NCBI GenBank assembly: GCA_021797515.1
Contig: JAJZZP010000036.1
Location: 1 to 64,000 of the forward strand
Source of the DNA: Bacillota bacterium
GTDB taxonomy: Bacteria; Bacillota; Sulfobacillia; Sulfobacillales; Sulfobacillaceae
Direction of reading: 5' to 3'
DNA: 64,000 nucleotides
Made by a program: the position numbers and the translations under genes. The notes under the pieces were generated by a model, which did not search any database, was not told where the DNA came from, and was given only the letters and a program-made list of their open reading frames with translations. Below, one piece after another: positions 1 through 64,000 of the stretch; position 1 is the stretch's first letter; each line of letters starts with the position of its first letter.

Positions 1-443
1 ACGACGCAAATGACCACCGTATACGCAGTCAAGCTCGGAAAGGCCGAGACTAGGGCGGCGACCCCAGCGGTCACGCTGACCGATACGGTCAGCGTGTAGT
101 CTACTAACAGGGCGGCTCCCGCTAACAGACTGGGCAAATTGCCCAAAGTATCGCGGCCAATCACATAAGCACCGCCGCCGTTGGGATAGGCGGCGACAAT
201 TTGGCGATAGCTCATGACGAGGAAGACCAACAGCAGGGCAATGACGCCGGAAATAGGCAAGGAATACCACAGTGCACCAATGCCTGCGGTGGCCAGTACC
301 ACCAAAATGGCTTCGGTGCCATAGGCTACCGACGAGAGCGCATCGGGGGAGAGGATGGATAATCCTTGCCAAAGCCCAAGTTTGGCCGTCTCGCTGTCAC
401 GGGTCTTCATGGGGCGGCCGAAAATCAGGGCCTTCCAATTCAT
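1..443 (-). CDS. APC-family amino acid permease, N-terminal part
   Basis: The gene runs off the left edge of the window, so only about the first 147 residues are visible. The start is an ATG preceded by a good GGAGGTG ribosome binding site. After a short cytoplasmic lead (MNWKALIFGRPMKTRDS) comes the LSPDALSSVAYGTEAI segment typical of the large APC permeases, then hydrophobic stretches separated by short loops, including YPNGGGAYVIGRD. Known members are cytoplasmic-membrane amino acid or polyamine transporters. The substrate cannot be told from this fragment. Confidence 0.8.
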   Translation of the reverse strand, partial: MNWKALIFGRPMKTRDSETAKLGLWQGLSILSPDALSSVAYGTEAILVVLATAGIGALWYSLPISGVIALLLVFLVMSYRQIVAAYPNGGGAYVIGRDTLGNLPSLLAGAALLVDYTLTVSVSVTAGVAALVSAFPSLTAYTVVICV

Positions 444-525
444 ACAGCACCTCCACACACGGTGCTAGTATAGCAAACGAAGGCCTTGAACCCAAGCTCA
501 AGGCCTTCGATTTCCTACAATTATT

Positions 526-1008
526 TTATCCGCCGTAAAACCATCCAGTTTCACGCATGACTAGCGGTTTGGCACTCTTGTCCCGCACTCCAGCGTCTAT
601 GACCTCAGCAACGTAGACCGTATGATCGCCCATGTTTACGGATTCTTTCACAGCCGCTTCAAACCAAGCAGGTGTTTCTTTGAGAATGGGTGCACCAGTG
701 GCAGGGCCCAAGTCAGTGGCATGACCGCTAAGCAATAAGCCGTCGAACGTCGTGGGTTTGAAGAAATCTGCCGCTATACTTTTTTGTGATTCTTCTAAAA
801 TACTGACCGCAAACTGACTAGTGCGTTGTATTAACGGATGTAAGCGGCTGTCGTTCTTGACACCGACCATCAGCAAAGGGGGTGTAAAGGACGCCTGAGA
901 CATCCAGTTGATAGTGCCCGCCGCGACCTCGTTGTGCTCCATTGCGGTGACTATGTATAAACCGTAGTTAATCATTCGCAAGGCATGTTTTTTTGCTTCA
1001 GCATCCAT
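526..1008 (-). CDS. Flavin reductase-like FMN-binding protein
   Basis: This 160-residue protein has the split-barrel fold pattern of flavin reductase-like proteins: an N-terminal YGLYIVTA strand, the NWMSQASFTPPLLMVGV segment that normally cradles FMN, and a SRLHPLIQRTSQFAVSIL helix-strand. Such proteins reduce FMN with NAD(P)H or bind FMN as electron carriers in the cytoplasm. The length is close to the usual 160-190 residues. The start ATG has an AGGAGG-type site upstream. The gene is transcribed in the same direction as the permease at the left edge, about 80 bases before it, so they may be cotranscribed. The specific partner is unknown. Confidence 0.8.
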   Translation of the reverse strand: MDAEAKKHALRMINYGLYIVTAMEHNEVAAGTINWMSQASFTPPLLMVGVKNDSRLHPLIQRTSQFAVSILEESQKSIAADFFKPTTFDGLLLSGHATDLGPATGAPILKETPAWFEAAVKESVNMGDHTVYVAEVIDAGVRDKSAKPLVMRETGWFYGG

Positions 1009-1111
1009 AGACTGACCTCCTGTCGTTGATCCATCATAGGTAGTAAATGTCTCTTTCCCTGTCGTGTCATAATTAGCTGTTCAATGTTATGGGGGAAACA
1101 GCCAACGACCC

Positions 1112-1127
1112 CCGGCCTTCAGGCCGG
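1112..1127 (-). other. Right-end stem-loop of IS200/IS605-type element
   Basis: A perfect 7-bp stem (CCGGCCT/AGGCCGG) with a two-base loop lies just beyond the 3' end of the decayed tnpB gene. IS200/IS605 right ends carry such a palindrome, which the TnpA transposase recognises, and in active elements the same region is the 3' part of the omega RNA that guides TnpB. The hairpin is intact; whether any RNA is still made is not visible. Confidence 0.5.
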
Positions 1128-1154
1128 AGTTTAGAACAGAACTCTACCGCAAAT

Positions 1155-2395
1155 CTAAGAACCGTTGCAGACGATTAGTTTTGGCTTCATCGTCCGACCC
1201 ATCAGGGTTAGTTGACAAACAGCCGTCCCCATCCAATCCTGCAGATGAGAAGCGTTCTTAGGGTAGCGTTTCGCCTCGAAAAGATCGGCGCGGAGGGTGA
1301 AACCGCATTGCCGGCAATGCAATAGCAGACCGTTATTCGGACGGTTCTCTCGGGCAACATGCTCTCAGTTCGGGCATCCATCCCTGGGAGGTGGAGTCGG
1401 CATCGACTGTAATGGCCAAACTGCGCGCGATTTGGGCCTTGTAGGCGACAAAGGCACCCAGTTCCACAGAAGCCCACTGGGCCTTCTTCCGGCGGTTTTT
1501 TGCCTTTCGCTTGGGTTCTTTCACGAATGTGTTTCCAGTTTTCCATGCCGATCAAGAAGTCAGATGCCACAACGATTTTCGCCATTTGATGGCTCACATT
1601 TGCCTTGAAGCATCTCGTTTCGCGCAATCGCCGTTTCGCACCGCGGGTACCTTTTTTCTGCAGAAGTGAACGCACCCTTTGAAACGCCTCGCCTTGGCGG
1701 CGAATGGCTTCTCCAGGAAAGAACTGTCTCTCGTTCCGTGGTGTCGTGGTCACCGCCAAGTAACGTTCGCCAAAATCCGCCCCTTTGGTCCCCATGAAGT
1801 TTTCAGGGATGTGATCCGGGGGTTCCTTCTCCACACTGACCAACAGGTTGAACTGTTTGGTGCGGGGACCCCGGCACAGCTTGGCAGCGCCAAAGGTGGC
1901 TGCCCTAGAAGAACCTTCTTGGATTAATGCGAGATGTTGTTTCGAGTAACCGTTGTACCCCAAAAACACAAGCCCCATCAGTGCGGTGATGTGAACTTGT
2001 TGCTCGGACTTGAATCGATACTCCTGTTGATAGCTAAAGGTTGTCGTATGCGATGTGAAGACCGGTGCCTGATCCAGCCCTTTGTATGCCGTCCTGGTAT
2101 AGCCTTTTGGACGGTGCCACGCATTTTGCTTGGCCTCGGTCCACAAGCTTTTGAAGGTGGCCCCAAATTGTCTGAGCACCGAATACCCCAGACGGGAGGG
2201 CAAACCACACCACTCCCGCAATTCGGGATAGACCAGTTCAAGGAGTTTGACTTGATTGGACATCTTCCCGTGCTCAAGAGCGACCCGGCTCGTATAGTTG
2301 AGGGCCTTCTGATACGATTGGACCGTATACAGGAGACTTTGGCCACTTTCCGATGTTGTATGCAGTTTGAGTTTGGCGGTCAGTATCGTCTTCAC
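1155..2395 (-). pseudogene. tnpB: Decayed tnpB (IS200/IS605 OrfB, RNA-guided nuclease relative)
   Basis: The first ~290 codons are open (MKTILTAKLKLHTTSESGQS onward) and show TnpB features: GADFGERYLAV with the first RuvC aspartate and GMENWKHIRERTQAKGKKP. The reading frame then breaks at least twice. The next piece, KKAQWASVELGAFVAYKAQIA with the AITVDADSTSQG segment, sits in a second frame, and the zinc finger plus C-terminus (HCRQCGFTLRADLFEAKR) in a third. In that third frame the second cysteine of the first CPxC knuckle has become a TGA stop (CPN-stop-EHVAREN). No tnpA is present. The element is inactive as a nuclease. Confidence 0.85.
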
Positions 2396-2448
2396 AGAAG
2401 TATTCTACTACGTTACTTCTGCGAATTTAACAAAGAAGAAAAGGTGAA

Positions 2449-2490
2449 CGGCGCGGAAACCTTGGTCTGAACGCCCAGGTTTCCGCGCCG
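2449..2490 (+). promoter_or_regulatory. Perfect 14-bp hairpin directly before an acetyltransferase gene
   Basis: CGGCGCGGAAACCT and AGGTTTCCGCGCCG form a perfect 14-bp inverted repeat with a 14-base loop. The presumed GGGAG ribosome binding site of the next gene begins at the base of the 3' arm. No run of T follows on the plus strand, so it is not a standard terminator for plus-strand transcripts. It could be the left end of the tnpB element, a translation-controlling leader hairpin, or a weak minus-strand terminator. Confidence 0.55.
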
Positions 2491-2499
2491 GGAGATTAG

Positions 2500-3009
2500 A
2501 TGAAACTAGTTAATCGACGTAAGGGGTGTCAATCGGTGAGCCAAAATTGGCATGCTGAAACAATCAGACCAGCGATGGCCGAGGACGTGGGCCGTATTAT
2601 GATGCAGCACCCTTTGTGGACTAGGTATGGGGTGACCCAAGAGTCAGCGAAGCAGCGTGTCGAGTTATTGCTCAATCAAGGAGAACTTGGCTTGGGGTTG
2701 AGGTGTGATGGTAAACTGGCGGCATTTGCGATTTATGGCGATAAAACGTTCGGAGATCATGGTTATCTGCGGTTGCTAGGGGTAGGCAAAATGTTTGTGG
2801 GCCACGGTTTAGGTGGAGCACTGCTAGATTTGGTAGAGAAAAATCTTGGGGAACGACAGATTGATCGACTGTTCTGCCTTTGCAACTTGGAAAACAGCGG
2901 TGCTCTGCGATTTTATCAAAACCATGGATATGTCGTAGTAGGAAACCTGCCTAGCTGGAGTCAACCGCACTTAGATGAGGTAATTTTAGTAAAGCGGGGC
3001 CTGGCTTGA
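2500..3009 (+). CDS. GNAT-family N-acetyltransferase
   Basis: This 169-residue cytoplasmic enzyme uses acetyl-CoA to acetylate an unknown amine. The GNAT core is clear: LGLRCDGKLAAFAIYG (strand 2-3), LRLLGVGKMFVGHGLGGALLDLVEKNLGE (strand 4 and the acetyl-CoA pyrophosphate loop, a variant of Q/RxxGxG/A) and LENSGALRFYQNHGYVVVG (C-terminal motif). An ATG at 2500 follows GGGAG; a GTG at 2536 would remove a basic 12-residue lead and start nearer the conserved domain, so the start is uncertain. A strong hairpin sits immediately upstream. Confidence 0.8.
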   Translation: MKLVNRRKGCQSVSQNWHAETIRPAMAEDVGRIMMQHPLWTRYGVTQESAKQRVELLLNQGELGLGLRCDGKLAAFAIYGDKTFGDHGYLRLLGVGKMFVGHGLGGALLDLVEKNLGERQIDRLFCLCNLENSGALRFYQNHGYVVVGNLPSWSQPHLDEVILVKRGLA

Positions 3010-3123
3010 GGGAAAGGCCAACGGGACACTAGGGCAAAACTAATTCTCGGCGAAACGATGAACTAACCGATTTTCCTTGGCGATGATCCGGGATTATACT
3101 GCGAGCGGATCAAATTTAACGTT

Positions 3124-4015
3124 TTAGGCAACGGACTTAAGTCGTTGAAACTGGAGGGCCAGCAAGGTATGGAGACGTGATTGATGCTGTGCTGACGTGT
3201 TGGACAAACAGAGGGTGATCGCGTTGCAAAACTTGGGGACCGTCTCGTAATAGTGGGAGTGGAGGTACTCCACCTTGACGAATTTCCCGGGACGTTCGAT
3301 AAGGTTTAGATTGCGCGAGTAGGGGAAAACAAAAAAATCTGGGCGATTGCGAGGGGCGCGGCTTTTTCCCGCACGAAGGCATGGCGTGGATCGGCCGCGT
3401 GATCCAAAACGATGGTGAGGGGAAGCCCCGGGAATTTCTTAGGGATCATGGCGAGCCAGGTGGCCAGCCAAATAGAACAGGGATGACAGCATGCCAGGCA
3501 CTGAAGACGACCAAACGTTGGCATCCCGGCTAGGTGGGGATAAAAATCCGCGTCAGACTCCACAAATCACCCAGGACAAACTGGGCGGCGCCCATGAAGA
3601 ATTAGGGGCGCAGGCCAGCTTGGGGTTTCGCGAGAATCGGTTCCGGTGGTTCGGTGAGAACGGTCGCCTGGACCGTGGGAATGGCTTTGGCGCGAATGGG
3701 TGAGACCTTGCGGTATTGCAATCTAGCCCAGTGGAGATTGTACTCGGAATTTTTTTGCAGCCCGGTGAGCGCATGGAGCCGTTGGCCCGCTTCCATGAAA
3801 CTGCGGGCCGGGCATTGGGCAAACTCCTCGCGCAGCGAGGAGTTATAGGCGTCCCAATCGCTGGTACTGCCACCCACCCGGACGGTTTGTAGCGTCTGGA
3901 CCTCGCCCTCTTGGTACGCTTTGACGAAGGATCGCACGGTCGTTTCGGGGCATCTCGTCGCTTTGGCCGCGGTGGAGCGCGAAAAACCTAGCGCTGTTCA
4001 ATACGCTGCCTTCAT
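3124..4015 (-). pseudogene. IS630-family transposase remnant
   Basis: Read on the minus strand, the pieces line up with an IS630 transposase: MKAAY-stop-TALGFSRSTAAKATRCPETT (helix-turn-helix), VKAYQEGEVQTLQTVRVGGSTSD, LHALTGLQKNSEYNLHWARLQYRKVSPI, then in another frame FPGLPLTIVLDHAADPRHAFVREKAA (catalytic aspartate region), and finally LNLIERPGKFVKVEYLHSHYYETVPKF with the last glutamate and an FQRLKSVA end. An in-frame TGA at codon 6, frame changes and a missing middle show it is dead. Confidence 0.8.
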
Positions 4016-4797
4016 CGTGTCACGGCGGGATTTCGTCTGCGGTACCGATCAGGTGAATCAGGGAAACCCCTCTGGGGATTCGGTATGGTGGGAAAATCTA
4101 TGGCTTCACCCCACTGCATCGCAGGGGGGCAGCGACTTCCAGTCAGATCATCCGCTCGTTATTGAGACGACTTAAAAACCTTAACTTTGACCCGCGCAGT
4201 ATAGATGGCGCGTGGCACAAAACCATGGACTTCAACCTGACCAAGCCGAATTGCGCTATCAAGGGTTCCTGCGACAACTGCTGGCCCTGCTACGCGAGCG
4301 AGTCAACGGTTTTTAGAGCTGAAAAGTCCCGCAAGGCGGCCTAAACACAGGCGCAATGCTCATTTTTTACCTGAAAAAGTTGAACATAATGCCCGCGCAT
4401 TCCCCTTCCCCGGCGAAGCCGGGAGGGGGTCAAGCGGGCGAGCCCGTAGGGCTAGACATGACGAAACCTTTGTTCCTTAATAAGGCCATAGGGCCGGAAC
4501 GGTCCGAATCGACGCCCAGGGGAGATCCAGCATAAGACGTACGATGCCTAATGGCACGGCGCAGCGATCACAGAACCAGGCACTTCTGAGGGCGACCTCA
4601 CAAACCCCCATCGCGACCCGTCGGGGTTCGATGGCAGGAGCCCTATATCACGGCGAAAAAGCAGTTGTCGTGTTGGACCGGCATGGCCTACCCGGCGGGG
4701 AATACCCGGGTTGAATGACCAACGAGACTTTCCTAGTTATCTGATCGCGCATAGCGAAACCCCTTGCAGCGCAAGAGGTTTCGAGGTTCGGCTTGTA
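4016..4797. other. Degenerate intergenic stretch between transposon remnants
   Basis: There is no convincing intact gene here. A plus-strand frame ending with TAG at 4314-4316 (AQYRWRVAQNHGLQPDQAEL then RQLLALLRERVNGF) looks like the end of a broken coding sequence of unknown family. At about 4402-4450 there are two adjacent stem-loops, one around CCCCGGC-gaa-GCCGGG and one around GCGGGC-gag-GCCCGT, which resemble structured ends of IS605-like elements. The remainder shows nothing recognisable. Confidence 0.4.
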
Positions 4798-4803
4798 TTA
4801 TAT

Positions 4804-6354
4804 CCTACATTTGGCGCCATTTTTTTCCAAACGGCTTTATGATGCGGGTTTTTCAGCCTCAACCACTTTGGTGTAGTCACTAATTTAAACCCATGAATAT
4901 CGAGTTCGTGCGGAAATTGGGGATTTTTCGTCGGTACTAATCGATCGCAGATTTGAACAATGTCTGAGGACGGGTACTCTTTCTTCGCGGTTACACTCTA
5001 TCTGATCCGACCCCCGCACGTCCACCGGTCCGCACAGAAAAAAATACTGGACATTCGTACTGGTCATTTGGCGCCCTTCGCGGTACGCTGTTCTTAAATG
5101 TTCGGGGAGGGAGTCGCCATGATGACATCGCGTCCTGTTGTCGGCGTCGGGTCTCTGCTAGTCTGCGAGCGGGCCAGCATGGCACAGAGACGATGTTTCT
5201 AACCAAAACGTCCACCACGATTCACGGGAAAACCTATACGCATTACAAAATCGTGGAGTCGATTCGGGAAGCCGGGCGCGTGAAACACCGCGTGCTGTGG
5301 TCCCTCGGGAACGTGACGGAGGAGCAAGCTCAGCAGATTCGGGCGGTGTTGGCAGTAACGCACGGGACCGAGTGGGTGAGCGCGCCTTTTGCGGAAATCG
5401 CGGTCACGCGGCATGCCGCGTATCCCGATGTGGCGGTGGGGCATGCGCTCTGGCAGACGGGAGACTGGGGAAAGTTTTGGGGAGCCGATACGTTCTGGGT
5501 GGAAGCCTTGGTGCTCAATCGGCTGATCGACCCGCAAGCCAAAATTCATCTCCACTCTTGGGCGGCGGGGACCGTCTTGCCGGCCCATCATGGTTTGACG
5601 CCTGACACCCTCGATCCGTATGCCGTGTACCGAGTCTTGGACCGGATGGCGGCACGCGAAGCGGAAGTTCAGCAAGCGCTGGCGGCCCATCATCGCTCTG
5701 CGCCGGGAGAGTCAAAATCCCCCACATTCTTCTATGATCTCACGTCCACGTACGTGGACGGCACCACGAGTCCGTTAGCAAAGGCGGGATATTCCCGCGA
5801 ACACCGGCCTGACCGTACTCAAATCGTCATCGGTCTGCTTATCACGGCCACCGGGTCGCCGATCTATGGGCAGGTCTGGCGCGGCAATACCCCCGATGTC
5901 ACCACCGTGCAGACGGTGGTCGCCGACCTGAAGCAACGCCTCGCGCTGGGCTCTTGTATTCTCGTGTTTGATCGGGGCATGGTGTCATCCGCCAATTTGG
6001 CCGCGATTGACGCGGCGCAGCATCTCTACCTCTCAGCCGTGGATCGCGATGAACTCGCCGGCCTGCCCTTCTGGCCCGCGGCATGGCCCGAGGCGGTCGA
6101 CGAAGATCATTGGCAGGAAGCGGTCACGCACCGGGGCATGGAGGCGTATGATGCGGAACACACGCTCTGGTATCGGGAATGGACCACCGCCGAGCGGCGG
6201 TATGTCGTGGCGTTCGACTATCGGCGGTTTCACCTCGAAGATACCGCGCAAGCCCGAGCCGTGCATAATCCTGGCTGTAGTCACTAATTTTTTGCCGCCA
6301 TGGACGCAACCCCTTGTCTGCCAAGGGCTGGAAAAATTTGGCGCCAAATGTAGG
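4804..6354 (+). mobile_element. IS1634-like insertion element with TTATAT target duplication
   Basis: This 1551-bp element is bounded by inverted repeats of about 28 bp (left CCTACATTTGGCGCCATTTT, right the complement of CCTACATTTGGCGCCAAATT) and flanked on both sides by TTATAT (4798-4803 and 6355-6360), a 6-bp target duplication. Inside each end lies the same-strand motif GTAGTCACTAATTT (4873-4886 and 6277-6290). It carries one transposase gene, cut short before the last catalytic residue, so this copy is probably a deletion derivative that can move only with help. The right-hand neighbour is another IS1634-like remnant. Confidence 0.85.
5193..6287 (+). pseudogene. IS1634-like DDE transposase, C-terminally truncated
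   Basis: The open frame gives 364 residues against roughly 500-600 for intact IS1634-family transposases. The N-terminus (THYKIVESIREAGRVKHR) and the first two acidic catalytic regions are present: FFYDLTSTYVDGTT and CILVFDRGMVSSANL. The frame stops shortly after YVVAFDYRRFHLEDTA with an unrelated tail (RAVHNPGCSH), just before the right subterminal GTAGTCACTAATTT motif. The C-terminal third with the final glutamate is missing, pointing to an internal deletion rather than a frameshift. Confidence 0.8.
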
Positions 6355-6360
6355 TTATAT

Positions 6361-7450
6361 AACGGGTTCGGTTCGCCCGCAATCGCTCGTGGAGCTTCCG
6401 GAACCGCGCGAATTCCCCTTGCCATTGGCCCAAAAACAGGGATTCGTTATACGTCACTACAACCGTCCGTTCCGCGCCGAAGACCGTGCACATGGTACGG
6501 TATGTTTGCAGATCGCCAAATTCGGGGAGCACGATACTGTTCGCGCGGAATTTCCAGGAGGTCCGGAACTTGGTTGGCTTTTAACGAACCAACGAACCAA
6601 CGAACCAACGAACCCACAGGGGCTGTCTCTACCACTGCCTGGTTGGTTTGCGAATGATTGCCCTTGTCGTAGACGAGGGTCATGTGGTCACAGTACGCGG
6701 ACAACGTCTGATAGCGATCAACGAGGTCCTCGGACACGCTCTGAAATTGCTGGCTGTCCGCCCGATTGCCCGGATAGACCGCATGAAACAGCGGAATGTT
6801 GAAATCGGTCGTGACCAGGAGCGCCAACCCGACTGCTTTCAGGTCGTATTGGTGCTGTTTCTGGTGGCCGCGTTGGGCCAACTCGGAGGGCGTTTGGATA
6901 TCAATCCCGGGGTAAAAGTTGGTGGCATCATAGACCACCGTCGAGAGGTCCACGTGGAATTCTTCCACCAGTTGTCGGCACAGGGCCCGCTCGGCCTCGC
7001 GGATGCGATCCGCCGTCAAGTAGGTCATATGGTCCCAACAGTGCTGGCTGCGCAGATCCGCGTCGCGAATCGAAAAATCGTGATAAAGCGCGGTACGTCG
7101 GAACCAGTCCCCTAATTTGGCCTTGCTACACGGTTTCAACACGCGGTTCAGCACCGCCAACAGGATGTAGGCTCCCACGGATAATTCTTGGTCGCGCTTC
7201 GGCGCGACGGCATCAACGATTTCTACGAGGCGCAATCGACGCACCATACTTAACAAGCCTTGGCTACCGCCATATTCCGCTACCCGCACACGGGTGGGTT
7301 CCAGCGCCTGCTCCTCCAATCGGGCGACGACCTGTTCCGCCCACCCAGATATTGTTGCTTCACGAGCCGGGATTTCCCATCAATCCGTTTGCCTTGAACG
7401 AAATAGTAATAGACATGCTCTTTCACCTTGCGTTTGGTAATGGTCGCCAT
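6361..7450 (-). pseudogene. Second IS1634-like transposase, frameshifted
   Basis: The N-terminus MATITKRKVKEHVYYYFVQG sits in one frame, breaks near 7343, and continues in a second frame as AEQVVARLEEQALEPTRVRV through VVYDATNFYPGI and LVYDKGNHSQTNQ (two DDE regions). Near 6581-6620 an 8-bp unit (ACGAACCA on the plus strand) is repeated four times and disturbs the protein (GSLVRWFVGSLK). After about 6530 the match moves to a third frame (FGDLQTYRTMCTVFGAERTV, then NESLFLGQWQGEFARFRKLH) and ends at the TTATAT site where the other element begins. It is inactive. Confidence 0.8.
6581..6620. repeat. Tandem 8-bp repeat inside a transposase remnant
   Basis: ACGAACCA is repeated three times followed by a variant ACGAACCC. 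It lies within the reading frame of the second IS1634-like transposase and probably arose by replication slippage. It is too short and contiguous to be a CRISPR array. Confidence 0.8.
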
Positions 7451-7561
7451 CGACGCGCATCCTGACTCTGGAGGTTGATAAACAGGAGTTCGTCGTGGTC
7501 TTCCAAAAGTCCTCTGAAGGATAATTTGAGAAATATTTTTGCGGCCATGGCTGTGCGGCAC

Positions 7562-7957
7562 CGGAAAATGGGTATAAACACTGATTTGAGACAGGGTGGG
7601 GCTTTGATCCCATTTTTAGCCCTTAACTAGGTAACTTCCGCTAGGATTCGCTATGGTTTTCTTTGGCGTTGGCTGACGAGCCCGGAAAACTGGTGCGTAT
7701 CCCAGATATTGTAGGGCGGTCAGGAGCCAATATCACGGTCACCACCTTTGGGATGCTAAAACGCTGTATTGGGTTTACATCGTGCTACGGTTGGGTCGTG
7801 TCCCTGCCCACTTGGTGCGTCAATCCCTAGAATGTCATCGGCTCAAATCTTATCCGAACATAGTAAATGAGGGCAGTTTGTGGACCGCCTCAAATTCGCC
7901 CAGTTGATTAGATAGCACCAGTGTTCATGTCAAAATGTTGCTATCACCGATTTAGAT
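7562..7957. other. Intergenic stretch with a possible gene fragment
   Basis: No intact gene is visible. A plus-strand frame around 7669-7830 reads ALADEPGKLVRIPDIVGRSG and then ANITVTTFGMLKRCIGF before stopping at a TAG. It has protein-like composition and may be a relic, but I do not recognise the family. Confidence 0.3.
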
Positions 7958-8524
7958 TTATATATTGTTCCAATATTGGCTGATAAAACTATCGCGCCCT
8001 GAACCACGGCGATAACGGGAATAGTGGGTTGGGTTTTTTAAGTAAAAGTTTTGATGATAATCTTCCGCGACGTAGAACGGACCGGCGGGGACAACGTCGG
8101 TCACGATAGGCTTGGAGAATACGCCACTTTGTTGCAGGGCGGCTTTGGAGGCTTGGGCCAACTGGCGTTGCTCTTGGGAGTGGTAGAAAATTGCGGTGCG
8201 ATACGAGGATCCGCGATCTGCAAATTGCCCTCCACAATCTGTGGGGTCGATTTGATGCCAAAAAATATCTAGCAGTGTTTGATAGGAAATTTGTGCTGGG
8301 TCGTAGCTAATTTGTACCGCTTCGGCATGACCCGTGGTTTCCGAACAAACATCGTAATACGAGGGATTGGCCGTGGTGCCGCCTGTATATCCCGCTACAA
8401 CACGGATCACGCCGGGCCATTGGTCGAACGGTTTGACCATGCACCAAAAACAGCCGCCAGCAAATGTGGCTACCGATAAAGATGAATTGGCCAATTCTAC
8501 AGGTTCTTGGTTAAGCGAAGACAT
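7958..8524 (-). CDS. msrA: Peptide methionine sulfoxide reductase MsrA
   Basis: MsrA reduces methionine-S-sulfoxide in proteins with thioredoxin as electron donor, a cytoplasmic repair of oxidative damage. The signature GGCFWC is present with the catalytic cysteine at residue 25, followed by [19 protein letters not shown] and [31 protein letters not shown] and [11 protein letters not shown] chose the ATG at 8524 because GGGAGGGAG lies 6 bases before it; an in-frame ATG eight codons earlier lacks a site. The product is 188 residues, normal for the family. It is divergent from the phosphate transporter gene. Confidence 0.95.
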
Positions 8525-8640
8525 TGGCGTCTCCCTCCCGTTTGTCACATATGATACCCGAAATTGCAGAGGAGTGTCGTATCTCGGAAAGATTGTAGTC
8601 AGAGGAGGGTATGAATTGGATCAGCTTTCCATTCGCAAAT

Positions 8641-8670
8641 TGTTAAGAATATGTTAAGATCCTGTTAAGA
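8641..8670 (-). promoter_or_regulatory. Triple PhoP-type box
   Basis: TGTTAAGA occurs three times at exactly 11-bp steps (8641, 8652, 8663). On the minus strand this is TTAACA-N5-TTAACA-N5-TTAACA, the arrangement of PhoP boxes in Bacillus. It lies 30 bases before the phosphate transporter start, so phosphate-starvation control by a PhoPR system is likely. The same box could also influence msrA, which diverges from here. Confidence 0.7.
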
Positions 8671-8699
8671 TTAAGTTGCGGCGGAATTTGGTGAGAGGT

Positions 8700-9680
8700 A
8701 TGGTTATAGAAATAGCAATATTCTTGGGCATTGCAGGATTTGCGGTGATATCGGGATTTAATGACGGCGGGAACTTGATTGCAACATTTCTGGCTTCTGG
8801 AACATTAACGGGTCGGGTAGTGGTGCCGCTGTTGCTGTGTGGAATTGGGTTGGGGCCGATCATATTTGGCACGGCAGTGTCACACACAATTGCCCTGGAA
8901 ATCGTAAATTTTCAGGCAGCCGGGCACGAGGTGCTGTTGGTGGCCTTGCTGGCGGCATTAGGAACCTTGGTTTTAACCTGGCGGCTGCGTATTCCCACTA
9001 GTACGACGATTGCCCTGGGCGGGGGCATGATTGGGGCGGCCTTTCTTAGTGGCAAAGGGCAATTGGTGCATTGGAGCGGGGTGGCGAAGTTAGGCATTGG
9101 ATTGGTAGGGTCGGTGCTGATTGGATTTTTGGTTGCCTGGATTCTCACCACCTTGCTCTGGGCTTTGTTAGCAAAAATTCCTGCCACTGATGTCAAACGC
9201 CTTAGCTTGGGGCAGTATGTCACAGTATTTTGGCAGGGATTGGCATATGGTGCCAATGACCAAGAGAAAGCGATTGGCTTGATGACTATTTTTTTCATGA
9301 TTTTAACGCACTCCACAAAATACCATGTGACGTGGTTAGCTATAGTGCTTCCCTTGGTATTTTGGGCAGTGGGATTAGTGTTTGGGGGTTGGAGAATAGC
9401 ACGTACGGTGGGATCCCATATCTTTCGTTTACGCCCAATGAATGCGTTAAGCACCCAAGCAGCGGCGGCAATAACCGTGAGCGTGGCGGCCATGTTAGGA
9501 TTTCCGGTAAGCACCACGCAGACCACGGACGGTTGTTTATTTGGTATGGGAGCTTCTTTGGATCCCTTACATGTCAGGTGGCCCATGGTTAGAAAAATAA
9601 TTGTTGTATGGTTGTTAACTATGCCCATTGCAATGATTATTGGCGGCACGGGCATGGCAATGGTCGCGGCGTTTCGTTAG
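8700..9680 (+). CDS. pit: PiT-family inorganic phosphate transporter
   Basis: This membrane protein of about 326 residues imports phosphate, usually with metal cations or protons. The duplicated PiT signature is visible as GFNDGGNLIATFLASG near the N-terminus and YGANDQEKAIGLMTIF in the second half; both carry the conserved ND pair. The protein has about nine or ten hydrophobic segments, and the second repeat ends with PVSTTQTTDGCLFGMG. I chose the ATG at 8700 behind GAGAGG; a TTG at 8676 would add eight residues. It is followed at 49 bases by its usual PhoU-like partner, and preceded by a PhoP-type box. Confidence 0.92.
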   Translation: MVIEIAIFLGIAGFAVISGFNDGGNLIATFLASGTLTGRVVVPLLLCGIGLGPIIFGTAVSHTIALEIVNFQAAGHEVLLVALLAALGTLVLTWRLRIPTSTTIALGGGMIGAAFLSGKGQLVHWSGVAKLGIGLVGSVLIGFLVAWILTTLLWALLAKIPATDVKRLSLGQYVTVFWQGLAYGANDQEKAIGLMTIFFMILTHSTKYHVTWLAIVLPLVFWAVGLVFGGWRIARTVGSHIFRLRPMNALSTQAAAAITVSVAAMLGFPVSTTQTTDGCLFGMGASLDPLHVRWPMVRKIIVVWLLTMPIAMIIGGTGMAMVAAFR

Positions 9681-9729
9681 GTCGGCATCGACGATTTTGG
9701 GGTTAAATTTTGTATAAGGGGTTGAAATC

Positions 9730-10359
9730 ATGAGCTGGAAGGACATATTTGTTCCATCACAACAGGCATTTTATGATTTGCTTGCTGGTCAGATAGAAGT
9801 TGCTAAGGATATTACTGACGTGCTGCAGCGTTATATCTCGACCAGTGTAGCGGCCGAGCGCTTTCTGTTGGCATCTAAGGCTTCTGAGTTAGAGCACGAG
9901 GGCGATAGCCGCCGCAAAGCCCTCATGGATCGCGTGGAAAAGACATTTGTCACACCCATTGACCGAGAAGACTTGAATGATTTGTCACGTGCGATTGATG
10001 ATATTGTCGATTATAACGAAAACACCATTAAAGAAATTGCCATTTATCAAATTCAAATTGACGAGTCAATTCGGGAAATGGTCGCCACCATGCAACAGGC
10101 AGTGGCACATTTAACGGAAGCTATAACACAGTTAAGCAGCGATCTGCAACGCGCCAACCAAGAGGCTTTGGCGACAAAATCCATGGAAAACAAGATGGAG
10201 GGAATATATCGGCGGGCTATTGCCCAACTTACGGACGAGGCGGATATTCATTACATCATCAAGGTGCGTGAGGTGTACCGCCATTTAAGCAATGCGGCGG
10301 ATCGAGCCGATGGTGCTGCCAACGTTATTAACAGTATCGTGGTCAAACAATCCCACTAA
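9730..10359 (+). CDS. DUF47/PhoU-like accessory protein of the Pit transporter
   Basis: This 209-residue soluble helical protein belongs to the DUF47 (TIGR00153-type) family, which resembles PhoU and is nearly always encoded beside pit genes. The EHEGDSRRKALMDRVEKTFVTPIDREDLNDLSRAIDDIVDYNEN segment holds the acidic metal-binding ExxxD-type motifs, and a second helical bundle repeats the pattern (ATKSMENKMEGIYRRAI, YHLSNAADRADGAANVI-like end). The presumed role is regulating or gating Pit activity. The start ATG follows a GGGG-rich site. It very likely shares the Pho-controlled transcript. Confidence 0.88.
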   Translation: MSWKDIFVPSQQAFYDLLAGQIEVAKDITDVLQRYISTSVAAERFLLASKASELEHEGDSRRKALMDRVEKTFVTPIDREDLNDLSRAIDDIVDYNENTIKEIAIYQIQIDESIREMVATMQQAVAHLTEAITQLSSDLQRANQEALATKSMENKMEGIYRRAIAQLTDEADIHYIIKVREVYRHLSNAADRADGAANVINSIVVKQSH

Positions 10360-10475
10360 ACTTCAACTCATTAAGGCTTACGTTACCGTCGGACAGTGAA
10401 CGCATGGGATTGACCCACATTTGTTGGTACTTGGCATTCCAGTTCAGCACTGCAGTCGACTATTCGTCCTTATAT

Positions 10476-10696
10476 CCCACGTTTGGCGACAATATTTTCC
10501 AGTCGTTGAGGCGCAAGGGATAGCGGGCCCGGGGTTAGGCTGTTAGTGACTACAACCAGTCTTGCATGACCTCGACGACCCAAATCAAGCGTAAAATATA
10601 GATATAATAGACATATATTAGTGACCACACATAAAGAAACGAGGCAGAGATTCTTCGATATTAGGCCATTTGGGAAAAAATGTCGCCAAATGTGGG
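10476..10696. mobile_element. 221-bp MITE related to the IS1634-like element
   Basis: This short element has no coding capacity. Its ends (CCCACGTTTGGCGACAATAT on the left; complement of CCCACATTTGGCGACATTTT on the right) match those of the element at 4804-6354, and it is flanked by TTATAT on both sides (10470-10475 and 10697-10702). It also has two same-strand copies of the subterminal motif (GTAGTCACTAA at 10543-10553 and GTGGTCACTAA at 10618-10628, minus strand), at 67 and 68 bp from the ends, as in the larger element. It is best explained as a nonautonomous derivative moved by that transposase family. Confidence 0.8.
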
Positions 10697-10963
10697 TTAT
10701 ATGGAACAACGCCAAACCCCCGAGTGACCCCAGTGGGGTCATCGCCGTAACATCCGCCCGGAACGGCGGATGTTACGATGCGTCTGGATGAACTCATGGT
10801 TTGGAATGGTTCATGTTCATTGAGGGTTGCGGTCTCCGACGAAAGATATCTTTGCACTAAACTGAAAATAGCAGTATACTGAATAAGTAAGTCAGAATTG
10901 CGAGTGTCGGGTGAGGGAATCTATAAAGCAATTCTACAATGAAGAAAGGACGGATGTAAAACG

Positions 10964-11638
10964 GTGACGACTTTGACTGCTGCGCATACCCGTGTGGCTG
11001 AGTTGATTGCGGCGAGTAAAACATTGAAAGATTCTGGAATGCTATTTCGTGGTGGTCATGCCAACCTTTCGGTAAAGTTGGACGATGACTCCATGCTGAT
11101 GACCAGCGGCGGCAATGTAGCTGCGCTCACGTCGGGAGACTTTGCTGTTGTTTCGCTTGACGGGAAAGTGGTCGAAGGAACTATGGCAGCGACCATGGGA
11201 GAAATTATCGAGATGCATGCGGGCATTTATCGTATGCGGTCCGATATCGCCTCGGTTATTCACACCCATGCTCCACATATTACAACGTTTTCGCTGGCGC
11301 ATCGTGCAATTCCGCTGGTTTACGAACCGCTTTTGCGCTTCGGCCTAACAGAAGAAGTACCTGTGGTGCCGTGGGCGCCACGGGGGTCTCAGGAATCTGT
11401 ACAGGGAATTTTGGACAGAGTAGTAAACCACCCCGGAATTTTTGCGCTGATGTTGGCCAACCACGGTGCGTTGGCGTTTGCTAACGACCTATCTAGGACA
11501 GTTCAGTTGTTGACGACATTGGATGAAGCCGCAGAAATGTTAATCTTGGCTGAAGCCTTAGGAGGAGCCAAACCATTACCTGATCTTGCTATCGAACAGG
11601 TACAGGAGCGGATGAAGAGCTTTGGTAGCCGCCGATGA
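10964..11638 (+). CDS. Class II aldolase/adducin family protein
   Basis: The 224-residue protein shows the class II aldolase fold: GMLFRGGHANLSVKL then DDDSMLMTSGG near the N-terminus, the metal-binding HTHAPHITTFSLAH pair of histidines, and HGALAFANDL carrying a third histidine. Family members are zinc-dependent aldolases or epimerases such as fuculose- or ribulose-phosphate enzymes; the substrate here is not evident. The start is a GTG at 10964 preceded by GAAGAAAGGACGG. The gene is followed by an MFS exporter gene at 56 bases, possibly in one transcript. Confidence 0.85.
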   Translation: MTTLTAAHTRVAELIAASKTLKDSGMLFRGGHANLSVKLDDDSMLMTSGGNVAALTSGDFAVVSLDGKVVEGTMAATMGEIIEMHAGIYRMRSDIASVIHTHAPHITTFSLAHRAIPLVYEPLLRFGLTEEVPVVPWAPRGSQESVQGILDRVVNHPGIFALMLANHGALAFANDLSRTVQLLTTLDEAAEMLILAEALGGAKPLPDLAIEQVQERMKSFGSRR

Positions 11639-11694
11639 AAAGCAACTGAAAAATGGGTCGGTTGTACCGTCTTTCAAGGGGAGATCAATGGAGA

Positions 11695-13149
11695 ATGAAA
11701 TCATCTCAAATAGGCGGACCCGCAAGAGAATCGGGTTCAGATGGTTCTTTAGCGGGCCGCGCATTGTGGTTGAGCTTCGCGGCGGCTACCACGGGAACCT
11801 TTATGGTGAATGTAGATTCTAGTGTGGTAAATGTGGCGTTACCCGTTATGCAGCATCAATTTTCGTTACCGATTGCGGATTTGGAATGGGTGGTTAGCGC
11901 TTACCTGCTGGTGATTACGGGGATATTGCCCGTCGCAGGACAGCTAGCGGATCGACTTGGCCGAAAAGATGTGTTTGCATGGGGGATTGGCGTGTTCACG
12001 CTGGGTTCCCTTTTGTGTGCTTTCTCTCCCAATATTGGTTGGTTGATCGTGGCTCGCATATTTCAAGCACTAGGCGGCGCAACGATAATGGCCAATGTCA
12101 TGGCCATTATCGCGCTGATATTTCCTCTTAACAAGCGTGGACAAGCTCTGGGGTTAATTGGCTCTGTGGTAGCAGCAGGCACATTGATGGGACCTCCGTT
12201 AGGCGGTGTTTTAACGGCACTATGGGGTTGGCGCAGTATTTTTTTGGTTAATATTCCGCTAGGAATTTGGGGAATTTGGGGTTCCTTGCATTACTTGCCT
12301 AAATTTCCTCGGGACCCAGTTCTTCGTGGCACCCCGTTTGACTGGACTGGGGCTGTGATGTTCTTTGCGACCACGTCCTTGCTGGAATTTGGTTTGACGG
12401 ATATTCATGAGGTATTGGGATGGGTTATGTTGACGCTTATGATGATAACCTTGGGGTTGTTTGTTCGCCGGGAAACACGCGATGGATCGTTGGTACCGGT
12501 GCGGCTGTTTACAGTGGCGGCATTCTCATCCAATATGGTGGCGGGTTTAGCTTATTGGATTTTGATGATGTTTCCTTCCTTTTTGCTGCCATTTTATTTG
12601 CGCACCGAACTCCACTTGCCGGTCGGATTAATCGGGCTAAGTTTAATGCCACAGGCCCTGGCTATGATTGTGGTGTCGCCATACGGCGGGCGATGGATGG
12701 ATGCGATGGGAATCTTGGCGCCGGCGCGCACCGGGATGGCCATCTTGGGTGTGGCCGACATAGCTACTGCCTTATGGCCAGGAATTATCCCACTGTGGGG
12801 AGTGTGGGCGCTTTTGGTATTGCAGGGCATTGCTGCAGGAATTTTTTCATCTCCCAATAGTGCGGCTATTTTGGGATCGGTGAGAAAGCGAGATACCGGA
12901 CTAGCCTCTAGCTTGTTAGCGACCCAAAGAAACCTCGGACGTGCGTTAGGTGTAGCCATGGCATCGGTATTGCTAACACTCGTGTGGACCTTTCATGGCT
13001 TGGGTCCTAGCCCGAGTCACCATAGTGTTCTTTATCCGATGTGGTTTCGATGGGGGTTTCGAGGCGTCTTTTGGGTCGGCGCAATATTTGCTATAGTCGG
13101 ATTAATTACTACGAGACGTCCGGAGGCAATGAGAAGGAGGAACCACTAA
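11695..13149 (+). CDS. MFS drug/proton antiporter (DHA2, EmrB/QacA type)
   Basis: This 484-residue protein has about 14 hydrophobic segments, the DHA2 layout. Motif D1 appears as FMVNVDSSVVNVALPVMQ in the first helix and motif A as ADRLGRKDVFAWG between helices 2 and 3; motif C-like glycine-rich VVAAGTLMGPPLGG is in helix 5. Such pumps expel drugs or toxic organic compounds using the proton gradient. I chose the ATG at 11695, which follows AAGGGGAGA, over an upstream ATG at 11653. A PadR-type regulator gene begins directly after its stop codon and probably controls it. Confidence 0.9.
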   Translation: MKSSQIGGPARESGSDGSLAGRALWLSFAAATTGTFMVNVDSSVVNVALPVMQHQFSLPIADLEWVVSAYLLVITGILPVAGQLADRLGRKDVFAWGIGVFTLGSLLCAFSPNIGWLIVARIFQALGGATIMANVMAIIALIFPLNKRGQALGLIGSVVAAGTLMGPPLGGVLTALWGWRSIFLVNIPLGIWGIWGSLHYLPKFPRDPVLRGTPFDWTGAVMFFATTSLLEFGLTDIHEVLGWVMLTLMMITLGLFVRRETRDGSLVPVRLFTVAAFSSNMVAGLAYWILMMFPSFLLPFYLRTELHLPVGLIGLSLMPQALAMIVVSPYGGRWMDAMGILAPARTGMAILGVADIATALWPGIIPLWGVWALLVLQGIAAGIFSSPNSAAILGSVRKRDTGLASSLLATQRNLGRALGVAMASVLLTLVWTFHGLGPSPSHHSVLYPMWFRWGFRGVFWVGAIFAIVGLITTRRPEAMRRRNH

Positions 13150-13503
13150 ATGGCAAAATATCAAACCGGGAAACATCTCGAAGCATTCATTTTGCTATAT
13201 TTATCGCAATCGTCCGCTCACGGTGGTTCGGTTCTACAGTGGCTGCATGAGGCGTTGCCTAACGTTTGGACTATTGATAGCGGGCGGGTATATCGGGTGT
13301 TGCGCGAACTGGAGGAGTCCGGGGCTTTAGAGTCTCATTGGGTAACCGAAGACATTGGGGCCCCGCTAAGGGAATACACCCTAACCGACTTCGGGAAACA
13401 CCAACTCGCGCTATGGAGGGATGAAATCAGTGTGCGGCGAGATTCATTGTCCCGGTTTTTGAGTTGGTATGAGGCATGGTTGGGAGACCAACCCCAGCAA
13501 TAG
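13150..13503 (+). CDS. PadR-like transcriptional regulator
   Basis: This 117-residue protein has the PadR winged helix: a lead helix ending in FILLYLSQSSAHGGSVLQWL, the GRVYRVLRELEESGALESHWV recognition helix and wing, and GAPLREYTLTDFGKHQL. A C-terminal helix would give the dimer. PadR proteins repress neighbouring exporter or detoxification genes and release on ligand binding. It starts immediately at the stop codon of the MFS gene behind AAGGAGG, so the two are translationally coupled. Confidence 0.88.
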   Translation: MAKYQTGKHLEAFILLYLSQSSAHGGSVLQWLHEALPNVWTIDSGRVYRVLRELEESGALESHWVTEDIGAPLREYTLTDFGKHQLALWRDEISVRRDSLSRFLSWYEAWLGDQPQQ

Positions 13504-13575
13504 CGAGAACAAATCGATATTAATTCGTGGGCGGATCGTGAGTATCTAAAGCTACGACGCAGGGGGAACATCTTT

Positions 13576-13803
13576 ATGGCTGAAGCGAGGCAGCACTCAG
13601 CAATTCAAGCATATTATTCTGCAGACTATGCTTGGTGTTACGGATGTGGTGGTCTCAATGAGTTGGGACATCATTTCGAAACACGATGGAATGGCGACGA
13701 GACACTGACCGAATATCAACCTAGACCTGAACATATGGCGATTCCAGGATTTGTCTACGGAGGTTTAAGGTGCTTGCTGTCAATCTATGATGATCTCCGA
13801 TAA
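13576..13803 (+). pseudogene. N-terminal fragment of a hotdog (PaaI-like) thioesterase
   Basis: The first ~60 residues, with YGCGGLNELGHHFETRW, DETLTEYQPRPEHMA and FVYGGL, match the beginning of hotdog-fold acyl-CoA thioesterases, which are usually 130-180 residues. After FVYGGLR the match stops and the frame ends at TAA, just where the IS607-derived sequence begins. The gene has lost its second half, including the rest of the hotdog helix and barrel. Confidence 0.65.
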
Positions 13804-13804
13804 T

Positions 13805-14517
13805 ATGTATAATATAATTAGGTGATTGTATCATAGATGAGCAGTTTGTCAGCATCGGCAAGGTGGCCAAGATGCTCGGCATGCGCATCGACGGACTCTG
13901 GAAGTGGGAACGCGAAGGGCGCCTGATTCCGGTGCGTACCGTGACGAATCATCGGCGCTATCGGGTCGCGGACTGATGCGCCCTTGATGCACGAGGATGC
14001 GCCTGATGTTGCTAGGGATACGCGTTGTCTCCTCTATGCCCGAGTCTCGACCAAAAAACAACAAGACGCGGGGAAGTTGGATCGTCCACTCGGGCGGTTA
14101 ACCGCGTTCGCTGCGGAGCAGCGATGGACTGTGGCGGCTGCTCTTACCGATGTCGCGAGCGGCTTGAATGAAAAGCGGCGGGGTCTCCATCGGTTGCGGG
14201 ATCTTGCTCAGCAACACCAAGCGGGCATCGTGGCTGTGGAGTCCAAGGATCGATTGGCGCGCTTCGAGTTTACTGATCGGGAAAGTTCCCTGCACGCCTT
14301 TGGCGTGCGTGTGGTCGTCATGGAGCACACGGTGAAAGACGAACAGCCGGAACTCGTGGAGGACTTGACTGCCATGACCCCGTCGCTCTCGGCCCGCATT
14401 TATGGCAAACGCGGAGGGAAAAAGATGGGTTCGACCGTGCGTCAAGCAATGGCGACCTTAGCTCAGGAAGGAAGAACGTGCCAAACTGTTGCGAGTTCCT
14501 GTAGTTGTCGTGGTTAG
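13805..14517 (+). pseudogene. IS607-family tnpA (serine recombinase) remnant
   Basis: From about 13837 the frame encodes a MerR-like helix-turn-helix (DEQFVSIGKVAKMLGMRIDG, then LWKWEREGRLIPVRT, NHRRYRVAD) and then stops at TGA in one frame; the next frame continues with DVARDTRCLLYARVSTKKQQ, TDVASGLNEKRRGLHRL and ESKDRLARFEF, the resolvase domain with its catalytic serine in RVSTKKQ. Toward the end it reads SARIYGKRGGKK and then runs into unrelated sequence. No tnpB follows. A one-base frame change separates the DNA-binding and catalytic domains. Confidence 0.85.
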
Positions 14518-14794
14518 CCAAAAGGTTGCTGGTTCGTCGGTTCAGGTTCAAGAAGATCACGCAGTAGTTGCTGCGGCCATTCAAAATTTGCTGTTGGTAG
14601 CCCACGCACGGGGACTCGGGGCGCGTTGGCGTCCGGGGAAGATGGCTTACCATCCATCCTTTCGCGAAGTCCTGAATTTAGGATCAGAATACGCGATAGT
14701 TGGCCTGATTTATTTAGGTTGGCCATCGCCGGATCAAGCAATTGCTGCCAAACCACGGACCAAGGAGGGGCTGATTGATTGGATAACCCGATAG
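14518..14794 (+). pseudogene. C-terminal fragment of a nitroreductase
   Basis: The frame VVVVSQKVAGSSVQVQEDHA followed by VVAAAIQNLLLVAHARGLGARW, then EYAIVGLIYLGWPSPDQ, matches the C-terminal half of nitroreductase-family FMN enzymes (the AAIQNLLLAAHALGLG helix and the VGLIYLGYP strand). The N-terminal FMN-binding half is absent and is replaced by IS607 tnpA sequence in the same region. The downstream Rossmann-fold gene overlaps its stop codon, so the two were probably in one operon before the damage. Confidence 0.75.
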
Positions 14795-15351
14795 GATGGG
14801 TGCGCCGAGCCTTGGTTCTAGGAAGTACGGGGATGTTGTCTCCGCTATGTATTGAATTAGTGAACCAAGGGATCACGGTTGGGGCGGTGGCTCGTACGGC
14901 AGAAAGCCTGGATCGGTTGCAGCAAAAAAGCGGAGGGCTAGATGGGCGAGTAGTGCCCATGGCTTTAGATTATCATAATCGGGATCGGTTGTCCCACTGG
15001 ATTGCCCATTTTCAACTGATGGAGGGACCGGTGGATGTGGTGGTGGCTTGGATTCGCCATCCGGTGGTTCCGGTATTGGAAACAATAGTAGCGGAAGTGC
15101 ACGCCTATCGACATATACCTTGGCAACTGGTTCACGTGGTAGGCAGTCAGAACACCATGGAGCCATTTTCCTGGCGGCCGTCACCTCCCGCCCAGTATCA
15201 GCAAGTGACGTTGGGGTTCAAGATAGAGTCGGGGACAAGTCGGTGGCTGACCGATCAGGAGATTGTCGACGGAGTTTACGCCGCCATCGTCGATCGCCAG
15301 GACTTCTCGGTGGTAGGAACCGTTACACCATGGGAGAGGCGGCCGCGATAA
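14779..15351 (+). CDS. Short-chain dehydrogenase-like Rossmann protein
   Basis: This 190-residue protein begins with a nucleotide-binding strand-loop-helix (RALVLGSTGMLSPLCIELVN, compare GxxGxxG) followed by ITVGAVARTAESLDRLQQ, as in SDR proteins, and VDVVVAWIRHPVVPVLETI. The classical YxxxK pair is not obvious, so catalytic ability is uncertain. The start is a TTG at 14779 with AAGGAGGGG upstream, overlapping the truncated nitroreductase by 16 bases. The family includes small oxidoreductases and non-catalytic regulators; the function here is not clear. Confidence 0.6.
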   Translation: MDNPIGWVRRALVLGSTGMLSPLCIELVNQGITVGAVARTAESLDRLQQKSGGLDGRVVPMALDYHNRDRLSHWIAHFQLMEGPVDVVVAWIRHPVVPVLETIVAEVHAYRHIPWQLVHVVGSQNTMEPFSWRPSPPAQYQQVTLGFKIESGTSRWLTDQEIVDGVYAAIVDRQDFSVVGTVTPWERRPR

Positions 15352-15389
15352 GGGAGTTATAAGCTAGCTTGCACACCGAAGTTCAGATT

Positions 15390-16400
15390 CTGGCACCAAC
15401 GGCCTAGGCCGTCCTATGCTCGGAAGTTCGTGGCCTATTGCCGCGTTAGCAGCCCTAGCCAGCGGCCCGGTTTGAAGAACCAACGGTTCGCGCTGGAACA
15501 GTTCTATACCGCAGGCGGACTCGCCAATGTGGAGTTTGTCGAGGAACTCGGCGGCGGCATGAACTCCTGCCGCAAGCGGTTTTGGGCCTGGACGCCGGAG
15601 AGGTGGGCACCGTGATTCTGGCGCACCAAGACTGGTTGACCCTACGAGTGGTTCGAGCGATTCTGCCAGCAACACGGATGCGAGATTTTAGTGCTCGATC
15701 AAGAGCACTTATCGCCGGAACAGAAATGGTCCAAGATTGCTCACCATTACGCAGGTCTTCAGGGCCCGGTTGAGCGGATTGCGGAACTATCGCCAAAGCT
15801 TAAAGGACGCCCTCCATGCCGACATTAGCGCACTACATCCGGATCGACCCGATACCGAAGCCGGGGGAATACTTTGACCGCCCGTTTCGTGTGGAATTGG
15901 GCATTGGCCGAGTGGGGGACCATCAATATGCCGCGGGGTGGGCCAACGACCGCCATCGGCATCTCTCAAAAACCACCATGGGTCCGCTTCCTGGGCCCAG
16001 AGTTTTGGCCCTTTTCCTTGAAACCCGGGCGCTCATTTTGTCCCGTCAAGACGCGATCCCTGGCATCGGCTAAATCCGCAACGGTTGGGCATGGGCATCC
16101 CGATGAATGTCTTTTCATCCAGGGAAATGCGGTGTACTGGATCGCGTCAATTTGGGACACCGTAGCCGAATCATTATCAAGGTGTCTCGTCTCCTATGCG
16201 GGTCCCGGATTCATCGCGGTAGGCGATGCCCTGGTCACCAAGAAGGATCGGCTAAAGCCCTCACCACGAATCATATCGTGGAAAAATGGCGAAAGCTTAC
16301 AGCTTGCGCGTACACTTCTTGAACGTGGTCAACGTCTTTGGATACGGCCGGCACATGGTGAACCAGTGCAGCTATACCCACGCGGTAGCCTTTGCAATTA
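15390..16400 (+). pseudogene. Second IS607-type remnant (tnpA, then possible tnpB debris)
   Basis: The segment 15430-15815 carries pieces of a serine recombinase in shifting frames: VAYCRVSSPSQRPGLKNQRF (catalytic serine region), FVEELGGGMNSCRKRF, GEVGTVILAHQDWLT and EWFERFCQQHGCEILVLDQE. The MerR-like N-terminus is gone. Beyond about 15870 the frame ARFVWNWALAEWGT looks like the start of a TnpB protein and then degenerates; I see no convincing catalytic core. This is a dead and heavily eroded element. Confidence 0.7.
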
Positions 16401-16401
16401 G

Positions 16402-16431
16402 TTGACAGTAACGTATAAAATCATGTAATAT
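16402..16431 (+). promoter_or_regulatory. Sigma-A type promoter of the T-box leader
   Basis: TTGACA at 16402-16407 and TAATAT at 16426-16431 are separated by 18 bp, close to the vegetative consensus. It would start transcription about 15 bases before the T-box stem I. Confidence 0.75.
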
Positions 16432-16455
16432 CCCACCAGTAACCATAAGCAAAAA

Positions 16456-16710
16456 CGATGATCGGGAAGGGATTGTCGCAGTGGGGTCTCAGAGAGTCGG
16501 CGGTCGGTGCAAGTCGATATCCCAAGTGTCAATCGTTCACCCGTGAGTGAGCATCGAACATCGGATTGGCCGATTAGTAGAGTATCCGGCGTCCTGCCGT
16601 TACCAGGAGCGGCTGTGTTGGCAGTCGGCAAAGCGATGGCGATTTGAGGCCGTCAATAGGGTGGTACCGCGGAGTAGACCTTCGTCCCTGATGGGGGGGA
16701 AGGTCTTTTG
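16456..16710 (+). promoter_or_regulatory. T-box leader, apparently Phe-specific
   Basis: The leader has the T-box AGGGTGGTACCGCGG at 16658-16672 and, after it, an intrinsic terminator (stem AGACCTTCGTCCC 16676-16688 with 16693-16706, then TTTT). Upstream, stem I can be drawn with CGATG/CATCG (16456-16460 with 16552-16556), CGGG/CCCG (16463-16466 with 16540-16543) and GATTG/CAATC, an AGAGAG bulge and a GGTGCAAG distal motif. The internal loop then places TTC (16536-16538) followed by A at the specifier position, which would read uncharged tRNA-Phe. Binding of uncharged tRNA would permit readthrough into DAHP synthase. Confidence 0.85.
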
Positions 16711-16793
16711 TTGTCTTCGGGTCCGTCGCCAACCGAAAATAGCCCTAATTACCCGCGAAAGATCGAGATGGGTCACTAGAGAGGATGATATCA

Positions 16794-17642
16794 ATGAGTT
16801 CGGTTGGGCAATTGTCTTCGGAACCGCGGCCATATAAATTGGTTAGCCGGGTGTTCCATCCTGAGGATAGCATTATACGGGTGGGTGCCGTGGAGTTTGG
16901 AGGTCCGCGGATTGTTGTCATTGCAGGCCCTTGCGCGGTAGAAAGCCGAACCCAGGTACTTCAGTCAGCTGCCTGCGTTCGCGAAACAGGAGTGTCTGTA
17001 TTGCGGGGTGGTGCCTATAAACCGAGGACCTCGCCCTATAGCTTTCAAGGACTGGGACGCGAAGGGTTGAAGATATTGGATGAAGCGCGGCAACAACTTG
17101 GACTGATGGTGGTGACCGAGGCAGTCGACCACGAAAGTTTGGAACTCGTCGCCGAATGGGCAGACATGGTGCAGATTGGCGCGAGAAATATGCAAAATTT
17201 TTCGTTGCTTAAGGCGGTGGGTTCCACGAAAAAACCGATCCTGCTCAAACGAGGTCTGGCGGCCACGATAGATGAGTGGCTAATGGCGGCGGAATATATC
17301 GCGGCCCACGGCAATCCCAACATCGTTTTGTGTGAACGGGGGATACGTACCTATGAAGGCAAAACGCGCAATACCCTGGATTTGAGCGCAATTCCGGTTG
17401 TTAAACAATTATCGCATCTGCCGATTATTGTAGATCCCTCCCATGCTACCGGGCACTGGAGCTGGGTGGCGCCGATGGCCCGCGCTGGCGTTGCCGCTGG
17501 TGCTGATGGCCTCATCATTGAAGTTCACCCCAATCCTCAAGAGGCATTATCGGACGGGTCACAAAGTCTTACATTGGTCCACTTCCGGGAGCTAGTTGAG
17601 TCCTTAAGGCCGGTGACTCATGCTATCGGACGTCAACTGTGA
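16794..17642 (+). CDS. aroF: 3-deoxy-7-phosphoheptulonate (DAHP) synthase
   Basis: This enzyme joins phosphoenolpyruvate and erythrose 4-phosphate, the first step of the shikimate pathway to Phe, Tyr and Trp. The product is about 282 residues, the short AroAI-beta type without a chorismate mutase domain. Signatures include [54 protein letters not shown] and [10 protein letters not shown]; cysteine in PCAVES and histidines near the metal site are present. An ATG at 16794 is preceded by GAGAGGA. Expression is controlled by the upstream T-box leader, apparently through tRNA-Phe. Confidence 0.95.
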
Positions 17643-17734
17643 AGGACTGACGATGAACCACGAATGTGCACAACGACGCGTTATGCACATGGTGCGTGTT
17701 GTTGCCATATCGTATTGTATGGGGGTGTGGAATT

Positions 17735-18184
17735 GTGGGATTACGGCCGTTAACGGAAGGAGATTATGCGGATTTAGTCGAACTGTGGAAGGATGCGGGA
17801 CTGTCGTGGGATTTGGGAGATGATCAGCGTAGCTATGTGGAAGCAGTCAGGCGATTTGGTCAGCATTATTGGGGATATCAATGGCATGATCGCCTTATAG
17901 GTTGTGTGCTGGGGGCATTTGACGGACGCCGGGGCCGGATCTACCACCTGGCGGTGGCAGATCCGTTCCGCTGCCGAGGTATTGGACGTCTTTTAATGCA
18001 AGCTGCCGAACGTTCTCTACAACAAAACGGATGTCAAAAAATCAATCTGTTGATTGAGCCGCACAACTTAGAGGTTGCTGCGTTTTATCAGGCTTTAGGT
18101 TACCAGGCACCAGACAACCGATTTATGGAAAAATCCCTGGTGACACTTACCCCGCCAGGTGGTGCGCCTGGAGAAATTGTTTGA
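17735..18184 (+). CDS. GNAT-family acetyltransferase
   Basis: The 149-residue protein begins GLRPLTEGDYADLVELWKDA as in many RimI-like N-acetyltransferases. The acetyl-CoA loop is IYHLAVADPFRCRGIGRLLM with RCRGIG matching R/QxxGxG, and the final motif is NLEVAAFYQALGYQ. I prefer the GTG at 17735 because conserved sequence starts directly there; an upstream ATG at 17666 would add a cysteine-rich unlikely lead. It overlaps the convergent DapA-like gene by 38 bases. The acceptor is unknown. Confidence 0.8.
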   Translation: MGLRPLTEGDYADLVELWKDAGLSWDLGDDQRSYVEAVRRFGQHYWGYQWHDRLIGCVLGAFDGRRGRIYHLAVADPFRCRGIGRLLMQAAERSLQQNGCQKINLLIEPHNLEVAAFYQALGYQAPDNRFMEKSLVTLTPPGGAPGEIV

Positions 18185-19043
18185 GCCGCTCAGCCGCTGC
18201 GCTTTCAGGATTAACGGCCTCAAAAGGCGCGAACAGGGATCCCTGACCGCCGTCTATCAACTGAACCCCATATTTCCATGCAGCAACTCCTCCCAGAGAA
18301 CGCACCAGATAGGCGAGGGCAGCAAGCCTTCCACTCTCTTCCGCTAATCCATGAGGATTGCCATCTAAAGCGGCTAGACAGGTTAGGCCGACCCATTCGG
18401 GAGCTAAGTTTGCAATTGCGCACACAGTGCCGTCGCCGCCGGCTTGTATCGAACTTGCAATCAAGGTATCGGCTCCTACCAGAAGGTGAAAATCATCACG
18501 GTCACCTACCGCGTGGCGCAATTCTAAAAAATACTCGAAATCTTTACTAGAATCTTTGATGCCCATGATGTTTGGATGATCGGATAATTTGGATACGACA
18601 TGGGGGGGTAGCGATAGTTTGGTGTAGGGAGGAATATTATACAACATCAGAGGCACTGGAGACTGGTCTGCCAGCATCTCGAAGTAGTTCTGAATTTCGG
18701 TGTCGTTTAACCGATAATAGAATGGCGGAGGTACTAAAGCACCCGCAATCCCGAGCCCTTCCAATGAACGCAGCTCATCCAGTGTTTCCGACGGTACCGC
18801 ATTGAGCACGCCTGTATACACAGTACATCGGTTCTGCACCCGTTCCATAACGGCCTCGCGAAACTCAGCGCGAAATTTTTGGGGGGCCAATGCTCCTTCA
18901 CCGGTGGATCCCAAGATGGACAAATCCAGACCGTGGTGGGATATCAGTCGTTCGATCAATCGGTTTAGAGTGTGGTAATCAATGGTAAACTCGGGAGTAA
19001 TAGGCGTAACCATGGCTGCTTGAATGACAAGGGACTTCGACAT
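18147..19043 (-). CDS. Dihydrodipicolinate synthase/N-acetylneuraminate lyase family protein
   Basis: This 298-residue TIM-barrel aldolase forms a Schiff base with pyruvate. The GSTGEGALA motif (variant of GTTGE), the proton-relay tyrosine in YNIPPYTKLSL (Tyr135) and the Schiff-base lysine in GIKDSSKDFEYF (Lys163) are visible. The start ATG at 19043 has AAAGGAG upstream. In a spore former it could supply dihydrodipicolinate for DAP or dipicolinic acid, but it stands alone and the family includes many sugar-acid aldolases, so the substrate is open. Confidence 0.85.
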   Translation of the reverse strand: MSKSLVIQAAMVTPITPEFTIDYHTLNRLIERLISHHGLDLSILGSTGEGALAPQKFRAEFREAVMERVQNRCTVYTGVLNAVPSETLDELRSLEGLGIAGALVPPPFYYRLNDTEIQNYFEMLADQSPVPLMLYNIPPYTKLSLPPHVVSKLSDHPNIMGIKDSSKDFEYFLELRHAVGDRDDFHLLVGADTLIASSIQAGGDGTVCAIANLAPEWVGLTCLAALDGNPHGLAEESGRLAALAYLVRSLGGVAAWKYGVQLIDGGQGSLFAPFEAVNPESAAAERLKQFLQAHHLAG

Positions 19044-19371
19044 AACGGGCGGCTCCTTTAAAAACAGTGTTACTGACATTCTACTGTAATACGACAGAGA
19101 ATCAAATCGGCGACGTTGGGTAAGCAGGAGTCCATAAGGATACCTGCAGCACCCATTGAATCCATCGACCCGTTCTGATGGACCTATCCATTTCCGACCA
19201 TACCTGACCAAAACTGGTGCCACCTTCCTGTTTCCTCATGCAGTCTGCGGGATTTGTACCGCACGTTGCGCAAGAAGTTTCAGGTAAGGGTTCCATGATG
19301 GGATTTGCGGCGACCGACATTGGACTGGCTATTGTCCCTTGGGAGTCGGTGCGATAGGAAGTGAAGGCCAA

Positions 19372-19896
19372 TCATATTCGTGCTGTGCCCCAACAAATCA
19401 GCAATTTGCTTTGGTCTATTGTCAAGATGGAGTTCTGAGCCCTGCACCCAGTGCTTTGGCACAGAACAAATGGGGAATAGGGCAGGCGAGCTACCAGTAA
19501 TCGCAATGACTTGGTGTTTCTCTCAAGTGAACCATAACTCGGGACCAGTAAGCGGCATTTTCTCATACAGTAAACTTTATCCTGGCGTGCGAGGTTCATG
19601 GCGTAGGCTTCTTGGTTAAAATAATGCTCCAGTCCCGCGGCCGCTGGTTGAATTGTCGATAGTCTGAACACTCCCGAATCATCAAGGTTGAGATGGCACT
19701 GGGAGCCTGCTGGATGAAACACCACATCTGCAATGTCATGCTCTACCATGTGCACGTAAGACCGCACCTCGCGGAGCGTTGATTCCTGGTCCGCAATGAT
19801 TTCGAGCTGTTCTCCTTCGTCCAATGTTTGCATAACGTGAGCAATATCCACAACTTTGGGACGCCAAGAAAATCCGCGACAGTCGATCTGCTTCAC
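19372..19896 (-). CDS. TusA-like protein with altered active site
   Basis: The first ~65 of 174 residues fit the TusA/SirA sulfurtransferase fold: KQIDCRGFSWRPKVVDIAHV followed by MQTLDEGEQLEIIADQEST. TusA proteins carry a sulfane sulfur on the cysteine of a CPxP motif after D-x-R-G; here the motif reads SWRP, so that cysteine is replaced and one residue is missing. The ~110-residue tail (HHPAGSQCHL onward, with several cysteines) is unlike TusA and I do not recognise it; part of it could reflect a frameshift. The gene lies downstream of the MMPL exporter in the same direction. Confidence 0.55.
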   Translation of the reverse strand: MKQIDCRGFSWRPKVVDIAHVMQTLDEGEQLEIIADQESTLREVRSYVHMVEHDIADVVFHPAGSQCHLNLDDSGVFRLSTIQPAAAGLEHYFNQEAYAMNLARQDKVYCMRKCRLLVPSYGSLERNTKSLRLLVARLPYSPFVLCQSTGCRAQNSILTIDQSKLLICWGTARI

Positions 19897-19953
19897 GGGA
19901 GTACCTCCAGCATGCGTAATTGCTTATCAGATTACCACTACATTGAAAAAGGT

Positions 19954-22062
19954 CTATGGGTGGACGCGGTCGCCCCAAGGCCAATAGGCGTAACGACCCA
20001 ACAAAACAGTGATGCTGGGAACTAATAACGTCCGGACCACCCAGGTGTCCATCAACACAGCAAAGGTTAGACCGATAGAAATGGTTTTCATCACTTCCAA
20101 CGGGCTGACCAACAAAGCCAAAAAGACGATGACCATAATCATCCCGGCTCCGGTAATCATTGATCCTGTGGTGCCTACACCAGAACGGACGGCCCCCCTT
20201 AGGGATTGTCCCGCTTTTAATGGTTCTTGAATGCGATGCAACAAAATGACTTCGTAATCCATCGATAGGCCAAACAGCAATACAAAAATTAAGGGGGTAA
20301 TAGAACTGTCGGGGGGGCTGGGACTAAAGCCAAGATGTCCGGTTTGCACGACAAGATACAAAAATCCTGCGGTGGCTAATGCTACGAGTCCGTCAAGTAT
20401 CACGCCCAACAACGCTTGTAAGAGAGAACCAGTAGCGATTGCCAAAACAACGAGGGCCACCACTGCGACGGCCATTAAAATCAGGGGAAGTCGCGAGGAG
20501 GTTAGTTGGTTGAAACTCTGGAGCACTGGCACCAATCCTCCGGTTGCTGCACGGGTATGGGCCGGCAGCCAAAGAGCCAGATGGCGGCTTATCGTCTCGG
20601 ATAACCTCGCGCTGGCCGGAGTGTCGGGGCCGGATTTGGCGGTGACGTATAGTACTACGAGATAGGGGTCTCGTTGCGGGATGATAAAGTTTTTGAGGGC
20701 TTGAGAGGCTGCGGAAGGCGCTGTGTGGGGATTTTGGATCATCAGCGATAGTGATGTCGGCGATAGGCCTAGTTGGGTTGGTGAAGCGATCTGCTTCACT
20801 TGAGGCAATGGTTTTATGTTTTGTGTCACTCGGCGAACTGCTGCCCAAGTAGTCTGATTGGTCACCGTTGTTGGGAATTGCATCACAACGGCTAGTGGCG
20901 CAATACTGCCGGCACCCTCAATTTTTTGCTGTCGGCTCACCGCTTGTCGTAAGGGGTCGCTTTGTGGCAACATTGAAGCCAAATTAGCCGGGCTTTTCAT
21001 CTGCATGCGGGGACCGAATGCAGCCAGTGGCACCAGGAATGCCAGACCTAAGATCATAGCTGCCCACGGTCGATGAGATACCCAACGGCCAATACCGCGC
21101 CACAATCCATAATTTTTCCGAGAGAACAATCGGCCCCAGTGGGTGTGATGGCCAAAAATGGACATTAGTGCAGGCAGCAACGAATGGGTCGCAATCAAGA
21201 CCGCGATCACTGCTATGGCGCCGCCAATGGCCAGGCCTCGCCAGTAGGCATTGCCTCCCAAGGTTAGGGTGGCTACTGCCATGGCAACGGCAATACCCGA
21301 GTAGAATACGGAACGTCCAGCGTGCGCCATACTGTCTAATACAGCGGTGTCCACTTCTTCTCCTCGTTCTAGATTTTGGCGAAACCGGGTACTAATAAAC
21401 AATGCATAATCGATCCCTACGCCAAGCGCTAAAAAGCTAACGATATCGGTTAAAAATACCGATAGCGTAATGTGGGTTTCTATTATGGTTACAGCAGCCA
21501 GTGCCAGCTCGGAGCCCGCCAAGGCTACGATTAGTGGCAAGGCAATGGCCGCGAGTGAGCCAAATACAATCAGAAGCAAAACGGCTAAAAAGGGCATGGC
21601 TAAAATACCGCTAAGCCCTAAAGTTTTGGAACTGTCCTGCGCTACTTTGTGTCCCACGGCGCGTTGATCAGTGCTCACAGTTGATGCATGGTGATGTTTT
21701 AAAATGTTTTGTAGTCGGGCCGCTTGCGTCAGCGAACCACGAGGGTTTGGCAGAAAAAGGGTATGATCGACACTAACGGCGTGAAATTCATGGGCCGGGA
21801 ACCCCGCCTGAGATGCCATTGTAATAACGTGCTGGGTGGTGGCGCCGGAAATTAGCAAAGGGGAGGGCACTAAAGGCGGGCGAAGCAGGTTCAGTTGTTT
21901 GGTTGCCCACACGGCCGGACTCCGAGGATTGTCGAATCCGCTAGATGATAAGTGCTTCGTGACTTGGACGGCTAAAGGCAAAGTCGCCAACAAAATGAGG
22001 CCCCAGGCCACCAATACTGCCCATTTATTTCGTGTCACAAAACGAATCCATCGTTTGCCCAT
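19954..22062 (-). CDS. MMPL-family (RND) transporter
   Basis: The 702-residue protein has the MMPL/HAE2 layout: one N-terminal helix (WAVLVAWGLILLATLPLAV), an extracellular domain, a block of about five helices with LGVGIDYALFISTRFRQNL, a second extracellular domain and a second helix block with LFGLSMDYEVILLHRIQE. The two GxxxDY segments are the expected proton-relay helices. In Gram-positive bacteria such proteins move lipids, quinones or toxic hydrophobic compounds outward. The ATG is preceded by a GGGGAGG-type site. The TusA-like gene follows in the same direction. Confidence 0.9.
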   Translation of the reverse strand: MGKRWIRFVTRNKWAVLVAWGLILLATLPLAVQVTKHLSSSGFDNPRSPAVWATKQLNLLRPPLVPSPLLISGATTQHVITMASQAGFPAHEFHAVSVDHTLFLPNPRGSLTQAARLQNILKHHHASTVSTDQRAVGHKVAQDSSKTLGLSGILAMPFLAVLLLIVFGSLAAIALPLIVALAGSELALAAVTIIETHITLSVFLTDIVSFLALGVGIDYALFISTRFRQNLERGEEVDTAVLDSMAHAGRSVFYSGIAVAMAVATLTLGGNAYWRGLAIGGAIAVIAVLIATHSLLPALMSIFGHHTHWGRLFSRKNYGLWRGIGRWVSHRPWAAMILGLAFLVPLAAFGPRMQMKSPANLASMLPQSDPLRQAVSRQQKIEGAGSIAPLAVVMQFPTTVTNQTTWAAVRRVTQNIKPLPQVKQIASPTQLGLSPTSLSLMIQNPHTAPSAASQALKNFIIPQRDPYLVVLYVTAKSGPDTPASARLSETISRHLALWLPAHTRAATGGLVPVLQSFNQLTSSRLPLILMAVAVVALVVLAIATGSLLQALLGVILDGLVALATAGFLYLVVQTGHLGFSPSPPDSSITPLIFVLLFGLSMDYEVILLHRIQEPLKAGQSLRGAVRSGVGTTGSMITGAGMIMVIVFLALLVSPLEVMKTISIGLTFAVLMDTWVVRTLLVPSITVLLGRYAYWPWGDRVHP

Positions 22063-22208
22063 GTCGGCCTCCCCAGGTTGGCGTTACCGTCAAGAGACTA
22101 GCATAATTTTTGCCACTTTCAAAGGTCTATGCGATTAACATTTGCTTGTGTACAATGTAAGGGAATTCGTTAATAACATAGTCATCTCGTGAAAGAGGAG
22201 ATAGAGGC

Positions 22209-22472
22209 GTGAGTTTGGTAGAGAACCCGTCACAATTAGCAGCCCGGTATCGTGATGCAATTTACACTCACCGTTTGACACCAGGGACGCGGCTCAATAT
22301 AGTCGATGAGGCGCGTCAACTTGGCATTGCTCCCCGTATTTTGTCGCAAGCCATGCGTTTGCTTGTGAACCAAGGATTGCTTGACTGGCTTCCCGACCAC
22401 GTCGTCGAAGTACGCAGCCTGACCACGCAAACCTTACAGGATATCGGATATACATTGACGCGGCGTCGGTAA
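22209..22472 (+). CDS. Small GntR-type winged-helix protein
   Basis: The 87-residue protein consists of little more than the GntR DNA-binding domain: ARYRDAIYTHRLTPGTRLNI, EARQLGIAPRILSQAMRLLV as the helix-turn-helix and LDWLPDHVVEVRSLT as the wing. No effector domain follows, so it may be complete as a minimal regulator or a truncated FadR/GntR protein with the remainder lost into the damaged region downstream. The GTG start follows AAAGAGGAG. It is divergent from the MMPL gene and could regulate it. Confidence 0.65.
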   Translation: MSLVENPSQLAARYRDAIYTHRLTPGTRLNIVDEARQLGIAPRILSQAMRLLVNQGLLDWLPDHVVEVRSLTTQTLQDIGYTLTRRR

Positions 22473-22502
22473 TCGACGGCGTTCCCTGCCGGCTCGCAGT
22501 GT

Positions 22503-22655
22503 GTGATCGCACTTAACTCCAAATATCAATGGTCCAAAGGGAATCCGACCACCGCCAATGATGCGGCGTTTACGTGGGAAATGATGCAAACGGTCAGTGG
22601 CAGCAACGCCACTGGACCTATCGGGGCGCTTTCATTGGCAGGATACTTGCGCTGA
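22503..22655 (+). pseudogene. Fragment of a solute-binding protein (SBP_bac_5 type)
   Basis: The 50-codon stretch VIALNSKYQWSKGNPTTAND then AAFTWEMMQTVSGSNAT matches the segment of oligopeptide-binding lipoproteins that reads LxxxYxWSxGxPVTAxDVxFTW. Nothing before or after it continues the family. It is a relic of an ABC transporter gene. Confidence 0.6.
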
Positions 22656-23389
22656 GGAAGCGTTGGATACACTTACTCGGGCCATCAGGCTGGGGCATTT
22701 AGTGCCATTGGGACTCATGTGTATCTGCGGTGGAAGAGATTACGTTAGATACTGGCAACTGGAAGAGAACCTCGTGCTCTGTGACCGAAAGTATGCGGGG
22801 AGTGGTATCGCCCCGATCTCAAACAAGTTTGCTTACCCTATTTGTGAATCGGCAGGGGTGCCATGTTTTGGCACCGTCGAGTTTGGGCGGCGTTTCGACA
22901 ACACGCTCAGTGCCGAAATCATGGAGCAGTGAGCTTCCACCATGGAACCCGAACAATTGGCAAACTCGCTCTATATTGTGGACTCCGCCCTCGTGGTCGG
23001 CCTAACCTGGAGCGCCTCGATCGTCAACAGGTCCGCTTTGTCTCCTGGTGCCCAGAGACGTTTGGCATCGTCGCCACGGTAAAACACACGGTAAAACAAG
23101 TGGTGCAGGAAGCGAATCGATGCCAGGATCTGGGTTTCGCGGACAACACAATGAACCCGTTGATCGACAAATCCTACCTGCCGAGGACCCGGCAAAAACC
23201 GGGCATGCGTTGTATAACTAACTGTTTGCAGCCCGGAAGTTGCCCATGACTTGGTTGCCGTGGCCAGTGGATGGTTAGGCAGGAACTGGTTCCGGAACAG
23301 GCGAATTAATCTTTATGGCACGGTGAAGATGTTCGGTCCGGTTACGAACATGGCCTTTCCCACTACTGGCCGATTCCGCAACAACTTCT
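22656..23389 (+). pseudogene. Degenerate DDE-transposase debris
   Basis: No frame stays open with sense over this stretch. A plus-strand piece around 22940-23100 reads QLANSLYIVDSALVVG in one frame and PNLERLDRQQVRFVSWCPET then FGIVATVKHTVKQ in another, which is the DDE region of an IS1634/IS4-like transposase with a frameshift. The sequence from 23240 to 23385 (VASGWLGRNWFRNRRIN, KMFGPVTNMAFPTTG) may be its decayed end but I cannot assign it. Confidence 0.5.
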
Positions 23390-23436
23390 AAGGCGCCCGT
23401 CCGCCGGATCTTTTTCGGCAGGACGGGCGCCTTTTT
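23390..23436 (+). terminator. Intrinsic terminator hairpin
   Basis: AAGGCGCCCGTCC and GGACGGGCGCCTT form a 13-bp stem with an 18-base loop followed by TTT on the plus strand. It also lies directly after the stop codon of the minus-strand oxidoreductase gene and may serve both directions. Confidence 0.8.
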
Positions 23437-23448
23437 GGTAGAGAATCA

Positions 23449-24648
23449 CTAATCCGACCTAATCCGACCTTTAAGGTCTTTGGCTTGCGCCACCGAGGTC
23501 TGATCCGCAATCAGTTGACGGGCTTGCGGTATCCTATCCCACACATTCCAATTGACCACACCCACTACCTGGTGGTTGTTGAGGTAATAGAGGACCCCTT
23601 CTTCGCCAAAGGTAGTCCAGTCGGCAAAGATATCGAGATGGCTGTCGATGGTGCCGATTGCTTCATAGCCCATGGTATAGAGGTCGGAATAGAAAAAGGG
23701 CAAATGGCTATAGGATTTCGCTGCACCCGTCATGTTTTCTCCGGCTAACCGACCTTGAGCCAGTGCGTTGTCTTCATGTTCTACTCGCAAGCGGTGGTCC
23801 ATAAAAGGCAAGCTGAAGGATGCCACATCACCGGCAGCAAAAATGGCGGGAACAGAGGTCTCTAAGTGGTGATCGACAACGATTCCGTTGCCTACCTCCA
23901 AGCCAGCGGCTTCGGCTAATGCGGTATTGGGCTCCAAGCCAAGACCCGCCACTGCCAGTTGGGCTGTGAGTGTGGTGCCGTCGTTGAGCGATACCGTGAG
24001 GGCTCCTTCAGAGCGCGTGACCCCGTTCACTTCGCGGCCAGCTAACAGGGTGACCCCGTGCTGATGGTACACCTGCTCGAGATATTTGACTAGATCTCGG
24101 GGAAATTTACTCGCCAGGAGGTGCGATTCTGGGAATATTACGGTCACGTCGATTTCGCGCAACGAAAGTACGGCAGCCAGTTCAGATCCGATAAAGCCGC
24201 CGCCAATGATTACGACATGGGTGCCTGGTTTGGTCGATTGATAAACCCTAAGGTAATCATCCAAAGAGCGAAAGTAGACAATGTCATGACCGGTATCCCG
24301 CGGTAACCTGCGGGGGGTGCCACCCGTGGCCAATAGCAGTTTGTCGAACCCGATGGCCGTGCCATAAGCATCCCGAATGATATGCGACGCCGTGTCCAAC
24401 TCCACTACGGGGGTCGCCAAGTGTTCATCGACACCCCACTGGTTGAGATTAGGACGACACCAAATATCTTCCAGTCGGTCTTCTAACCACAGTTTTTTGG
24501 AGAGTGGGGGCCGATTGTAGGGAGGATAACGGTCAGCGGAAAACAGCCCGATCGGGCTTTCCTTATCGCGGCGACGAATTCCGGCCACAGCGGCCGCAGC
24601 CGTCATCCCGCCGCCGATAATCAGGTAGGGGTAATGTATGTGAGTCAC
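23449..24648 (-). CDS. FAD-dependent NAD(P)H oxidoreductase (ferredoxin-reductase/AIF-like)
   Basis: The 399-residue protein has two Rossmann motifs: YLIIGGGMTAAAAVAGIR for FAD at the N-terminus and HVVIIGGGFIGSELAAVLS for NAD(P)H around residue 145-165. Other signatures are PYNRPPLSKKLW, LLLATGGTPRRLP and IFAAGDVAS. This matches rubredoxin/ferredoxin reductases of Rieske oxygenase systems and bacterial AIF-like proteins, which pass electrons from NAD(P)H to a small redox carrier. No carrier gene is adjacent; the P450 gene about 4 kb away could use such a reductase, but that is speculation. Confidence 0.88.
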   Translation of the reverse strand: MTHIHYPYLIIGGGMTAAAAVAGIRRRDKESPIGLFSADRYPPYNRPPLSKKLWLEDRLEDIWCRPNLNQWGVDEHLATPVVELDTASHIIRDAYGTAIGFDKLLLATGGTPRRLPRDTGHDIVYFRSLDDYLRVYQSTKPGTHVVIIGGGFIGSELAAVLSLREIDVTVIFPESHLLASKFPRDLVKYLEQVYHQHGVTLLAGREVNGVTRSEGALTVSLNDGTTLTAQLAVAGLGLEPNTALAEAAGLEVGNGIVVDHHLETSVPAIFAAGDVASFSLPFMDHRLRVEHEDNALAQGRLAGENMTGAAKSYSHLPFFYSDLYTMGYEAIGTIDSHLDIFADWTTFGEEGVLYYLNNHQVVGVVNWNVWDRIPQARQLIADQTSVAQAKDLKGRIRSD

Positions 24649-24705
24649 CTCCAGTATGAGGGTAGGTTTTACCGAACACTATACACTGTTACCAATGCCG
24701 CGTCG

Positions 24706-25239
24706 CTACGCGCGTTTTCGCCGCTGCCACCATGGCTTGCGGCGTTCCGCCATGGCTTGGCGAATTGTGGCGACCAAGTGTTCATCCCGTTGGGTGAAGT
24801 ACCGTTCGCGAGCGCGCTCCGCATCGGCCCGGGCTTGGCTTTCTACCTGCAACTGGCGTCGGGTAGCGGCTAATTCGTCGCGCATGGCTCCGATTTCTAG
24901 CTGTAATGCTTCCTGCCTGTGAGAAAATTGGTCAAAGGCTGTGGCTACTTGATGATTGAGGCGAACCAACACCTGCTCTAGAGGTTGTTCCGCAACCTGG
25001 GTTAAGGCTGGTGGGGTCGCATCGCATAATTGGCGCAAAATAGCCTCTTTGGTGCTGCCATTAGCGTAGAGATCTCGTATCCGGATCAATTGCACAGTTC
25101 CGGACGAATGCAGCAAATATGAGCGATTATTTCTTTTTACAGGCAGATACTGGCTATACTGCCGGAGATAGCGACGAATAGTGCGGTCGGGAATCCCAGT
25201 TTCTTGCACCAAATCTTCAATGGACAACCATTCCGTCAT
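24706..25239 (-). CDS. MerR-like HTH protein with C-terminal coiled coil
   Basis: The N-terminal 70 residues form a MerR-type winged helix: WLSIEDLVQETGIPDRTIRR, YLRQYSQYLPVKRNNRSYLL, VQLIRIRDLYANGSTKEAIL. The rest is a long charged helix (EALQLEIGAMRDELAATRRQ, ESQARADAERARERYF) ending in a basic WWQRRKRA tail. This pattern of HTH plus coiled coil plus basic tail resembles RacA-like chromosome-anchoring or dimeric regulator proteins of Bacillota. There is no ligand-binding domain. Function remains a guess. Confidence 0.65.
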   Translation of the reverse strand: MTEWLSIEDLVQETGIPDRTIRRYLRQYSQYLPVKRNNRSYLLHSSGTVQLIRIRDLYANGSTKEAILRQLCDATPPALTQVAEQPLEQVLVRLNHQVATAFDQFSHRQEALQLEIGAMRDELAATRRQLQVESQARADAERARERYFTQRDEHLVATIRQAMAERRKPWWQRRKRA

Positions 25240-25341
25240 TTGGACTTCACCCCAATATAATGATGGTAAATTATACCATTCATTAAACTCAGATGCTATG
25301 GGAGCACGGAATTAGCAAAAAAGATTGGTAAAAGTTTAATT

Positions 25342-26292
25342 CTAGGAGACATGGTCGAGTGCACTGCGGTCACTGGCGCTGATGCTCCACCTCATAGCAT
25401 GTGCATTTTGCTCAGCTTGGACACTGCTGGTGGCGCCCGCGATGGCCGTCACAAATTGCCCTGGGGTGGTAATGAGCCAATTCAGTGCTACTTCGGCCAT
25501 GCTCACATGGTATTTAGCGGCCAAAGTATCAAGCGCATAAATGAGAGAAGCGGTCTTGGCGATGCCACGAGCACTGAATTGGGGCGAAAGGCGCCGAAAG
25601 CCCCGCAGTGGTGTGCTGCGGCTATGAAATTTTCCGGTCAGCAGTCCTTGAGCCAACGGAGAGTATGCAATGATGGTTATCCCTAAGTCTTGGGCGGCCG
25701 AAAGCACACCATTGGTTTCGATTCGACGATCGAGTAAATTAAAACGAACCTGATTAGAGGCTAGAATATGGCCATGTGCTTTTAGCGCACGATAGGCTTC
25801 GGTCATCTGACTAGCTGAAAAATTGCTGACCCCAGCCTGTTGAATCAAACCGAGATCCAAAAGCCGTGCCATGCTTGCCATCTGATCGGCAATGGAAGAC
25901 TTGGAATAGGGTTGATGAATTTGATACAGGGCAATCGGCCATCCTTGGAGATGGTGTAGTCGTTTTTCAATGGTAGACTCTAGTGACTGAGAAGCCCGAA
26001 ACAGGGGCCACCATTTGGTGGCAACCATAGCGTCGTTGTGAAGGATTTGCAAGTCATTCAGTGATTGAGAAAGGGCGTGTTCCGATTGCCCGCCGCCATA
26101 GGCCTCTGCGGTGTCAAACCAGTTAATTCCTCCGCTGATCGCGGTTTTTACTATGCCCGTAATGGTATTATTGTCTAATGTAGGCCAAAATTTGCCGATC
26201 AGCCCATGCCCCTGGCTAAATTGCCAGGTTCCTAATCCTATAGCCGATACAAACCGAGAGCTACCGCCTAATCGGCACCGTAAAGTATCCAT
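25342..26292 (-). CDS. Aldo/keto reductase
   Basis: The 316-residue TIM-barrel oxidoreductase uses NADPH to reduce carbonyls. The catalytic set is visible: WFDTAEAYGGGQSEH with aspartate and tyrosine, MVATKWWP with lysine and ALYQIHQPYS with histidine; NADPH-site segments QQAGVSNFSASQM, IAYSPLAQGLLTGKF and TAIAGATSSVQAEQNA are also present. Length is typical. The physiological substrate is unknown. The gene is 100 bases downstream of the MerR-like gene (in direction of transcription it precedes it). Confidence 0.92.
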   Translation of the reverse strand: MDTLRCRLGGSSRFVSAIGLGTWQFSQGHGLIGKFWPTLDNNTITGIVKTAISGGINWFDTAEAYGGGQSEHALSQSLNDLQILHNDAMVATKWWPLFRASQSLESTIEKRLHHLQGWPIALYQIHQPYSKSSIADQMASMARLLDLGLIQQAGVSNFSASQMTEAYRALKAHGHILASNQVRFNLLDRRIETNGVLSAAQDLGITIIAYSPLAQGLLTGKFHSRSTPLRGFRRLSPQFSARGIAKTASLIYALDTLAAKYHVSMAEVALNWLITTPGQFVTAIAGATSSVQAEQNAHAMRWSISASDRSALDHVS

Positions 26293-26361
26293 ATTTGGAG
26301 TATAGCAGTTTGGGTTGAATCAAGAGCAAAATATTTATCATCGTAGGGGGATTGTAGGTTT

Positions 26362-27177
26362 ATGAGTCAAGTTTTACACCTGAACTCAGTAACATGGATT
26401 CGGGGTAACGACACAATATTGAATAATATCTCCTGGGTTATCGAATCCGGTCAGCATTGGGCACTCTTGGGTCCAAATGGTGCAGGCAAAACCTCCTTGC
26501 TGAACATTATTAACGGCTATCAATGGCCGACACAAGGAAGCGTTAGTGTTTTAGGCCAGCGGTTTGGCACGGTGGACCTCAGAGATTTGCGGCGCAACAT
26601 CGGTTGGGTTAGTCCTTCAGTCATGGATTGGCTTGGAACCCATCATGGTGGTCGACCAGTGCAAGAGGTGGTATGGGCAGGATATGAGAGCCGTATGTCG
26701 GCGATAAGTCAAGTGCCGAGCCACATTCGAAAAAAGGCTGCAACAGTGATGACCCAACTAGGATTGGAGAGCATGCAATCCAAACCATTGCTTCAGTTAT
26801 CACAAGGCGAACGGCAAAAGGTGTTGTTAGCTCGAGCCTGGATGGCAGATCTTCAGTTGCTGATTTTGGATGAACCAGCTCAAGGGTTGGACTTGCGAGC
26901 GCGAGAGGAATTTTTGCAGTATCTTAGTGCCATGGTAAAAATTGCTGGTGCTCCTGCAATTATCTACGTAACCCATCAAGTAGAGGAAATCTTACCATGG
27001 ATAACTCATGCTTTTTTACTGCAAAGGGGGAAAACCGTTGCTCAAGGGCGGGTTGTCGACGTTCTAACGGAAGATAAATTAAGCCGTTGCTATGATGTGC
27101 CCGTCAACGTAACCTGGCGCAATCAACGTCCCTGGCTTTACGTCAGCGGTCCCCTAAGTATCCCCGATGTGTTCTAA
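26362..27177 (+). CDS. ABC transporter ATP-binding protein without partner
   Basis: This 271-residue ATPase has Walker A GPNGAGKTS (residues 37-45), a signature LSQGERQKVLLARAWM and Walker B LLILDEPAQGLD, followed by VTHQVEEILPWITHAFLLQRG. Sequence style is that of the YlmA/ModF-like group, often cytoplasmic ATPases involved in metal or molybdate handling. No permease or binding protein is next to it. The start ATG follows AGGGGGATTG. A small gene converges on its end and overlaps it by 24 bases. Confidence 0.88.
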   Translation: MSQVLHLNSVTWIRGNDTILNNISWVIESGQHWALLGPNGAGKTSLLNIINGYQWPTQGSVSVLGQRFGTVDLRDLRRNIGWVSPSVMDWLGTHHGGRPVQEVVWAGYESRMSAISQVPSHIRKKAATVMTQLGLESMQSKPLLQLSQGERQKVLLARAWMADLQLLILDEPAQGLDLRAREEFLQYLSAMVKIAGAPAIIYVTHQVEEILPWITHAFLLQRGKTVAQGRVVDVLTEDKLSRCYDVPVNVTWRNQRPWLYVSGPLSIPDVF

Positions 27178-27408
27178 GCTAAGGTCGATTCGGGTGTCGG
27201 GCGCTACCGATCGAACTCGCTCATGAATGTCTTCATATGCAGGATTATCCAAAAGATGCTCGTTCAGCCATGAAGCAAGTTCCACCGCGTTATGAACATT
27301 GCGCAACTCTGAATATTGGTCGCGTTGGACTGGCATTACAAAATTTAACAACTCACCCTCTGATGGATAGAGGGTGACAAAGGCGGCTACGGGCGACATC
27401 ACAATCAC
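27154..27408 (-). CDS. Small hypothetical protein
   Basis: The 84-residue protein is not recognised. It starts with a hydrophobic stretch (MIVMSPVAAFVTLYPSEGEL) and continues soluble (NAVELASWLNEHLLDNPAYE), with no cysteines. A good GAGGAGTG ribosome binding site upstream of ATG supports it as a real gene. It overlaps the end of the convergent ABC gene. Confidence 0.55.
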   Translation of the reverse strand: MIVMSPVAAFVTLYPSEGELLNFVMPVQRDQYSELRNVHNAVELASWLNEHLLDNPAYEDIHERVRSVAPDTRIDLSLEHIGDT

Positions 27409-28041
27409 TCCTCGACAGGCTGATGTCTAAAGTGTACCATGGCTGTGGGCGACAATGAAGGACGGACCTCATAATGACGTACGGATGACCGATGCATTTT
27501 CCACAGTTCGAACTTGTTCATGGCTACAGAAAATTTCTGTGAAAACGGTAAATGGTGCCCATTTTCGCGGTGTATTCTTAACCATTCGGGGAAGTCTGAG
27601 GCTTCACGGAGGTTGTTGCTCCCGCAATGTCTGCTCAATGCCACGATTTAAACCGCATACTGCATAGTGATCCATTATTGATCGGCAGTACGTCATCTTT
27701 CTTTATTTCTTGGAAGAGGACTTCAGTAGGCGCCTTTGGCTCTTCTCTTCGAACCCATAGTCCTCACATGGTTCGCCAGCGGCGGTGAAGCTTTAGCACA
27801 TTCGACTGGGGACGTTTGTCCTCACGTTCCGGTCTGAAGGCTGAAGAAGTATCGACGGCTGCCATCGGTACCGCAAGTAGTATGCTCTTTGGCGTCTATC
27901 ACACTGACGACTCAGAGGATTGGCGAAATGGTCCATTGTGGAAGAGGTATACTTGCCCAAAGAAAACCACCACGTAACGGTGTACAATAGATGCTAGGTT
28001 TCTATGCAATCCTTGGTGAGGGGAAAGGGTGTTGGCACGCA
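27409..28041. other. Intergenic stretch without recognisable gene
   Basis: A minus-strand frame at 27405-27644 and several shorter ones are open but have no ribosome binding site or familiar motif. I see no RNA gene or clear repeat. A TACAAT at about 27981-27986 could be the -10 element for the following TusA-like gene. Confidence 0.4.
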
Positions 28042-28299
28042 ATGAGCGACTTTATATCACGGGACGACGAGCTAGTTACGCTGGAAGTCGATGCTACCGG
28101 GAAACCCAGGCCAATGCCTACCATGGGTGCGGTAAAGGGATTGGATTATATTGAGGTAGGTGAAATCATGGAAATTTTGTTTGATGATCCGTTATGCATC
28201 CAAGACTTAAAAAATTGGGCACTACTCAAAAAACAGGAGTTTATCGGTTCTCACCAGTATGAGACTACCTATAGCGTGAAAATCCGGCGCTTAACCTAG
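28042..28299 (+). CDS. TusA-like protein with Arg in place of the active cysteine
   Basis: The 85-residue protein has the TusA fold: VTLEVDATGKPRPMPTMGAV, then EVGEIMEILFDDPLCIQDLK. TusA persulfide carriers have GxxCPxP; here the position reads GKPRPMP, so the sulfur-carrying cysteine is arginine. The single cysteine lies at DPLCIQDL, outside the usual position. The start ATG at 28042 is preceded by GGGGAAAGGG. It might be a regulatory or structural paralogue rather than a sulfur carrier. Acidophilic sulfur oxidisers commonly have several TusA copies, which makes the variants interesting. Confidence 0.7.
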   Translation: MSDFISRDDELVTLEVDATGKPRPMPTMGAVKGLDYIEVGEIMEILFDDPLCIQDLKNWALLKKQEFIGSHQYETTYSVKIRRLT

Positions 28300-28376
28300 T
28301 CATGGCACATTGGCATTTTGAAGCCGAATGGCTTTGTCGTTGTTGACCATCTCTAAAGAAAAGAGAATCTGACGCC

Positions 28377-28733
28377 ATGGATGAAAATGATTTGCGTACC
28401 GATTATTGGGTTGATAACCGAAGCAATAAGAAATATCCTTTATGGCTGATATTCAAACAAATAGGTCATGAGTCGGGTGTCATGGATGGCGAACCGTATG
28501 TACGTCAGTCACAGCGTCATGTGACTCAATTGCTTAAAACCATGGAACAGAGTTCGGAGTTTATCCAGATGGCGTCCATCTTAGGGATTGCTGAGGACGA
28601 ATTACGGGCTATGATGTGGTATCTGATATGGTTGGTGGAACGGCAAGAAATACCGGTCGAGTGGAGCGAGTGGAATCGCCGGGTGGATGCCGCATGGCGA
28701 TCCGGGGTATTGAAACCCACGACGATGTGGTGA
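28377..28733 (+). CDS. Hypothetical protein coupled to a P450 gene
   Basis: The 118-residue acidic, tryptophan-rich protein (WLIFKQIGHESGVMDGEPYV, RAMMWYLIWLVERQEIPVEW) has no domain I recognise and no signal peptide. Its TGA stop overlaps the ATG of the P450 gene by one base, so the two are translationally coupled and likely work together. It could be a dedicated small partner, but nothing in the sequence proves this. Confidence 0.6.
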   Translation: MDENDLRTDYWVDNRSNKKYPLWLIFKQIGHESGVMDGEPYVRQSQRHVTQLLKTMEQSSEFIQMASILGIAEDELRAMMWYLIWLVERQEIPVEWSEWNRRVDAAWRSGVLKPTTMW

Positions 28734-29959
28734 TGTCTAATACCCTATTTCTGACACCATGGTATACGTTATTGAAATTTCACGACGATCCCTTAGGCAT
28801 GCTTTTGCGTTATGGGCAAAGCCCTGACCCGGTGGTGCCGATTCGTTTAGGGCGGTGGACACTTTATCTGGTCACCGGGCCTGCTGAGGTTGGCCAGGTA
28901 TTGAGCCGTCATGTGCAGCACTACCACAAAGGCCCGGGCATGGATCGTCAAAATCCGCTTATTGGTACCGGATTGCTGCTCAGTGAGACACCGCGATGGG
29001 AAACCAGTCGCCGTATCCTCAAAGAGGAATTTTTGCCGGCCGCGGTACGGGAAAAACAATTGCGAATGCGTCAAACTATTGGGATTCAACTGGACCAATG
29101 GCATGATGGTAAGGTCAATGTGACGGAGCAACTGGTGCTGTTAACCGCACAAGTGGCGATAGAGACCTTGTTTGACTTTCCCGCGCAGGGCGATGCCATG
29201 ACCGCAGTGATAGACGCCTCGCAAGAGCTCATGATGTTTTTTTACCGACGTAGCCGCAGTTTTTTCCGCCCGCTTTACAGTATGCCTTGGCCGATGAATC
29301 GCAAGTATTGGTCAGCCGCGAAACCACTAACAGGATTTGCCGAACGAATTTACGCTAGGCGTGCAAGCGCATCAGCAAAACTGTCTGCTCTTTTGGAACA
29401 CTTGCCCAGCGACGAACGCACTGCTCAAATAGTGACGTTGTTGATTGCTGGTCACGAAACCACTGCTAATGCCTTAAGTTGGACCCTGTATCTATTAGCG
29501 CGGCATCAAGAAGCCCAAAACCTTGCACGAACCGATCCGGAGTGGCTGGATGCGGTGATACAGGAGTCCTTGCGTTTGTACCCTCCGGTATGGCTTTTAA
29601 GTCGGGTGTCGCTTGAGCCAGTTTCATTAGGAAGTTACCGATTGCCAAAAGATGCACCTATCTTATTGAGCCCCTGGGTGAACCAGCGACTTGAGCGATA
29701 TTGGGACCAACCAGGGGAATTTTTGCCGGAACGGTGGATAAAGCGTGCGCCTTTACCCCCATTTCTTTACTTTCCATTTGGGGCAGGTCAACGCAGCTGC
29801 ATCGGGGAGACATTGGCCCACCAGGAAATGAGGATAACATTGAGTCTTATTTTATCGCGTTGGACACTAGAACCTGCGTCCGATGACGAAGTGTTACCCT
29901 TGCCGTTGTTAAGCTTGAAACCCAAAAATGGGGTGTGGATTCGATTGGCGCCAAGGTAA
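28733..29959 (+). CDS. Cytochrome P450
   Basis: The 408-residue soluble heme monooxygenase has all the hallmarks: the oxygen-binding I-helix AGHETT (239-244), the K-helix ESLR (278-281), a PERW segment (332-335) and the heme loop FGAGQRSCIG with the iron-ligating Cys356. It lacks a membrane anchor and a fused reductase, so it needs separate redox partners, none of which is adjacent. Sequence style (LRLYPPVWLLSRVSLEPVSLG) resembles CYP family members acting on fatty acids, terpenoids or carotenoids. I use the ATG at 28733, coupled to the preceding gene; an upstream start at 28616 lies inside that gene. Confidence 0.93.
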   Translation: MSNTLFLTPWYTLLKFHDDPLGMLLRYGQSPDPVVPIRLGRWTLYLVTGPAEVGQVLSRHVQHYHKGPGMDRQNPLIGTGLLLSETPRWETSRRILKEEFLPAAVREKQLRMRQTIGIQLDQWHDGKVNVTEQLVLLTAQVAIETLFDFPAQGDAMTAVIDASQELMMFFYRRSRSFFRPLYSMPWPMNRKYWSAAKPLTGFAERIYARRASASAKLSALLEHLPSDERTAQIVTLLIAGHETTANALSWTLYLLARHQEAQNLARTDPEWLDAVIQESLRLYPPVWLLSRVSLEPVSLGSYRLPKDAPILLSPWVNQRLERYWDQPGEFLPERWIKRAPLPPFLYFPFGAGQRSCIGETLAHQEMRITLSLILSRWTLEPASDDEVLPLPLLSLKPKNGVWIRLAPR

Positions 29960-29996
29960 GGCGCTTTGGGATGATCATTGGGAGAGGGCGATTCGG

Positions 29997-31958
29997 ATGT
30001 TCGAATTACGCGATGTGAGCCGTAGTTATCAAATAGGGGGACAGGAAATTTCAGCATTATCCCATATTAACCTGGCATTTCCCGATCATAGCCTGTCCAT
30101 TGTGCTGGGCCCTTCTGGAAGTGGCAAAAGCACGCTATTAAACCTGTTGGGAGGTCTGGACCGACCTACTTCTGGGGCTGTCTTGTTTAATGGGCGGGAT
30201 CTAGACCAATTTACCAACGACCAATTAGCATCCTTTAGGCGCCATTATGTGGGTACCGTATTTCAAGCCTATCATTTGCTTCCGCATTTAACCGCCCTAG
30301 AAAATGTTGAACTGGCATTGTCCATGGATTCGCCGTCTGGTCGACGACTCCGGGCGGAACAACTTCTTGAGCAAGTTGGGTTGGGACCAAGACTTCACAA
30401 CCGCCCAGCCGAATTGTCAGGAGGTGAACAGCAGCGGGTGGCAGTAGCCAGGGCGCTGGCCCACAATCCCTCTGTCCTGCTTGCGGATGAACCAACCGGC
30501 AATCTCGACGCCAAATCACGTCGCGATATTATGGACCTGCTACACCGATTGCATGATCAAGGATACACCGTGATTATCATTACCCATAACGAGGAGTTGG
30601 TCACTGAAGAAGACCGGGTGGTGCGTCTTCATGATGGGATGCTAGTGGCAGATAGTGCTCCGCAGGCCCTTGATGAGCCAAACCCGGATCCGGTGGCCGT
30701 AGACCGTGTTAAAACCCGGCTAGGGTGGAGCTGGTGGATGGCTTGGCGTAACCTGCGAAGATCCAAGTCCCGCACCCTGTTAACGGCAATTGGCACCGCA
30801 ATAGGCATCGGATCCATTGTGCTTACCGTGGCTTTCGGTACTGGATTGCAAAAAAACGCCAATCAGAACTTGGCGCAAAACGGGGGCCTCAATACGGTAG
30901 AAGTGATTGGCCAGATGCCTCCCGGAGCCTCCTCAGCCAATTTTGCGGAACCCAAACCGTTAAATTTATCCGACATTGACTATTTTCAGAAACTACCTGG
31001 CGTGGCCAGCGCTTATGGAATGATTTCGGCGCCGGTAATGGTCAAAACGTTGGCTACCGAACCCGCTGTGATAAACAATCTGCCATTAACCGGACTGCCG
31101 ACCGGACAAAAATTGGTTCTGGGACGGCAGCCTGAATCCGGGAATGACGTGTTGTTAAGTCAAAACGGGGTCAAATCACTGTTTGGAACGGAGCCTTTGG
31201 CAAATCTTGTTGGAAAAACGCTTACCATAGTAGGCACCTCCAATGCACGCCCGGTTGTATTAACAGTTGCTGGAGTGGTATCGCCCACAAATTCACGCGA
31301 TCAAAGTACTTCTCCGGGCGCGGCCGTGACGTCGGGTGCCACTATAAATCTCTATGTGCCATATCCGACCGCAGTGGCCCATTGGGCGGGACATCCTCCA
31401 GCATTTTCCCACGCAATAATTACCGCGAATAATGCTTCGGCGACGATAGCGCTCACCAAGACGTTATCTCAAAAAGGGTTCGTGGTGTTTTCGTTAAGGG
31501 AAATTGCCAAGGGAATCGACACATTTGTGATTATCATTCAAAGTGTGTTAGGAGCATTCGGAGGAATTGCCTTAGTAGTGGCCGGTATTATGATTGCATT
31601 GGTTATGATGTGGGCAGTTTTGGAGCGGACGCGAGAAATTGGCATACTGAAAGCTCTGGGAGCTAGAGCCCAAGATATCCGGCGAGTCTTTGTCGATGAG
31701 GCTGCTTTAATTGGCTTGTTGGCTGGTATCATCGGATTGGCTGGCGCGTATCTCACGGCCATTCTGCTGCAAGCGGTACTTAAAATGCTAATTGAGAGGG
31801 CTGGTGGTACGGCTCCGGTTAGCTTGTTTGTGGTTCCGTGGTGGCTGGTGGTCAGTGCACTAGCCTTTGGGATGGTTGTAGGTACCGTTGGGTCGTGGAT
31901 TCCAGCATTTCGAGCCTCTCGCCTCAGTGTAGTTCAGGCACTGCGCCATGATGGCTGA
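29997..31958 (+). CDS. MacB-like ABC transporter (ATPase fused to FtsX-type permease)
   Basis: The 653-residue protein begins with an ABC ATPase: Walker A GPSGSGKST (38-46), the LSGGEQQRVAVARAL signature and LLADEPTGNLD Walker B. After a linker it has a MacB-type periplasmic/extracellular core domain between a first helix (LLTAIGTAIGIGSIVLTVAF) and three C-terminal helices (from LGAFGGIALVVAGIMIALVM). This order is that of MacB/lipoprotein-release transporters and is unusual in Bacillota, where the two parts are normally separate genes. The start ATG is preceded by GGGAGAGGG. It follows the P450 gene by 37 bases in the same direction. Confidence 0.9.
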   Translation: MFELRDVSRSYQIGGQEISALSHINLAFPDHSLSIVLGPSGSGKSTLLNLLGGLDRPTSGAVLFNGRDLDQFTNDQLASFRRHYVGTVFQAYHLLPHLTALENVELALSMDSPSGRRLRAEQLLEQVGLGPRLHNRPAELSGGEQQRVAVARALAHNPSVLLADEPTGNLDAKSRRDIMDLLHRLHDQGYTVIIITHNEELVTEEDRVVRLHDGMLVADSAPQALDEPNPDPVAVDRVKTRLGWSWWMAWRNLRRSKSRTLLTAIGTAIGIGSIVLTVAFGTGLQKNANQNLAQNGGLNTVEVIGQMPPGASSANFAEPKPLNLSDIDYFQKLPGVASAYGMISAPVMVKTLATEPAVINNLPLTGLPTGQKLVLGRQPESGNDVLLSQNGVKSLFGTEPLANLVGKTLTIVGTSNARPVVLTVAGVVSPTNSRDQSTSPGAAVTSGATINLYVPYPTAVAHWAGHPPAFSHAIITANNASATIALTKTLSQKGFVVFSLREIAKGIDTFVIIIQSVLGAFGGIALVVAGIMIALVMMWAVLERTREIGILKALGARAQDIRRVFVDEAALIGLLAGIIGLAGAYLTAILLQAVLKMLIERAGGTAPVSLFVVPWWLVVSALAFGMVVGTVGSWIPAFRASRLSVVQALRHDG

Positions 31959-31963
31959 GATCC

Positions 31964-32899
31964 TCAGCGCTGCTCCGGGACTATGCGCACCGGATGATGT
32001 TCCAACGCTTGCACCAGGTTGTCAATGGCGGTGATGGTCATTCGCTGCCGGGTTTCAAACGTCGACGTACCACGATGCGGTGATAACACCACGTCATCGC
32101 GTTCCAGCAAACCCGGATGTACTAATGGCTCGTTTTCATAGACGTCCAGTGCAGCGCCGGCTAAATGGCCACGGGATAGCGCATCCACTAAGGCGGATTC
32201 GTCAACTACGGGTCCGCGCCCCACATTAACCAGGAAGCTGCCTTGCGGCATCATGGCCAATTGGTTGGGGCCAAGCAAGTGATAGGTCTCGGGCGTTGAG
32301 GGAATGATGACAATAACGATATCAGAAGTTGCCAATAGTTGTTTAAGCGTGGCGTAGCCTTGGGGGTTTTCGGGATGTGGCCCGTGGGCCCTGGTGTATT
32401 GGGTGGTGACGCCAAAGGGAGCTAGCAATTTGGCGATGGTTTGACCCGTACGCCCATAACCGATAAGGCCAACCCGTTTTCCATGGACTTCAGGAGAAAG
32501 CGCTGTGTTGGACCCGGTGAGGACACGACCTTGAGTTCGGGTCTGGCGGTCATAAACCAAGAGATTGCGGACGACTGCTAAGGTTAAGGCCAGTGCCATT
32601 TCCGCGGTTGATTGGGCTACCACATCCGGGGTATGGGTTACAACAATGTTGCGAGATGTCGCATCGGCGACGTTGATATGATCATACCCGATTCCGTAGC
32701 TGCTGATAACGCGCAACTGCGGCCACTGTGCCATCCGAGCGCCATCAAAATAGCCGTCGGACCCGTTGACAATCAATCCGGTCACCAAAGGGTTGTGTTC
32801 TGGGAGCAAATGGCCAAAAACCCAATGCCAAGCGTCTGGCAAAGCCTTTGGGATGCCCCACAGAGGCTGGGGCGACCAACAAATCGGTTTATGTGTCAC
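31964..32899 (-). CDS. D-isomer-specific 2-hydroxyacid dehydrogenase
   Basis: The 311-residue cytosolic enzyme reduces 2-keto acids with NAD(P)H. The nucleotide-binding motif is GKRVGLIGYGRTGQTIAKLL, catalytic arginine lies in VNVGRGPVVDESAL, glutamate in LDVYENEPLVHP and histidine in VVLSPHRGTSTFETR. Length and order are as in glyoxylate/hydroxypyruvate or gluconate 2-dehydrogenases; the substrate cannot be assigned. The stop codon is 5 bases from that of the convergent ABC gene. The start has an AAGGAGAGC-type site. Confidence 0.9.
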   Translation of the reverse strand: MTHKPICWSPQPLWGIPKALPDAWHWVFGHLLPEHNPLVTGLIVNGSDGYFDGARMAQWPQLRVISSYGIGYDHINVADATSRNIVVTHTPDVVAQSTAEMALALTLAVVRNLLVYDRQTRTQGRVLTGSNTALSPEVHGKRVGLIGYGRTGQTIAKLLAPFGVTTQYTRAHGPHPENPQGYATLKQLLATSDIVIVIIPSTPETYHLLGPNQLAMMPQGSFLVNVGRGPVVDESALVDALSRGHLAGAALDVYENEPLVHPGLLERDDVVLSPHRGTSTFETRQRMTITAIDNLVQALEHHPVRIVPEQR

Positions 32900-33003
32900 A
32901 GCGCTCTCCTTCTTTTTGTGTTGAGATTACTTTGAAGTTTGTTGGTTAGCATATCACAAAATTTATGGTTGGCGATACTTCGGAGGTTAGGTAAAATGGC
33001 GTC

Positions 33004-33651
33004 ATGAATAAAATGGTTAGGCAACGGTTAATATGGCTTGCGGTTTTTGTTGCCGCGATGTTAATGGCTCCGTTGTCCGTAACCCATCAAGTCGATGAAG
33101 TAATCTCGACGGCATTGCGTTCCTATGGAGCCCACTGGCCCCCTCTACAGTTAATCTGGGTAGTGGGCGGGGCGCCTTTGACACTGCTGTTGGTACTATT
33201 GATGGCATGGACGCGGGCCCGCCATAACAGGCCGTGGAGCGGTGTCGTGGTAGGTTTCATTGTGGGTACCCTCGCTGAAGTCTTAGTCAAACACTGGATT
33301 CCGACCCCGACTCCGTCTAATGTGGTTCCACCCCCCTTTTACCGGTCCTTGATAACGGCGACTAATATCGATCCGCAACAAGTCATGCATTGGGTTGCAC
33401 TGGTGATGGGACGCACCAGTCTAGCATCCGGACCATCGCATCTTCTTAAGGGGACATTTCCCAGCGGTCACTTGTTCCGACTAAGCTACGTAACGATCAT
33501 AGCTTTACAAGGAATAAAGCAAAAATGGTGGGTTACTGCAGGAGTGTTGGTTGCGGCATTTGCCGTGGTTGCCACCGGCGGACATTGGTTTTGGGATACG
33601 GTTGGAGGATATGCTTTAGCACAACTGACAGTGATCTGGTTAGTACCTTAA
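33004..33651 (+). CDS. PAP2-family membrane phosphatase
   Basis: The 215-residue protein has about six hydrophobic segments and the three PAP2 motif regions: KHWIPTPTPSN (degenerate motif 1, KxxxxxxRP-like), PSGHLFRLSY (motif 2 with histidine) and GGHWFWDTVGGYAL (motif 3 with His-x3-Asp). These enzymes dephosphorylate lipid pyrophosphates, for example undecaprenyl pyrophosphate, on the outer face of the membrane. The expected arginine-proline in motif 1 is replaced by threonine-proline, which may lower activity or mark a subfamily. Confidence 0.8.
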   Translation: MNKMVRQRLIWLAVFVAAMLMAPLSVTHQVDEVISTALRSYGAHWPPLQLIWVVGGAPLTLLLVLLMAWTRARHNRPWSGVVVGFIVGTLAEVLVKHWIPTPTPSNVVPPPFYRSLITATNIDPQQVMHWVALVMGRTSLASGPSHLLKGTFPSGHLFRLSYVTIIALQGIKQKWWVTAGVLVAAFAVVATGGHWFWDTVGGYALAQLTVIWLVP

Positions 33652-33686
33652 TATAATGGGCAAGTTCGGACTTGGGGGACTTCATT

Positions 33687-34052
33687 GTGAACCTATTACG
33701 TTTGTTTCAACATCCAAAGGACTTGGTGGCCTTAAACCCGGCAGCCTTGGCCGACAAGTTTTCGGGTCCGGGAATCCTTATAGTCGATGTACGCACTCGG
33801 CAAGAGTATTTAGCTGGACACCTCGAAGGAGCACGTCATGGGCCATTAGGGAAAACCGGCCAGTTAATGGCTGATACAGATCGGGACACGCCAGTGGTGC
33901 TCATTTGCAAGACAGGCCACCGAAGTCAGGCCGCAGCCCGTGAACTATTGGATTTGGGATTTACCCAAGTTCATCACTTAGCGGGAGGCATTGATCGTTG
34001 GCGACGTCAGGGAATGCCAGTGACGCAAGAGAAGGGTCCCCGGTTAGAGTGA
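33687..34052 (+). CDS. Rhodanese-like single-domain protein
   Basis: The 121-residue protein matches single-domain rhodanese sulfurtransferases: ILIVDVRTRQEYLAGHLEGA, then VVLICKTGHRSQAAARELL with the catalytic cysteine (Cys74) at the start of a CKTGHRS loop, and VHHLAGGIDRWRRQGMPV. It carries a sulfane sulfur in the cytoplasm; given the two TusA-like genes, a sulfur relay is conceivable but not shown. I chose the GTG at 33687 since it follows GGGGGAC. It overlaps the convergent M50 gene by 9 bases. Confidence 0.88.
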   Translation: MNLLRLFQHPKDLVALNPAALADKFSGPGILIVDVRTRQEYLAGHLEGARHGPLGKTGQLMADTDRDTPVVLICKTGHRSQAAARELLDLGFTQVHHLAGGIDRWRRQGMPVTQEKGPRLE

Positions 34053-34850
34053 GAGATGAGTGGCATTGCCAATATAAAGGTATCCCGCAATGCTAAACGC
34101 CATTAAAAACAACCACAGCAATCCATAAAACCATTTGTGCGAGAGGAGGATGTCATTATAAGCGACGGGTACCCCCAAGCGCACTCGACGGGTAAAATTC
34201 CATACAATAAAGGCAAGAATTAGCATCGTGAGGGGATCTAATCTGAGGCTGTTGGTCAGAGGGTTATAAAACAGAATGACCGCCAATCCAAACAAACCCG
34301 GAACCCATGCCTTCCACCCCAAAAATGACACCGTCCGGCCACCATCTAACGGAACTACCGGCACTAGGTTAAAAATATGCATCAGCATGCCGAAAAGCGC
34401 CAACATTGCAAATAATGGTTGACCAGTCAACAAATACAAGGCATAGCTGAATACCGAGGCGGCCAACCCAAAGACGGGTCCGGCAATGCCGATAAAGGCC
34501 TCATCATCAGCATTGGCAGGGCTTTGCCGCAAATTGATGATGGCGCCGAAAAACGGAATAAACGTAGGCCAGGACGCTTCAATGGCGCGCGCACGGTTAG
34601 CCAGTACGTGTCCCGATTCATGAATTGCTATAAGGATCACCAGACCTACTCCAAATGCCCAGCCAAATGCCCAGCCGTAAATTAGCATGGAAACCACCAT
34701 GCTGAAGAACAGCAAAAACACTTTGGCTTTATAGATCACTGCAAGACCCGATAAAAGCCATTCTTTGATACTCCGCTTGCGCCGTACCGGAGGTGCTGTC
34801 GGCCCACCGGGAAACTGGGGCGGAAGAGTGTCAGGGGTCCATGGTTCCAT
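34044..34850 (-). CDS. Site-2 protease family (M50) membrane protein
   Basis: The 268-residue protein has a proline-rich cytoplasmic lead and about six membrane segments. The zinc site is HESGH (77-81) in the third or so hydrophobic segment, and the second motif NLVPVVPLDGGR supplies the aspartate. It belongs to the M50 peptidases that cut substrates within the membrane, often in stress or sporulation signalling. It may be a SpoIVFB-unrelated rhomboid-like housekeeping type (YdgD/Rip1-like). The start ATG follows AAGGAGGCAAG. Confidence 0.88.
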   Translation of the reverse strand: MEPWTPDTLPPQFPGGPTAPPVRRKRSIKEWLLSGLAVIYKAKVFLLFFSMVVSMLIYGWAFGWAFGVGLVILIAIHESGHVLANRARAIEASWPTFIPFFGAIINLRQSPANADDEAFIGIAGPVFGLAASVFSYALYLLTGQPLFAMLALFGMLMHIFNLVPVVPLDGGRTVSFLGWKAWVPGLFGLAVILFYNPLTNSLRLDPLTMLILAFIVWNFTRRVRLGVPVAYNDILLSHKWFYGLLWLFLMAFSIAGYLYIGNATHLSL

Positions 34851-34874
34851 GACTTGCCTCCTTTTCGGCTTCAA

Positions 34875-35311
34875 GGTGTTACTCTGTTTCCGATCCTTTA
34901 TTGGATTTTTAGGGTAACTAATCCAGTCACTTCAACTGCATGGGTACAAGACGGCAGTTACACCAATTAGTTGCGGTACAGGCATGTTGACACAGGTGGA
35001 TACTCTAGAACCACAATATAACACAGGAGGATGTTGGGCGTAAGCTTGCCGAAGTGGCTTATTAACATCATGGTTAGAAAAACCTACAATACTGTGGCTT
35101 TCGGAACCCGAAGTCCTCACCGGATGCGTCTGGTCGGATGTTGCACTCGTCCCATCGCGGGGGCCCTCACGCACCACTCAAGATCCCGACAAGAGAAGGG
35201 TGGCCTGATGCTCCCACCGGCACCCCCATACCCACTGTTGCTTGGATCCTCCGAAGGATGTTTCGTCGCTCCTTTTGCCACGTGGTTGCAGCGGAGAGCG
35301 TCGGGTCCCTA
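34875..35311. other. Intergenic stretch with IS end debris
   Basis: No intact gene is seen. A plus-strand frame starting at 35031 follows a GGAGG but the protein has no recognisable feature, and the region probably includes the far end of the IS607-type remnant that follows. Confidence 0.35.
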
Positions 35312-35670
35312 TTATTCGAAGAATAACGTCTGACGATATCCTAAACAGGCACTCCAACCACTTTTTCGATAGGGCGGGTTGTTTTCCATTGCTCGCGATC
35401 CAATCTCCAGAGCTGCCGCATGATGCACACTAATGCCATACTGGGGTTGATACTTGAACCGTCCGATAATAGAGGTATAGGTCGACTTCACCGTTCGGAT
35501 CGCCCCTTTTGGTTCGATTCCCACGCGCTGGCAGCCGATTATTCCGGCTCTCATACCATTCCCGCCACGCCTGCTGGTGGTACTGTTCGGGAATGGGTCA
35601 TTAAGGCTCTTTGACCACCTTGCCGGTACTTACAAATTGATCATCCACACTCTGCTGGCCTACACATAGT
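35312..35670 (-). pseudogene. Third IS607-type remnant (fused tnpA start and tnpB end)
   Basis: Reading the minus strand, the sequence begins near 35665 with DDQFVSTGKVVKEP, the MerR-like start of IS607 TnpA (compare DEQFVSIGKVAKML in the copy at 13.84 kb), then jumps after about 15 codons to the C-terminal part of TnpB: STYTSIIGRFKYQPQYGISV and HHAAALEIGSRAMENN. Everything between has been deleted. It is a scar of a complete IS607-type element. Confidence 0.65.
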
Positions 35671-36315
35671 ATACCATCAATTAGTGAGGCAGGTACAGCT
35701 TCCTGTCTATGTTATGCCTGAATGCGTGACACATCAGCCTTCAAGACCAAAATTCTGGGTGGATGTCTCAAAAAGGGCCGCGGACGATGATACTCTCCAC
35801 AATCAGCTATAAAAAGGACTGGTCGGCCTGCACCTGGCAAATACTGGGATGGCCACAGAAGACGCAGGACACGACAAAGCGCCGTCGTCAGAGACGACGG
35901 AACTGGTTTAAATGAATGGCAGTTTTAGGATGCTAGGTAAAGTGGAGATTGACGCTCTTCGGTGCCGATTCCCACGGATCCGTGCTGACATTGCGGATTC
36001 GTTAGCCGGCAAGGTGAATAAGGTGTGCCGCGTGACCGTCCGTATTCGCCGTCGGGTCACCGCTTTCTCCAAGGCACGGCGGGATGGTCGAGGCCGCTTG
36101 CCGATGACACCGAGCAGAAGGAAGACGACCCATAGAGCAATTGGTAGAATCATAGCGTTGGTGGCAAATTTACCTGACTGCAACCGCTCAAGATCGATGA
36201 AGATGGCTCTTAATCAGTGACTCGGGGTCACCTCCAAGTTGTCCGTACCATCGCCCGAACCCAGTGCGTCGCATTGGGCGGGGTGCACTGTGGGCGGTGA
36301 GATGGTCCACGCCGC
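35671..36315. other. Intergenic stretch, possible small membrane protein
   Basis: A minus-strand frame (35908-36183) encodes KFATNAMILPIALWVVFLLL followed by GVIGKRPRPSRRALEKAVTR, a single membrane segment with a basic tail. A GGAGGTGA sequence sits upstream at about 36229-36237 but no proper start codon is placed correctly behind it. It may be a real small protein or chance; I do not annotate it as a gene. Otherwise nothing is recognisable. Confidence 0.3.
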
Positions 36316-37107
36316 TTACGCGCTTTTTGACTGACGGTAGTAATTTGCCAGCAGAACTAGCAACCACACATAGATGAGGTCTATTGTTACTAGCCATCCC
36401 AGAATCCACCAAACATCAGGGGAAAGATTGGTTATCAAAGCTGACAGCAGGGATATAGCCAATGCGCCTATCATCCATCCTGTAATCCGCTGACGACTGG
36501 CGCGCCGTGTCCACTGGCTATGGCGCCATTGATGTGATAACGGGCCAGATTCGGACATCAGACTAAATTTAAAGAAAACTAGGAAATATTTGGCGACAAC
36601 CAAACCGAGTGGTACCACTAAACCCGTCAGGAGAAACCTAGACAGCGACTGGGGCATCAGGTAGGCATCCCATTGGGTAGATAAAAAGGCCAGGTTAAGC
36701 ACAATAAACCAGCCCAGTCCACGCCAACGTTCACCCCAGGAGACTAACGGGATGTGCCAAATGCGACGAAGCAAGAGCATCACAAAAATCCATTCGACGA
36801 CACTCCAGCCCGCCATCGTCAAAATTCCCGCCATTAGTGTTAGGGGAGGAAGCGGGGCTGTTGACAGATATATGTGCGGCGGATGCGGAACATACCGTGA
36901 TGTGTTCAGCGATGGTTCGGATATCAATGGATGTTCATTAAGCCGAACGAGGTTGAGGAATGAAGGCATTGCGGTCGCAACGTAAATGCGGATTAGTAGG
37001 CCGCCAACAGTGTGATAGCCATGGGATGTACGTGACCAAAGCCAGACAATGTCCCATGAAATTGGTAACAACGCTAATGTCGGGATCCAATACCAATTGC
37101 GTCGCAT
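36316..37107 (-). CDS. Polytopic membrane protein of unknown function
   Basis: The 263-residue protein has an N-terminal helix (IPTLALLPISWDIVWLW), an extracellular segment rich in proline and histidine (SRYVPHPPHIYLSTAPLPPL), then about six more hydrophobic stretches, with a basic loop (HQWRHSQWTRRASRQRITGW). I recognise no family. CCCAGGAGG sits 7 bases before the ATG. It resembles CtaG/caa3-assembly-like proteins in size and topology, but no diagnostic residues are seen. Confidence 0.6.
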   Translation of the reverse strand: MRRNWYWIPTLALLPISWDIVWLWSRTSHGYHTVGGLLIRIYVATAMPSFLNLVRLNEHPLISEPSLNTSRYVPHPPHIYLSTAPLPPLTLMAGILTMAGWSVVEWIFVMLLLRRIWHIPLVSWGERWRGLGWFIVLNLAFLSTQWDAYLMPQSLSRFLLTGLVVPLGLVVAKYFLVFFKFSLMSESGPLSHQWRHSQWTRRASRQRITGWMIGALAISLLSALITNLSPDVWWILGWLVTIDLIYVWLLVLLANYYRQSKSA

Positions 37108-37502
37108 TCAATACCTCCTGGGAAGTTGCGTGGCGGCTGTGGTTTATTGCCATTGTAACATCAACCTGACGCCTGTTTGTCAGAGATTACCGTGTGTCAA
37201 TCTGGCATTATTTAAGGATTTAAGGTGGAATTTAAAAAGTTGGGGTCTACCTTCATGAAAATTAGGCATTGTTTTCAAGCAACGGCGATATTCCCTACAG
37301 GCGCCAATGTTTGCCACCGCTAGCGCCGTGACGCAGAAGGCCACTTCCATATGAGGCAGGCCCCAACCCTCGGTCCAGAGGTAAAACCCGAAATCCAAAA
37401 GGGTTTAATTGCCGACCCACCCTTGGGGTGGCAGTTGGCTGAGGAAGGGCGACGCTGCCGGGCTTTAGCTGGGAGAAATCCGGGCGGATGCTAGAGCAGG
37501 TA
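37108..37502. other. Intergenic stretch without recognisable gene
   Basis: Several short frames are open on both strands but show no ribosome binding site, domain or repeat. I see nothing to annotate. Confidence 0.4.
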
Positions 37503-37886
37503 CTAAGCGGGAATGAGAGACCGCCAAGCGGCAAAGATGAGAAGGCCCCAGCCTAACAAGAAAAATATGCCACCCAAAGGGGTCACCAAGCCCCAGCGCC
37601 TTGAGTTGGTCAAAACCAACATGTAGAGGCTGCCGGAGAACAGGACAACGCCGACGACAAAACTCCATCCGGCCCAGGCTAGGACACTTGATTGAGAGAG
37701 AATGGCACTAGAAAGCGCCACGAGGCCCAATCCCAATGCATGATACATTTGGTATTGCACACCTGTTTGAAAGGTGGCCAACTGTTCGACATTTAGTTTG
37801 GTTTTCAGACCATGGGCGCCAAAGGCACCTAAACCGACAGCCAAAAAACCGAAGATGCCGCCGACCAATAGTAGCGTGACGTTCAT
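37503..37886 (-). CDS. DUF423 family membrane protein
   Basis: The 127-residue protein has four hydrophobic helices and the typical DUF423 N-terminus FLAVGLGAFGAHGLKTKLN, followed by QLATFQTGVQYQMYHALGLGLV and a LFSGSLYMLVLTNSRRWGLVTPLGG segment. The family (YwdK, YgdD) sits in the cytoplasmic membrane and has no established role. The start ATG at 37886 follows AAGGGAG; the longer open frame upstream is unlikely. Confidence 0.9.
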   Translation of the reverse strand: MNVTLLLVGGIFGFLAVGLGAFGAHGLKTKLNVEQLATFQTGVQYQMYHALGLGLVALSSAILSQSSVLAWAGWSFVVGVVLFSGSLYMLVLTNSRRWGLVTPLGGIFFLLGWGLLIFAAWRSLIPA

Positions 37887-37987
37887 GAGATCACTCCCTT
37901 GATTGGAGAAGTGGGTCAATCTCCATTACAATGTAACTGGGCATCGAAATTGTCAAATATTTCCGGGGAGCGGGGCGGAAAAAATTT

Positions 37988-39055
37988 ATGAGTGTCAGAC
38001 TCAGTAAAATTTTTCTTGGATTGGCACTGCTGTTTGGTATTATTTGGGTTTGGCTGAGAGTGGGGGGCGGTACATCATCACAAAGCGCGCCGGTAAAACC
38101 CGTCAAACATTTTCGTCATGTGGTGATTATTATGATGGAAAATCACGGGACATCGGAACTGATGAACAATCCCAACACTCCCTATATTAACCATCTCATA
38201 GCGGCTTATGGATTTGATCCCCAGTATCGGGGAGTTACTCACCCCAGTCTTCCCAATTATCTCGCGACAATTGCGGGATCCACCCAAGGCATTTGGACGG
38301 ACAATCCTGAGCGGCAGTTTAGCGGTCCGACCATCGTCTCCCAATTGCAGGACCATCACCTGAGTTGGGAGGGAGTAATGGAGAGCATCCCGGCGCCAAC
38401 ATTTGAGGGAAACTGGTATCCTGAGCCTTTAGACCAATCGCAGGCGAGCTCCGCTCCAACCAGGGCACTATACGCCAAAAAACACAATCCGTTTGTCTTT
38501 TTTAACAGTATCTCGCGGGCACTGCTGCGAACCCACATTGTCAATTTGCGTACGTTCCAAAGACAGCTTGCCCAAGGGCATCTCGCTGATTTTGTGTGGA
38601 TTACTCCTAATCTATGCCATGACATGCACGGGGAACCGAATACGCCGGGTTCTCGCTGCCCAGTTGCCAACAACACGCAGTTGGAGCGATTAGGCGACCA
38701 ATTTTTAAAAAAACTAGTGCCGGAAATAACCCATAGTCCTATGTGGCAGGGAAACTCAGTTTTGTTCATTACGTGGGATGAAGCTAATGCGCCCGCTGGT
38801 CTAACCTCAGTGCCTCAGTATTTAGCCGGGGCTCCGGGAGCGCCCAAATTTCTGGGAGTAACGATAGGAGGTGGTCTGGTACCCCTAATCGTTATTTCCC
38901 CCCAGACTCGTCACCGCACTATCAGAATCGATTGCAATCATTATTGTCTGTTAAAAACCATTGAAAACGGTTGGCACTTACGGTATCTGGGAAATGCCGC
39001 CAGTCCTCAAGTTCCCACCTTAGCGCCCTTAGTGCCAGAGCGATTATTCCGTTAA
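37988..39055 (+). CDS. Membrane-anchored phosphoesterase (acid phosphatase/phospholipase C-like)
   Basis: The 355-residue protein starts with an anchor or signal (FLGLALLFGIIWVWLR) and then shows the phosphoesterase family fold: HVVIIMMENHGTSELMNNPN with metal ligands (EN), the THPSLPNYLATIAG segment with the nucleophile-bearing TxPSxPNY, WITPNLCHDMHG and FITWDEAN. Such secreted enzymes (AcpA-like, PLC-like) remove phosphate from nucleotides or lipids outside the cell. It is divergent from the DUF423 gene. The ATG has a weak GGGGCGG-type site. Confidence 0.85.
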   Translation: MSVRLSKIFLGLALLFGIIWVWLRVGGGTSSQSAPVKPVKHFRHVVIIMMENHGTSELMNNPNTPYINHLIAAYGFDPQYRGVTHPSLPNYLATIAGSTQGIWTDNPERQFSGPTIVSQLQDHHLSWEGVMESIPAPTFEGNWYPEPLDQSQASSAPTRALYAKKHNPFVFFNSISRALLRTHIVNLRTFQRQLAQGHLADFVWITPNLCHDMHGEPNTPGSRCPVANNTQLERLGDQFLKKLVPEITHSPMWQGNSVLFITWDEANAPAGLTSVPQYLAGAPGAPKFLGVTIGGGLVPLIVISPQTRHRTIRIDCNHYCLLKTIENGWHLRYLGNAASPQVPTLAPLVPERLFR

Positions 39056-39070
39056 TCCTCATTCTCAACG

Positions 39071-39289
39071 TTGAAGAATTTCGGGGTCCGGTGGGCGGAT
39101 GCCCACCTGTTGCCAACTGGAGACTTGCTGGGTGCGGCCGATGATACCTTCTGGCATAAGAGTGGCCAGCATGTAGCCCATGGCGGGTATTGGCGTGATG
39201 CGGTGCGATCACCAGACACGCGTGTGGTCAAAGCATGGGGGCTGATGGTGATTTGGAGCCCGCCATGGGGCGTCCATCCCATGGTCTAG
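39071..39289 (+). pseudogene. IS701-type transposase fragment
   Basis: The piece LPTGDLLGAADDTFWHKSGQ followed by GGYWRDAVRSPDTRVVKAWG matches the first catalytic-aspartate region (AADDTFWHK) of IS701-like DDE transposases; both the beginning and the larger remaining part are gone. Confidence 0.65.
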
Positions 39290-39540
39290 CGTGCCTTATT
39301 CCGAAGACACCGCCGCGTTTTTCTATCATATGCTTTTGCGGCTCTGCGAAATGGCCGAGCAATTAACGACCATTTTTGGTAACTCCGCTCTTTTTGCTCA
39401 GATGCTTGAATTGTCCTCCCTGTCATCAGATAGTGTCGTGTCCTTATTGTGAAGGACGCCTTGACCTTAGCAGGTTGGGGGTTTGATTCCGGGGATTGTG
39501 TCGTTCTCGCCGTGGCTGGCGGCCCGTGCTTTTTCTCGGG
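39290..39540. other. Short intergenic stretch with an uncertain open frame
   Basis: A plus-strand frame from about 39291 to 39452 reads VPYSEDTAAFFYHMLLRLCE then MAEQLTTIFGNSALFAQMLE. It lacks a ribosome binding site and I do not recognise it. Confidence 0.3.
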
Positions 39541-39548
39541 GCGTGGCG

Positions 39549-39554
39549 TATAAT
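39549..39554 (+). promoter_or_regulatory. Consensus -10 element for the toxin operon
   Basis: A perfect TATAAT lies 38 bases before the proposed toxin start; the best -35 at 17 bp spacing (GTGCTT) is poor, which is common for autoregulated toxin-antitoxin promoters bound by the antitoxin. Confidence 0.5.
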
Positions 39555-39591
39555 AGTTCTGTCAGACATTAGCAGACAAGGCGAATATCTT

Positions 39592-39912
39592 TTGCCGAAT
39601 ATCACGGGCTTAGATTGGGATGATGACCAGGACGCCGAGGGTAATGTTCGTCACCTCGCTCGGCACCAGGTCAGTGTCGGCGAAGTTGCCGAAGTAATGA
39701 CCAGCGCCCCCGTTTTTGTGCGCGTGGAAACGGAGGGCAACAATCCGTATTTTGTCGCCATCGGGCACACTGCTAGCGGCCGACTTTTGGAGATTTGGAG
39801 CATCTATTACGAATCCCCACCGAAGGCAGGCTGGTGGCGGACGGTGACGGCTCTGGATGCAGGACCAGACCAATGCGCATTATGGAACAAAGAGAGAGGC
39901 GGGGGACGATGA
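39592..39912 (+). CDS. BrnT-like toxin (predicted RNase)
   Basis: The protein (about 106 residues from the TTG at 39592) matches the BrnT toxin layout: GLDWDDDQDAEGNVRHLARH, QVSVGEVAEVMTSAPVF, then FVAIGHTASGRLLEIWSIYY and WWRTVTALDAGPDQ. BrnT proteins are RelE-fold ribonucleases that form a complex with BrnA. A longer frame starts at 39496, but the TATAAT at 39549 argues for a start after it. The TGA stop overlaps the ATG of the antitoxin gene (ATGA). Catalytic residues are not certain from sequence. Confidence 0.7.
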   Translation: MPNITGLDWDDDQDAEGNVRHLARHQVSVGEVAEVMTSAPVFVRVETEGNNPYFVAIGHTASGRLLEIWSIYYESPPKAGWWRTVTALDAGPDQCALWNKERGGGR

Positions 39913-40217
39913 CAGAGCGGGAATTTCGCCGGTTGGCTGAAGGGGCCGAACTGAAACTAGAGGCCGACCCCACCGAGGTCCACGTGGACCTGCGGGAAGA
40001 GCGGGTGACTATTCGCTTTACGGAAGAGGAAATGCGCGCAATCAATCGGGAAGCGGTTCGTCGCGGGTTGGGGCGTTCGTCGCTCATCCGGATGTTTGTG
40101 CGGGAATCCCTTGAGCAATTGAATGACCCATTGCGTCCTACGCAGCGTGTGCCCATCATCGATTGGGACGGGCGGGTACGGCGCATGCCGCTAACCAAAC
40201 GAGGTGAGGTTGTATGA
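39909..40217 (+). CDS. BrnA-like antitoxin with ribbon-helix-helix domain
   Basis: The 102-residue protein has a CopG/ribbon-helix-helix segment, VTIRFTEEEMRAINREAVRR then GLGRSSLIRMFVRESLEQL, which would bind the operon promoter as a dimer. The N-terminal acidic region (LAEGAELKLEADPTEVHVDL) may wrap the toxin, and a basic tail follows (DWDGRVRRMPLTKRG). The ATG overlaps the toxin stop, and the stop in turn overlaps the start of the zinc-ribbon gene, so all three are coupled. In the usual BrnTA order toxin precedes antitoxin, as here. Confidence 0.7.
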   Translation: MTEREFRRLAEGAELKLEADPTEVHVDLREERVTIRFTEEEMRAINREAVRRGLGRSSLIRMFVRESLEQLNDPLRPTQRVPIIDWDGRVRRMPLTKRGEVV

Positions 40218-40405
40218 AGCTGTCCGATATCCGGTGCCCGTATTGCCAAGGTCACCATTTGACGCCTACCCAACCTGTTTCGCTAGTTGCGTTGCCTATT
40301 GAGAAGAATGCCACGGAATTCGATGGTATTCCGCTTGAAATTGCGCGGTGCCGCGACTGTCAGGGGGTCTTATGGTTCGCAGTCATTGAAGAGATTCCGG
40401 AGTAG
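40214..40405 (+). CDS. Small zinc-ribbon protein of the toxin-antitoxin operon
   Basis: The 63-residue protein has two cysteine pairs, IRCPYCQGHHL and IARCRDCQGVLWF, spaced as in a zinc ribbon. Its ATG overlaps the antitoxin stop (ATGA), showing tight translational coupling. A third small gene of this kind is not a standard part of BrnTA modules. It could assist toxin control or be a passenger. Confidence 0.6.
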   Translation: MKLSDIRCPYCQGHHLTPTQPVSLVALPIEKNATEFDGIPLEIARCRDCQGVLWFAVIEEIPE

Positions 40406-40459
40406 CGGACCGCAATCCGCCGTTAAGGTTATTTAGTCTGCAACCAAGCCAAAAAGAAA

Positions 40460-40483
40460 AAGTCGCACCGTGTGACGCGACTT
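40460..40483 (-). terminator. Hairpin with T tract on the minus strand
   Basis: AAGTCGC and GCGACTT form a 7-bp stem followed, on the minus strand, by TTTTTCTTTTT. It would stop transcripts entering from the right; on the plus strand the hairpin has no T run. Confidence 0.5.
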
Positions 40484-40570
40484 CCCGATTCGTTGTTGGC
40501 GCTCTTCGGGGAAGAATCGGTCGGGCCGTGATCCGATATCAATGTTCCCGAGCTGCGCCGCAAGGGTTAG

Positions 40571-40753
40571 GGGCACCAATTAACTCACTATGCGGAGGAT
40601 GTTTTGCGCAGCTATGGCGTCAGCGAGTACCATCTGAGAGTATCCCCCACGCCCGAGCCTCTGCATTTCTATCGGAATCGGAAGTGTGGATTCGTCAAGA
40701 GCCGCGAAGAACAGCATCAGCACGTCGTATGGCGCATGGGAAAGCATATGTAG
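40571..40753 (+). pseudogene. C-terminal fragment of a GNAT acetyltransferase
   Basis: The frame HQLTHYAEDVLRSYGVSEYH then LRVSPTPEPLHFYRNRKCGF and HVVWRMGKHM matches the last third of GNAT enzymes (the helix before, the NEPALRFYRKxGF motif and the final strand). A TAG precedes it in frame (40568-40570), and the acetyl-CoA-binding part is missing. It is a relic. Confidence 0.65.
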
Positions 40754-41113
40754 TAGATGTGGCGCTTGCCGCGAGCGTCCGGCGACTGGCGATGGGTTGT
40801 GCAACATTTGACATTATCAATAGCTGGGTGACGGGGGCTTTAGGAACCCTCCAATGTCAACCCATTATTTTCCAGCTCTTGGTCTGACTATCTTGGCGTG
40901 AATCCGCTATACTATGATGCCGCTTTTGTCGGTCTTTGGGTGAACCGCAGAGGAACGCTACACCGTTAACGCAGAAACATATGTATTACTGGACGGTGGC
41001 GTGGTATTTTGGGGCTCTTTCTCAAACCCGGTGAGATAGGCTGAACATCGCGGGGGTTTGCGCGTATGATAAGCTCAAACTTTAGGAGATGAGGGGGTGC
41101 ACGATACCGATTC
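40754..41113. other. Intergenic stretch without recognisable gene
   Basis: I see no gene, repeat or clear signal between the GNAT relic and the ISL3-type remnant. Confidence 0.35.
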
Positions 41114-41831
41114 ATGATTGGGCGGGGGTGTTTGCTCCACATGAGAGCAGGTCTTTCGTCCGGAAACCGTCCAACAGATCTTCAATTAGAAATGCAAGCG
41201 CGGACCATTTTTGAGTGGGAGGGCATTGTGCCCCCATTTTTGGTATTACAAAATATCGAGCGCGACGATCACCCGATCCGGTATGATTTGGGTGACCCGC
41301 TCCCAGACCGCCGCGTGCCCGTTTTGCGGGACCCTCAGCACCACGGCCCGGCACGACTCCTTCGAAAAGCCCCTACAAGACCTGCCCCAGGATGGCCGGG
41401 CCGTTTACCATGGGGTGCAGCGACAACGGTATGTTTGCGCCAACCCGGCGTGCGAGCGGGATCTGTTTGTGGAGCGATTGCCGGGGTTTGCCGACGACGG
41501 GGAGCGCAAAACCCTCCGGTTCCAGCGCGCCTGTGTCGTCCGGGCCTTGGACAGCGGGTGTAAACCCGCCGAAGATGCCCTCAAGCGCGAGGGGGCCACG
41601 GTGAGCAATGATACGATTGCCCGGTATGTCAAAGCCGCCGCGCGGCAACTCGAATCCAATTTGGCGCGCAATGACGTCCGCGTGTTGGCGGTCGACGACA
41701 TCGATTTGCGGAAAGGGGACAAGTCGAGTGGCTGCACGGTATTTTTAGATGAAGAAACCCATCGGGTCTTGATCATCGTGAGGGACGACCGGACTAAGAT
41801 GTTGCCTATGGCCCGAGTGCATAATTGGTGA
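41114..41831 (+). pseudogene. ISL3-family transposase, N-terminal half
   Basis: Two frames carry it. The first, MQARTIFEWEGIVPPFLVLQ, runs to about 41290 and the second continues VTRSQTAACPFCGTLSTTAR, YVCANPACERDLFVERLPGF (the ISL3 zinc-binding N-terminus), a helix-turn-helix (DALKREGATVSNDTIARYVK) and VRVLAVDDIDLRKGDK with the first catalytic aspartate. The protein ends at 41831 with the rest of the DDE domain absent. The cut lies 22 bases before the amino-acid permease start, so the remnant now forms that gene's upstream region. Confidence 0.8.
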
Positions 41832-41853
41832 GACTGCTCGGAATAATACCGGT

Positions 41854-43284
41854 ATGAAATTCAAGACCTTTTCCCGCAAAAACTTAAAATTGACGGAAAC
41901 CAAAGAGGCGAGCCATCAATACGGGAGTGGCCCACGAGGAAAAATTCCCCACGGCATTGGCGCAGGTGGTTTAACGCTAATGACCATTGGCGGAATTATG
42001 GGGTCAGGACTGTTTTTGGCGAGTGGATCTGCAATACGATTGGCTGGTCCGGCGATTGCCATTTCGTTTTTGATTGGTGTTACCATCATGTCTATTGAGA
42101 TCTCGGCACTAGCCGAGATGTCTGCCGCAGATCCGGAACGCGGCTCATTTCTTGCCTTTGCCAGACATACCCTAGGGCCGGGGTCAGCGTTCATCGGAGG
42201 CTGGATATTTTGGTTTTCGAGTGTGCTGAATTTGGCGGCGGAAGCTACTGCAGGAGCCATTTTTACTCGATTGTGGTTTCCCGGCGTCCCCGTCTTTGTC
42301 TTCAGCGTAGGCTACTCCATTATCATTGTGGGAATAAATTTTTTGACGGTGAAAGGGTTCAGTTCGGTGGAATCCGTCATGTCCCTGGCCAAGGTGATCG
42401 CCACAGTAGCATTCATTGCGGTGGCCGGACTAGTGATTTTTCACGTTATCCCGGTTCGCCCAATGGTGGGGCCTCGGTTATGGACAAGCGCACCATCTTT
42501 CTTCCCTCGAGGAATTCTGGGAATGTTTGGGGCCATGGTGTTGGTGTTGTTTTCGATGTCGGGGACGGGGATCCTAGGACTGGCAGCGTCTAATGTGAAA
42601 CGACCGGAACAAACGATTAGCAGAACCATTCGCAACACGGTAATTGGAATTTATGTGCTCTATGTGGGTGCGGCGCTGGCGATCACAGGGTTGCTTCGGT
42701 GGAACACTGTGCCTACCGCTCAGAGCCCTTTTACCGGTGCTCTGCGATTATTGCAAAGCAGCTGGCTGGTCGACATTTTAAATTTTGTTATTGTGGTTGC
42801 GGTATTAAGTACGTTAAATGCGGGACTTTTTGCTACTGATCGGGTATTGGCAACGTTGGGGCGCATTCATGACGCGCCGCACATTTTATCCAGGGAATCC
42901 CGTGGGATTCCTCGAATGGCCAATGCGGTCACCGGTGTTCTTTTGGTGATCGTGAGCGGGTTGGCGTACTTTTTGCCGAAAACGGCTTATCTTTATTTGG
43001 TTACGGCGACCGGGTTTCAAGCCTTAATGATTTGGATCCTGATTATTGTGACCCAGATCTACTTTAGGCCGCGATTAGAGAAACGGAAAGTGGACTTAAA
43101 ATTCCAAATACCCTGGTACCCGATGTTATCCTGGATCGGTGTAGTGCTGATTGTGGGGGTCGTCGCGACGGCACCTTTGGCACCCCATGAAGTGATTGCT
43201 CTGGGAATTTCCCTAGCGGCGACCGGGGTTTTTGCCGTCGCGTACCTTCCGGTGAAACGGGCACGTCAAGACAAAGTCTCGTGA
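41854..43284 (+). CDS. APC-family amino acid permease (GABA/aromatic type)
   Basis: This 476-residue membrane protein has about twelve hydrophobic helices. The first helix has [22 protein letters not shown], the consensus substrate-binding motif of the amino acid/GABA permease group, and helix 3 region [20 protein letters not shown]. It imports an amino acid with protons; specificity is not decidable. The following gene is alanine dehydrogenase, so the substrate could be alanine or another carbon/nitrogen source used by sporulating cells. No strong ribosome binding site is visible and the natural promoter may have been disturbed by the ISL3 remnant. Confidence 0.88.
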
Positions 43285-43360
43285 TGCAATCCAATGCGGT
43301 TATGCTAGAATGAACCGTACCCTGTGTTTTCAGTCTTTTTTAGAAAGGATCGTCTTAGCA

Positions 43361-44479
43361 ATGCGCATTGGATTGCCTAAAGAAATCAAGATTGATGAGA
43401 ACCGTGTTGCGCTAACCCCGGCAGGAGTCTTATCGTTGACCAAAGATGGCCACACGGTGGTCGTTGAGTCTGGGGCGGGGATCGGGAGCGGTTTTTCCGA
43501 TGAGCAGTATCGGCAAGCCGGAGCTACCCTGCTTCCAGAAACTGGTGAAGTTTGGGGACAAGCCCAAATGGTCGTCAAGGTGAAGGAACCGTTGCCGGAA
43601 GAATACAGTTATTTTCGCTCCGACATGGTGTTGTTTACCTATTTGCACTTGGCCCCCGAACCCGAATTGACCCGTGCCTTGTTGAAGTCCAACATAACGG
43701 CAATCGCCTATGAAACGGTGCAAAACGAAGACAAAAGTTTGCCGTTGCTGACCCCAATGAGTGAAGTGGCAGGACGCATGGCCAGTCAGATAGGCGCCCA
43801 ATTTCTTGAGAAGCCCTACGGGGGACGTGGTATTCTGCTGGGCGGGGTGCCGGGCGTATTGCCGGGCCGCGTCGTGGTGATTGGTGGCGGCATTGTGGGA
43901 ACCAACGCGGCGCGAATTGCACTAGGTTTGGGAGCTGAAGTCACCATCGTGGACATTAGCGCCGATCGGCTAAGGCAACTAGACGATCAGTTCCACGGAC
44001 AACTGCGAACCTTAATGTCTCATGAATCTAACATTGCGGATGCGGTGCGACACGCCGATTTTGTGATTGGAGCAGTATTAATACCGGGAGCTAGGGCACC
44101 GCATTTGGTCAACGAAGAAATGGTGAAATCCATGGAACCGGGTTCGGTCATCGTCGACGTGGCGATTGACCAAGGAGGTTCCATTGAGACCATTGATCGG
44201 GTCACCACTCATTCCCATCCGACGTATGAGAAATATGGAGTGGTACATTATGCTGTCGCCAATATGCCTGGGGCCGTGGCCCGCACCTCGACTCTGGCAT
44301 TGACCAATGTAACACTTCCGTATGCACGGGCGATAGCCCGTTATGGTGCCGAGGATGCTATGCGGCGTGATGCCAGCCTAGCCAAAGGACTGAATATTTA
44401 TAAAGGCCAGGTAACGTTCCAAGCAGTTGCCGAAGCGCATAATTTGGCATATGTTTCCGTAAACTCACTCTTAGCGTAA
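43361..44479 (+). CDS. ald: Alanine dehydrogenase
   Basis: Ald converts L-alanine to pyruvate and ammonia with NAD+ and matters for alanine use, sporulation and germination in spore formers. The 372-residue protein has [20 protein letters not shown], substrate-binding [10 protein letters not shown], the Rossmann motif [18 protein letters not shown] and [20 protein letters not shown], then [16 protein letters not shown] near the end. Length matches the family. The ATG at 43361 has GAAAGGA upstream; an in-frame upstream ATG would add unconserved residues. Confidence 0.96.
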
Positions 44480-44606
44480 CATTGACACGCATCTCTGCCT
44501 TGGGTCGGCTTGCGGAAGATTTTTCTGCAGGCTGACGATGGGGCAGGGATTTCTCCCTGTGGCGTCGAACACCTTTCCATCCTGACTTAATCGGAAGTGG
44601 TGACGC

Positions 44607-45482
44607 GTGAATGACGTGGTGGCGGAATTTCTTTACCATCTACGGTACGAACGGCATCTAGCCAATAACACAGTGGATTCTTATGGCCGCGATCTAGAAG
44701 ATTTTATGCGGTTTGCTCAGAACCTAGGAGCCATGGCGGAACGGGAACTCATCATGCGATATCTAGATCATTTGCGTGGGGTTCACCGTTCCACGGCGAC
44801 TATTGCGAGGCGTTTGGCTGCCCTGAAAGCATTTTACCGCTGGCAACTGCGAGAGGAATATCAGGCCGAAGATCCGACCGATTTATTACTGTCTCCACGG
44901 TTAGAGCGAAAATTACCCGACGTTTTATCGATTGCCGAGGTGACTCGGTTAGTGGAATCACCCGATGTGCGGCAAGTAACTGGGGTACGCGATAGGGCGA
45001 TGCTAGAGGTTTTATATGCAACCGGAATTAGGGTGAGTGAGTTGTGTCATTTGGGGATCAACGATTGGTGGGCGGATCCTCCGCGACTGAGGTGCTTGGG
45101 AAAAGGAGATAAAGAGCGTTATGTTCCGTTGACTGAAATTGCAGTATCATGGCTGGCTACCTATGTGGAGCAATCGCGACCTAAACTCGTTAAGCGAAGC
45201 AAAACGACATACTTGTTTCTCAATCATCGGGGACAAGTGCTAACTCGCCAAGGCTTTTGGAAGCTGTTAAAAAAATATGCAGTGGCAGCTGATATCGTCA
45301 AACCTATTACTCCACATATGATACGGCATTCGTTTGCCACCCATCTGTTGGAAAACGGCGCAGATTTGCGTGCAGTGCAAGAGATGTTGGGCCACCAAGA
45401 TATTTCTACCACACAAATTTACACCCACATCAGTTCGGGTCGGCTTAGGTCGGCCTATGATGCGACACACCCACGGGCGTGA
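44607..45482 (+). CDS. xerD: Tyrosine recombinase XerD
   Basis: XerD, with XerC, resolves chromosome dimers at dif. The 291-residue protein has the N-terminal SAM-like domain (EFLYHLRYERHLANNTVDSY) and a catalytic domain with GIRVSEL (Arg), GKGDKERYVPL (Lys), HMIRHSFATHLLENGADLRA (His-x-x-Arg), LGHQDISTT (His) and IYTHIS (Tyr nucleophile). The GTG start follows CGGAAGTGG. It begins the chain xerD-deoB-pdp-dacF-spoIIA that is conserved in Bacillus relatives. Confidence 0.95.
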   Translation: MNDVVAEFLYHLRYERHLANNTVDSYGRDLEDFMRFAQNLGAMAERELIMRYLDHLRGVHRSTATIARRLAALKAFYRWQLREEYQAEDPTDLLLSPRLERKLPDVLSIAEVTRLVESPDVRQVTGVRDRAMLEVLYATGIRVSELCHLGINDWWADPPRLRCLGKGDKERYVPLTEIAVSWLATYVEQSRPKLVKRSKTTYLFLNHRGQVLTRQGFWKLLKKYAVAADIVKPITPHMIRHSFATHLLENGADLRAVQEMLGHQDISTTQIYTHISSGRLRSAYDATHPRA

Positions 45483-45509
45483 ATTGATAGGAAAAGAGGT
45501 AATCGTTTG

Positions 45510-46685
45510 ATGCGAATAGCGTTATTGGTGATTGATTCGGGAGGCATTGGTCCTGCCCCGGATAGTGTGGATTTTGGCGACAACGGAGCCAACACCATTG
45601 GGCATACGGCCGCCGCGGTGGGCGGAATCGACCTGCCCAATTTAGCAGCGATGGGGCTGACTGGGTTGGTCGATGTGTATGGCAGTCCAGCCGTGCCCCT
45701 GCAAGGGGTGGCATATCCGGTACATCCGCATGCCAACGGAAAGGATACCTTGGCGGGCCATTGGGAGATGATGGGCTTAACGGTTACCACACCGTTTAGA
45801 ACATATCCCGAGGGGTTTCCTGATGATGTGGTGAACCAATTGACCGCCGCATGGGGACGCGAGCCGCTGGGTAATGAGGCGGCGTCGGGAACCGAGATTA
45901 TCGAACGATTGGGGGCGCAACACGTGGCCACCGGACGCCCCATACTTTATACTTCTGCTGATAGTGTGCTGCAAATTGCGGCACATGAAAAAGTGGTGCC
46001 TCTACCCGAATTATATGAATGGTGCCAGAAAGCGCGTGACATTATGCAGGGGCCAAATTTGGTGGGACGAATTATTGCCCGCCCTTTTATTGGCGAACCG
46101 GGGCATTTCCAGCGAACCCCAAATCGCCACGACTACGCGGTAAGTCCCTGGTCACCGACCGAGGTCGACGCTTTACTGCAGCGCGGCGTGCAAACAGTGG
46201 CCATAGGCAAAATTGGGGATATCTTTTCGGGGCAGGGTTTTGGCAAGCATCTACATACGTCCAGCAATATTGACGGATTGGAAAAGACGCTTCAAGTACT
46301 GGAAGAAGACAGCCAACAACCGCAGTTCGTCTTTACCAATTTGGTCGAATTTGATTCCCATTATGGCCATCGTCGCAATCCCGCCGGTTATGCCCGAGCC
46401 CTAAAGGATTTGGATCGATTTCTTCCAAAATTGTGGGTAACGTTGGGATCGGGAGATCAACTATGGATTACGGCGGACCATGGTTGTGATCCTACCTACC
46501 GGGGCACTGACCACACTCGGGAAACAGTACCCTGGCTAGCGTGGGGAAGAGATCTGACGCCATTTGTTGGTCGCCCTAGACAAACCTTGGCAGATATTGC
46601 GGCTACCTTAGCGGTATTGTTTGATGCACCCCAGATTGGCGATGGTCAGGCGGCGCAAAAACTTGTCGAGGGGGGATGGCGATGA
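45510..46685 (+). CDS. deoB: Phosphopentomutase
   Basis: DeoB interconverts ribose or deoxyribose 1-phosphate and 5-phosphate in nucleoside salvage. The 391-residue protein has the alkaline-phosphatase-superfamily start MRIALLVIDSGGIGPAPDS with metal aspartate, SGTEIIERLGAQHV, KIGDIFSGQG and the C-terminal metal site WITADHGCDPTYRGTDHTRE. The ATG at 45510 follows AAGAGG. Its TGA overlaps the ATG of the pdp gene by one A, giving coupled translation. Confidence 0.96.
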   Translation: MRIALLVIDSGGIGPAPDSVDFGDNGANTIGHTAAAVGGIDLPNLAAMGLTGLVDVYGSPAVPLQGVAYPVHPHANGKDTLAGHWEMMGLTVTTPFRTYPEGFPDDVVNQLTAAWGREPLGNEAASGTEIIERLGAQHVATGRPILYTSADSVLQIAAHEKVVPLPELYEWCQKARDIMQGPNLVGRIIARPFIGEPGHFQRTPNRHDYAVSPWSPTEVDALLQRGVQTVAIGKIGDIFSGQGFGKHLHTSSNIDGLEKTLQVLEEDSQQPQFVFTNLVEFDSHYGHRRNPAGYARALKDLDRFLPKLWVTLGSGDQLWITADHGCDPTYRGTDHTRETVPWLAWGRDLTPFVGRPRQTLADIAATLAVLFDAPQIGDGQAAQKLVEGGWR

Positions 46686-47962
46686 TTGAGATTATCGAGA
46701 AGACCCGGGATCGGAAACCATTGTCTCGGGGAGAAATGTGGCGTTGGATTGAAGCGGTGGTGCAAGAGGAGGTACCGGACTATCAGGTCTCTGCCTGGCT
46801 GATGGCGGCCTATCTCAACGGTCTAACGGATGAAGAAATTTTCACCATGACGGAAGCGATGGCAACCATCGGCAGCCCACCCCCTCGCCACATCGGAATG
46901 GTAGACAAGCACTCCACGGGAGGAGTGGGCGATAAAACCAGTTTAATTTTGGCACCGCTGGTGGCGGCACTAGGTGTACCTATGGTGAAAATGTCCGGAA
47001 GAGGATTAGGCCACACCGGGGGCACTCTAGACAAATTGGAAAGTTTTCCGGGATTTCAGGTCCAGTTGAGCACCGAACAATTGGAACGGCAGGTGGCAGA
47101 AGTCGGGGTTGCTGTTATCGCGCAAAGTCATGATCTGGCGCCGGCCGATGCCCGACTTTACGCCTTGCGCGATGTCACCGCAACGGTCGATAGTATCCCT
47201 TTGATTGCAGCTTCCGTTATGAGCAAGAAGCTCGCTGCCAAGTCGCCCAATATTGTTTTGGATGTCAAAGTGGGCAGCGGGGCATTTATGGAAACCAAGC
47301 AACAAGCGATGGAACTGGCACACCTTATGGTACGCATTGGACAGGCTCACAAAGTACGGGTGAAGGCAATTTTAACCGACATGAATCAACCACTGGGATA
47401 TGCTATAGGAAACGCGATTGAGGTCAATGAAGCCATGGCCACATTAAGAGGTCACGGACCCGAGGATTTGACTCAGGAAGTCAAGACATTGGCTAGCCAC
47501 ATGGTGGCTATGGCCCAAAACATTGCTGTAGAACGGGCACTCGGCGAGGTTTCGAGCGCTTTAGATGATGGTAGGGCATGGAAAAAATTTGTCTCTTGGG
47601 TGACCGCCCAAGGGGCGGACGCTAGGGTGTTGAACGCGGATTTGCCTTTAGCGCCGATTCGGACCACGTGGGAATTGCCGGCGCAGGCAACTGTGGCGTC
47701 CATCAATACAAAAGGTATCGGCCTAGCAGCACTTACCCTGGGCGCCGGAAGGCATGTTAAAGATCAGCCTGTAGATCATCAAGTCGGTATTCGGTGCTTT
47801 GTCAAGGTTGGCCAAAGCTATCCAACTGGGACCGTGGCCGCAGAGATTTATGCGCGGGATGCCCAAGCGGCCGATGAGGCGCTACGTCTAGTGAAGGAAG
47901 CGGTAACCTTTGGTCCCGCCCCTGATACTGCCAACGAACCGATCCTCGCGATTATCGAGTGA
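46682..47962 (+). CDS. pdp: Pyrimidine-nucleoside phosphorylase
   Basis: The 426-residue cytosolic enzyme splits thymidine and uridine with phosphate to release base and (deoxy)ribose 1-phosphate, which DeoB then uses. Signatures: VDKHSTGGVGDKTSLILAPL (phosphate loop), MVKMSGRGLGHTGGTLDKLE, DVKVGSGAFMET with the conserved lysine and AAKSPNIVLDV. The ATG at 46682 overlaps the deoB stop and has GAGGGGGG upstream; an ATG two codons earlier is also possible. Confidence 0.95.
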   Translation: MIEIIEKTRDRKPLSRGEMWRWIEAVVQEEVPDYQVSAWLMAAYLNGLTDEEIFTMTEAMATIGSPPPRHIGMVDKHSTGGVGDKTSLILAPLVAALGVPMVKMSGRGLGHTGGTLDKLESFPGFQVQLSTEQLERQVAEVGVAVIAQSHDLAPADARLYALRDVTATVDSIPLIAASVMSKKLAAKSPNIVLDVKVGSGAFMETKQQAMELAHLMVRIGQAHKVRVKAILTDMNQPLGYAIGNAIEVNEAMATLRGHGPEDLTQEVKTLASHMVAMAQNIAVERALGEVSSALDDGRAWKKFVSWVTAQGADARVLNADLPLAPIRTTWELPAQATVASINTKGIGLAALTLGAGRHVKDQPVDHQVGIRCFVKVGQSYPTGTVAAEIYARDAQAADEALRLVKEAVTFGPAPDTANEPILAIIE

Positions 47963-48031
47963 GACTCAGTGCATGAAGGGTCGCCCTGTCGTGGATACTA
48001 ACACAAGTAGTCCCGAAGGGGTGATTTGACA

Positions 48032-49189
48032 ATGGCTAGGACCGGAAAATCGGTATTCGTAATGGTACTCACTGCCTTGCTAATGTTGGCCGGTGGGACG
48101 GTTTGGGCAGAGCCTGCACCGCCTGTGGTGGTGGCACGAGCCGCCGAGTTGGTCGATGCCACCACCGGCCAAGTGTTGTTTTCCAACCACGCAGAACAAG
48201 CCTTGCCGATGGCAAGTGTAACCAAACTCATGACACTGTATATAGCGATTCGTGCCATAACGCAACACAAATTGTCGCTTCACGCCATGGTACCGGCCGA
48301 CATTGAAGCTTACCGTATTGCCGGTTCGCAAATTTGGTTGCGACCAGGCGAAAAGCTGAGCGTGGAACAAATGTTGCGGGCGATTGCCGTGGGTTCTGCC
48401 AATGACGCGGCCTATGCGTTGGGCACATATATCGGAGGTTCCGAATCCCAATTTGTAGCTATGATGAACCAAACAGCTAAAGAGCTTGGTATGCACCATA
48501 CCCATTTTGCTAACCCGCATGGCTTGCCAGCAGCGGACCATTATACCACCGCGCACGATTTGGCGCTTTTGGGTGCGGCAGCGGTGAAATATCCGCTATT
48601 GCTGCAGTATACCTCGCAGTGGCAAGACCGATCCATTCGCAACGGCAAAGGTGGTCATCTGTGGTTGATTAACCAGAATCGTTTGTTGAGAACTTTCGCC
48701 GGCGCCGACGGATTGAAGACAGGGTACACCCATAGCGCCGGATTTTGCATGGTAGCTAGTGCCCATCGTGATCACACGCGACTGATTGCGGTGATCTTAG
48801 GGGCGCCCTCTTCTAAATTACGATTTCAAGATGCCTCCGGGTTGTTAAGCTGGGGATTTCAAAATTATCGGACGTTATATATTGACAAACCTACGGGATT
48901 GCCCCAAGTGGTGCCAGTGTTCCACGGGGTAAGGCCCGAGGTTCGTGTGGGCTTGTCGCGACCATTAGCATTAACCATATCCCCCGGCGAAAGCCAACGG
49001 GTAACTTGGCGGATCGAGATGGCACGGCATCTGGCAGCTCCGGTTCGATATCATCAGACTGTGGGTCAAGTGGTTGTCAATATCCCTCACCGGCGTCCGG
49101 TACGTATTTCGGTTTGGGCGACTCAGGCAATTAGGCGTCAGCACTTTGGGGAAGTGGTCTGGAATTATTTTTGGCACATCGTAGACTAG
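48032..49189 (+). CDS. dacF: D-alanyl-D-alanine carboxypeptidase DacF
   Basis: DacF is a penicillin-binding protein that trims peptidoglycan side chains, acting outside the membrane, in spore formers on the germ cell wall/cortex. The 385-residue protein has a signal peptide (VFVMVLTALLMLAGGTVWA), the SVTK nucleophile motif (Ser62-Lys65), SAN in VGSANDAAYALG, and KTG in GLKTGYTHSAGF, followed by a PBP5-like C-terminal domain. The ATG at 48032 has GAAGGGG upstream. Its place before spoIIAA matches the conserved layout, here with one extra gene between. Confidence 0.93.
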   Translation: MARTGKSVFVMVLTALLMLAGGTVWAEPAPPVVVARAAELVDATTGQVLFSNHAEQALPMASVTKLMTLYIAIRAITQHKLSLHAMVPADIEAYRIAGSQIWLRPGEKLSVEQMLRAIAVGSANDAAYALGTYIGGSESQFVAMMNQTAKELGMHHTHFANPHGLPAADHYTTAHDLALLGAAAVKYPLLLQYTSQWQDRSIRNGKGGHLWLINQNRLLRTFAGADGLKTGYTHSAGFCMVASAHRDHTRLIAVILGAPSSKLRFQDASGLLSWGFQNYRTLYIDKPTGLPQVVPVFHGVRPEVRVGLSRPLALTISPGESQRVTWRIEMARHLAAPVRYHQTVGQVVVNIPHRRPVRISVWATQAIRRQHFGEVVWNYFWHIVD

Positions 49190-49199
49190 GAGGCGGGCT

Positions 49200-49862
49200 G
49201 TGGATAAACATCACTTGGAATTGGTGAAGCACAGACTAGAGGATTTAACCGAAAACCTGGAAGCGCAGTTGGATGTGGCAGAAACCGACTCCGTCGAAGC
49301 CCTGAGCGCCTATGACAACCATCCCGCTGATTTAGGCACCGACACTTTCGAACGGGAGCTGGATCTTGGGATTGTTACTGGACTGCGTAGCCGACTGGAC
49401 TTGGTTGCGAACGCGTTAGCAAGACTTAATCAGGGGGCCTACGGAATTTGTGAGCGTTGCGGCCAACCCATCGACCCCGCCCGTCTTCAAGTGGTACCCG
49501 AGGTTCAGTTCTGCCTGAGGTGTCAAAATCTCATAGATCAACCTTATAAACCCCTGCTTTCCGAGGCAGAGGTGGTTCCGCGGCCCTTAGGTCGTGATGC
49601 TGGGCACGATGGGGTAGAGCCAAACGGAGAAGATTTTTGGCAAAGTGTGGCCAAATGGGGCAATTCAGATACCCCTACGGACAACCCGCCTGCAGTCGAT
49701 TATAAAGAAACCTATAGTGGGTTTGACCAACCTATTGGTTACGTGGAGGACGTGGAATCCATCGTGGATGAAACCGGTGAGGTGCTGTTTGATACCTTGC
49801 GGGAGAAAAAAAGGCGACGGGGAGAGAGTGTCGACAAAGAAACTGATCAAGACAGCGAATGA
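49200..49862 (+). CDS. DksA/TraR-type zinc-finger protein (YteA-like)
   Basis: The 220-residue protein has an N-terminal helical region (HLELVKHRLEDLTENLEAQL), acidic DDNHPADLGTDTFERELD-like sequence with the TraR/DksA signature, and a C4 zinc finger with CERCGQPIDPARLQVVP then CLRC, which fits YteA/YlyA proteins of Bacillota. The C-terminal ~90 residues are acidic and low in conservation. Such proteins are thought to bind RNA polymerase; YlyA is linked to spore-stage transcription. It is not normally part of the dacF-spoIIAA region. A terminator hairpin follows it. Confidence 0.8.
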   Translation: MDKHHLELVKHRLEDLTENLEAQLDVAETDSVEALSAYDNHPADLGTDTFERELDLGIVTGLRSRLDLVANALARLNQGAYGICERCGQPIDPARLQVVPEVQFCLRCQNLIDQPYKPLLSEAEVVPRPLGRDAGHDGVEPNGEDFWQSVAKWGNSDTPTDNPPAVDYKETYSGFDQPIGYVEDVESIVDETGEVLFDTLREKKRRRGESVDKETDQDSE

Positions 49863-49885
49863 GGCGGCCAAAACCCGCCTTTTTT
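49862..49885 (+). terminator. Intrinsic terminator after the DksA-like gene
   Basis: AGGCGG and CCGCCT form a 6-bp stem with a 7-base loop followed by six T. It separates the xerD-to-yteA block from spoIIAA, so spoIIA needs its own promoter. Confidence 0.75.
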
Positions 49886-49949
49886 CGCGCGTCAAGACGT
49901 GTATCATGAGATCCATACCGGGCTTGTCCCCCCGATGGAGGAGGCTTAC

Positions 49950-50285
49950 ATGACCATCCTACATACTGTTTTAGGGCCGCGCATCGTAGTGGCTGTCAAT
50001 GGCGACCTGGATCTGAAGACGGCTCAGCCACTGCGCGACGCGCTAGATCAATTGATTGACCGGTATCCGGATAAAAATTTGTTGCTGGATTTGGCTGAAG
50101 TGGATTTTGTGGATAGTTCCGGGATTGGCGTCATTTTAGGTCGCTATCGGAAACTGGCGGATCGGCATCGAACAGTGTCACTAGCCGGGGTAAAACCGGC
50201 ATTGCGCACGGTGCTGGATTTAGCCGGAATTTTTTCCATTATCGCCGTAGTGGATAGTCCAGTGCGTAAAGAGGCCGAGCAATAG
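49950..50285 (+). CDS. spoIIAA: Anti-sigma F factor antagonist SpoIIAA
   Basis: This 111-residue STAS-domain protein binds SpoIIAB to free sigma-F in the forespore. It has the STAS core LGPRIVVAVNGDLDLKTAQP, the DFVDSSGIGVILGRYR loop with the phosphorylated serine (Ser57 likely) and VLDLAGIFSIIAVVD. I chose the ATG at 49950, which follows GGAGGAGGC. It is the first gene of spoIIAA-spoIIAB-sigF. Confidence 0.93.
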   Translation: MTILHTVLGPRIVVAVNGDLDLKTAQPLRDALDQLIDRYPDKNLLLDLAEVDFVDSSGIGVILGRYRKLADRHRTVSLAGVKPALRTVLDLAGIFSIIAVVDSPVRKEAEQ

Positions 50286-50332
50286 ACAGAGGGTAAGTTA
50301 GGTTGAGCGGAGGGTGGAGGGAGGAGTATACA

Positions 50333-50776
50333 TTGACTAATCGTATGACCTTACGGTTTTTGTCTTTGGCCGAAAATGTAGGTTTAGCCCGTGTTGCGGT
50401 GGCTTCATTGGCCAGTCAAATCCGTTTTTCGCTACAGGACGTAGATGAGATAAAGGTTGCGGTATCGGAAGCCGTGTCCAACGCCATCATTCACGGGTAT
50501 TTAGGTCAGGTCGATGGCTGGATCCAGGTTGATTGCCTCTTAGACAATTCCGGTCTTACGGTAACAGTCGAGGATTGGGGCGTGGGTATTGACGACGTGG
50601 AATTAGCCCGCCAGCCCGCCTATTCCCGCGACCCCGAGCGAATGGGATTGGGATTTGTGTTTATGGAATCATTTATGCATGGACTGACGGTAGAATCTAT
50701 CCCGGGACAGGGCACCCGGGTGGAGATGCGCCGTCTGGTTACCGTATCCGGGGAACTGTCGCGCGATGCCCAATGA
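50333..50776 (+). CDS. spoIIAB: Anti-sigma F factor/serine kinase SpoIIAB
   Basis: SpoIIAB holds sigma-F inactive and phosphorylates SpoIIAA. The 147-residue GHKL ATPase shows the N box VAVSEAVSNAIIHGY, the G1 box VEDWGVGIDD and the G2 region RMGLGFVFMESFMHGL. The TTG at 50333 is preceded by GGAGGGAGGAG and gives the normal length of about 146 residues. Its end overlaps sigF by 11 bases. Confidence 0.93.
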   Translation: MTNRMTLRFLSLAENVGLARVAVASLASQIRFSLQDVDEIKVAVSEAVSNAIIHGYLGQVDGWIQVDCLLDNSGLTVTVEDWGVGIDDVELARQPAYSRDPERMGLGFVFMESFMHGLTVESIPGQGTRVEMRRLVTVSGELSRDAQ

Positions 50777-51539
50777 TGAACCAGGGTATCCGACTTCGAG
50801 TGCCGAAGAACTAGACCTTTACCGTCAAGCCCAGGCGGGGAATAAACTGGCTCGAGAGGAGTTGGTAGAACGGCACTGGAACTTAATTTGGCACATTGTT
50901 CACCGATTTACTGGTCGTGGACAAGACCCAGAAGATTTGTTTCAGGTGGGTGCCATTGGTTTGTTAAAGGCCATTGACCGCTTTGACGTGGATCGCGGTT
51001 TAAAATTTTCCACTTATGCCGTTCCTCTAATCATGGGAGAAATTCGACGCCATTTGAGGGATGATCAACCCATGCGGATAGCGCGTTCCTTGCGGGAATT
51101 GGGCATGAAAGTGGAGCAGACACGCTCTCAGATGACCCAAAAATTGGGACGCGATCCCACGACTTTGGAGATCTCCCAAGAAATTGGGGTTGATGTGGCG
51201 GAAATCAGCGAAGCGATGGACGCGGTACGGCCACTTGCCTCTCTGAATCAGCCAATCGAGACATCCAACGGATCGGAAACTCACCTGGCCGACACGATTC
51301 ATGATACGTCGGGAGAAACCGAGTGGCTGGAACAGATGGCGTTAAGCCAAGCGTTTGAGGAATTGGATGAGCGGGAGCGATATATTCTTAGAGCCCGAAT
51401 TGTCGAAGGCCGCACTCAAATGGAAGTGGCGAAACGCTTAAATGTGTCTCAAGTACAGATTTCGCGTTTGGAACGCAAGGCATTGGACCGTTTGAAGTTT
51501 TCGTTAGCAGATGTACCGATATCGCACGACAACCATTGA
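50766..51539 (+). CDS. sigF: RNA polymerase sigma-F factor
   Basis: Sigma-F directs the first forespore-specific genes. The 257-residue protein carries sigma-70 region 2 (LVERHWNLIWHIVHRFTGRG, DPEDLFQVGAIGLLKAIDRF then FSTYAVPLIMGEIRRHLRDD), region 3 (RIARSLRELGMKVEQTRSQM) and region 4 with the helix-turn-helix (GRTQMEVAKRLNVSQVQISR). It starts with an ATG inside the end of spoIIAB. No terminator is visible before the dodecin gene. Confidence 0.95.
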   Translation: MPNDEPGYPTSSAEELDLYRQAQAGNKLAREELVERHWNLIWHIVHRFTGRGQDPEDLFQVGAIGLLKAIDRFDVDRGLKFSTYAVPLIMGEIRRHLRDDQPMRIARSLRELGMKVEQTRSQMTQKLGRDPTTLEISQEIGVDVAEISEAMDAVRPLASLNQPIETSNGSETHLADTIHDTSGETEWLEQMALSQAFEELDERERYILRARIVEGRTQMEVAKRLNVSQVQISRLERKALDRLKFSLADVPISHDNH

Positions 51540-51570
51540 ATTTGGACAAATGAAATGAATCTTCCTGGGC

Positions 51571-51577
51571 CATACTA
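51571..51577 (+). promoter_or_regulatory. Candidate sigma-G -10 element
   Basis: CATACTA between sigF and the dodecin gene equals the -10 consensus of sigma-G promoters, and spoVA operons are sigma-G-controlled in Bacillus. The best -35 (TGAAAT) is only 14 bp upstream, closer than the usual 17-18 bp, so the assignment is tentative. Confidence 0.4.
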
Positions 51578-51617
51578 CCCCTGAATCTTGATGACAAGTG
51601 AAGGGGGTCTTTTCTTT

Positions 51618-51833
51618 ATGGCAACGGTGGCAAAGGTAATCGAACTGGTAGGGCAATCTCCGACCAGTTGGCAGGATGCTGTGGAAGGTGCAGTGCAGGA
51701 GGCACACCGCACCATTGACCACATAACCGGGGTGGAAGTCACAAATTGGACAGCCGCGGTGGATGGCGGCAAAGTGACGGAATACAAGGTTGACGTCAAA
51801 ATCGCTTTTGCGGTGGATCCCAACCGCCAATAG
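51618..51833 (+). CDS. Dodecin
   Basis: The 71-residue protein is a dodecin, a small flavin-binding protein that forms a hollow 12-mer: VAKVIELVGQSPTSWQDAVE, then GVEVTNWTAAVDGGKVTEYK with the flavin-stacking tryptophan (W in NWTA). It stores or quenches flavin or coenzyme. The ATG at 51618 follows GAAGGGGG. Dodecin lies between sigF and spoVAC and 15 bases before spoVAC, so it is likely cotranscribed with spoVA. That placement is not part of the standard Bacillus cluster. Confidence 0.9.
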   Translation: MATVAKVIELVGQSPTSWQDAVEGAVQEAHRTIDHITGVEVTNWTAAVDGGKVTEYKVDVKIAFAVDPNRQ

Positions 51834-51848
51834 GGGGCTTTCCATTCC

Positions 51849-52310
51849 ATGGCAAATCAAGAAGCCAGCAAAACTGCACGTGACTATCAAGAATTGGTCA
51901 AAACGAAACGGCCGGGCAAGCCAGTCCTTAAAAACCTGATTTATGCATTTTTAGTTGGGGGAGCGATTTCGGTAGTTGGTCAAGGAATACAATGCGGCTT
52001 TATGCAGTATGGCATGAGTGCCAAAGAAGCCACTAGTCCGACAACCGTTGTATTAATCGGATTAGGGGCATTGTTTACCGGATTTGGTTGGTATGACCAA
52101 TTGGTCACAAGGGGTGGCATGGGGGGAACTTTGCCGATTACAGGGTTTGCCAATGCTATGGTGGCACCAGCAATGGAATTTCGCAGCGAGGGCCTTATTT
52201 TGGGTGTGGGCGCCAAATTATTTACCGTTGCCGGTCCAGTGTTGGTGTATGGATTAAGTGCGGCCTTCGTCGTGGGATTGATTCGGTTTCTTATCACGGG
52301 GGTCGCCTAG
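51849..52310 (+). CDS. spoVAC: Stage V sporulation protein AC
   Basis: SpoVAC is an inner-membrane channel component that passes dipicolinic acid into the spore and releases it at germination. The 153-residue protein has a charged lead (YQELVKTKRPGKPVLKNLIY) and four hydrophobic stretches (FLVGGAISVVGQGI, VLIGLGALFTGFG, MGGTLPITGFANAMVAPAME, LVYGLSAAFVVGLIRFLI), as expected. It starts 15 bases after the dodecin gene and precedes spoVAD by one base. Confidence 0.95.
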   Translation: MANQEASKTARDYQELVKTKRPGKPVLKNLIYAFLVGGAISVVGQGIQCGFMQYGMSAKEATSPTTVVLIGLGALFTGFGWYDQLVTRGGMGGTLPITGFANAMVAPAMEFRSEGLILGVGAKLFTVAGPVLVYGLSAAFVVGLIRFLITGVA

Positions 52311-52311
52311 A

Positions 52312-53340
52312 ATGCCGGCCCGAAAAATCGGCCCTGGCACCTATCATACGAGTAGGGTAGGCATTAAATCGACCGCCGCAATCGTGGGTCCTAAGGAAGG
52401 CGAGGGACCGCTTCGGACTTACTTTGATGAAATATGGGCATCGGAGGCCCATCAACAGAAAAGTGTTGAACGAGCGGAACGTATGATGCTGGAAGACACT
52501 ATGAACTTGGCGGTGGAGAAGGCGGGCTGCGGGTGGGCGGAAATTGACATGGTTTTAGGGGGAGATCTGCTAGACCAAATTGTGTCGACTAATTTCGCGG
52601 CACGGCGGCATCAACGACCGCTGTTAGGCCTGTTTTCCGCCTGCGCCGTGTTCACCGAAGCCTTGGGCTTAGCAGCCTTGTTAGTAGCCGACCACCATCC
52701 CACGACGGTGGCCGTGGGTGCAGTAAGCCATCATATGGCAGCCGAACGTCAATTTCGGTTTCCCGTGGAACTCGGCTATCAAAGAACTCCCACAGCCGCC
52801 TGGACGGCTACTGCTGCAGGGGCTGCGGTTGTGGGGCCGGCAGAATCTGGTGACGTAGTGGTTGACGGTGTAACTTTCGGAAGGGTGGTCGACTGGGGTT
52901 CAAAAGATCCCAACGACATGGGCAGTGCTATGGCCCCAGCTGCGTTTGATACCATCAAGCAACATTTGATGGCAACTGGTGATGTCATTAGTGACTACGA
53001 TGCGATTTTTACCGGAGATTTAGGGGTTTTGGGGGTGGATTTGCTCCAAGCCCTAGGCAAAAAAGAAGGATTGCATTTTGGCGCCCGGCTCAATGACTGT
53101 GGCAAAAGCTTGTACTACCTGAAAGAACAAGATGTTCACAATGGGGCATCGGGGCCAGGGTGTTCTGCCGGTGTGTTTGCAGGGTATTTACACCACCGCC
53201 TGTTGGCGGGGGAATGGCAGCGACTGCTATTAGTGGCCACGGGAGCCTTGTTTTCGCCCACGACCTATCAACAAGGAGAATCCATTCCTTGTATTGCTCA
53301 TGCCGTAAGCTTAGGCAGACCGGAGGCCCCCCGACCATGA
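52312..53340 (+). CDS. spoVAD: Stage V sporulation protein AD
   Basis: SpoVAD binds dipicolinic acid and acts with SpoVAC and SpoVAE at the spore inner membrane. The 342-residue protein has the thiolase-like fold with GLFSACAVFTEALGLAALLV, where the cysteine sits in the thiolase-like active-site position, and GLFGDLGVLG-like TGDLGVLGVDLLQALG plus HNGASGPGCSAGVFAGYL. Its TGA overlaps the ATG of the next gene by one base. Confidence 0.95.
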   Translation: MPARKIGPGTYHTSRVGIKSTAAIVGPKEGEGPLRTYFDEIWASEAHQQKSVERAERMMLEDTMNLAVEKAGCGWAEIDMVLGGDLLDQIVSTNFAARRHQRPLLGLFSACAVFTEALGLAALLVADHHPTTVAVGAVSHHMAAERQFRFPVELGYQRTPTAAWTATAAGAAVVGPAESGDVVVDGVTFGRVVDWGSKDPNDMGSAMAPAAFDTIKQHLMATGDVISDYDAIFTGDLGVLGVDLLQALGKKEGLHFGARLNDCGKSLYYLKEQDVHNGASGPGCSAGVFAGYLHHRLLAGEWQRLLLVATGALFSPTTYQQGESIPCIAHAVSLGRPEAPRP

Positions 53341-53687
53341 TGTTTTTTTGGGCATTTTTGGTGGGCGGCCTTATATGTATGCTCGCCCAGTTAACGTTGG
53401 ATCTGTTTGCCGTGACTCCGGCCCATGTCCTGGTATTGTTTGTGGTACTAGGAGCTGTATTTGGCGGCGTCGGGCTCTATGGCAAGCTGGTATCTTTTGC
53501 CGGAGCTGGTGCGACCGTTCCATTGCCCGGATTTGGTTATACCATGGTGTCAGGCATCGGGGAAGCTGTAAAAGAAAAGGGCGTATTAGGTCTGTTGACC
53601 GGCGGTTTGACCGCTGCCGCTGGCGGGATCAAAGCCGCTGTCTTATTTGGTCTTCTGGCTGCGTTGCTTTTCAAGCCAAAAGCCTAA
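53337..53687 (+). CDS. spoVAEB: Stage V sporulation protein AEB
   Basis: The 116-residue membrane protein has the SpoVAC/AEB type helices, including FWAFLVGGLICMLAQLTLDL, VVLGAVFGGVGLYGKLVSFA and GATVPLPGFGYTMVSGIGEA. It forms part of the dipicolinate channel with SpoVAC. The ATG overlaps the spoVAD stop (ATGA). Confidence 0.93.
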   Translation: MMFFWAFLVGGLICMLAQLTLDLFAVTPAHVLVLFVVLGAVFGGVGLYGKLVSFAGAGATVPLPGFGYTMVSGIGEAVKEKGVLGLLTGGLTAAAGGIKAAVLFGLLAALLFKPKA

Positions 53688-53712
53688 GATGGTCGATAAG
53701 GAGGCAGGATAT

Positions 53713-54276
53713 ATGGCACATGATGTAATTGTAGTGACTGATGGCGATGAGACCGCGTACCGAGCCATTGACGTCGCATGTCAAGAGTTGGAGTTGTTCC
53801 CGTTGATGGCTTCGCGAGGCAACCCTACACCGTTATCAGGCAAAGCGCTTGTGAAAGCTGTGTTGGAAGCCCCGAAAGAACCAGTCGTGGTGATGGTCGA
53901 TGACCGCGGTCAGGCCGACCAGGGTGTTGGGGAACGGGACCTTGAGGTGCTTTTGAAATCCCCGAAATTGAATGTGCTGGGAGTGGTGGCGGTTGCTGCT
54001 AATACCCGGTCCGTGCAAGGAGTTGCCGTAGATGCCTCAGTGACTCAAACCGGCCAGGTCATTGATGGGGTCGTGAACAAAAAAGGTCGCGCCACCTCCG
54101 GAGACACCTTGCATGGGGATACTGTGGATGTACTGCACGGTCATGAGGAGTTGACGGTAATCGGTCTAGGGGATCCGGGTAAAATGGAGGGCCACGATAC
54201 TATGTCGCAGGGCGTTCCGGCCACTAAAAAAGCATTGCAGGAAATTCTTCGACGGAGCGGATACCATGAAAGTTAA
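53713..54276 (+). CDS. spoVAEA: Stage V sporulation protein AEA
   Basis: The 187-residue soluble protein begins VIVVTDGDETAYRAIDVACQ and later has VVVMVDDRGQADQGVGERDL, as in SpoVAEA, which is needed for normal DPA-dependent germination. I chose the ATG at 53713 with AAGGAGG upstream; two longer starts overlap the preceding gene. It overlaps spoVAF by 11 bases. Confidence 0.85.
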   Translation: MAHDVIVVTDGDETAYRAIDVACQELELFPLMASRGNPTPLSGKALVKAVLEAPKEPVVVMVDDRGQADQGVGERDLEVLLKSPKLNVLGVVAVAANTRSVQGVAVDASVTQTGQVIDGVVNKKGRATSGDTLHGDTVDVLHGHEELTVIGLGDPGKMEGHDTMSQGVPATKKALQEILRRSGYHES

Positions 54277-55786
54277 ATTTAGGCAGGAGGGACAAGCCAA
54301 AGTCGAATCCCATATGGTATCGCTTGACCTTCTGAGCAACCTGCACTGGTTGAAGGACTATCTCGGGTACAAAGAAACATTTGATCTTATTGTTCGTGAG
54401 TTTAAAATTGGGTCACGTAATGCCGCCTTGGTCTATATTGATTCCTTCGTGGACCAAACCGTGCTGACTTTAGTCATGGAAAAATTACTGGGAGCTCCTG
54501 AGGATTCGCTAGAGTGTCCCACGCTGCAAAAACTGCTCAATCGCCACGTGCCATTTATTGAAATTACGCCGGAAACAAAGCTGGAAGTCGCGTCGCAACA
54601 AATCTTATCTGGTCCCGCAGCACTAATAGTGGACGGCTTAAGCCATGTTATTGTTATGGATGTGCGGAAATATCCGGAACGGCAACCATCTGAACCTTCG
54701 TTAGAAAGAGTTTTACGGGGACCCCGCGATGGTTTTGTGGAAACCTTGGTGTTTAATACGATTTTGATTCGGCGTCGACTGCGCGATCCCAACTTGCGTA
54801 TTGAGATGTTGGAAGTTGGGAGACGGTCCCAGTCCGACGTGGCATTAATTTACATTAAGGACATTGCCAATGATTTTTTTATCCGGCAGGTCCGGCAACG
54901 GATTCGAGATATTGACGTTGATGCGCTGACTATGTCGGAAAAGGCGATTCAGGAATGGATTTTACATAAGCCTTGGTGGAATCCATGGCCTAACAGTCGG
55001 TTTACAGAACGCCCGGACGTGGCCGCCGAGCATTTGACTGAAGGGCATGTGCTGATCATGATTGATACATCACCCAATGCTATGATTCTGCCGGTCACGT
55101 TGTTTTCGTTTTTGCAATCGGTGGAGGAATATCATGAAGACGTGCTGATAGGTTCGTATCTAAAATGGGTCCGCTTTGTGGGGCTTCTATTTTCTTGGCT
55201 CGGCCCACCTCTGTGGTACGCATTTTTGGTGGCACATGTGGTGTTTCCCGGCCACTGGGTGATCTTGGAAACCCCGACAATCAAGGAGGTGCCGATTTTC
55301 TGGCAATTAGTGGGGGTGGAAATTGGAGTAGATTTGTTACGTTTGGCGCTCACATTTAGTCCCGATCCGCTAACCCAATCCATGGGGTTTTTTGGTGCGA
55401 TTTTGTTGGGTGATGTCGCGATTAAAGCCAAAATGATTGATGCTGAAGTGATGGTTTATGTGGCAATAGCTGCGGTTGGCACGTTTACTTCTCCCGATAT
55501 TGATTTTGGGATGGCTATTCGGCTATTGCGGGCGTTTCTGCTAATCCTTACCGGACTGGGAATCTGGTTTGGAGAAGTGTGGTGGGGATTTGGTGTTGGT
55601 GTGGCAATCCCCGTGCTGATTGCAGCAAACACTAATTCCTTTGGTATCCGCTATCTTTGGCCCATCTACCCCTTTAATGCCGATGCGTTAGGTAGCGAAC
55701 TTATCCGTAAGCCATTGAATCGCAAAGTAATGCGGCCGAGACTCACCTTGCCGCGAGATCGGACTCATCGACGGCCTAAGGTGTGA
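54266..55786 (+). CDS. spoVAF: SpoVAF/GerA-type spore germination protein
   Basis: This 506-residue protein resembles the GerA-A germinant receptor subunits: a large N-terminal domain with GPAALIVDGLSHVIVMDVRK, EPSLERVLRGPRDGFVETL and DVALIYIKDIAN, then about five hydrophobic stretches from VRFVGLLFSWLGPPLWYAFL onward. It is thought to speed germination by acting with the SpoVA channel. spoVAA and spoVAB are not present here. The ATG overlaps the end of spoVAEA. Confidence 0.92.
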   Translation: MKVKFRQEGQAKVESHMVSLDLLSNLHWLKDYLGYKETFDLIVREFKIGSRNAALVYIDSFVDQTVLTLVMEKLLGAPEDSLECPTLQKLLNRHVPFIEITPETKLEVASQQILSGPAALIVDGLSHVIVMDVRKYPERQPSEPSLERVLRGPRDGFVETLVFNTILIRRRLRDPNLRIEMLEVGRRSQSDVALIYIKDIANDFFIRQVRQRIRDIDVDALTMSEKAIQEWILHKPWWNPWPNSRFTERPDVAAEHLTEGHVLIMIDTSPNAMILPVTLFSFLQSVEEYHEDVLIGSYLKWVRFVGLLFSWLGPPLWYAFLVAHVVFPGHWVILETPTIKEVPIFWQLVGVEIGVDLLRLALTFSPDPLTQSMGFFGAILLGDVAIKAKMIDAEVMVYVAIAAVGTFTSPDIDFGMAIRLLRAFLLILTGLGIWFGEVWWGFGVGVAIPVLIAANTNSFGIRYLWPIYPFNADALGSELIRKPLNRKVMRPRLTLPRDRTHRRPKV

Positions 55787-55794
55787 GTTCGTTG

Positions 55795-55824
55795 TTGACC
55801 GCCAATTCTCCCCCATGCTAGGCT
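55795..55824 (+). promoter_or_regulatory. Candidate sigma-A promoter of lysA
   Basis: TTGACC at 55795-55800 and TAGGCT at 55819-55824 are 18 bp apart and sit 26 bases before the lysA start, making separate vegetative transcription of lysA plausible. Confidence 0.45.
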
Positions 55825-55850
55825 AGAAGGGCATAGGGAGGCACCAGTTT

Positions 55851-57170
55851 ATGAAACCTGATACATTTACGCTCGGCCAAAATCGACAGATATCAATTGG
55901 CGGCGTCACATTGGCTTATTTGGCGGAGAAATATGGAACCCCGCTTTACGTGTTAGATTATGAGACGATTGTGCGCCGTATTCGAGATTACAAAGATGCG
56001 TTAAATGAGTTGTGCTCGCCCGGACAAGCCTTTTATGCCGGCAAAGCTTTTCTCTGCCAAGCCATGGCAGGACTGTTGGACCAACACCAAATGGGTCTAG
56101 ATGTGGTATCTGGAGGCGAGTTATACACGGCATTACAGGCGGGGTTCACCCCGGAACGGATTATGTTCCATGGCAATGTCAAAACCCGCGAAGAAATTGC
56201 CTACGCCTTAACCGCGCAAGTGGGCCATATTGTCTGCGACTCGATGGATGAACTGGAACGCATTGAGGAGGAAGCGGCTCGTCTGGGGTGCCTGGCGCCA
56301 GTGTTGTTGCGGATAACCCCGGGAATAGAAGCGCACACCCATGAGTTTATCCGTACTGGACAATTCGATTCCAAGTTTGGATTTGGGTTGGCGGATGGCT
56401 TGGCAGACCGCGCAGTAGAACGAGCTTTGGACCTTGAACATGTGATGTTAAAAGGACTTCATGCGCATATCGGGTCCCAAATTCTCGAGGAAGACCCCTT
56501 TGTCATGAACACCGAAACTTTACTGCGCTATGGCCTTGACTGGAATCGTAGCCGCGGTTGGTGGCCAGAAGTGCTGAATATTGGAGGCGGCTTCGGGATT
56601 CGGTACCAGCCAGGGGATCATCCGCCGCGGTTGACCACTGTGGTCAGCGCGATTAATGAATTGCTGCTCCATTTAACGCCTAAAGAGCTCCCTGTTCCCA
56701 GGATCTTTATGGAACCCGGCCGCTCGATTATTGCGGAAGCTGGAGTTACCTTATACCGGGTATTGGTCAAAAAATCGGTTCCTGGAGGTAAGCACTACCT
56801 TGCAGTCGACGGAGGCATGGGAGACAATATCCGCCCAGCTTTGTATCAGGCGGAATACAGGGCGGCCATTGATGGCAAAGTGGACCGGGCCGACATGGAA
56901 ACGGTAACTGTTGCCGGGCGCTACTGCGAAACCGGTGACGTGCTAATGAAGGACATTACTCTGCCTGTGGCGGCGGTAGGGGATCTTCTGGTGGTGTTTG
57001 ACACCGGCGCGTACAATTATTCGATGGCATCCAACTACAATCGGGTTCCGAGGCCCGCAGTGGTATTGGTGCATCAAGGCCAGGACTATCTATGGGTTGC
57101 CCGTGAATCCTATCAAGATTTGATTCGCGCAGACAATCCGTATGCCATGACGGCAGCCGAGCATCGGTAA
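55851..57170 (+). CDS. lysA: Diaminopimelate decarboxylase
   Basis: LysA makes L-lysine from meso-diaminopimelate using PLP. The 439-residue protein has the PLP lysine in FYAGKAFLC (Lys65), glycine loop GGGFGIRYQPGD, phosphate/dimer site EPGRSIIAEAG and CETGDVL with the catalytic cysteine. Start ATG follows AGGGAGGCACC. The gene follows spoVAF as in Bacillus subtilis. Confidence 0.96.
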   Translation: MKPDTFTLGQNRQISIGGVTLAYLAEKYGTPLYVLDYETIVRRIRDYKDALNELCSPGQAFYAGKAFLCQAMAGLLDQHQMGLDVVSGGELYTALQAGFTPERIMFHGNVKTREEIAYALTAQVGHIVCDSMDELERIEEEAARLGCLAPVLLRITPGIEAHTHEFIRTGQFDSKFGFGLADGLADRAVERALDLEHVMLKGLHAHIGSQILEEDPFVMNTETLLRYGLDWNRSRGWWPEVLNIGGGFGIRYQPGDHPPRLTTVVSAINELLLHLTPKELPVPRIFMEPGRSIIAEAGVTLYRVLVKKSVPGGKHYLAVDGGMGDNIRPALYQAEYRAAIDGKVDRADMETVTVAGRYCETGDVLMKDITLPVAAVGDLLVVFDTGAYNYSMASNYNRVPRPAVVLVHQGQDYLWVARESYQDLIRADNPYAMTAAEHR

Positions 57171-57173
57171 CCA

Positions 57174-57845
57174 ATGGCAGAAATCGCGCAATCTATTAAT
57201 GATTTAGCAGAACGAGTGCGGCGGCATCCTGAACTGGCGTTGTCGCTTGAGGTGCTCGGCCTGGTGCGCCATTATCAGGCGCGGTGGAAAGAAGCGCATG
57301 ACTTGTTGGATGTTACCGATGAAGTGCCAGTTACCGCGTGGGTTGTGCGGAGAAAATCAGATATGCTGTTGCCCCGGCCCATTAACCAAGATGAGGGAGT
57401 CGTCAACGAATCGCCACGAGGAGACACCGCGTTTTGGCTTAACTCGGCAGTAGCAGCTCTTCAGGAACGATTTCAAATGGCAGCCCAAACCCACAAGCGG
57501 CCCCCCGCCATTGCCCCCAATCGGGTCACAGCGGTTAAGGATGCCACGCTACGGAAATTGGCTTGGTCGTGGCCCAAGGTAAAGCCGCCGGCGAGCCGCC
57601 CGGTTCAGATAATACATCCGGACCCGGATCCAATAGGGGATCGCCTGCGGCGGATTCGAGCCCACCTTCGAGGAGTGTCTTCACCGGTGGCGCTGACCGC
57701 TCTTATGGATTCCAATGCACCCCGGGAGACAGTGCTAACCTTTTCTGCAGTTGTTCAGTTGTGGCACCAAGATGAAATAGATGTGAGTCAAAGTGCCCCG
57801 TTTCAACCGGTGTGGATTGTGAGGAACAGTCGTCATGACGCATAA
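57174..57845 (+). CDS. scpA: Segregation and condensation protein A (divergent ScpA)
   Basis: The 223-residue protein is recognised mainly by its position before scpB and by its C-terminal winged helix, LTFSAVVQLWHQDEIDVSQS then FQPVWI, which in ScpA binds the SMC head. The N-terminal part lacks the usual opening FEGPLDLLLHLI and looks divergent (INDLAERVRRHPELALSLEV). It is shorter than the usual 240-260 residues. ScpA bridges the two SMC heads in chromosome condensation. It starts 4 bases after lysA and overlaps scpB by 11. Confidence 0.75.
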   Translation: MAEIAQSINDLAERVRRHPELALSLEVLGLVRHYQARWKEAHDLLDVTDEVPVTAWVVRRKSDMLLPRPINQDEGVVNESPRGDTAFWLNSAVAALQERFQMAAQTHKRPPAIAPNRVTAVKDATLRKLAWSWPKVKPPASRPVQIIHPDPDPIGDRLRRIRAHLRGVSSPVALTALMDSNAPRETVLTFSAVVQLWHQDEIDVSQSAPFQPVWIVRNSRHDA

Positions 57846-58365
57846 GCTTAGCCGAAAATTGGAAGCGATCCTGTTTCTGAATGGAGATCCGGTCCCCTTG
57901 AGCCAAATTGCAGCATGGCTTGATGTTGATGTGGATCAAGTACTAGCGGTTGGTCATGAATTAAACCAAGTGTTTGACAGCCACCACTCGGCGCTTTGGG
58001 TTCAGGTGGTGGGCGACGCCATGGCACTGGCTACCGATTCTGAACTAGACGCCTGGGTACGGGAACGAATGACCATTAAAACGGCTGAACCGCTATCTCA
58101 TGCAGCCTGGGAAGTGCTCTCAATCGTGGCCTACAAACAGCCAGTCACTCGGTTGGAAATTGAAGCCGTGCGCCAAGTGGGATCGGAGCGGGCTATCGAA
58201 ACCTTGGTGGTGCGTGGACTCATTGAAGAAATTGACCGCAAGGACACCCCTGGACGTCCAATCTTATATGGAACCACCCACTCTTTCCTGCTTGAATTTG
58301 GTTTGACGGATTTGTCCCAATTGCCTGCGCTTGATAATTCCCCTAACTTCCCCGGTATAAAATAG
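57835..58365 (+). CDS. scpB: Segregation and condensation protein B
   Basis: The 176-residue protein has two winged-helix domains. It begins KLEAILFLNGDPVPLSQIAA and ends with the conserved WEVLSIVAYKQPVTRLEIEA, VLRTLVVRGLIEE-like TLVVRGLIEEIDRKDTPGRP and YGTTHSFLLEFGL. ScpB dimers clasp ScpA in the SMC complex for chromosome segregation. Length is as usual. Confidence 0.93.
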   Translation: MTHKLSRKLEAILFLNGDPVPLSQIAAWLDVDVDQVLAVGHELNQVFDSHHSALWVQVVGDAMALATDSELDAWVRERMTIKTAEPLSHAAWEVLSIVAYKQPVTRLEIEAVRQVGSERAIETLVVRGLIEEIDRKDTPGRPILYGTTHSFLLEFGLTDLSQLPALDNSPNFPGIK

Positions 58366-58415
58366 TGGAAAAACACCCATCCTAAGGGGGAACATCCGGA
58401 AGGGGAACCTCATTC

Positions 58416-59003
58416 ATGGTTGCCATGGCAATATCTATCACTCTGACGTTGGCTTTAATCGGCGCCATTCTCATCCTTCTGAGGCAACCGCTAACCTTTC
58501 AAGTGTGGATACATGGCGGAGGCATCACCTGGGAGATGGGTTTTGCTATCCGCTGGCTTATTTTTGTTATGGGGGATTCCTGGCAAATACCGCGTTCCCC
58601 TGCAGCTCAAACCCAACCAGGGATGTCTTTTGACCCCAAACGTATCCGCAAGGGGTGGCATGTTCTCGGATGGTATCGGAGATTTGTGGAAGTGTTGTGG
58701 TGTCGATGTCAGGTGACAAATTTTTCAGTCCATGCCGAATTTGGATTGGGTGAGGCATCGGATACCGGATTAGTTTTCGGCATGGTGGTCGGTGGCATTG
58801 GATGGTGGCTTACGCACCGCATACAACCGCAAGCCATTACGCTGCCAGTAATGGATGTGGAACCAGCATGGGATCGTGCGGCCTTTTCCGGTCAACTGAG
58901 AGGGGAATTTAAGGTTGAGCCGCGCGCCATCTTGTTTTCACTCTTGACAAGTTTGGCGACTAAACAAGTTTTGGTTAATAAACAGGTATACAAGGAGGTT
59001 TAA
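58416..59003 (+). CDS. DUF2953-family membrane protein
   Basis: The 195-residue protein starts with a hydrophobic helix (ISITLTLALIGAILILL) and contains NFSVHAEFGLGEASDTGLVF followed by GMVVGGIGWWL, the DUF2953 pattern, then IQPQAITLPVMDVEPAWDRA and FSGQLRGEFKVEPRAIL. DUF2953 proteins are usually found upstream of ytfJ, as here (2 bases before), and function in the spore. The length is normal. Confidence 0.85.
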   Translation: MVAMAISITLTLALIGAILILLRQPLTFQVWIHGGGITWEMGFAIRWLIFVMGDSWQIPRSPAAQTQPGMSFDPKRIRKGWHVLGWYRRFVEVLWCRCQVTNFSVHAEFGLGEASDTGLVFGMVVGGIGWWLTHRIQPQAITLPVMDVEPAWDRAAFSGQLRGEFKVEPRAILFSLLTSLATKQVLVNKQVYKEV

Positions 59004-59005
59004 CT

Positions 59006-59455
59006 ATGGATACAGATGCAACGATGGCACACACCGGTAGTCATCCCATTGAGTCGCTGATGAAAACGGCGATGGAATCCATTAAAGGGATGATTGACGT
59101 AAATACGGTGGTTGGGGAAGCCGTTCAGACTCCGGATGGAGGGACCATTATTCCCATTTCTCGGGTGTCGTTTGGCTTTGCAGCTGGAGGCGGGGAATAT
59201 TGGAGTCGAGTGTCAGACTCTCCGGGCCATCCTTTTGGCGGTGGTAGCGGGGCAGGCGTTACGGTGCATCCGGTGGGTTTTTTGGTCGCTCATGGCGACA
59301 ATATTCGACTTTTGTCTGTGGAACGTGGAGATTTGGTCGATTCGATAGTGAACAATGCGTCGCAAATTATTGATCAGGTGCAGGGATGGGTAGCGCATCG
59401 TCAAGAATCGCATACCGATACTCCTACCATCATCGATCCGCATTCCTTGTCATAG
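59006..59455 (+). CDS. ytfJ: GerW/YtfJ family sporulation protein
   Basis: The 149-residue soluble protein has SLMKTAMESIKGMIDVNTVV-like start, GEAVQTPDGGTIIPISRVSF and the glycine-rich GFAAGGGEYWSR then GGGSGAGVTVHPVGFLV, the hallmarks of GerW/YtfJ, which is needed for L-alanine germination in Bacillus. AAGGAGG precedes the ATG by 5 bases. A terminator follows its stop codon. Confidence 0.94.
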   Translation: MDTDATMAHTGSHPIESLMKTAMESIKGMIDVNTVVGEAVQTPDGGTIIPISRVSFGFAAGGGEYWSRVSDSPGHPFGGGSGAGVTVHPVGFLVAHGDNIRLLSVERGDLVDSIVNNASQIIDQVQGWVAHRQESHTDTPTIIDPHSLS

Positions 59456-59461
59456 CAGACG

Positions 59462-59488
59462 AGGCGGTCTCTTAGGCGACCGCCTTTC
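59462..59488 (+). terminator. Intrinsic terminator after ytfJ
   Basis: AGGCGGTC and GACCGCCT form an 8-bp stem with an 8-base loop followed by TTT. It closes the sporulation block and precedes the end-joining operon. Confidence 0.75.
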
Positions 59489-59557
59489 GCCCAATATTTT
59501 CCGAAATAACTTTTTGCGTTTGGCACACCCTGAATGTAAGTGGGAAGGGGTGGTCAG

Positions 59558-60340
59558 GTGCGGAGCATGTATAAGGGTGTTTTGGGATTTGGACTGGTGT
59601 CGATTCCAATTCAGTTATACAAAGCCTTTGACGAGGAACGGATCGAAATGCACTGGGTGCATACCGTCTGCGGCACTCGAGTGCGTTATCAAAAAATCTG
59701 CCCTGTGTGCCAGGTTACATTAAGCTCCAAGGACATAACAAAGGCGGTCCCTTTGCCTGACGGGAGATACGTGCCTCTAACGTCAGAGTCCGAGCCGATA
59801 GCCGACCTCGACCATACGATTACCATTTTGAATTTTCACCCACTGCAAGATGTGGATCCGGTATTTTACCAACAATCATACTGGGTGAAGCCGCAAGCTG
59901 GAGGTCATAAACCGTACCGGCTACTCGTTGAGACCATGGATTCGGTGGGACAAGTGGCGTTAGCCCAGATGATGCTGCGCAGCAAGTCTCGTTTGGCGGT
60001 GGTTCGCCCTTTCAATCACACGGTACTGATGCTTCACGGGATGCACTATCCGGAGTCTTTGCGAACGGAAGGGGCTGAAATTGGTAGCCCCAGTGTCGCG
60101 ATTTCCGGTGCCGAGCGCGAGATGGCCATACGTCTGATTCAACAAATGACGGGTCCTTTCATTCCTGAGCAATATCCCAACCAAGAACGACAGCGATTGT
60201 TACAAGAAATTGAACGATTGATGCCTAGTGCCCGTACCCCGGAGTTGCCAAATCAGGCCTCCGAAGAAGTCTTGGATCTAATGGCTCAACTTAGGGAATC
60301 GATTGCCCGCAAAACCGGTAGTGGCCAAGGTGTGTCATGA
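59558..60340 (+). CDS. ku: Ku protein (non-homologous end joining)
   Basis: Ku rings onto DNA ends and recruits the ligase LigD. The protein from GTG 59558 begins VRSMYKGVLGFGLVSIPIQL, which parallels the canonical MRSIWKGxxxFGLVxIPV start, so I prefer it to the ATG at 59567; AAGGGG lies 7 bases upstream. Further signatures are MHWVHTVCGTRVRYQKICPV and VKPQAGGHKPYRLLVETMDS and a C-terminal extension. Length (260) is as in bacterial Ku. Its stop overlaps the ligase gene. Confidence 0.93.
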   Translation: MRSMYKGVLGFGLVSIPIQLYKAFDEERIEMHWVHTVCGTRVRYQKICPVCQVTLSSKDITKAVPLPDGRYVPLTSESEPIADLDHTITILNFHPLQDVDPVFYQQSYWVKPQAGGHKPYRLLVETMDSVGQVALAQMMLRSKSRLAVVRPFNHTVLMLHGMHYPESLRTEGAEIGSPSVAISGAEREMAIRLIQQMTGPFIPEQYPNQERQRLLQEIERLMPSARTPELPNQASEEVLDLMAQLRESIARKTGSGQGVS

Positions 60341-61182
60341 ATCGGGATCCCGCAGAATTCATTCCACCAATGCTGGGGGTGACTGCCAAGGCGCCGTTCG
60401 ATTCCGAAGACTGGTGGTTTGAAGTCAAATGGGACGGATTTCGTGCGATAATCAGCAATGTTCGCGAATTCAAGATGTTTTCTCGACGAGGTGACAATCT
60501 ACTGAAATGGTTTCCCGACCTGGCTCAGCTGAGTGAAATTCTCCCTCGGGGAACAGTTGTCGACGGCGAGGTAGTGGCATGGGATAATGGTGGTCCTTCG
60601 TTCACGGCGTTGCAAAGCCGCTGGCCGGTGCCGCATGTAGCCATCGCCTTTGATTGCCTGTTCAGTGAAGGGCAATGGCACTTGCACGAACCGTTTCACC
60701 GTCGCCGAGAATATCTGGAAAATTTGCCTATTCAAGCGCATTCCGCATTGGTAGTTTCCCAAGGCGTCACTGGCCATGGGATCGACCTTTTCCGGGCGGC
60801 GAGGGCGGCACAATTGGAAGGCGTCATGGCTAAACTTCACAGTAGCCGTTATTGGCCGGGTAAACGTGTTGAATATTGGCAAAAATTTTTATCTATGCGT
60901 CGCGACTGGTTTTTCGTATCCAGAATTGCCAAATTGTCCACAGGTCATTGGCAATGGGGGCTCGCCGAGGATCCGGACGGCCCCCTAGTTTCCAAGGTCA
61001 TGGCACCGGCCGATTGGAATCTAGAACCATTGGGCGGCAACCTACGCGCCCTGCGAGTGGAAGTAGAATACCGGGAGAGAACAAAGGGGGGACGACTACG
61101 CCATGCGCGTATACGGCGATGGCGATCAGATGGTGTGGAAGGGAATCACGGTGAAGCACCCCAACCGGATCGTCTATCCTGA
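60337..61182 (+). CDS. ligD: LigD-type ATP-dependent DNA ligase
   Basis: This 281-residue protein has the nucleotidyltransferase domain (motif I EVKWDGFR with the adenylated Lys31, motif III VDGEVVAWD, motif IV GVMAKLHSS, motif V region WQKFLSMR) and an OB-like C-terminal part (RVEVEYRERTKGGRLRHARI). It corresponds to the ligase portion of LigD, here a separate gene. It overlaps ku by 4 bases and the polymerase gene by about 80. Confidence 0.93.
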   Translation: MNRDPAEFIPPMLGVTAKAPFDSEDWWFEVKWDGFRAIISNVREFKMFSRRGDNLLKWFPDLAQLSEILPRGTVVDGEVVAWDNGGPSFTALQSRWPVPHVAIAFDCLFSEGQWHLHEPFHRRREYLENLPIQAHSALVVSQGVTGHGIDLFRAARAAQLEGVMAKLHSSRYWPGKRVEYWQKFLSMRRDWFFVSRIAKLSTGHWQWGLAEDPDGPLVSKVMAPADWNLEPLGGNLRALRVEVEYRERTKGGRLRHARIRRWRSDGVEGNHGEAPQPDRLS

Positions 61183-61960
61183 TCTGGGTCTGACACGGAT
61201 TGAGGTGATGACCTACTACGACGGTGTAGCAGACGTGATGATTCCGCACATGAGGGAGCGAGCGATCACTCTGAAACGCTGGACCGAAGATATTGTCGGT
61301 CCCGTGTTTTATCAAAAGCATTTCGCGAATCAACCGATTAGAATTGAACATTCTCATGAGTTGTTGCAATGGGTGGCGCTGGGCACCCTAGAATTCCACG
61401 TGCCATTGGGGCTCCTGGATCGTCCTCTCCAACATGATTGGGCTGTGCTGGATTTGGATCCTCCTCAAAACTGTCTGTGGTCAGAGGTGGCACAGGCAGC
61501 TCGTGCGGTAGCCGCGTTGTGGGAACATCTGGCAGTTCCCTTCATAATGAAAACGTCCGGTGGCAAAGGCGTACACTTTTATATTCCGATCGAACCTCAA
61601 GACCATCGATCCGTTGTGTATTGGATGAAGAGTTTGGCCACACTACTGGCAATCACATTCCCGGAATCCCTGACCGTGGAGCGATTAAAGGCCCGACGGA
61701 GGAACCGGATTTATCTTGATTATTTGCAAAATGGGTCTCAGCGCACCATGATCGGGGTCTATAGTATGCGGGCCACCCAGGCGGCTACTGTGTCCACACC
61801 GATACGTCTTGAGGAATTGGGATTTGAGCCCAGTTATTGGACGCCGGTTCGAGTACTGCCCCGAGTGGCTCAAGGGGACGATTTGTTTTGTGCCAAGACT
61901 CCCCGCTGCCGGTTGGAGGATGTGGTGGAGCGATATAACTTGCTACCAAACCTGAGGTGA
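61103..61960 (+). CDS. LigD-type polymerase/primase domain protein
   Basis: The 285-residue protein is the PolDom of LigD, which fills gaps at broken ends: KGITVKHPNRIVYPDLGLTR, the catalytic DLDPPQNC, MKTSGGKGVHFYIPI and IYLDYLQNGSQRTMIGVYSM carry its metal and nucleotide-binding motifs. The 80-base overlap with the ligase gene (an ATG at 61130 would cut it to about 53) indicates coupled expression. In many bacteria these domains are fused. Confidence 0.92.
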   Translation: MRVYGDGDQMVWKGITVKHPNRIVYPDLGLTRIEVMTYYDGVADVMIPHMRERAITLKRWTEDIVGPVFYQKHFANQPIRIEHSHELLQWVALGTLEFHVPLGLLDRPLQHDWAVLDLDPPQNCLWSEVAQAARAVAALWEHLAVPFIMKTSGGKGVHFYIPIEPQDHRSVVYWMKSLATLLAITFPESLTVERLKARRRNRIYLDYLQNGSQRTMIGVYSMRATQAATVSTPIRLEELGFEPSYWTPVRVLPRVAQGDDLFCAKTPRCRLEDVVERYNLLPNLR

Positions 61961-61964
61961 GCTC

Positions 61965-63539
61965 GTGATACAGGATGTGGATGAAATGGAAAGACTTCCA
62001 ATTGTACGCCTACAAGCATGGCCGCAACTGAAGTCTCATGTAGGGCGGGGGCTTGATGTCCATGACTATCAAATTGATAGTGTCTTAAAGGTCGTCAATC
62101 AACTGGACGGGCGTGCAATTTTAGCGGATGAAGTGGGATTAGGCAAAACTATTGAAGCGGGATTAATTATTGCCGAATTAAAAGCCAGGGGATTAATCGA
62201 GCAAGTTCTGATTTTAGTGCCGGCCGGTCTCATTAGCCAATGGATTTCCGAGTTGCAAGAGAAATTTGGATGGACCGCGATGAGAAGTCCTCATGATCGG
62301 GGATGGCTGTGGGTATTATCGATAGACAGTGCCAAGCGTGGATCCTTGTCACACCAGTTGCAATTTGTGACCTGGGACATGGTAATAGTCGATGAGGCTC
62401 ATCACTTAAAAAACAATCGCACCCAAAATTACGAGTTGGTTGCTGGGCTAAAGGCACGATATATGGTGTTGCTGACGGCCACCCCCATGGAAAACCAACT
62501 GACAGAACTCTATACCTTGGTGAATTTAGTTAAACCTGGATTGTTCGGACCTTACCTGAGATTTTATCGGCAATTTATTTTAGACAAGCGAACCCCGAAA
62601 AATGCTGAGGCCTTAAGGAAGTTATTGTCACAAGTCATGGTCCGCAACCAAAGACAGACCGTTGGCATCGACTTTGTATCCCGGGAGGTCACACTATGGC
62701 CGATTACGTTAAGTCAAAAAGAAAGATTGCTTTACGATGAATTGACGCGGGTGCTGCGCTATGAGTATCGTCATCGTGTGGGTCAGGACACGGTGCTGCC
62801 GCTAATTATGATGCAACGGGAAATTTGTTCCTCACCTCACTCCTTGGTCCCCACCTTAAAAAACGCGGAGTGGATGGGTTCGATCCGACAGGATTTGGTT
62901 GCACTGGCGGAATCCATAGAGGTTACTGCGAAAGCCGAGTCGGTTGCCCAGATGCTGCCCCATTTACCAGGACAAGTATTGATTTTTACCGAATATCGCG
63001 CCACACAAGATATGCTGGTCAATTACTTAAACACTATGGGATTTCCATCCAGGGCATTTCATGGAGGGCTAAGGGGGAAAGAACGAGACGCTCTGATTGA
63101 ATGGTTTCGCTCCCAACCTTCGGTTTTAGTATCGACGGAAGCGGGGGGACAGGGAATTAACCTGCAATTTTGTCATCAATTGATAAACTTCGACTTGCCT
63201 TGGAATCCCATGCGCATCGAACAGCGAATTGGGCGAGTGCACCGTATTGGGCAGCAGCATCCGGTGGAGATTTATAACCTGCTTACCGTGGAAACCGTAG
63301 AAGAAGATATTTTGCGACTGCTGCACGAAAAAATCGACCTGTTTCGACAGGTAGTGGGCGAACTTGACATCATATTACGCCACTTGGAAAAGCGGGGAAG
63401 TCTAGAAAGCCGACTTCTAGATATTTTCTTCTGGGAAGACGACCGATCAGAGATCGAAGCGCGATTGGATGCTTTGGGCAATGAATTTATTGCGGTTCGT
63501 AAACGATTAATCTGGCCGTCTTCGAAACCCGGACTGTAG
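61965..63539 (+). CDS. SNF2-family helicase (YqhH/RapA-like)
   Basis: The 524-residue ATPase has SNF2 motifs: DEVGLGKT (Walker A, 55-62), VDEAHHLKN (DEAH), LLTATPMENQLTELYTLVNL, LIFTEYRATQDMLV and GGQGINLQFCHQLINFDLPW with MRIEQRIGRVHRIGQ. It moves along double-stranded DNA and may clear proteins from ends or RNA polymerase; a YqhH-like gene is known in Bacillus. Start GTG 61965 follows TGAGGTGAG. It is 4 bases after the polymerase gene, so it is part of the same operon. Confidence 0.92.
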   Translation: MIQDVDEMERLPIVRLQAWPQLKSHVGRGLDVHDYQIDSVLKVVNQLDGRAILADEVGLGKTIEAGLIIAELKARGLIEQVLILVPAGLISQWISELQEKFGWTAMRSPHDRGWLWVLSIDSAKRGSLSHQLQFVTWDMVIVDEAHHLKNNRTQNYELVAGLKARYMVLLTATPMENQLTELYTLVNLVKPGLFGPYLRFYRQFILDKRTPKNAEALRKLLSQVMVRNQRQTVGIDFVSREVTLWPITLSQKERLLYDELTRVLRYEYRHRVGQDTVLPLIMMQREICSSPHSLVPTLKNAEWMGSIRQDLVALAESIEVTAKAESVAQMLPHLPGQVLIFTEYRATQDMLVNYLNTMGFPSRAFHGGLRGKERDALIEWFRSQPSVLVSTEAGGQGINLQFCHQLINFDLPWNPMRIEQRIGRVHRIGQQHPVEIYNLLTVETVEEDILRLLHEKIDLFRQVVGELDIILRHLEKRGSLESRLLDIFFWEDDRSEIEARLDALGNEFIAVRKRLIWPSSKPGL

Positions 63540-63650
63540 CCAACTGAGCGTCAAATCGATAAACTGAAATCTAGGGCCGGGAGATATAGACCCGATGGGT
63601 GCTCGTGGAATGGCAGAAAAACTGAAAATGGTGGTGAGTGTGGGCCGGGT

Positions 63651-63830
63651 TTGCTAATACCGCTTTCGGCCTTTTGGCTCATCTGGCGGCAGGTGGTCCC
63701 GTTTATCGGAACTCGACGGATTTCCGCTGAAAAGATTGGAGAATCGATGCGTTCCCAACAATACCGGGAATTATCGCTAGGAGGCAGAGATATGATGGTC
63801 GGGGATGATAGCAATGACTCCTCTGTCTGA
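63651..63830 (+). CDS. Possible small membrane protein
   Basis: A TTG at 63651 opens a 59-residue frame with one hydrophobic segment (LLIPLSAFWLIWRQVVPFIG) followed by a polar region (RRISAEKIGESMRSQQYREL). The frame is the same as that of the helicase upstream and is open all the way from the helicase stop codon. It overlaps the following gene by 17 bases. I have no family for it and the start signal is weak, so its existence is doubtful. Confidence 0.35.
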   Translation: MLIPLSAFWLIWRQVVPFIGTRRISAEKIGESMRSQQYRELSLGGRDMMVGDDSNDSSV

Positions 63831-64000
63831 ACGAGATAGGCGGACACTGCGCGAGATGTTTCGGGATTTGAAATTTCCGGTGCATCTGGAATTGTTTGTC
63901 GAGGAGGGTCATCAGTGGTCCCAGGATGCGGTGTTGTTGCTTCGCGACGTGGTACGCGTGATGCCGGACTTGCTGCGCCTAGAGATTTGGGACGTGGGCC
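63814..64000 (+). CDS. Thioredoxin-fold protein without redox cysteines, partial
   Basis: The gene runs off the right edge. The visible 62 residues, MTPLSERDRRTLREMFRDLK, FPVHLELFVEEGHQWSQDAV and LLLRDVVRVMPDLLRLEIWD, match the first thioredoxin-like domain of glutaredoxin-like/protein-disulfide oxidoreductase proteins, in which the segment after the LxLF strand reads CxxC. Here it reads HQWS and has no cysteine. Sequence after the edge would show whether a second domain retains CxxC. Confidence 0.6.
   Translation, partial: MTPLSERDRRTLREMFRDLKFPVHLELFVEEGHQWSQDAVLLLRDVVRVMPDLLRLEIWDVG

Follow-up and report, generated by a model that had tools for sequence, protein, structure and literature searches.

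The window, a 64,000-nucleotide stretch of DNA from an acid-loving, spore-forming member of the class Sulfobacillia, carries the gene order scpA-scpB-x-ytfJ, followed by the genes of Ku, of a ligase and a polymerase of the LigD type, and of an SNF2 ATPase of 524 aa. The features of the locus are:

57174..57845, forward strand: scpA-like gene (segregation/condensation protein A) directly 5' of scpB; weak match to NCBIfam NF000995 (27 bits, far under the cut-off of 315)
57835..58365, forward strand: scpB, SMC-ScpAB subunit (PF04079, 154 bits; TIGR00281, 105 bits, cut-off 89)
58416..59003, forward strand: unnamed 195-aa ORF between scpB and ytfJ
59006..59455, forward strand: ytfJ/gerW, spore protein (TIGR02874, 161 bits, cut-off 116; PF09579, 93 bits)
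59458..59488, forward strand: RNA hairpin in the ytfJ-ku interval (fold of -17.5 kcal/mol, z -3.2), possibly acting as a weak terminator
59558..60340, forward strand: ku, DNA end-binding protein (TIGR02772, 220 bits, cut-off 150; PF02735, 133 bits)
60337..61182, forward strand: stand-alone LigD-type ATP-dependent DNA ligase (PF01068, 94 bits), with a 4-nt overlap with ku
61103..61960, forward strand: stand-alone LigD-type primase-polymerase (LigD Prim-Pol PF21686, 194 bits, cut-off 27)
61965..63539, forward strand: SNF2 ATPase of 524 aa, a bare motor core (PF00176, 131 bits; PF00271, 85 bits)

The last four genes follow each other as the original prediction had it, with ku overlapping the ligase gene by 4 nt, the ligase and polymerase genes sharing up to 80 nt, and 4 nt separating the polymerase stop from the SNF2 gene. 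Upstream of scpA, the domain scan placed a GerA gene at 54266, and positions 55851-57170 hold what we take, from its sequence, to be lysA. The 195-aa ORF matched nothing in Pfam or NCBIfam; phmmer detected relatives in the corresponding position of 7 out of 40 fetched stretches (26-189 bits), all from the family of the window, and a relative is also present in S. benefaciens. A single transcript of scpA-scpB-ytfJ is putative. In the window, ku starts 102 nt past the end of ytfJ with the hairpin in between, so that it could have its own promoter. The stem of this hairpin is identical in S. benefaciens L088, and the G062 sequence differs there. Consensus scans of the region for promoters and terminators gave matches no commoner than in shuffles (5 terminator matches vs 6.8).

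The domain matches agree with the proposal of an NHEJ set with a split LigD next to a SNF2 ATPase. The Ku ORF opens at GTG 59540, the GTG at 59558 aligns with the ATG of the sister sequence G062, and the protein matches the solved bacterial Ku 9vnq (E 6e-42). The ligase, the sole PF01068 match of the genome, scores under the cut-offs for the OB domain PF04679 (24 bits, cut-off 27.5) and for TIGR02779 (126 bits, cut-off 228), and aligns with its best solved match, the M. tuberculosis LigD ligase 1vs0, over a region that takes in KWDG and EGVxAK. Likewise, the polymerase stays under the TIGR02778 cut-off (192 bits, cut-off 215) and aligns with the solved LigD-type polymerase 2fao, including LDLDP, TSGGKGxH and DYLxN, stretches that are presumably catalytic. 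The locus thus holds the elements by which bacterial NHEJ is recognised, namely a Ku protein, a Ku-linked LigD-type ligase and a LigD primase-polymerase domain; it does not encode a three-domain LigD, as polymerase and ligase are on separate ORFs, and the domain scan found no phosphoesterase domain in Ku, the ligase, the polymerase or the SNF2 protein. Judging from homology, the set most likely works in the standard way, in which Ku would hold the ends, the polymerase would fill gaps and the ligase would seal them.

The split LigD is an already known arrangement. As far as the consulted part of PMC1378119 describes the NHEJ of B. subtilis (Ku and LigD, ykoV/ykoU), the present locus resembles it in having Ku, a ligase and a LigD-type polymerase, with the ligase before the polymerase and no nuclease domain, and in belonging to a spore former, but differs in that ligase and polymerase are separate genes, placed behind ytfJ and before a SNF2 gene. 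The separate encoding of ligase and polymerase recalls the split (non-conventional) NHEJ exemplified by the stand-alone LigD domains of Streptomyces coelicolor (PMC1378119 and PMC7719229), whereas the ku, lig and pol genes of the present locus are clustered with those of ScpAB and of the spore. With regard to the ligase/polymerase overlap, the predicted length of about 80 bases holds for the polymerase start at ATG 61103 only, and the in-frame starts 61130 or 61151 reduce it to 53 or 32 nt. The conserved HPNR motif of the polymerase starts at 61157, with 25 nt left to the end of the ligase stop, and in the 8 of 10 loci that were scored (G006 and G095 being left out) its position varied from 103 nt before the ligase stop (G032) to 23 nt after it (G087), lying past the stop in G049, G087, G071 and G079. 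The long overlap is therefore not a constant feature. A programmed frameshift restoring a fused LigD was rejected, since the overlap varies and the stretches read from the class usually encode ligase and polymerase on ORFs of their own.

The proximity of the set to spore genes, with ytfJ/gerW directly upstream, turned out to be a deeper linkage than first noted. In the sample of 101 genomes of the class, and with the best YtfJ match of each genome, ytfJ immediately precedes Ku in the same orientation, with a gap between domains of at most 2.5 kb, in 66 of the 83 genomes with Ku, comprising 19 of the 24 that have the SNF2 gene and 47 of the 59 that lack it; these genomes are mostly drafts, so that absences and assignments to another contig depend on contig coverage. 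Ku and YtfJ were both found in 79 genomes, YtfJ only in 5, Ku only in 4 and neither in 13, raw counts in which kinship is ignored. Of the four Ku-only genomes, G016, G037 and G053 have Ku about 0.2 kb past ScpB, weak or fragmentary ScpB matches not having been entered. The scpA-scpB-x-ytfJ locus is conserved in the class, and the end-joining genes, where sampled relatives of the window have them, mostly sit inside this spore and chromosome-packaging gene cluster, as they do in the window. Outside the class, the phylum sample contained 114 genomes with Ku, of which 9 had no YtfJ position among the matches listed and 3 had no YtfJ match; in the remaining 102, ytfJ was never found directly before Ku nor the pair within 10 kb, and 25 have both genes on one contig. 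One way to account for this pattern is a neutral neighbourhood, in which ku-lig-pol and the SNF2 gene were put behind ytfJ once in an ancestor and then inherited, with neither spore expression nor cooperation. The occurrence of the synteny in one class only of the phylum sample points that way, as do the hairpin and 102-nt gap of the window and the grouping of the 26 SNF2 orthologues of the class sample (matches at E 1e-140 or better) in one clade (SH-aLRT 100). However, the order is kept in those 66 of 83 genomes with Ku though Ku diverges strongly, and Ku is nearly confined to genomes with ytfJ, kinship again being ignored, and we regard such a purely inherited arrangement as rather improbable.

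The SNF2 protein carries the motor motifs ADEVGLGKT, DEAH and QRIGRxHRxGQ, invariant in the 25 of 26 orthologues that were aligned (G038, at a contig end, was left out there and kept in the tree), which places it in the SNF2 family. Its AF2 model (pLDDT 86) superimposes on RapA 8t0l with Z 27.1 and rmsd 4.8 over 472 residues aligned within positions 1-522, so that the predicted fold is that of a bare SNF2 core. Among solved structures, RapA also matches its sequence best (E 1e-64), but the protein has about half the length of complete RapA as deposited in the PDB (966-974 aa), and RapA-like binding to RNA polymerase would be carried over by analogy. A role as phage-defence helicase was discarded: the motor is matched by models of DrmD, DpdE, ZorD and BrxH, but those from NCBIfam stay far under their cut-offs (260 bits vs 610 for the DrmD model NF038317) and the adjacent genes do not fit, with no PADLOC match for Ku, Lig or Pol when these three neighbours were scanned with regard to DISARM genes.

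It could also be that the SNF2 protein has the function of YqhH/HepA, a factor that recycles RNA polymerase, its position being meaningless for repair. The sequence match to RapA speaks for this. Bacillales YqhH-type proteins are, among the matches listed, among its nearest relatives outside the class (36-46% identical), and the three homologues whose neighbours were read are similarly short (559-587 aa, 43-46% identity). In this line, PMC7385302 describes B. subtilis YqhH as RapA-like and RNAP-interacting, and PMC10054049 reports that the YqhH of B. thuringiensis has ATPase and helicase activity and that its knock-out is sensitive to UV; against this, a review from 2025 (PMC12448304) gives the RapA counterpart of B. 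subtilis as YwqA and not YqhH. Moreover, the score against the curated RapA equivalog NF003426 is 180 bits for a cut-off of 576, and the class orthologues and the Bacillales YqhH-type proteins fall in separate clades, both with SH-aLRT 100, in a quick, midpoint-rooted tree without bootstrap. This tree used 45 of the 79 other loci among the matches listed (1 failed the score limit and 33 were dropped for size); of the paralogues in the class, 10 out of 13 were retrieved, and both trees built here are quick searches with SH-aLRT support only. The neighbours differ as well, as all three Bacillales homologues stand beside YqhG, and YqhG (PF11079) gave no match in any of the 101 class genomes, which led to its rejection as a SNF2 partner. 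A YqhH/HepA role unconnected with repair is hence a tentative possibility, which we consider doubtful.

The original prediction joined the helicase to end joining, and the pair is indeed kept together. Of the 24 class genomes with both, 19 have SNF2 following Ku on one contig and strand. In the order of the window, Ku and SNF2 are within 4 kb in 34 of the 36 genomes with both; this near-constant pairing, as expected of a functional pair, runs against the overall reading given below. These two frequencies exclude chance for the gene set. In the 20 loci that could be scored, the polymerase and SNF2 genes are separated by -11 to +83 nt, taking the start codon nearest to the upstream stop, a choice that favours short gaps. 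A dedicated NHEJ helicase, stripping proteins off broken ends to make way for Ku and the ligase, would explain this tight order and pairing. However, the SNF2 gene goes with ytfJ, not with Ku. YtfJ is found 0.1-4 kb upstream of SNF2 on the same strand in 25 of the 26 class genomes with SNF2, with NHEJ genes between in 19 and no NHEJ gene between in 6; among the latter, G017 (99% complete) and G073 (88%) have no Ku or Pol match at all, and four genomes of f38 keep ytfJ-SNF2 with Ku on another contig. Conversely, 59 of the 83 class genomes with Ku, mostly drafts, lack a SNF2 orthologue. The same separation is seen closer to the window, where G306 and G307, of its own family, have ytfJ-SNF2 without a Ku match, and G293, of the same order, has ytfJ-ku-lig-pol with no SNF2 match at E 1e-120. 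A search for remnants of ku, lig and pol in the ytfJ-SNF2 gap of G307 and G306 (831 and 972 nt) gave a best tblastn hit of E 0.003 and 25 bits on the opposite strand, taken as chance. Two further genomes of the order, G310 (61% complete, with Pol-SNF2 at a contig end) and G324 (63%), have SNF2 without a Ku match and were not counted as losses, and G298 matches neither SNF2 nor Ku.

A different helicase partner in close relatives was named beforehand as the finding that would weaken the link, and this is what emerged: as the helicase is seen with ytfJ in the absence of NHEJ genes, its functional link with NHEJ is weakened, and its place as an end-joining component was not upheld. Since SNF2 tracks ytfJ without NHEJ genes, as in G306 and G307, and G293 shows the reverse, the protein is probably no dedicated part of end joining and a dedicated NHEJ helicase is unlikely; it is probably a RapA/YqhH-like DNA translocase sharing a forespore-type address with NHEJ.

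Altogether, we consider it fairly probable that the locus represents an NHEJ set anchored to scpA-scpB-x-ytfJ with forespore-type expression, in which SNF2 is a separate RapA/YqhH-like motor. The minimal split-LigD set (ku, lig and pol) would then be closed by a SNF2 translocase of double-stranded DNA. ytfJ is listed as a sigma-F gene in the part of PMC3416734 consulted, and by analogy with B. subtilis ytfJ the position behind it suggests probable forespore-type expression of ku-lig-pol. The repair proteins would thus be ready at germination, when there may be one chromosome copy and no recombination template. SNF2, sharing this expression address, may move on duplex DNA and free the spore chromosome of bound protein, be it RNA polymerase or the DNA-binding proteins of the spore, possibly helping repair indirectly; it would not be a required NHEJ subunit, because it is found directly behind ytfJ without NHEJ genes there and is missing from most class genomes with Ku. 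A broader version, which we hold to be improbable, sees a spore-chromosome maintenance operon in which the ScpAB SMC loader, GerW, end joining and SNF2 are co-made in the forespore, with SNF2 as a remodeller of bacterial chromatin. In that version SNF2 would strip the packed spore chromosome of its DNA-binding proteins, which would open breaks to NHEJ during germination where the NHEJ genes are present, and would have a broader clearance role in genomes without them.

The literature searched, which leaves most subscription journals outside its coverage and was seen in part, yielded no earlier report of the ytfJ-NHEJ linkage and nothing relevant on SNF2 with bacterial NHEJ, ytfJ with end joining or Sulfobacillus with end joining; PMC2587704, in the part seen, concerns HelZ and is unrelated to SNF2 in bacterial NHEJ. 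Returning to the favoured reading of an NHEJ set anchored to the spore locus, the tie of Ku, ligase and polymerase to scpAB-ytfJ in one class is evidence from nature for a role of end joining in the spore, and the natural deletions, in which Ku is missing and SNF2 kept or the reverse, could separate the two functions.

The original prediction had placed an operon of ku, ligase, polymerase and a SNF2 helicase behind spore genes, and the ORF coordinates in the window confirm the four genes in that order and spacing.

Genes of the locus in 5' to 3' order, all on the forward strand
GerA
ORF called lysA, before scpA and presumably lysA itself
scpA, weak match
from 57835, scpB
unnamed ORF
59006-59455, ytfJ/gerW
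59558-60340, ku
60337-61182, ligase
61103-61960, polymerase
61965-63539, SNF2 gene

The most likely ku start is the GTG at 59558, to which the ku ATG of G062, a sister genome, aligns, and the products match Ku (TIGR02772, 220 bits), a LigD-type ligase (PF01068, 94 bits, OB domain weak), a LigD Prim-Pol (PF21686, 194 bits) and a SNF2 protein (PF00176 and PF00271), with a single Ku and a single PF01068 match in the genome. Against the NCBIfam LigD models, ligase and polymerase score 126 and 192 bits for cut-offs of 228 and 215, as would be expected of divergent members. Aligned to solved LigD-type domains, the ligase keeps KWDG and EGVxAK and the polymerase LDLDP, TSGGKGxH and DYLxN, which we take to be the catalytic stretches. 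Sulfobacillus benefaciens, the closest named relative among the matches listed, has the same gene order (locus L088) and a 97% identical SNF2 protein. Beyond the SNF2 gene, open frames run on both strands from 63551 to the window end at 64000. Elsewhere in the genome (contig C70, L078:5983-9235), a second SNF2 gene of 730 aa, its core 40% identical, has an 8-nt overlap with a gene of 355 aa that gives no Pfam match above cut-off, and a similar pair occurs in G062 (L079).

In a sample of 101 genomes of the class, with Ku matches in 83, YtfJ in 84 and a SNF2 orthologue in 26, 66 of the 83 Ku genomes have YtfJ directly 5' of Ku and in the same orientation. In the other 17, Ku and YtfJ are split between contigs (12) or lie 4.4 kb apart (1), or YtfJ gives no match (4); three of these last (G016, G037, G053) carry Ku about 0.2 kb 3' of ScpB, and the fourth (G081) has Ku and ScpB on different contigs. 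At L215 (G016) and L216 (G053), Ku comes directly after ScpB. A phylum sample of 199 genomes contains 121 with Ku, and YtfJ adjoins it in all 7 that are class members; among the matches listed, 102 of the 114 outside the class have YtfJ, on the Ku contig in 25 and within 10 kb in none, the nearest distance being 24.5 kb. Since adjacency is found in 66 of 83 genomes inside the class versus 0 of 102 outside, the linkage characterises the class in these samples. Co-occurrence in the class sample (both 79, YtfJ only 5, Ku only 4, neither 13) gives a Fisher p of 2e-9 with genomes treated as independent and relatedness ignored.

Most of the class loci read encode ligase and polymerase in two distinct ORFs; a fused LigD of 664 aa was confirmed in G060, of family f6, where Ku and YtfJ lie on different contigs. 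Long LigD ORFs (~640-660 aa) stand 5' of Ku, off the ytfJ contig, at the f6 loci L217, L219, L221 and L222, the fusion being confirmed in L217 only. At L070, L073, L075 and L077 of family f38, and at L220 (G096), likewise off the ytfJ contig, the ligase gene is antisense between ku and pol. In the Ku tree, the unlinked proteins of f38 and of f6 form clades of their own (100 each); hence f38 may have lost the ytfJ-linked set and acquired another, or the set may have moved and diverged.

As to the helicase, YtfJ is found 0.1-4 kb 5' of SNF2, same strand, in 25 of 26 orthologues, the remaining one (G038) being at a contig end. The original interpretation holds in part: the proximity to spore genes is supported by the 66 of 83 adjacencies, and the tie of the helicase to end joining (NHEJ) is weakened. 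NHEJ genes intervene in 19 orthologues (ligase match in 17, Ku and Pol only in G089 and G097) and are absent between ytfJ and SNF2 in six. Two of the six genomes (G073, G017) have a Ku or Pol match nowhere, and four (G088, G080, G050, G072) have Ku on another contig; ytfJ and SNF2 abut in five (-17 to +43 nt) and are spaced by 469 nt in G073. The 26 orthologues group in a single clade (SH-aLRT 100) that excludes both the Bacillales YqhH-type proteins and 10 paralogues from class genomes, nine or ten of which are at ~40% identity. Because NHEJ-free G073 is sister (97) to G089/G097, drafts 85-88% complete that keep Ku and Pol and in which a PF01068 match was not found, these genomes suggest a stepwise loss of NHEJ with SNF2 retained. 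In G089, Ku and polymerase share one 635-aa ORF (L056:7447-9354; Ku 11-172, Pol 359-611), which may be an assembly frameshift error; its sister G097 has two genes.

Among 42 genomes of the order, SNF2 occurs in 40, Ku in 37 and both in 36, lying within 4 kb in 34 of these, with the cluster cut by contig ends in the other two. Since the pair is nearly always intact here, SNF2 may cooperate with NHEJ. The gene neighbourhoods of close relatives nevertheless speak against the proposed functional link: G306 and G307, of the window's family (95-96% complete), carry lysA-scpA-scpB-x-ytfJ and, after 831 or 972 nt in which no NHEJ remnant could be recognised, an intact 532-aa SNF2, and they give no Ku match; G293 shows the reverse, ytfJ-ku-lig-pol without a SNF2 match at E 1e-120. 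Among the matches listed, 79 further SNF2 homologue loci contained Ku, Lig, Pol or YtfJ in no case (up to 10 kb per side, less on short contigs), and YqhG adjoins in the three Bacillales loci examined closely. Between the window and G062, Ku is 66% and SNF2 85% identical; a faster-evolving Ku is what different constraint would predict, but conservation is usual for helicase cores in any case.

The AF2 model of the SNF2 protein (pLDDT 86, pTM 0.85) depicts a bare motor. The best structural alignments are to SNF2 remodellers (INO80 8oo9, Z 30.6, rmsd 3.2, 395 residues) and, over residues 1-522, to RapA (8t0l, Z 27.1, rmsd 4.8, 472 residues). By sequence, too, RapA ranks first among proteins of solved structure. 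The predicted work is most likely ATP-driven movement on duplex DNA, displacing bound protein.

Regarding spore timing, the ytfJ-ku junction of the window measures 102 nt and holds a stable hairpin at 59458-59488 (-17.5 kcal/mol, z -3.2), which together count against a spore-linked reading, although ytfJ and ku often lie close together in other genomes of the class, with a best-start gap of -4 to +34 nt in 25 of the 54 class junctions scored. The stem is the same in S. benefaciens, and the sequence differs in G062. In B. subtilis, ykoUV is under sigma-G. One source tabulates ytfJ under sigma-F (PMC3416734), and ykoV appears in a table of sporulation genes (PMC10294663). By analogy, the locus would take its spore timing from ytfJ. 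Altogether, the gene arrangement is new, and the kind of system is already known.
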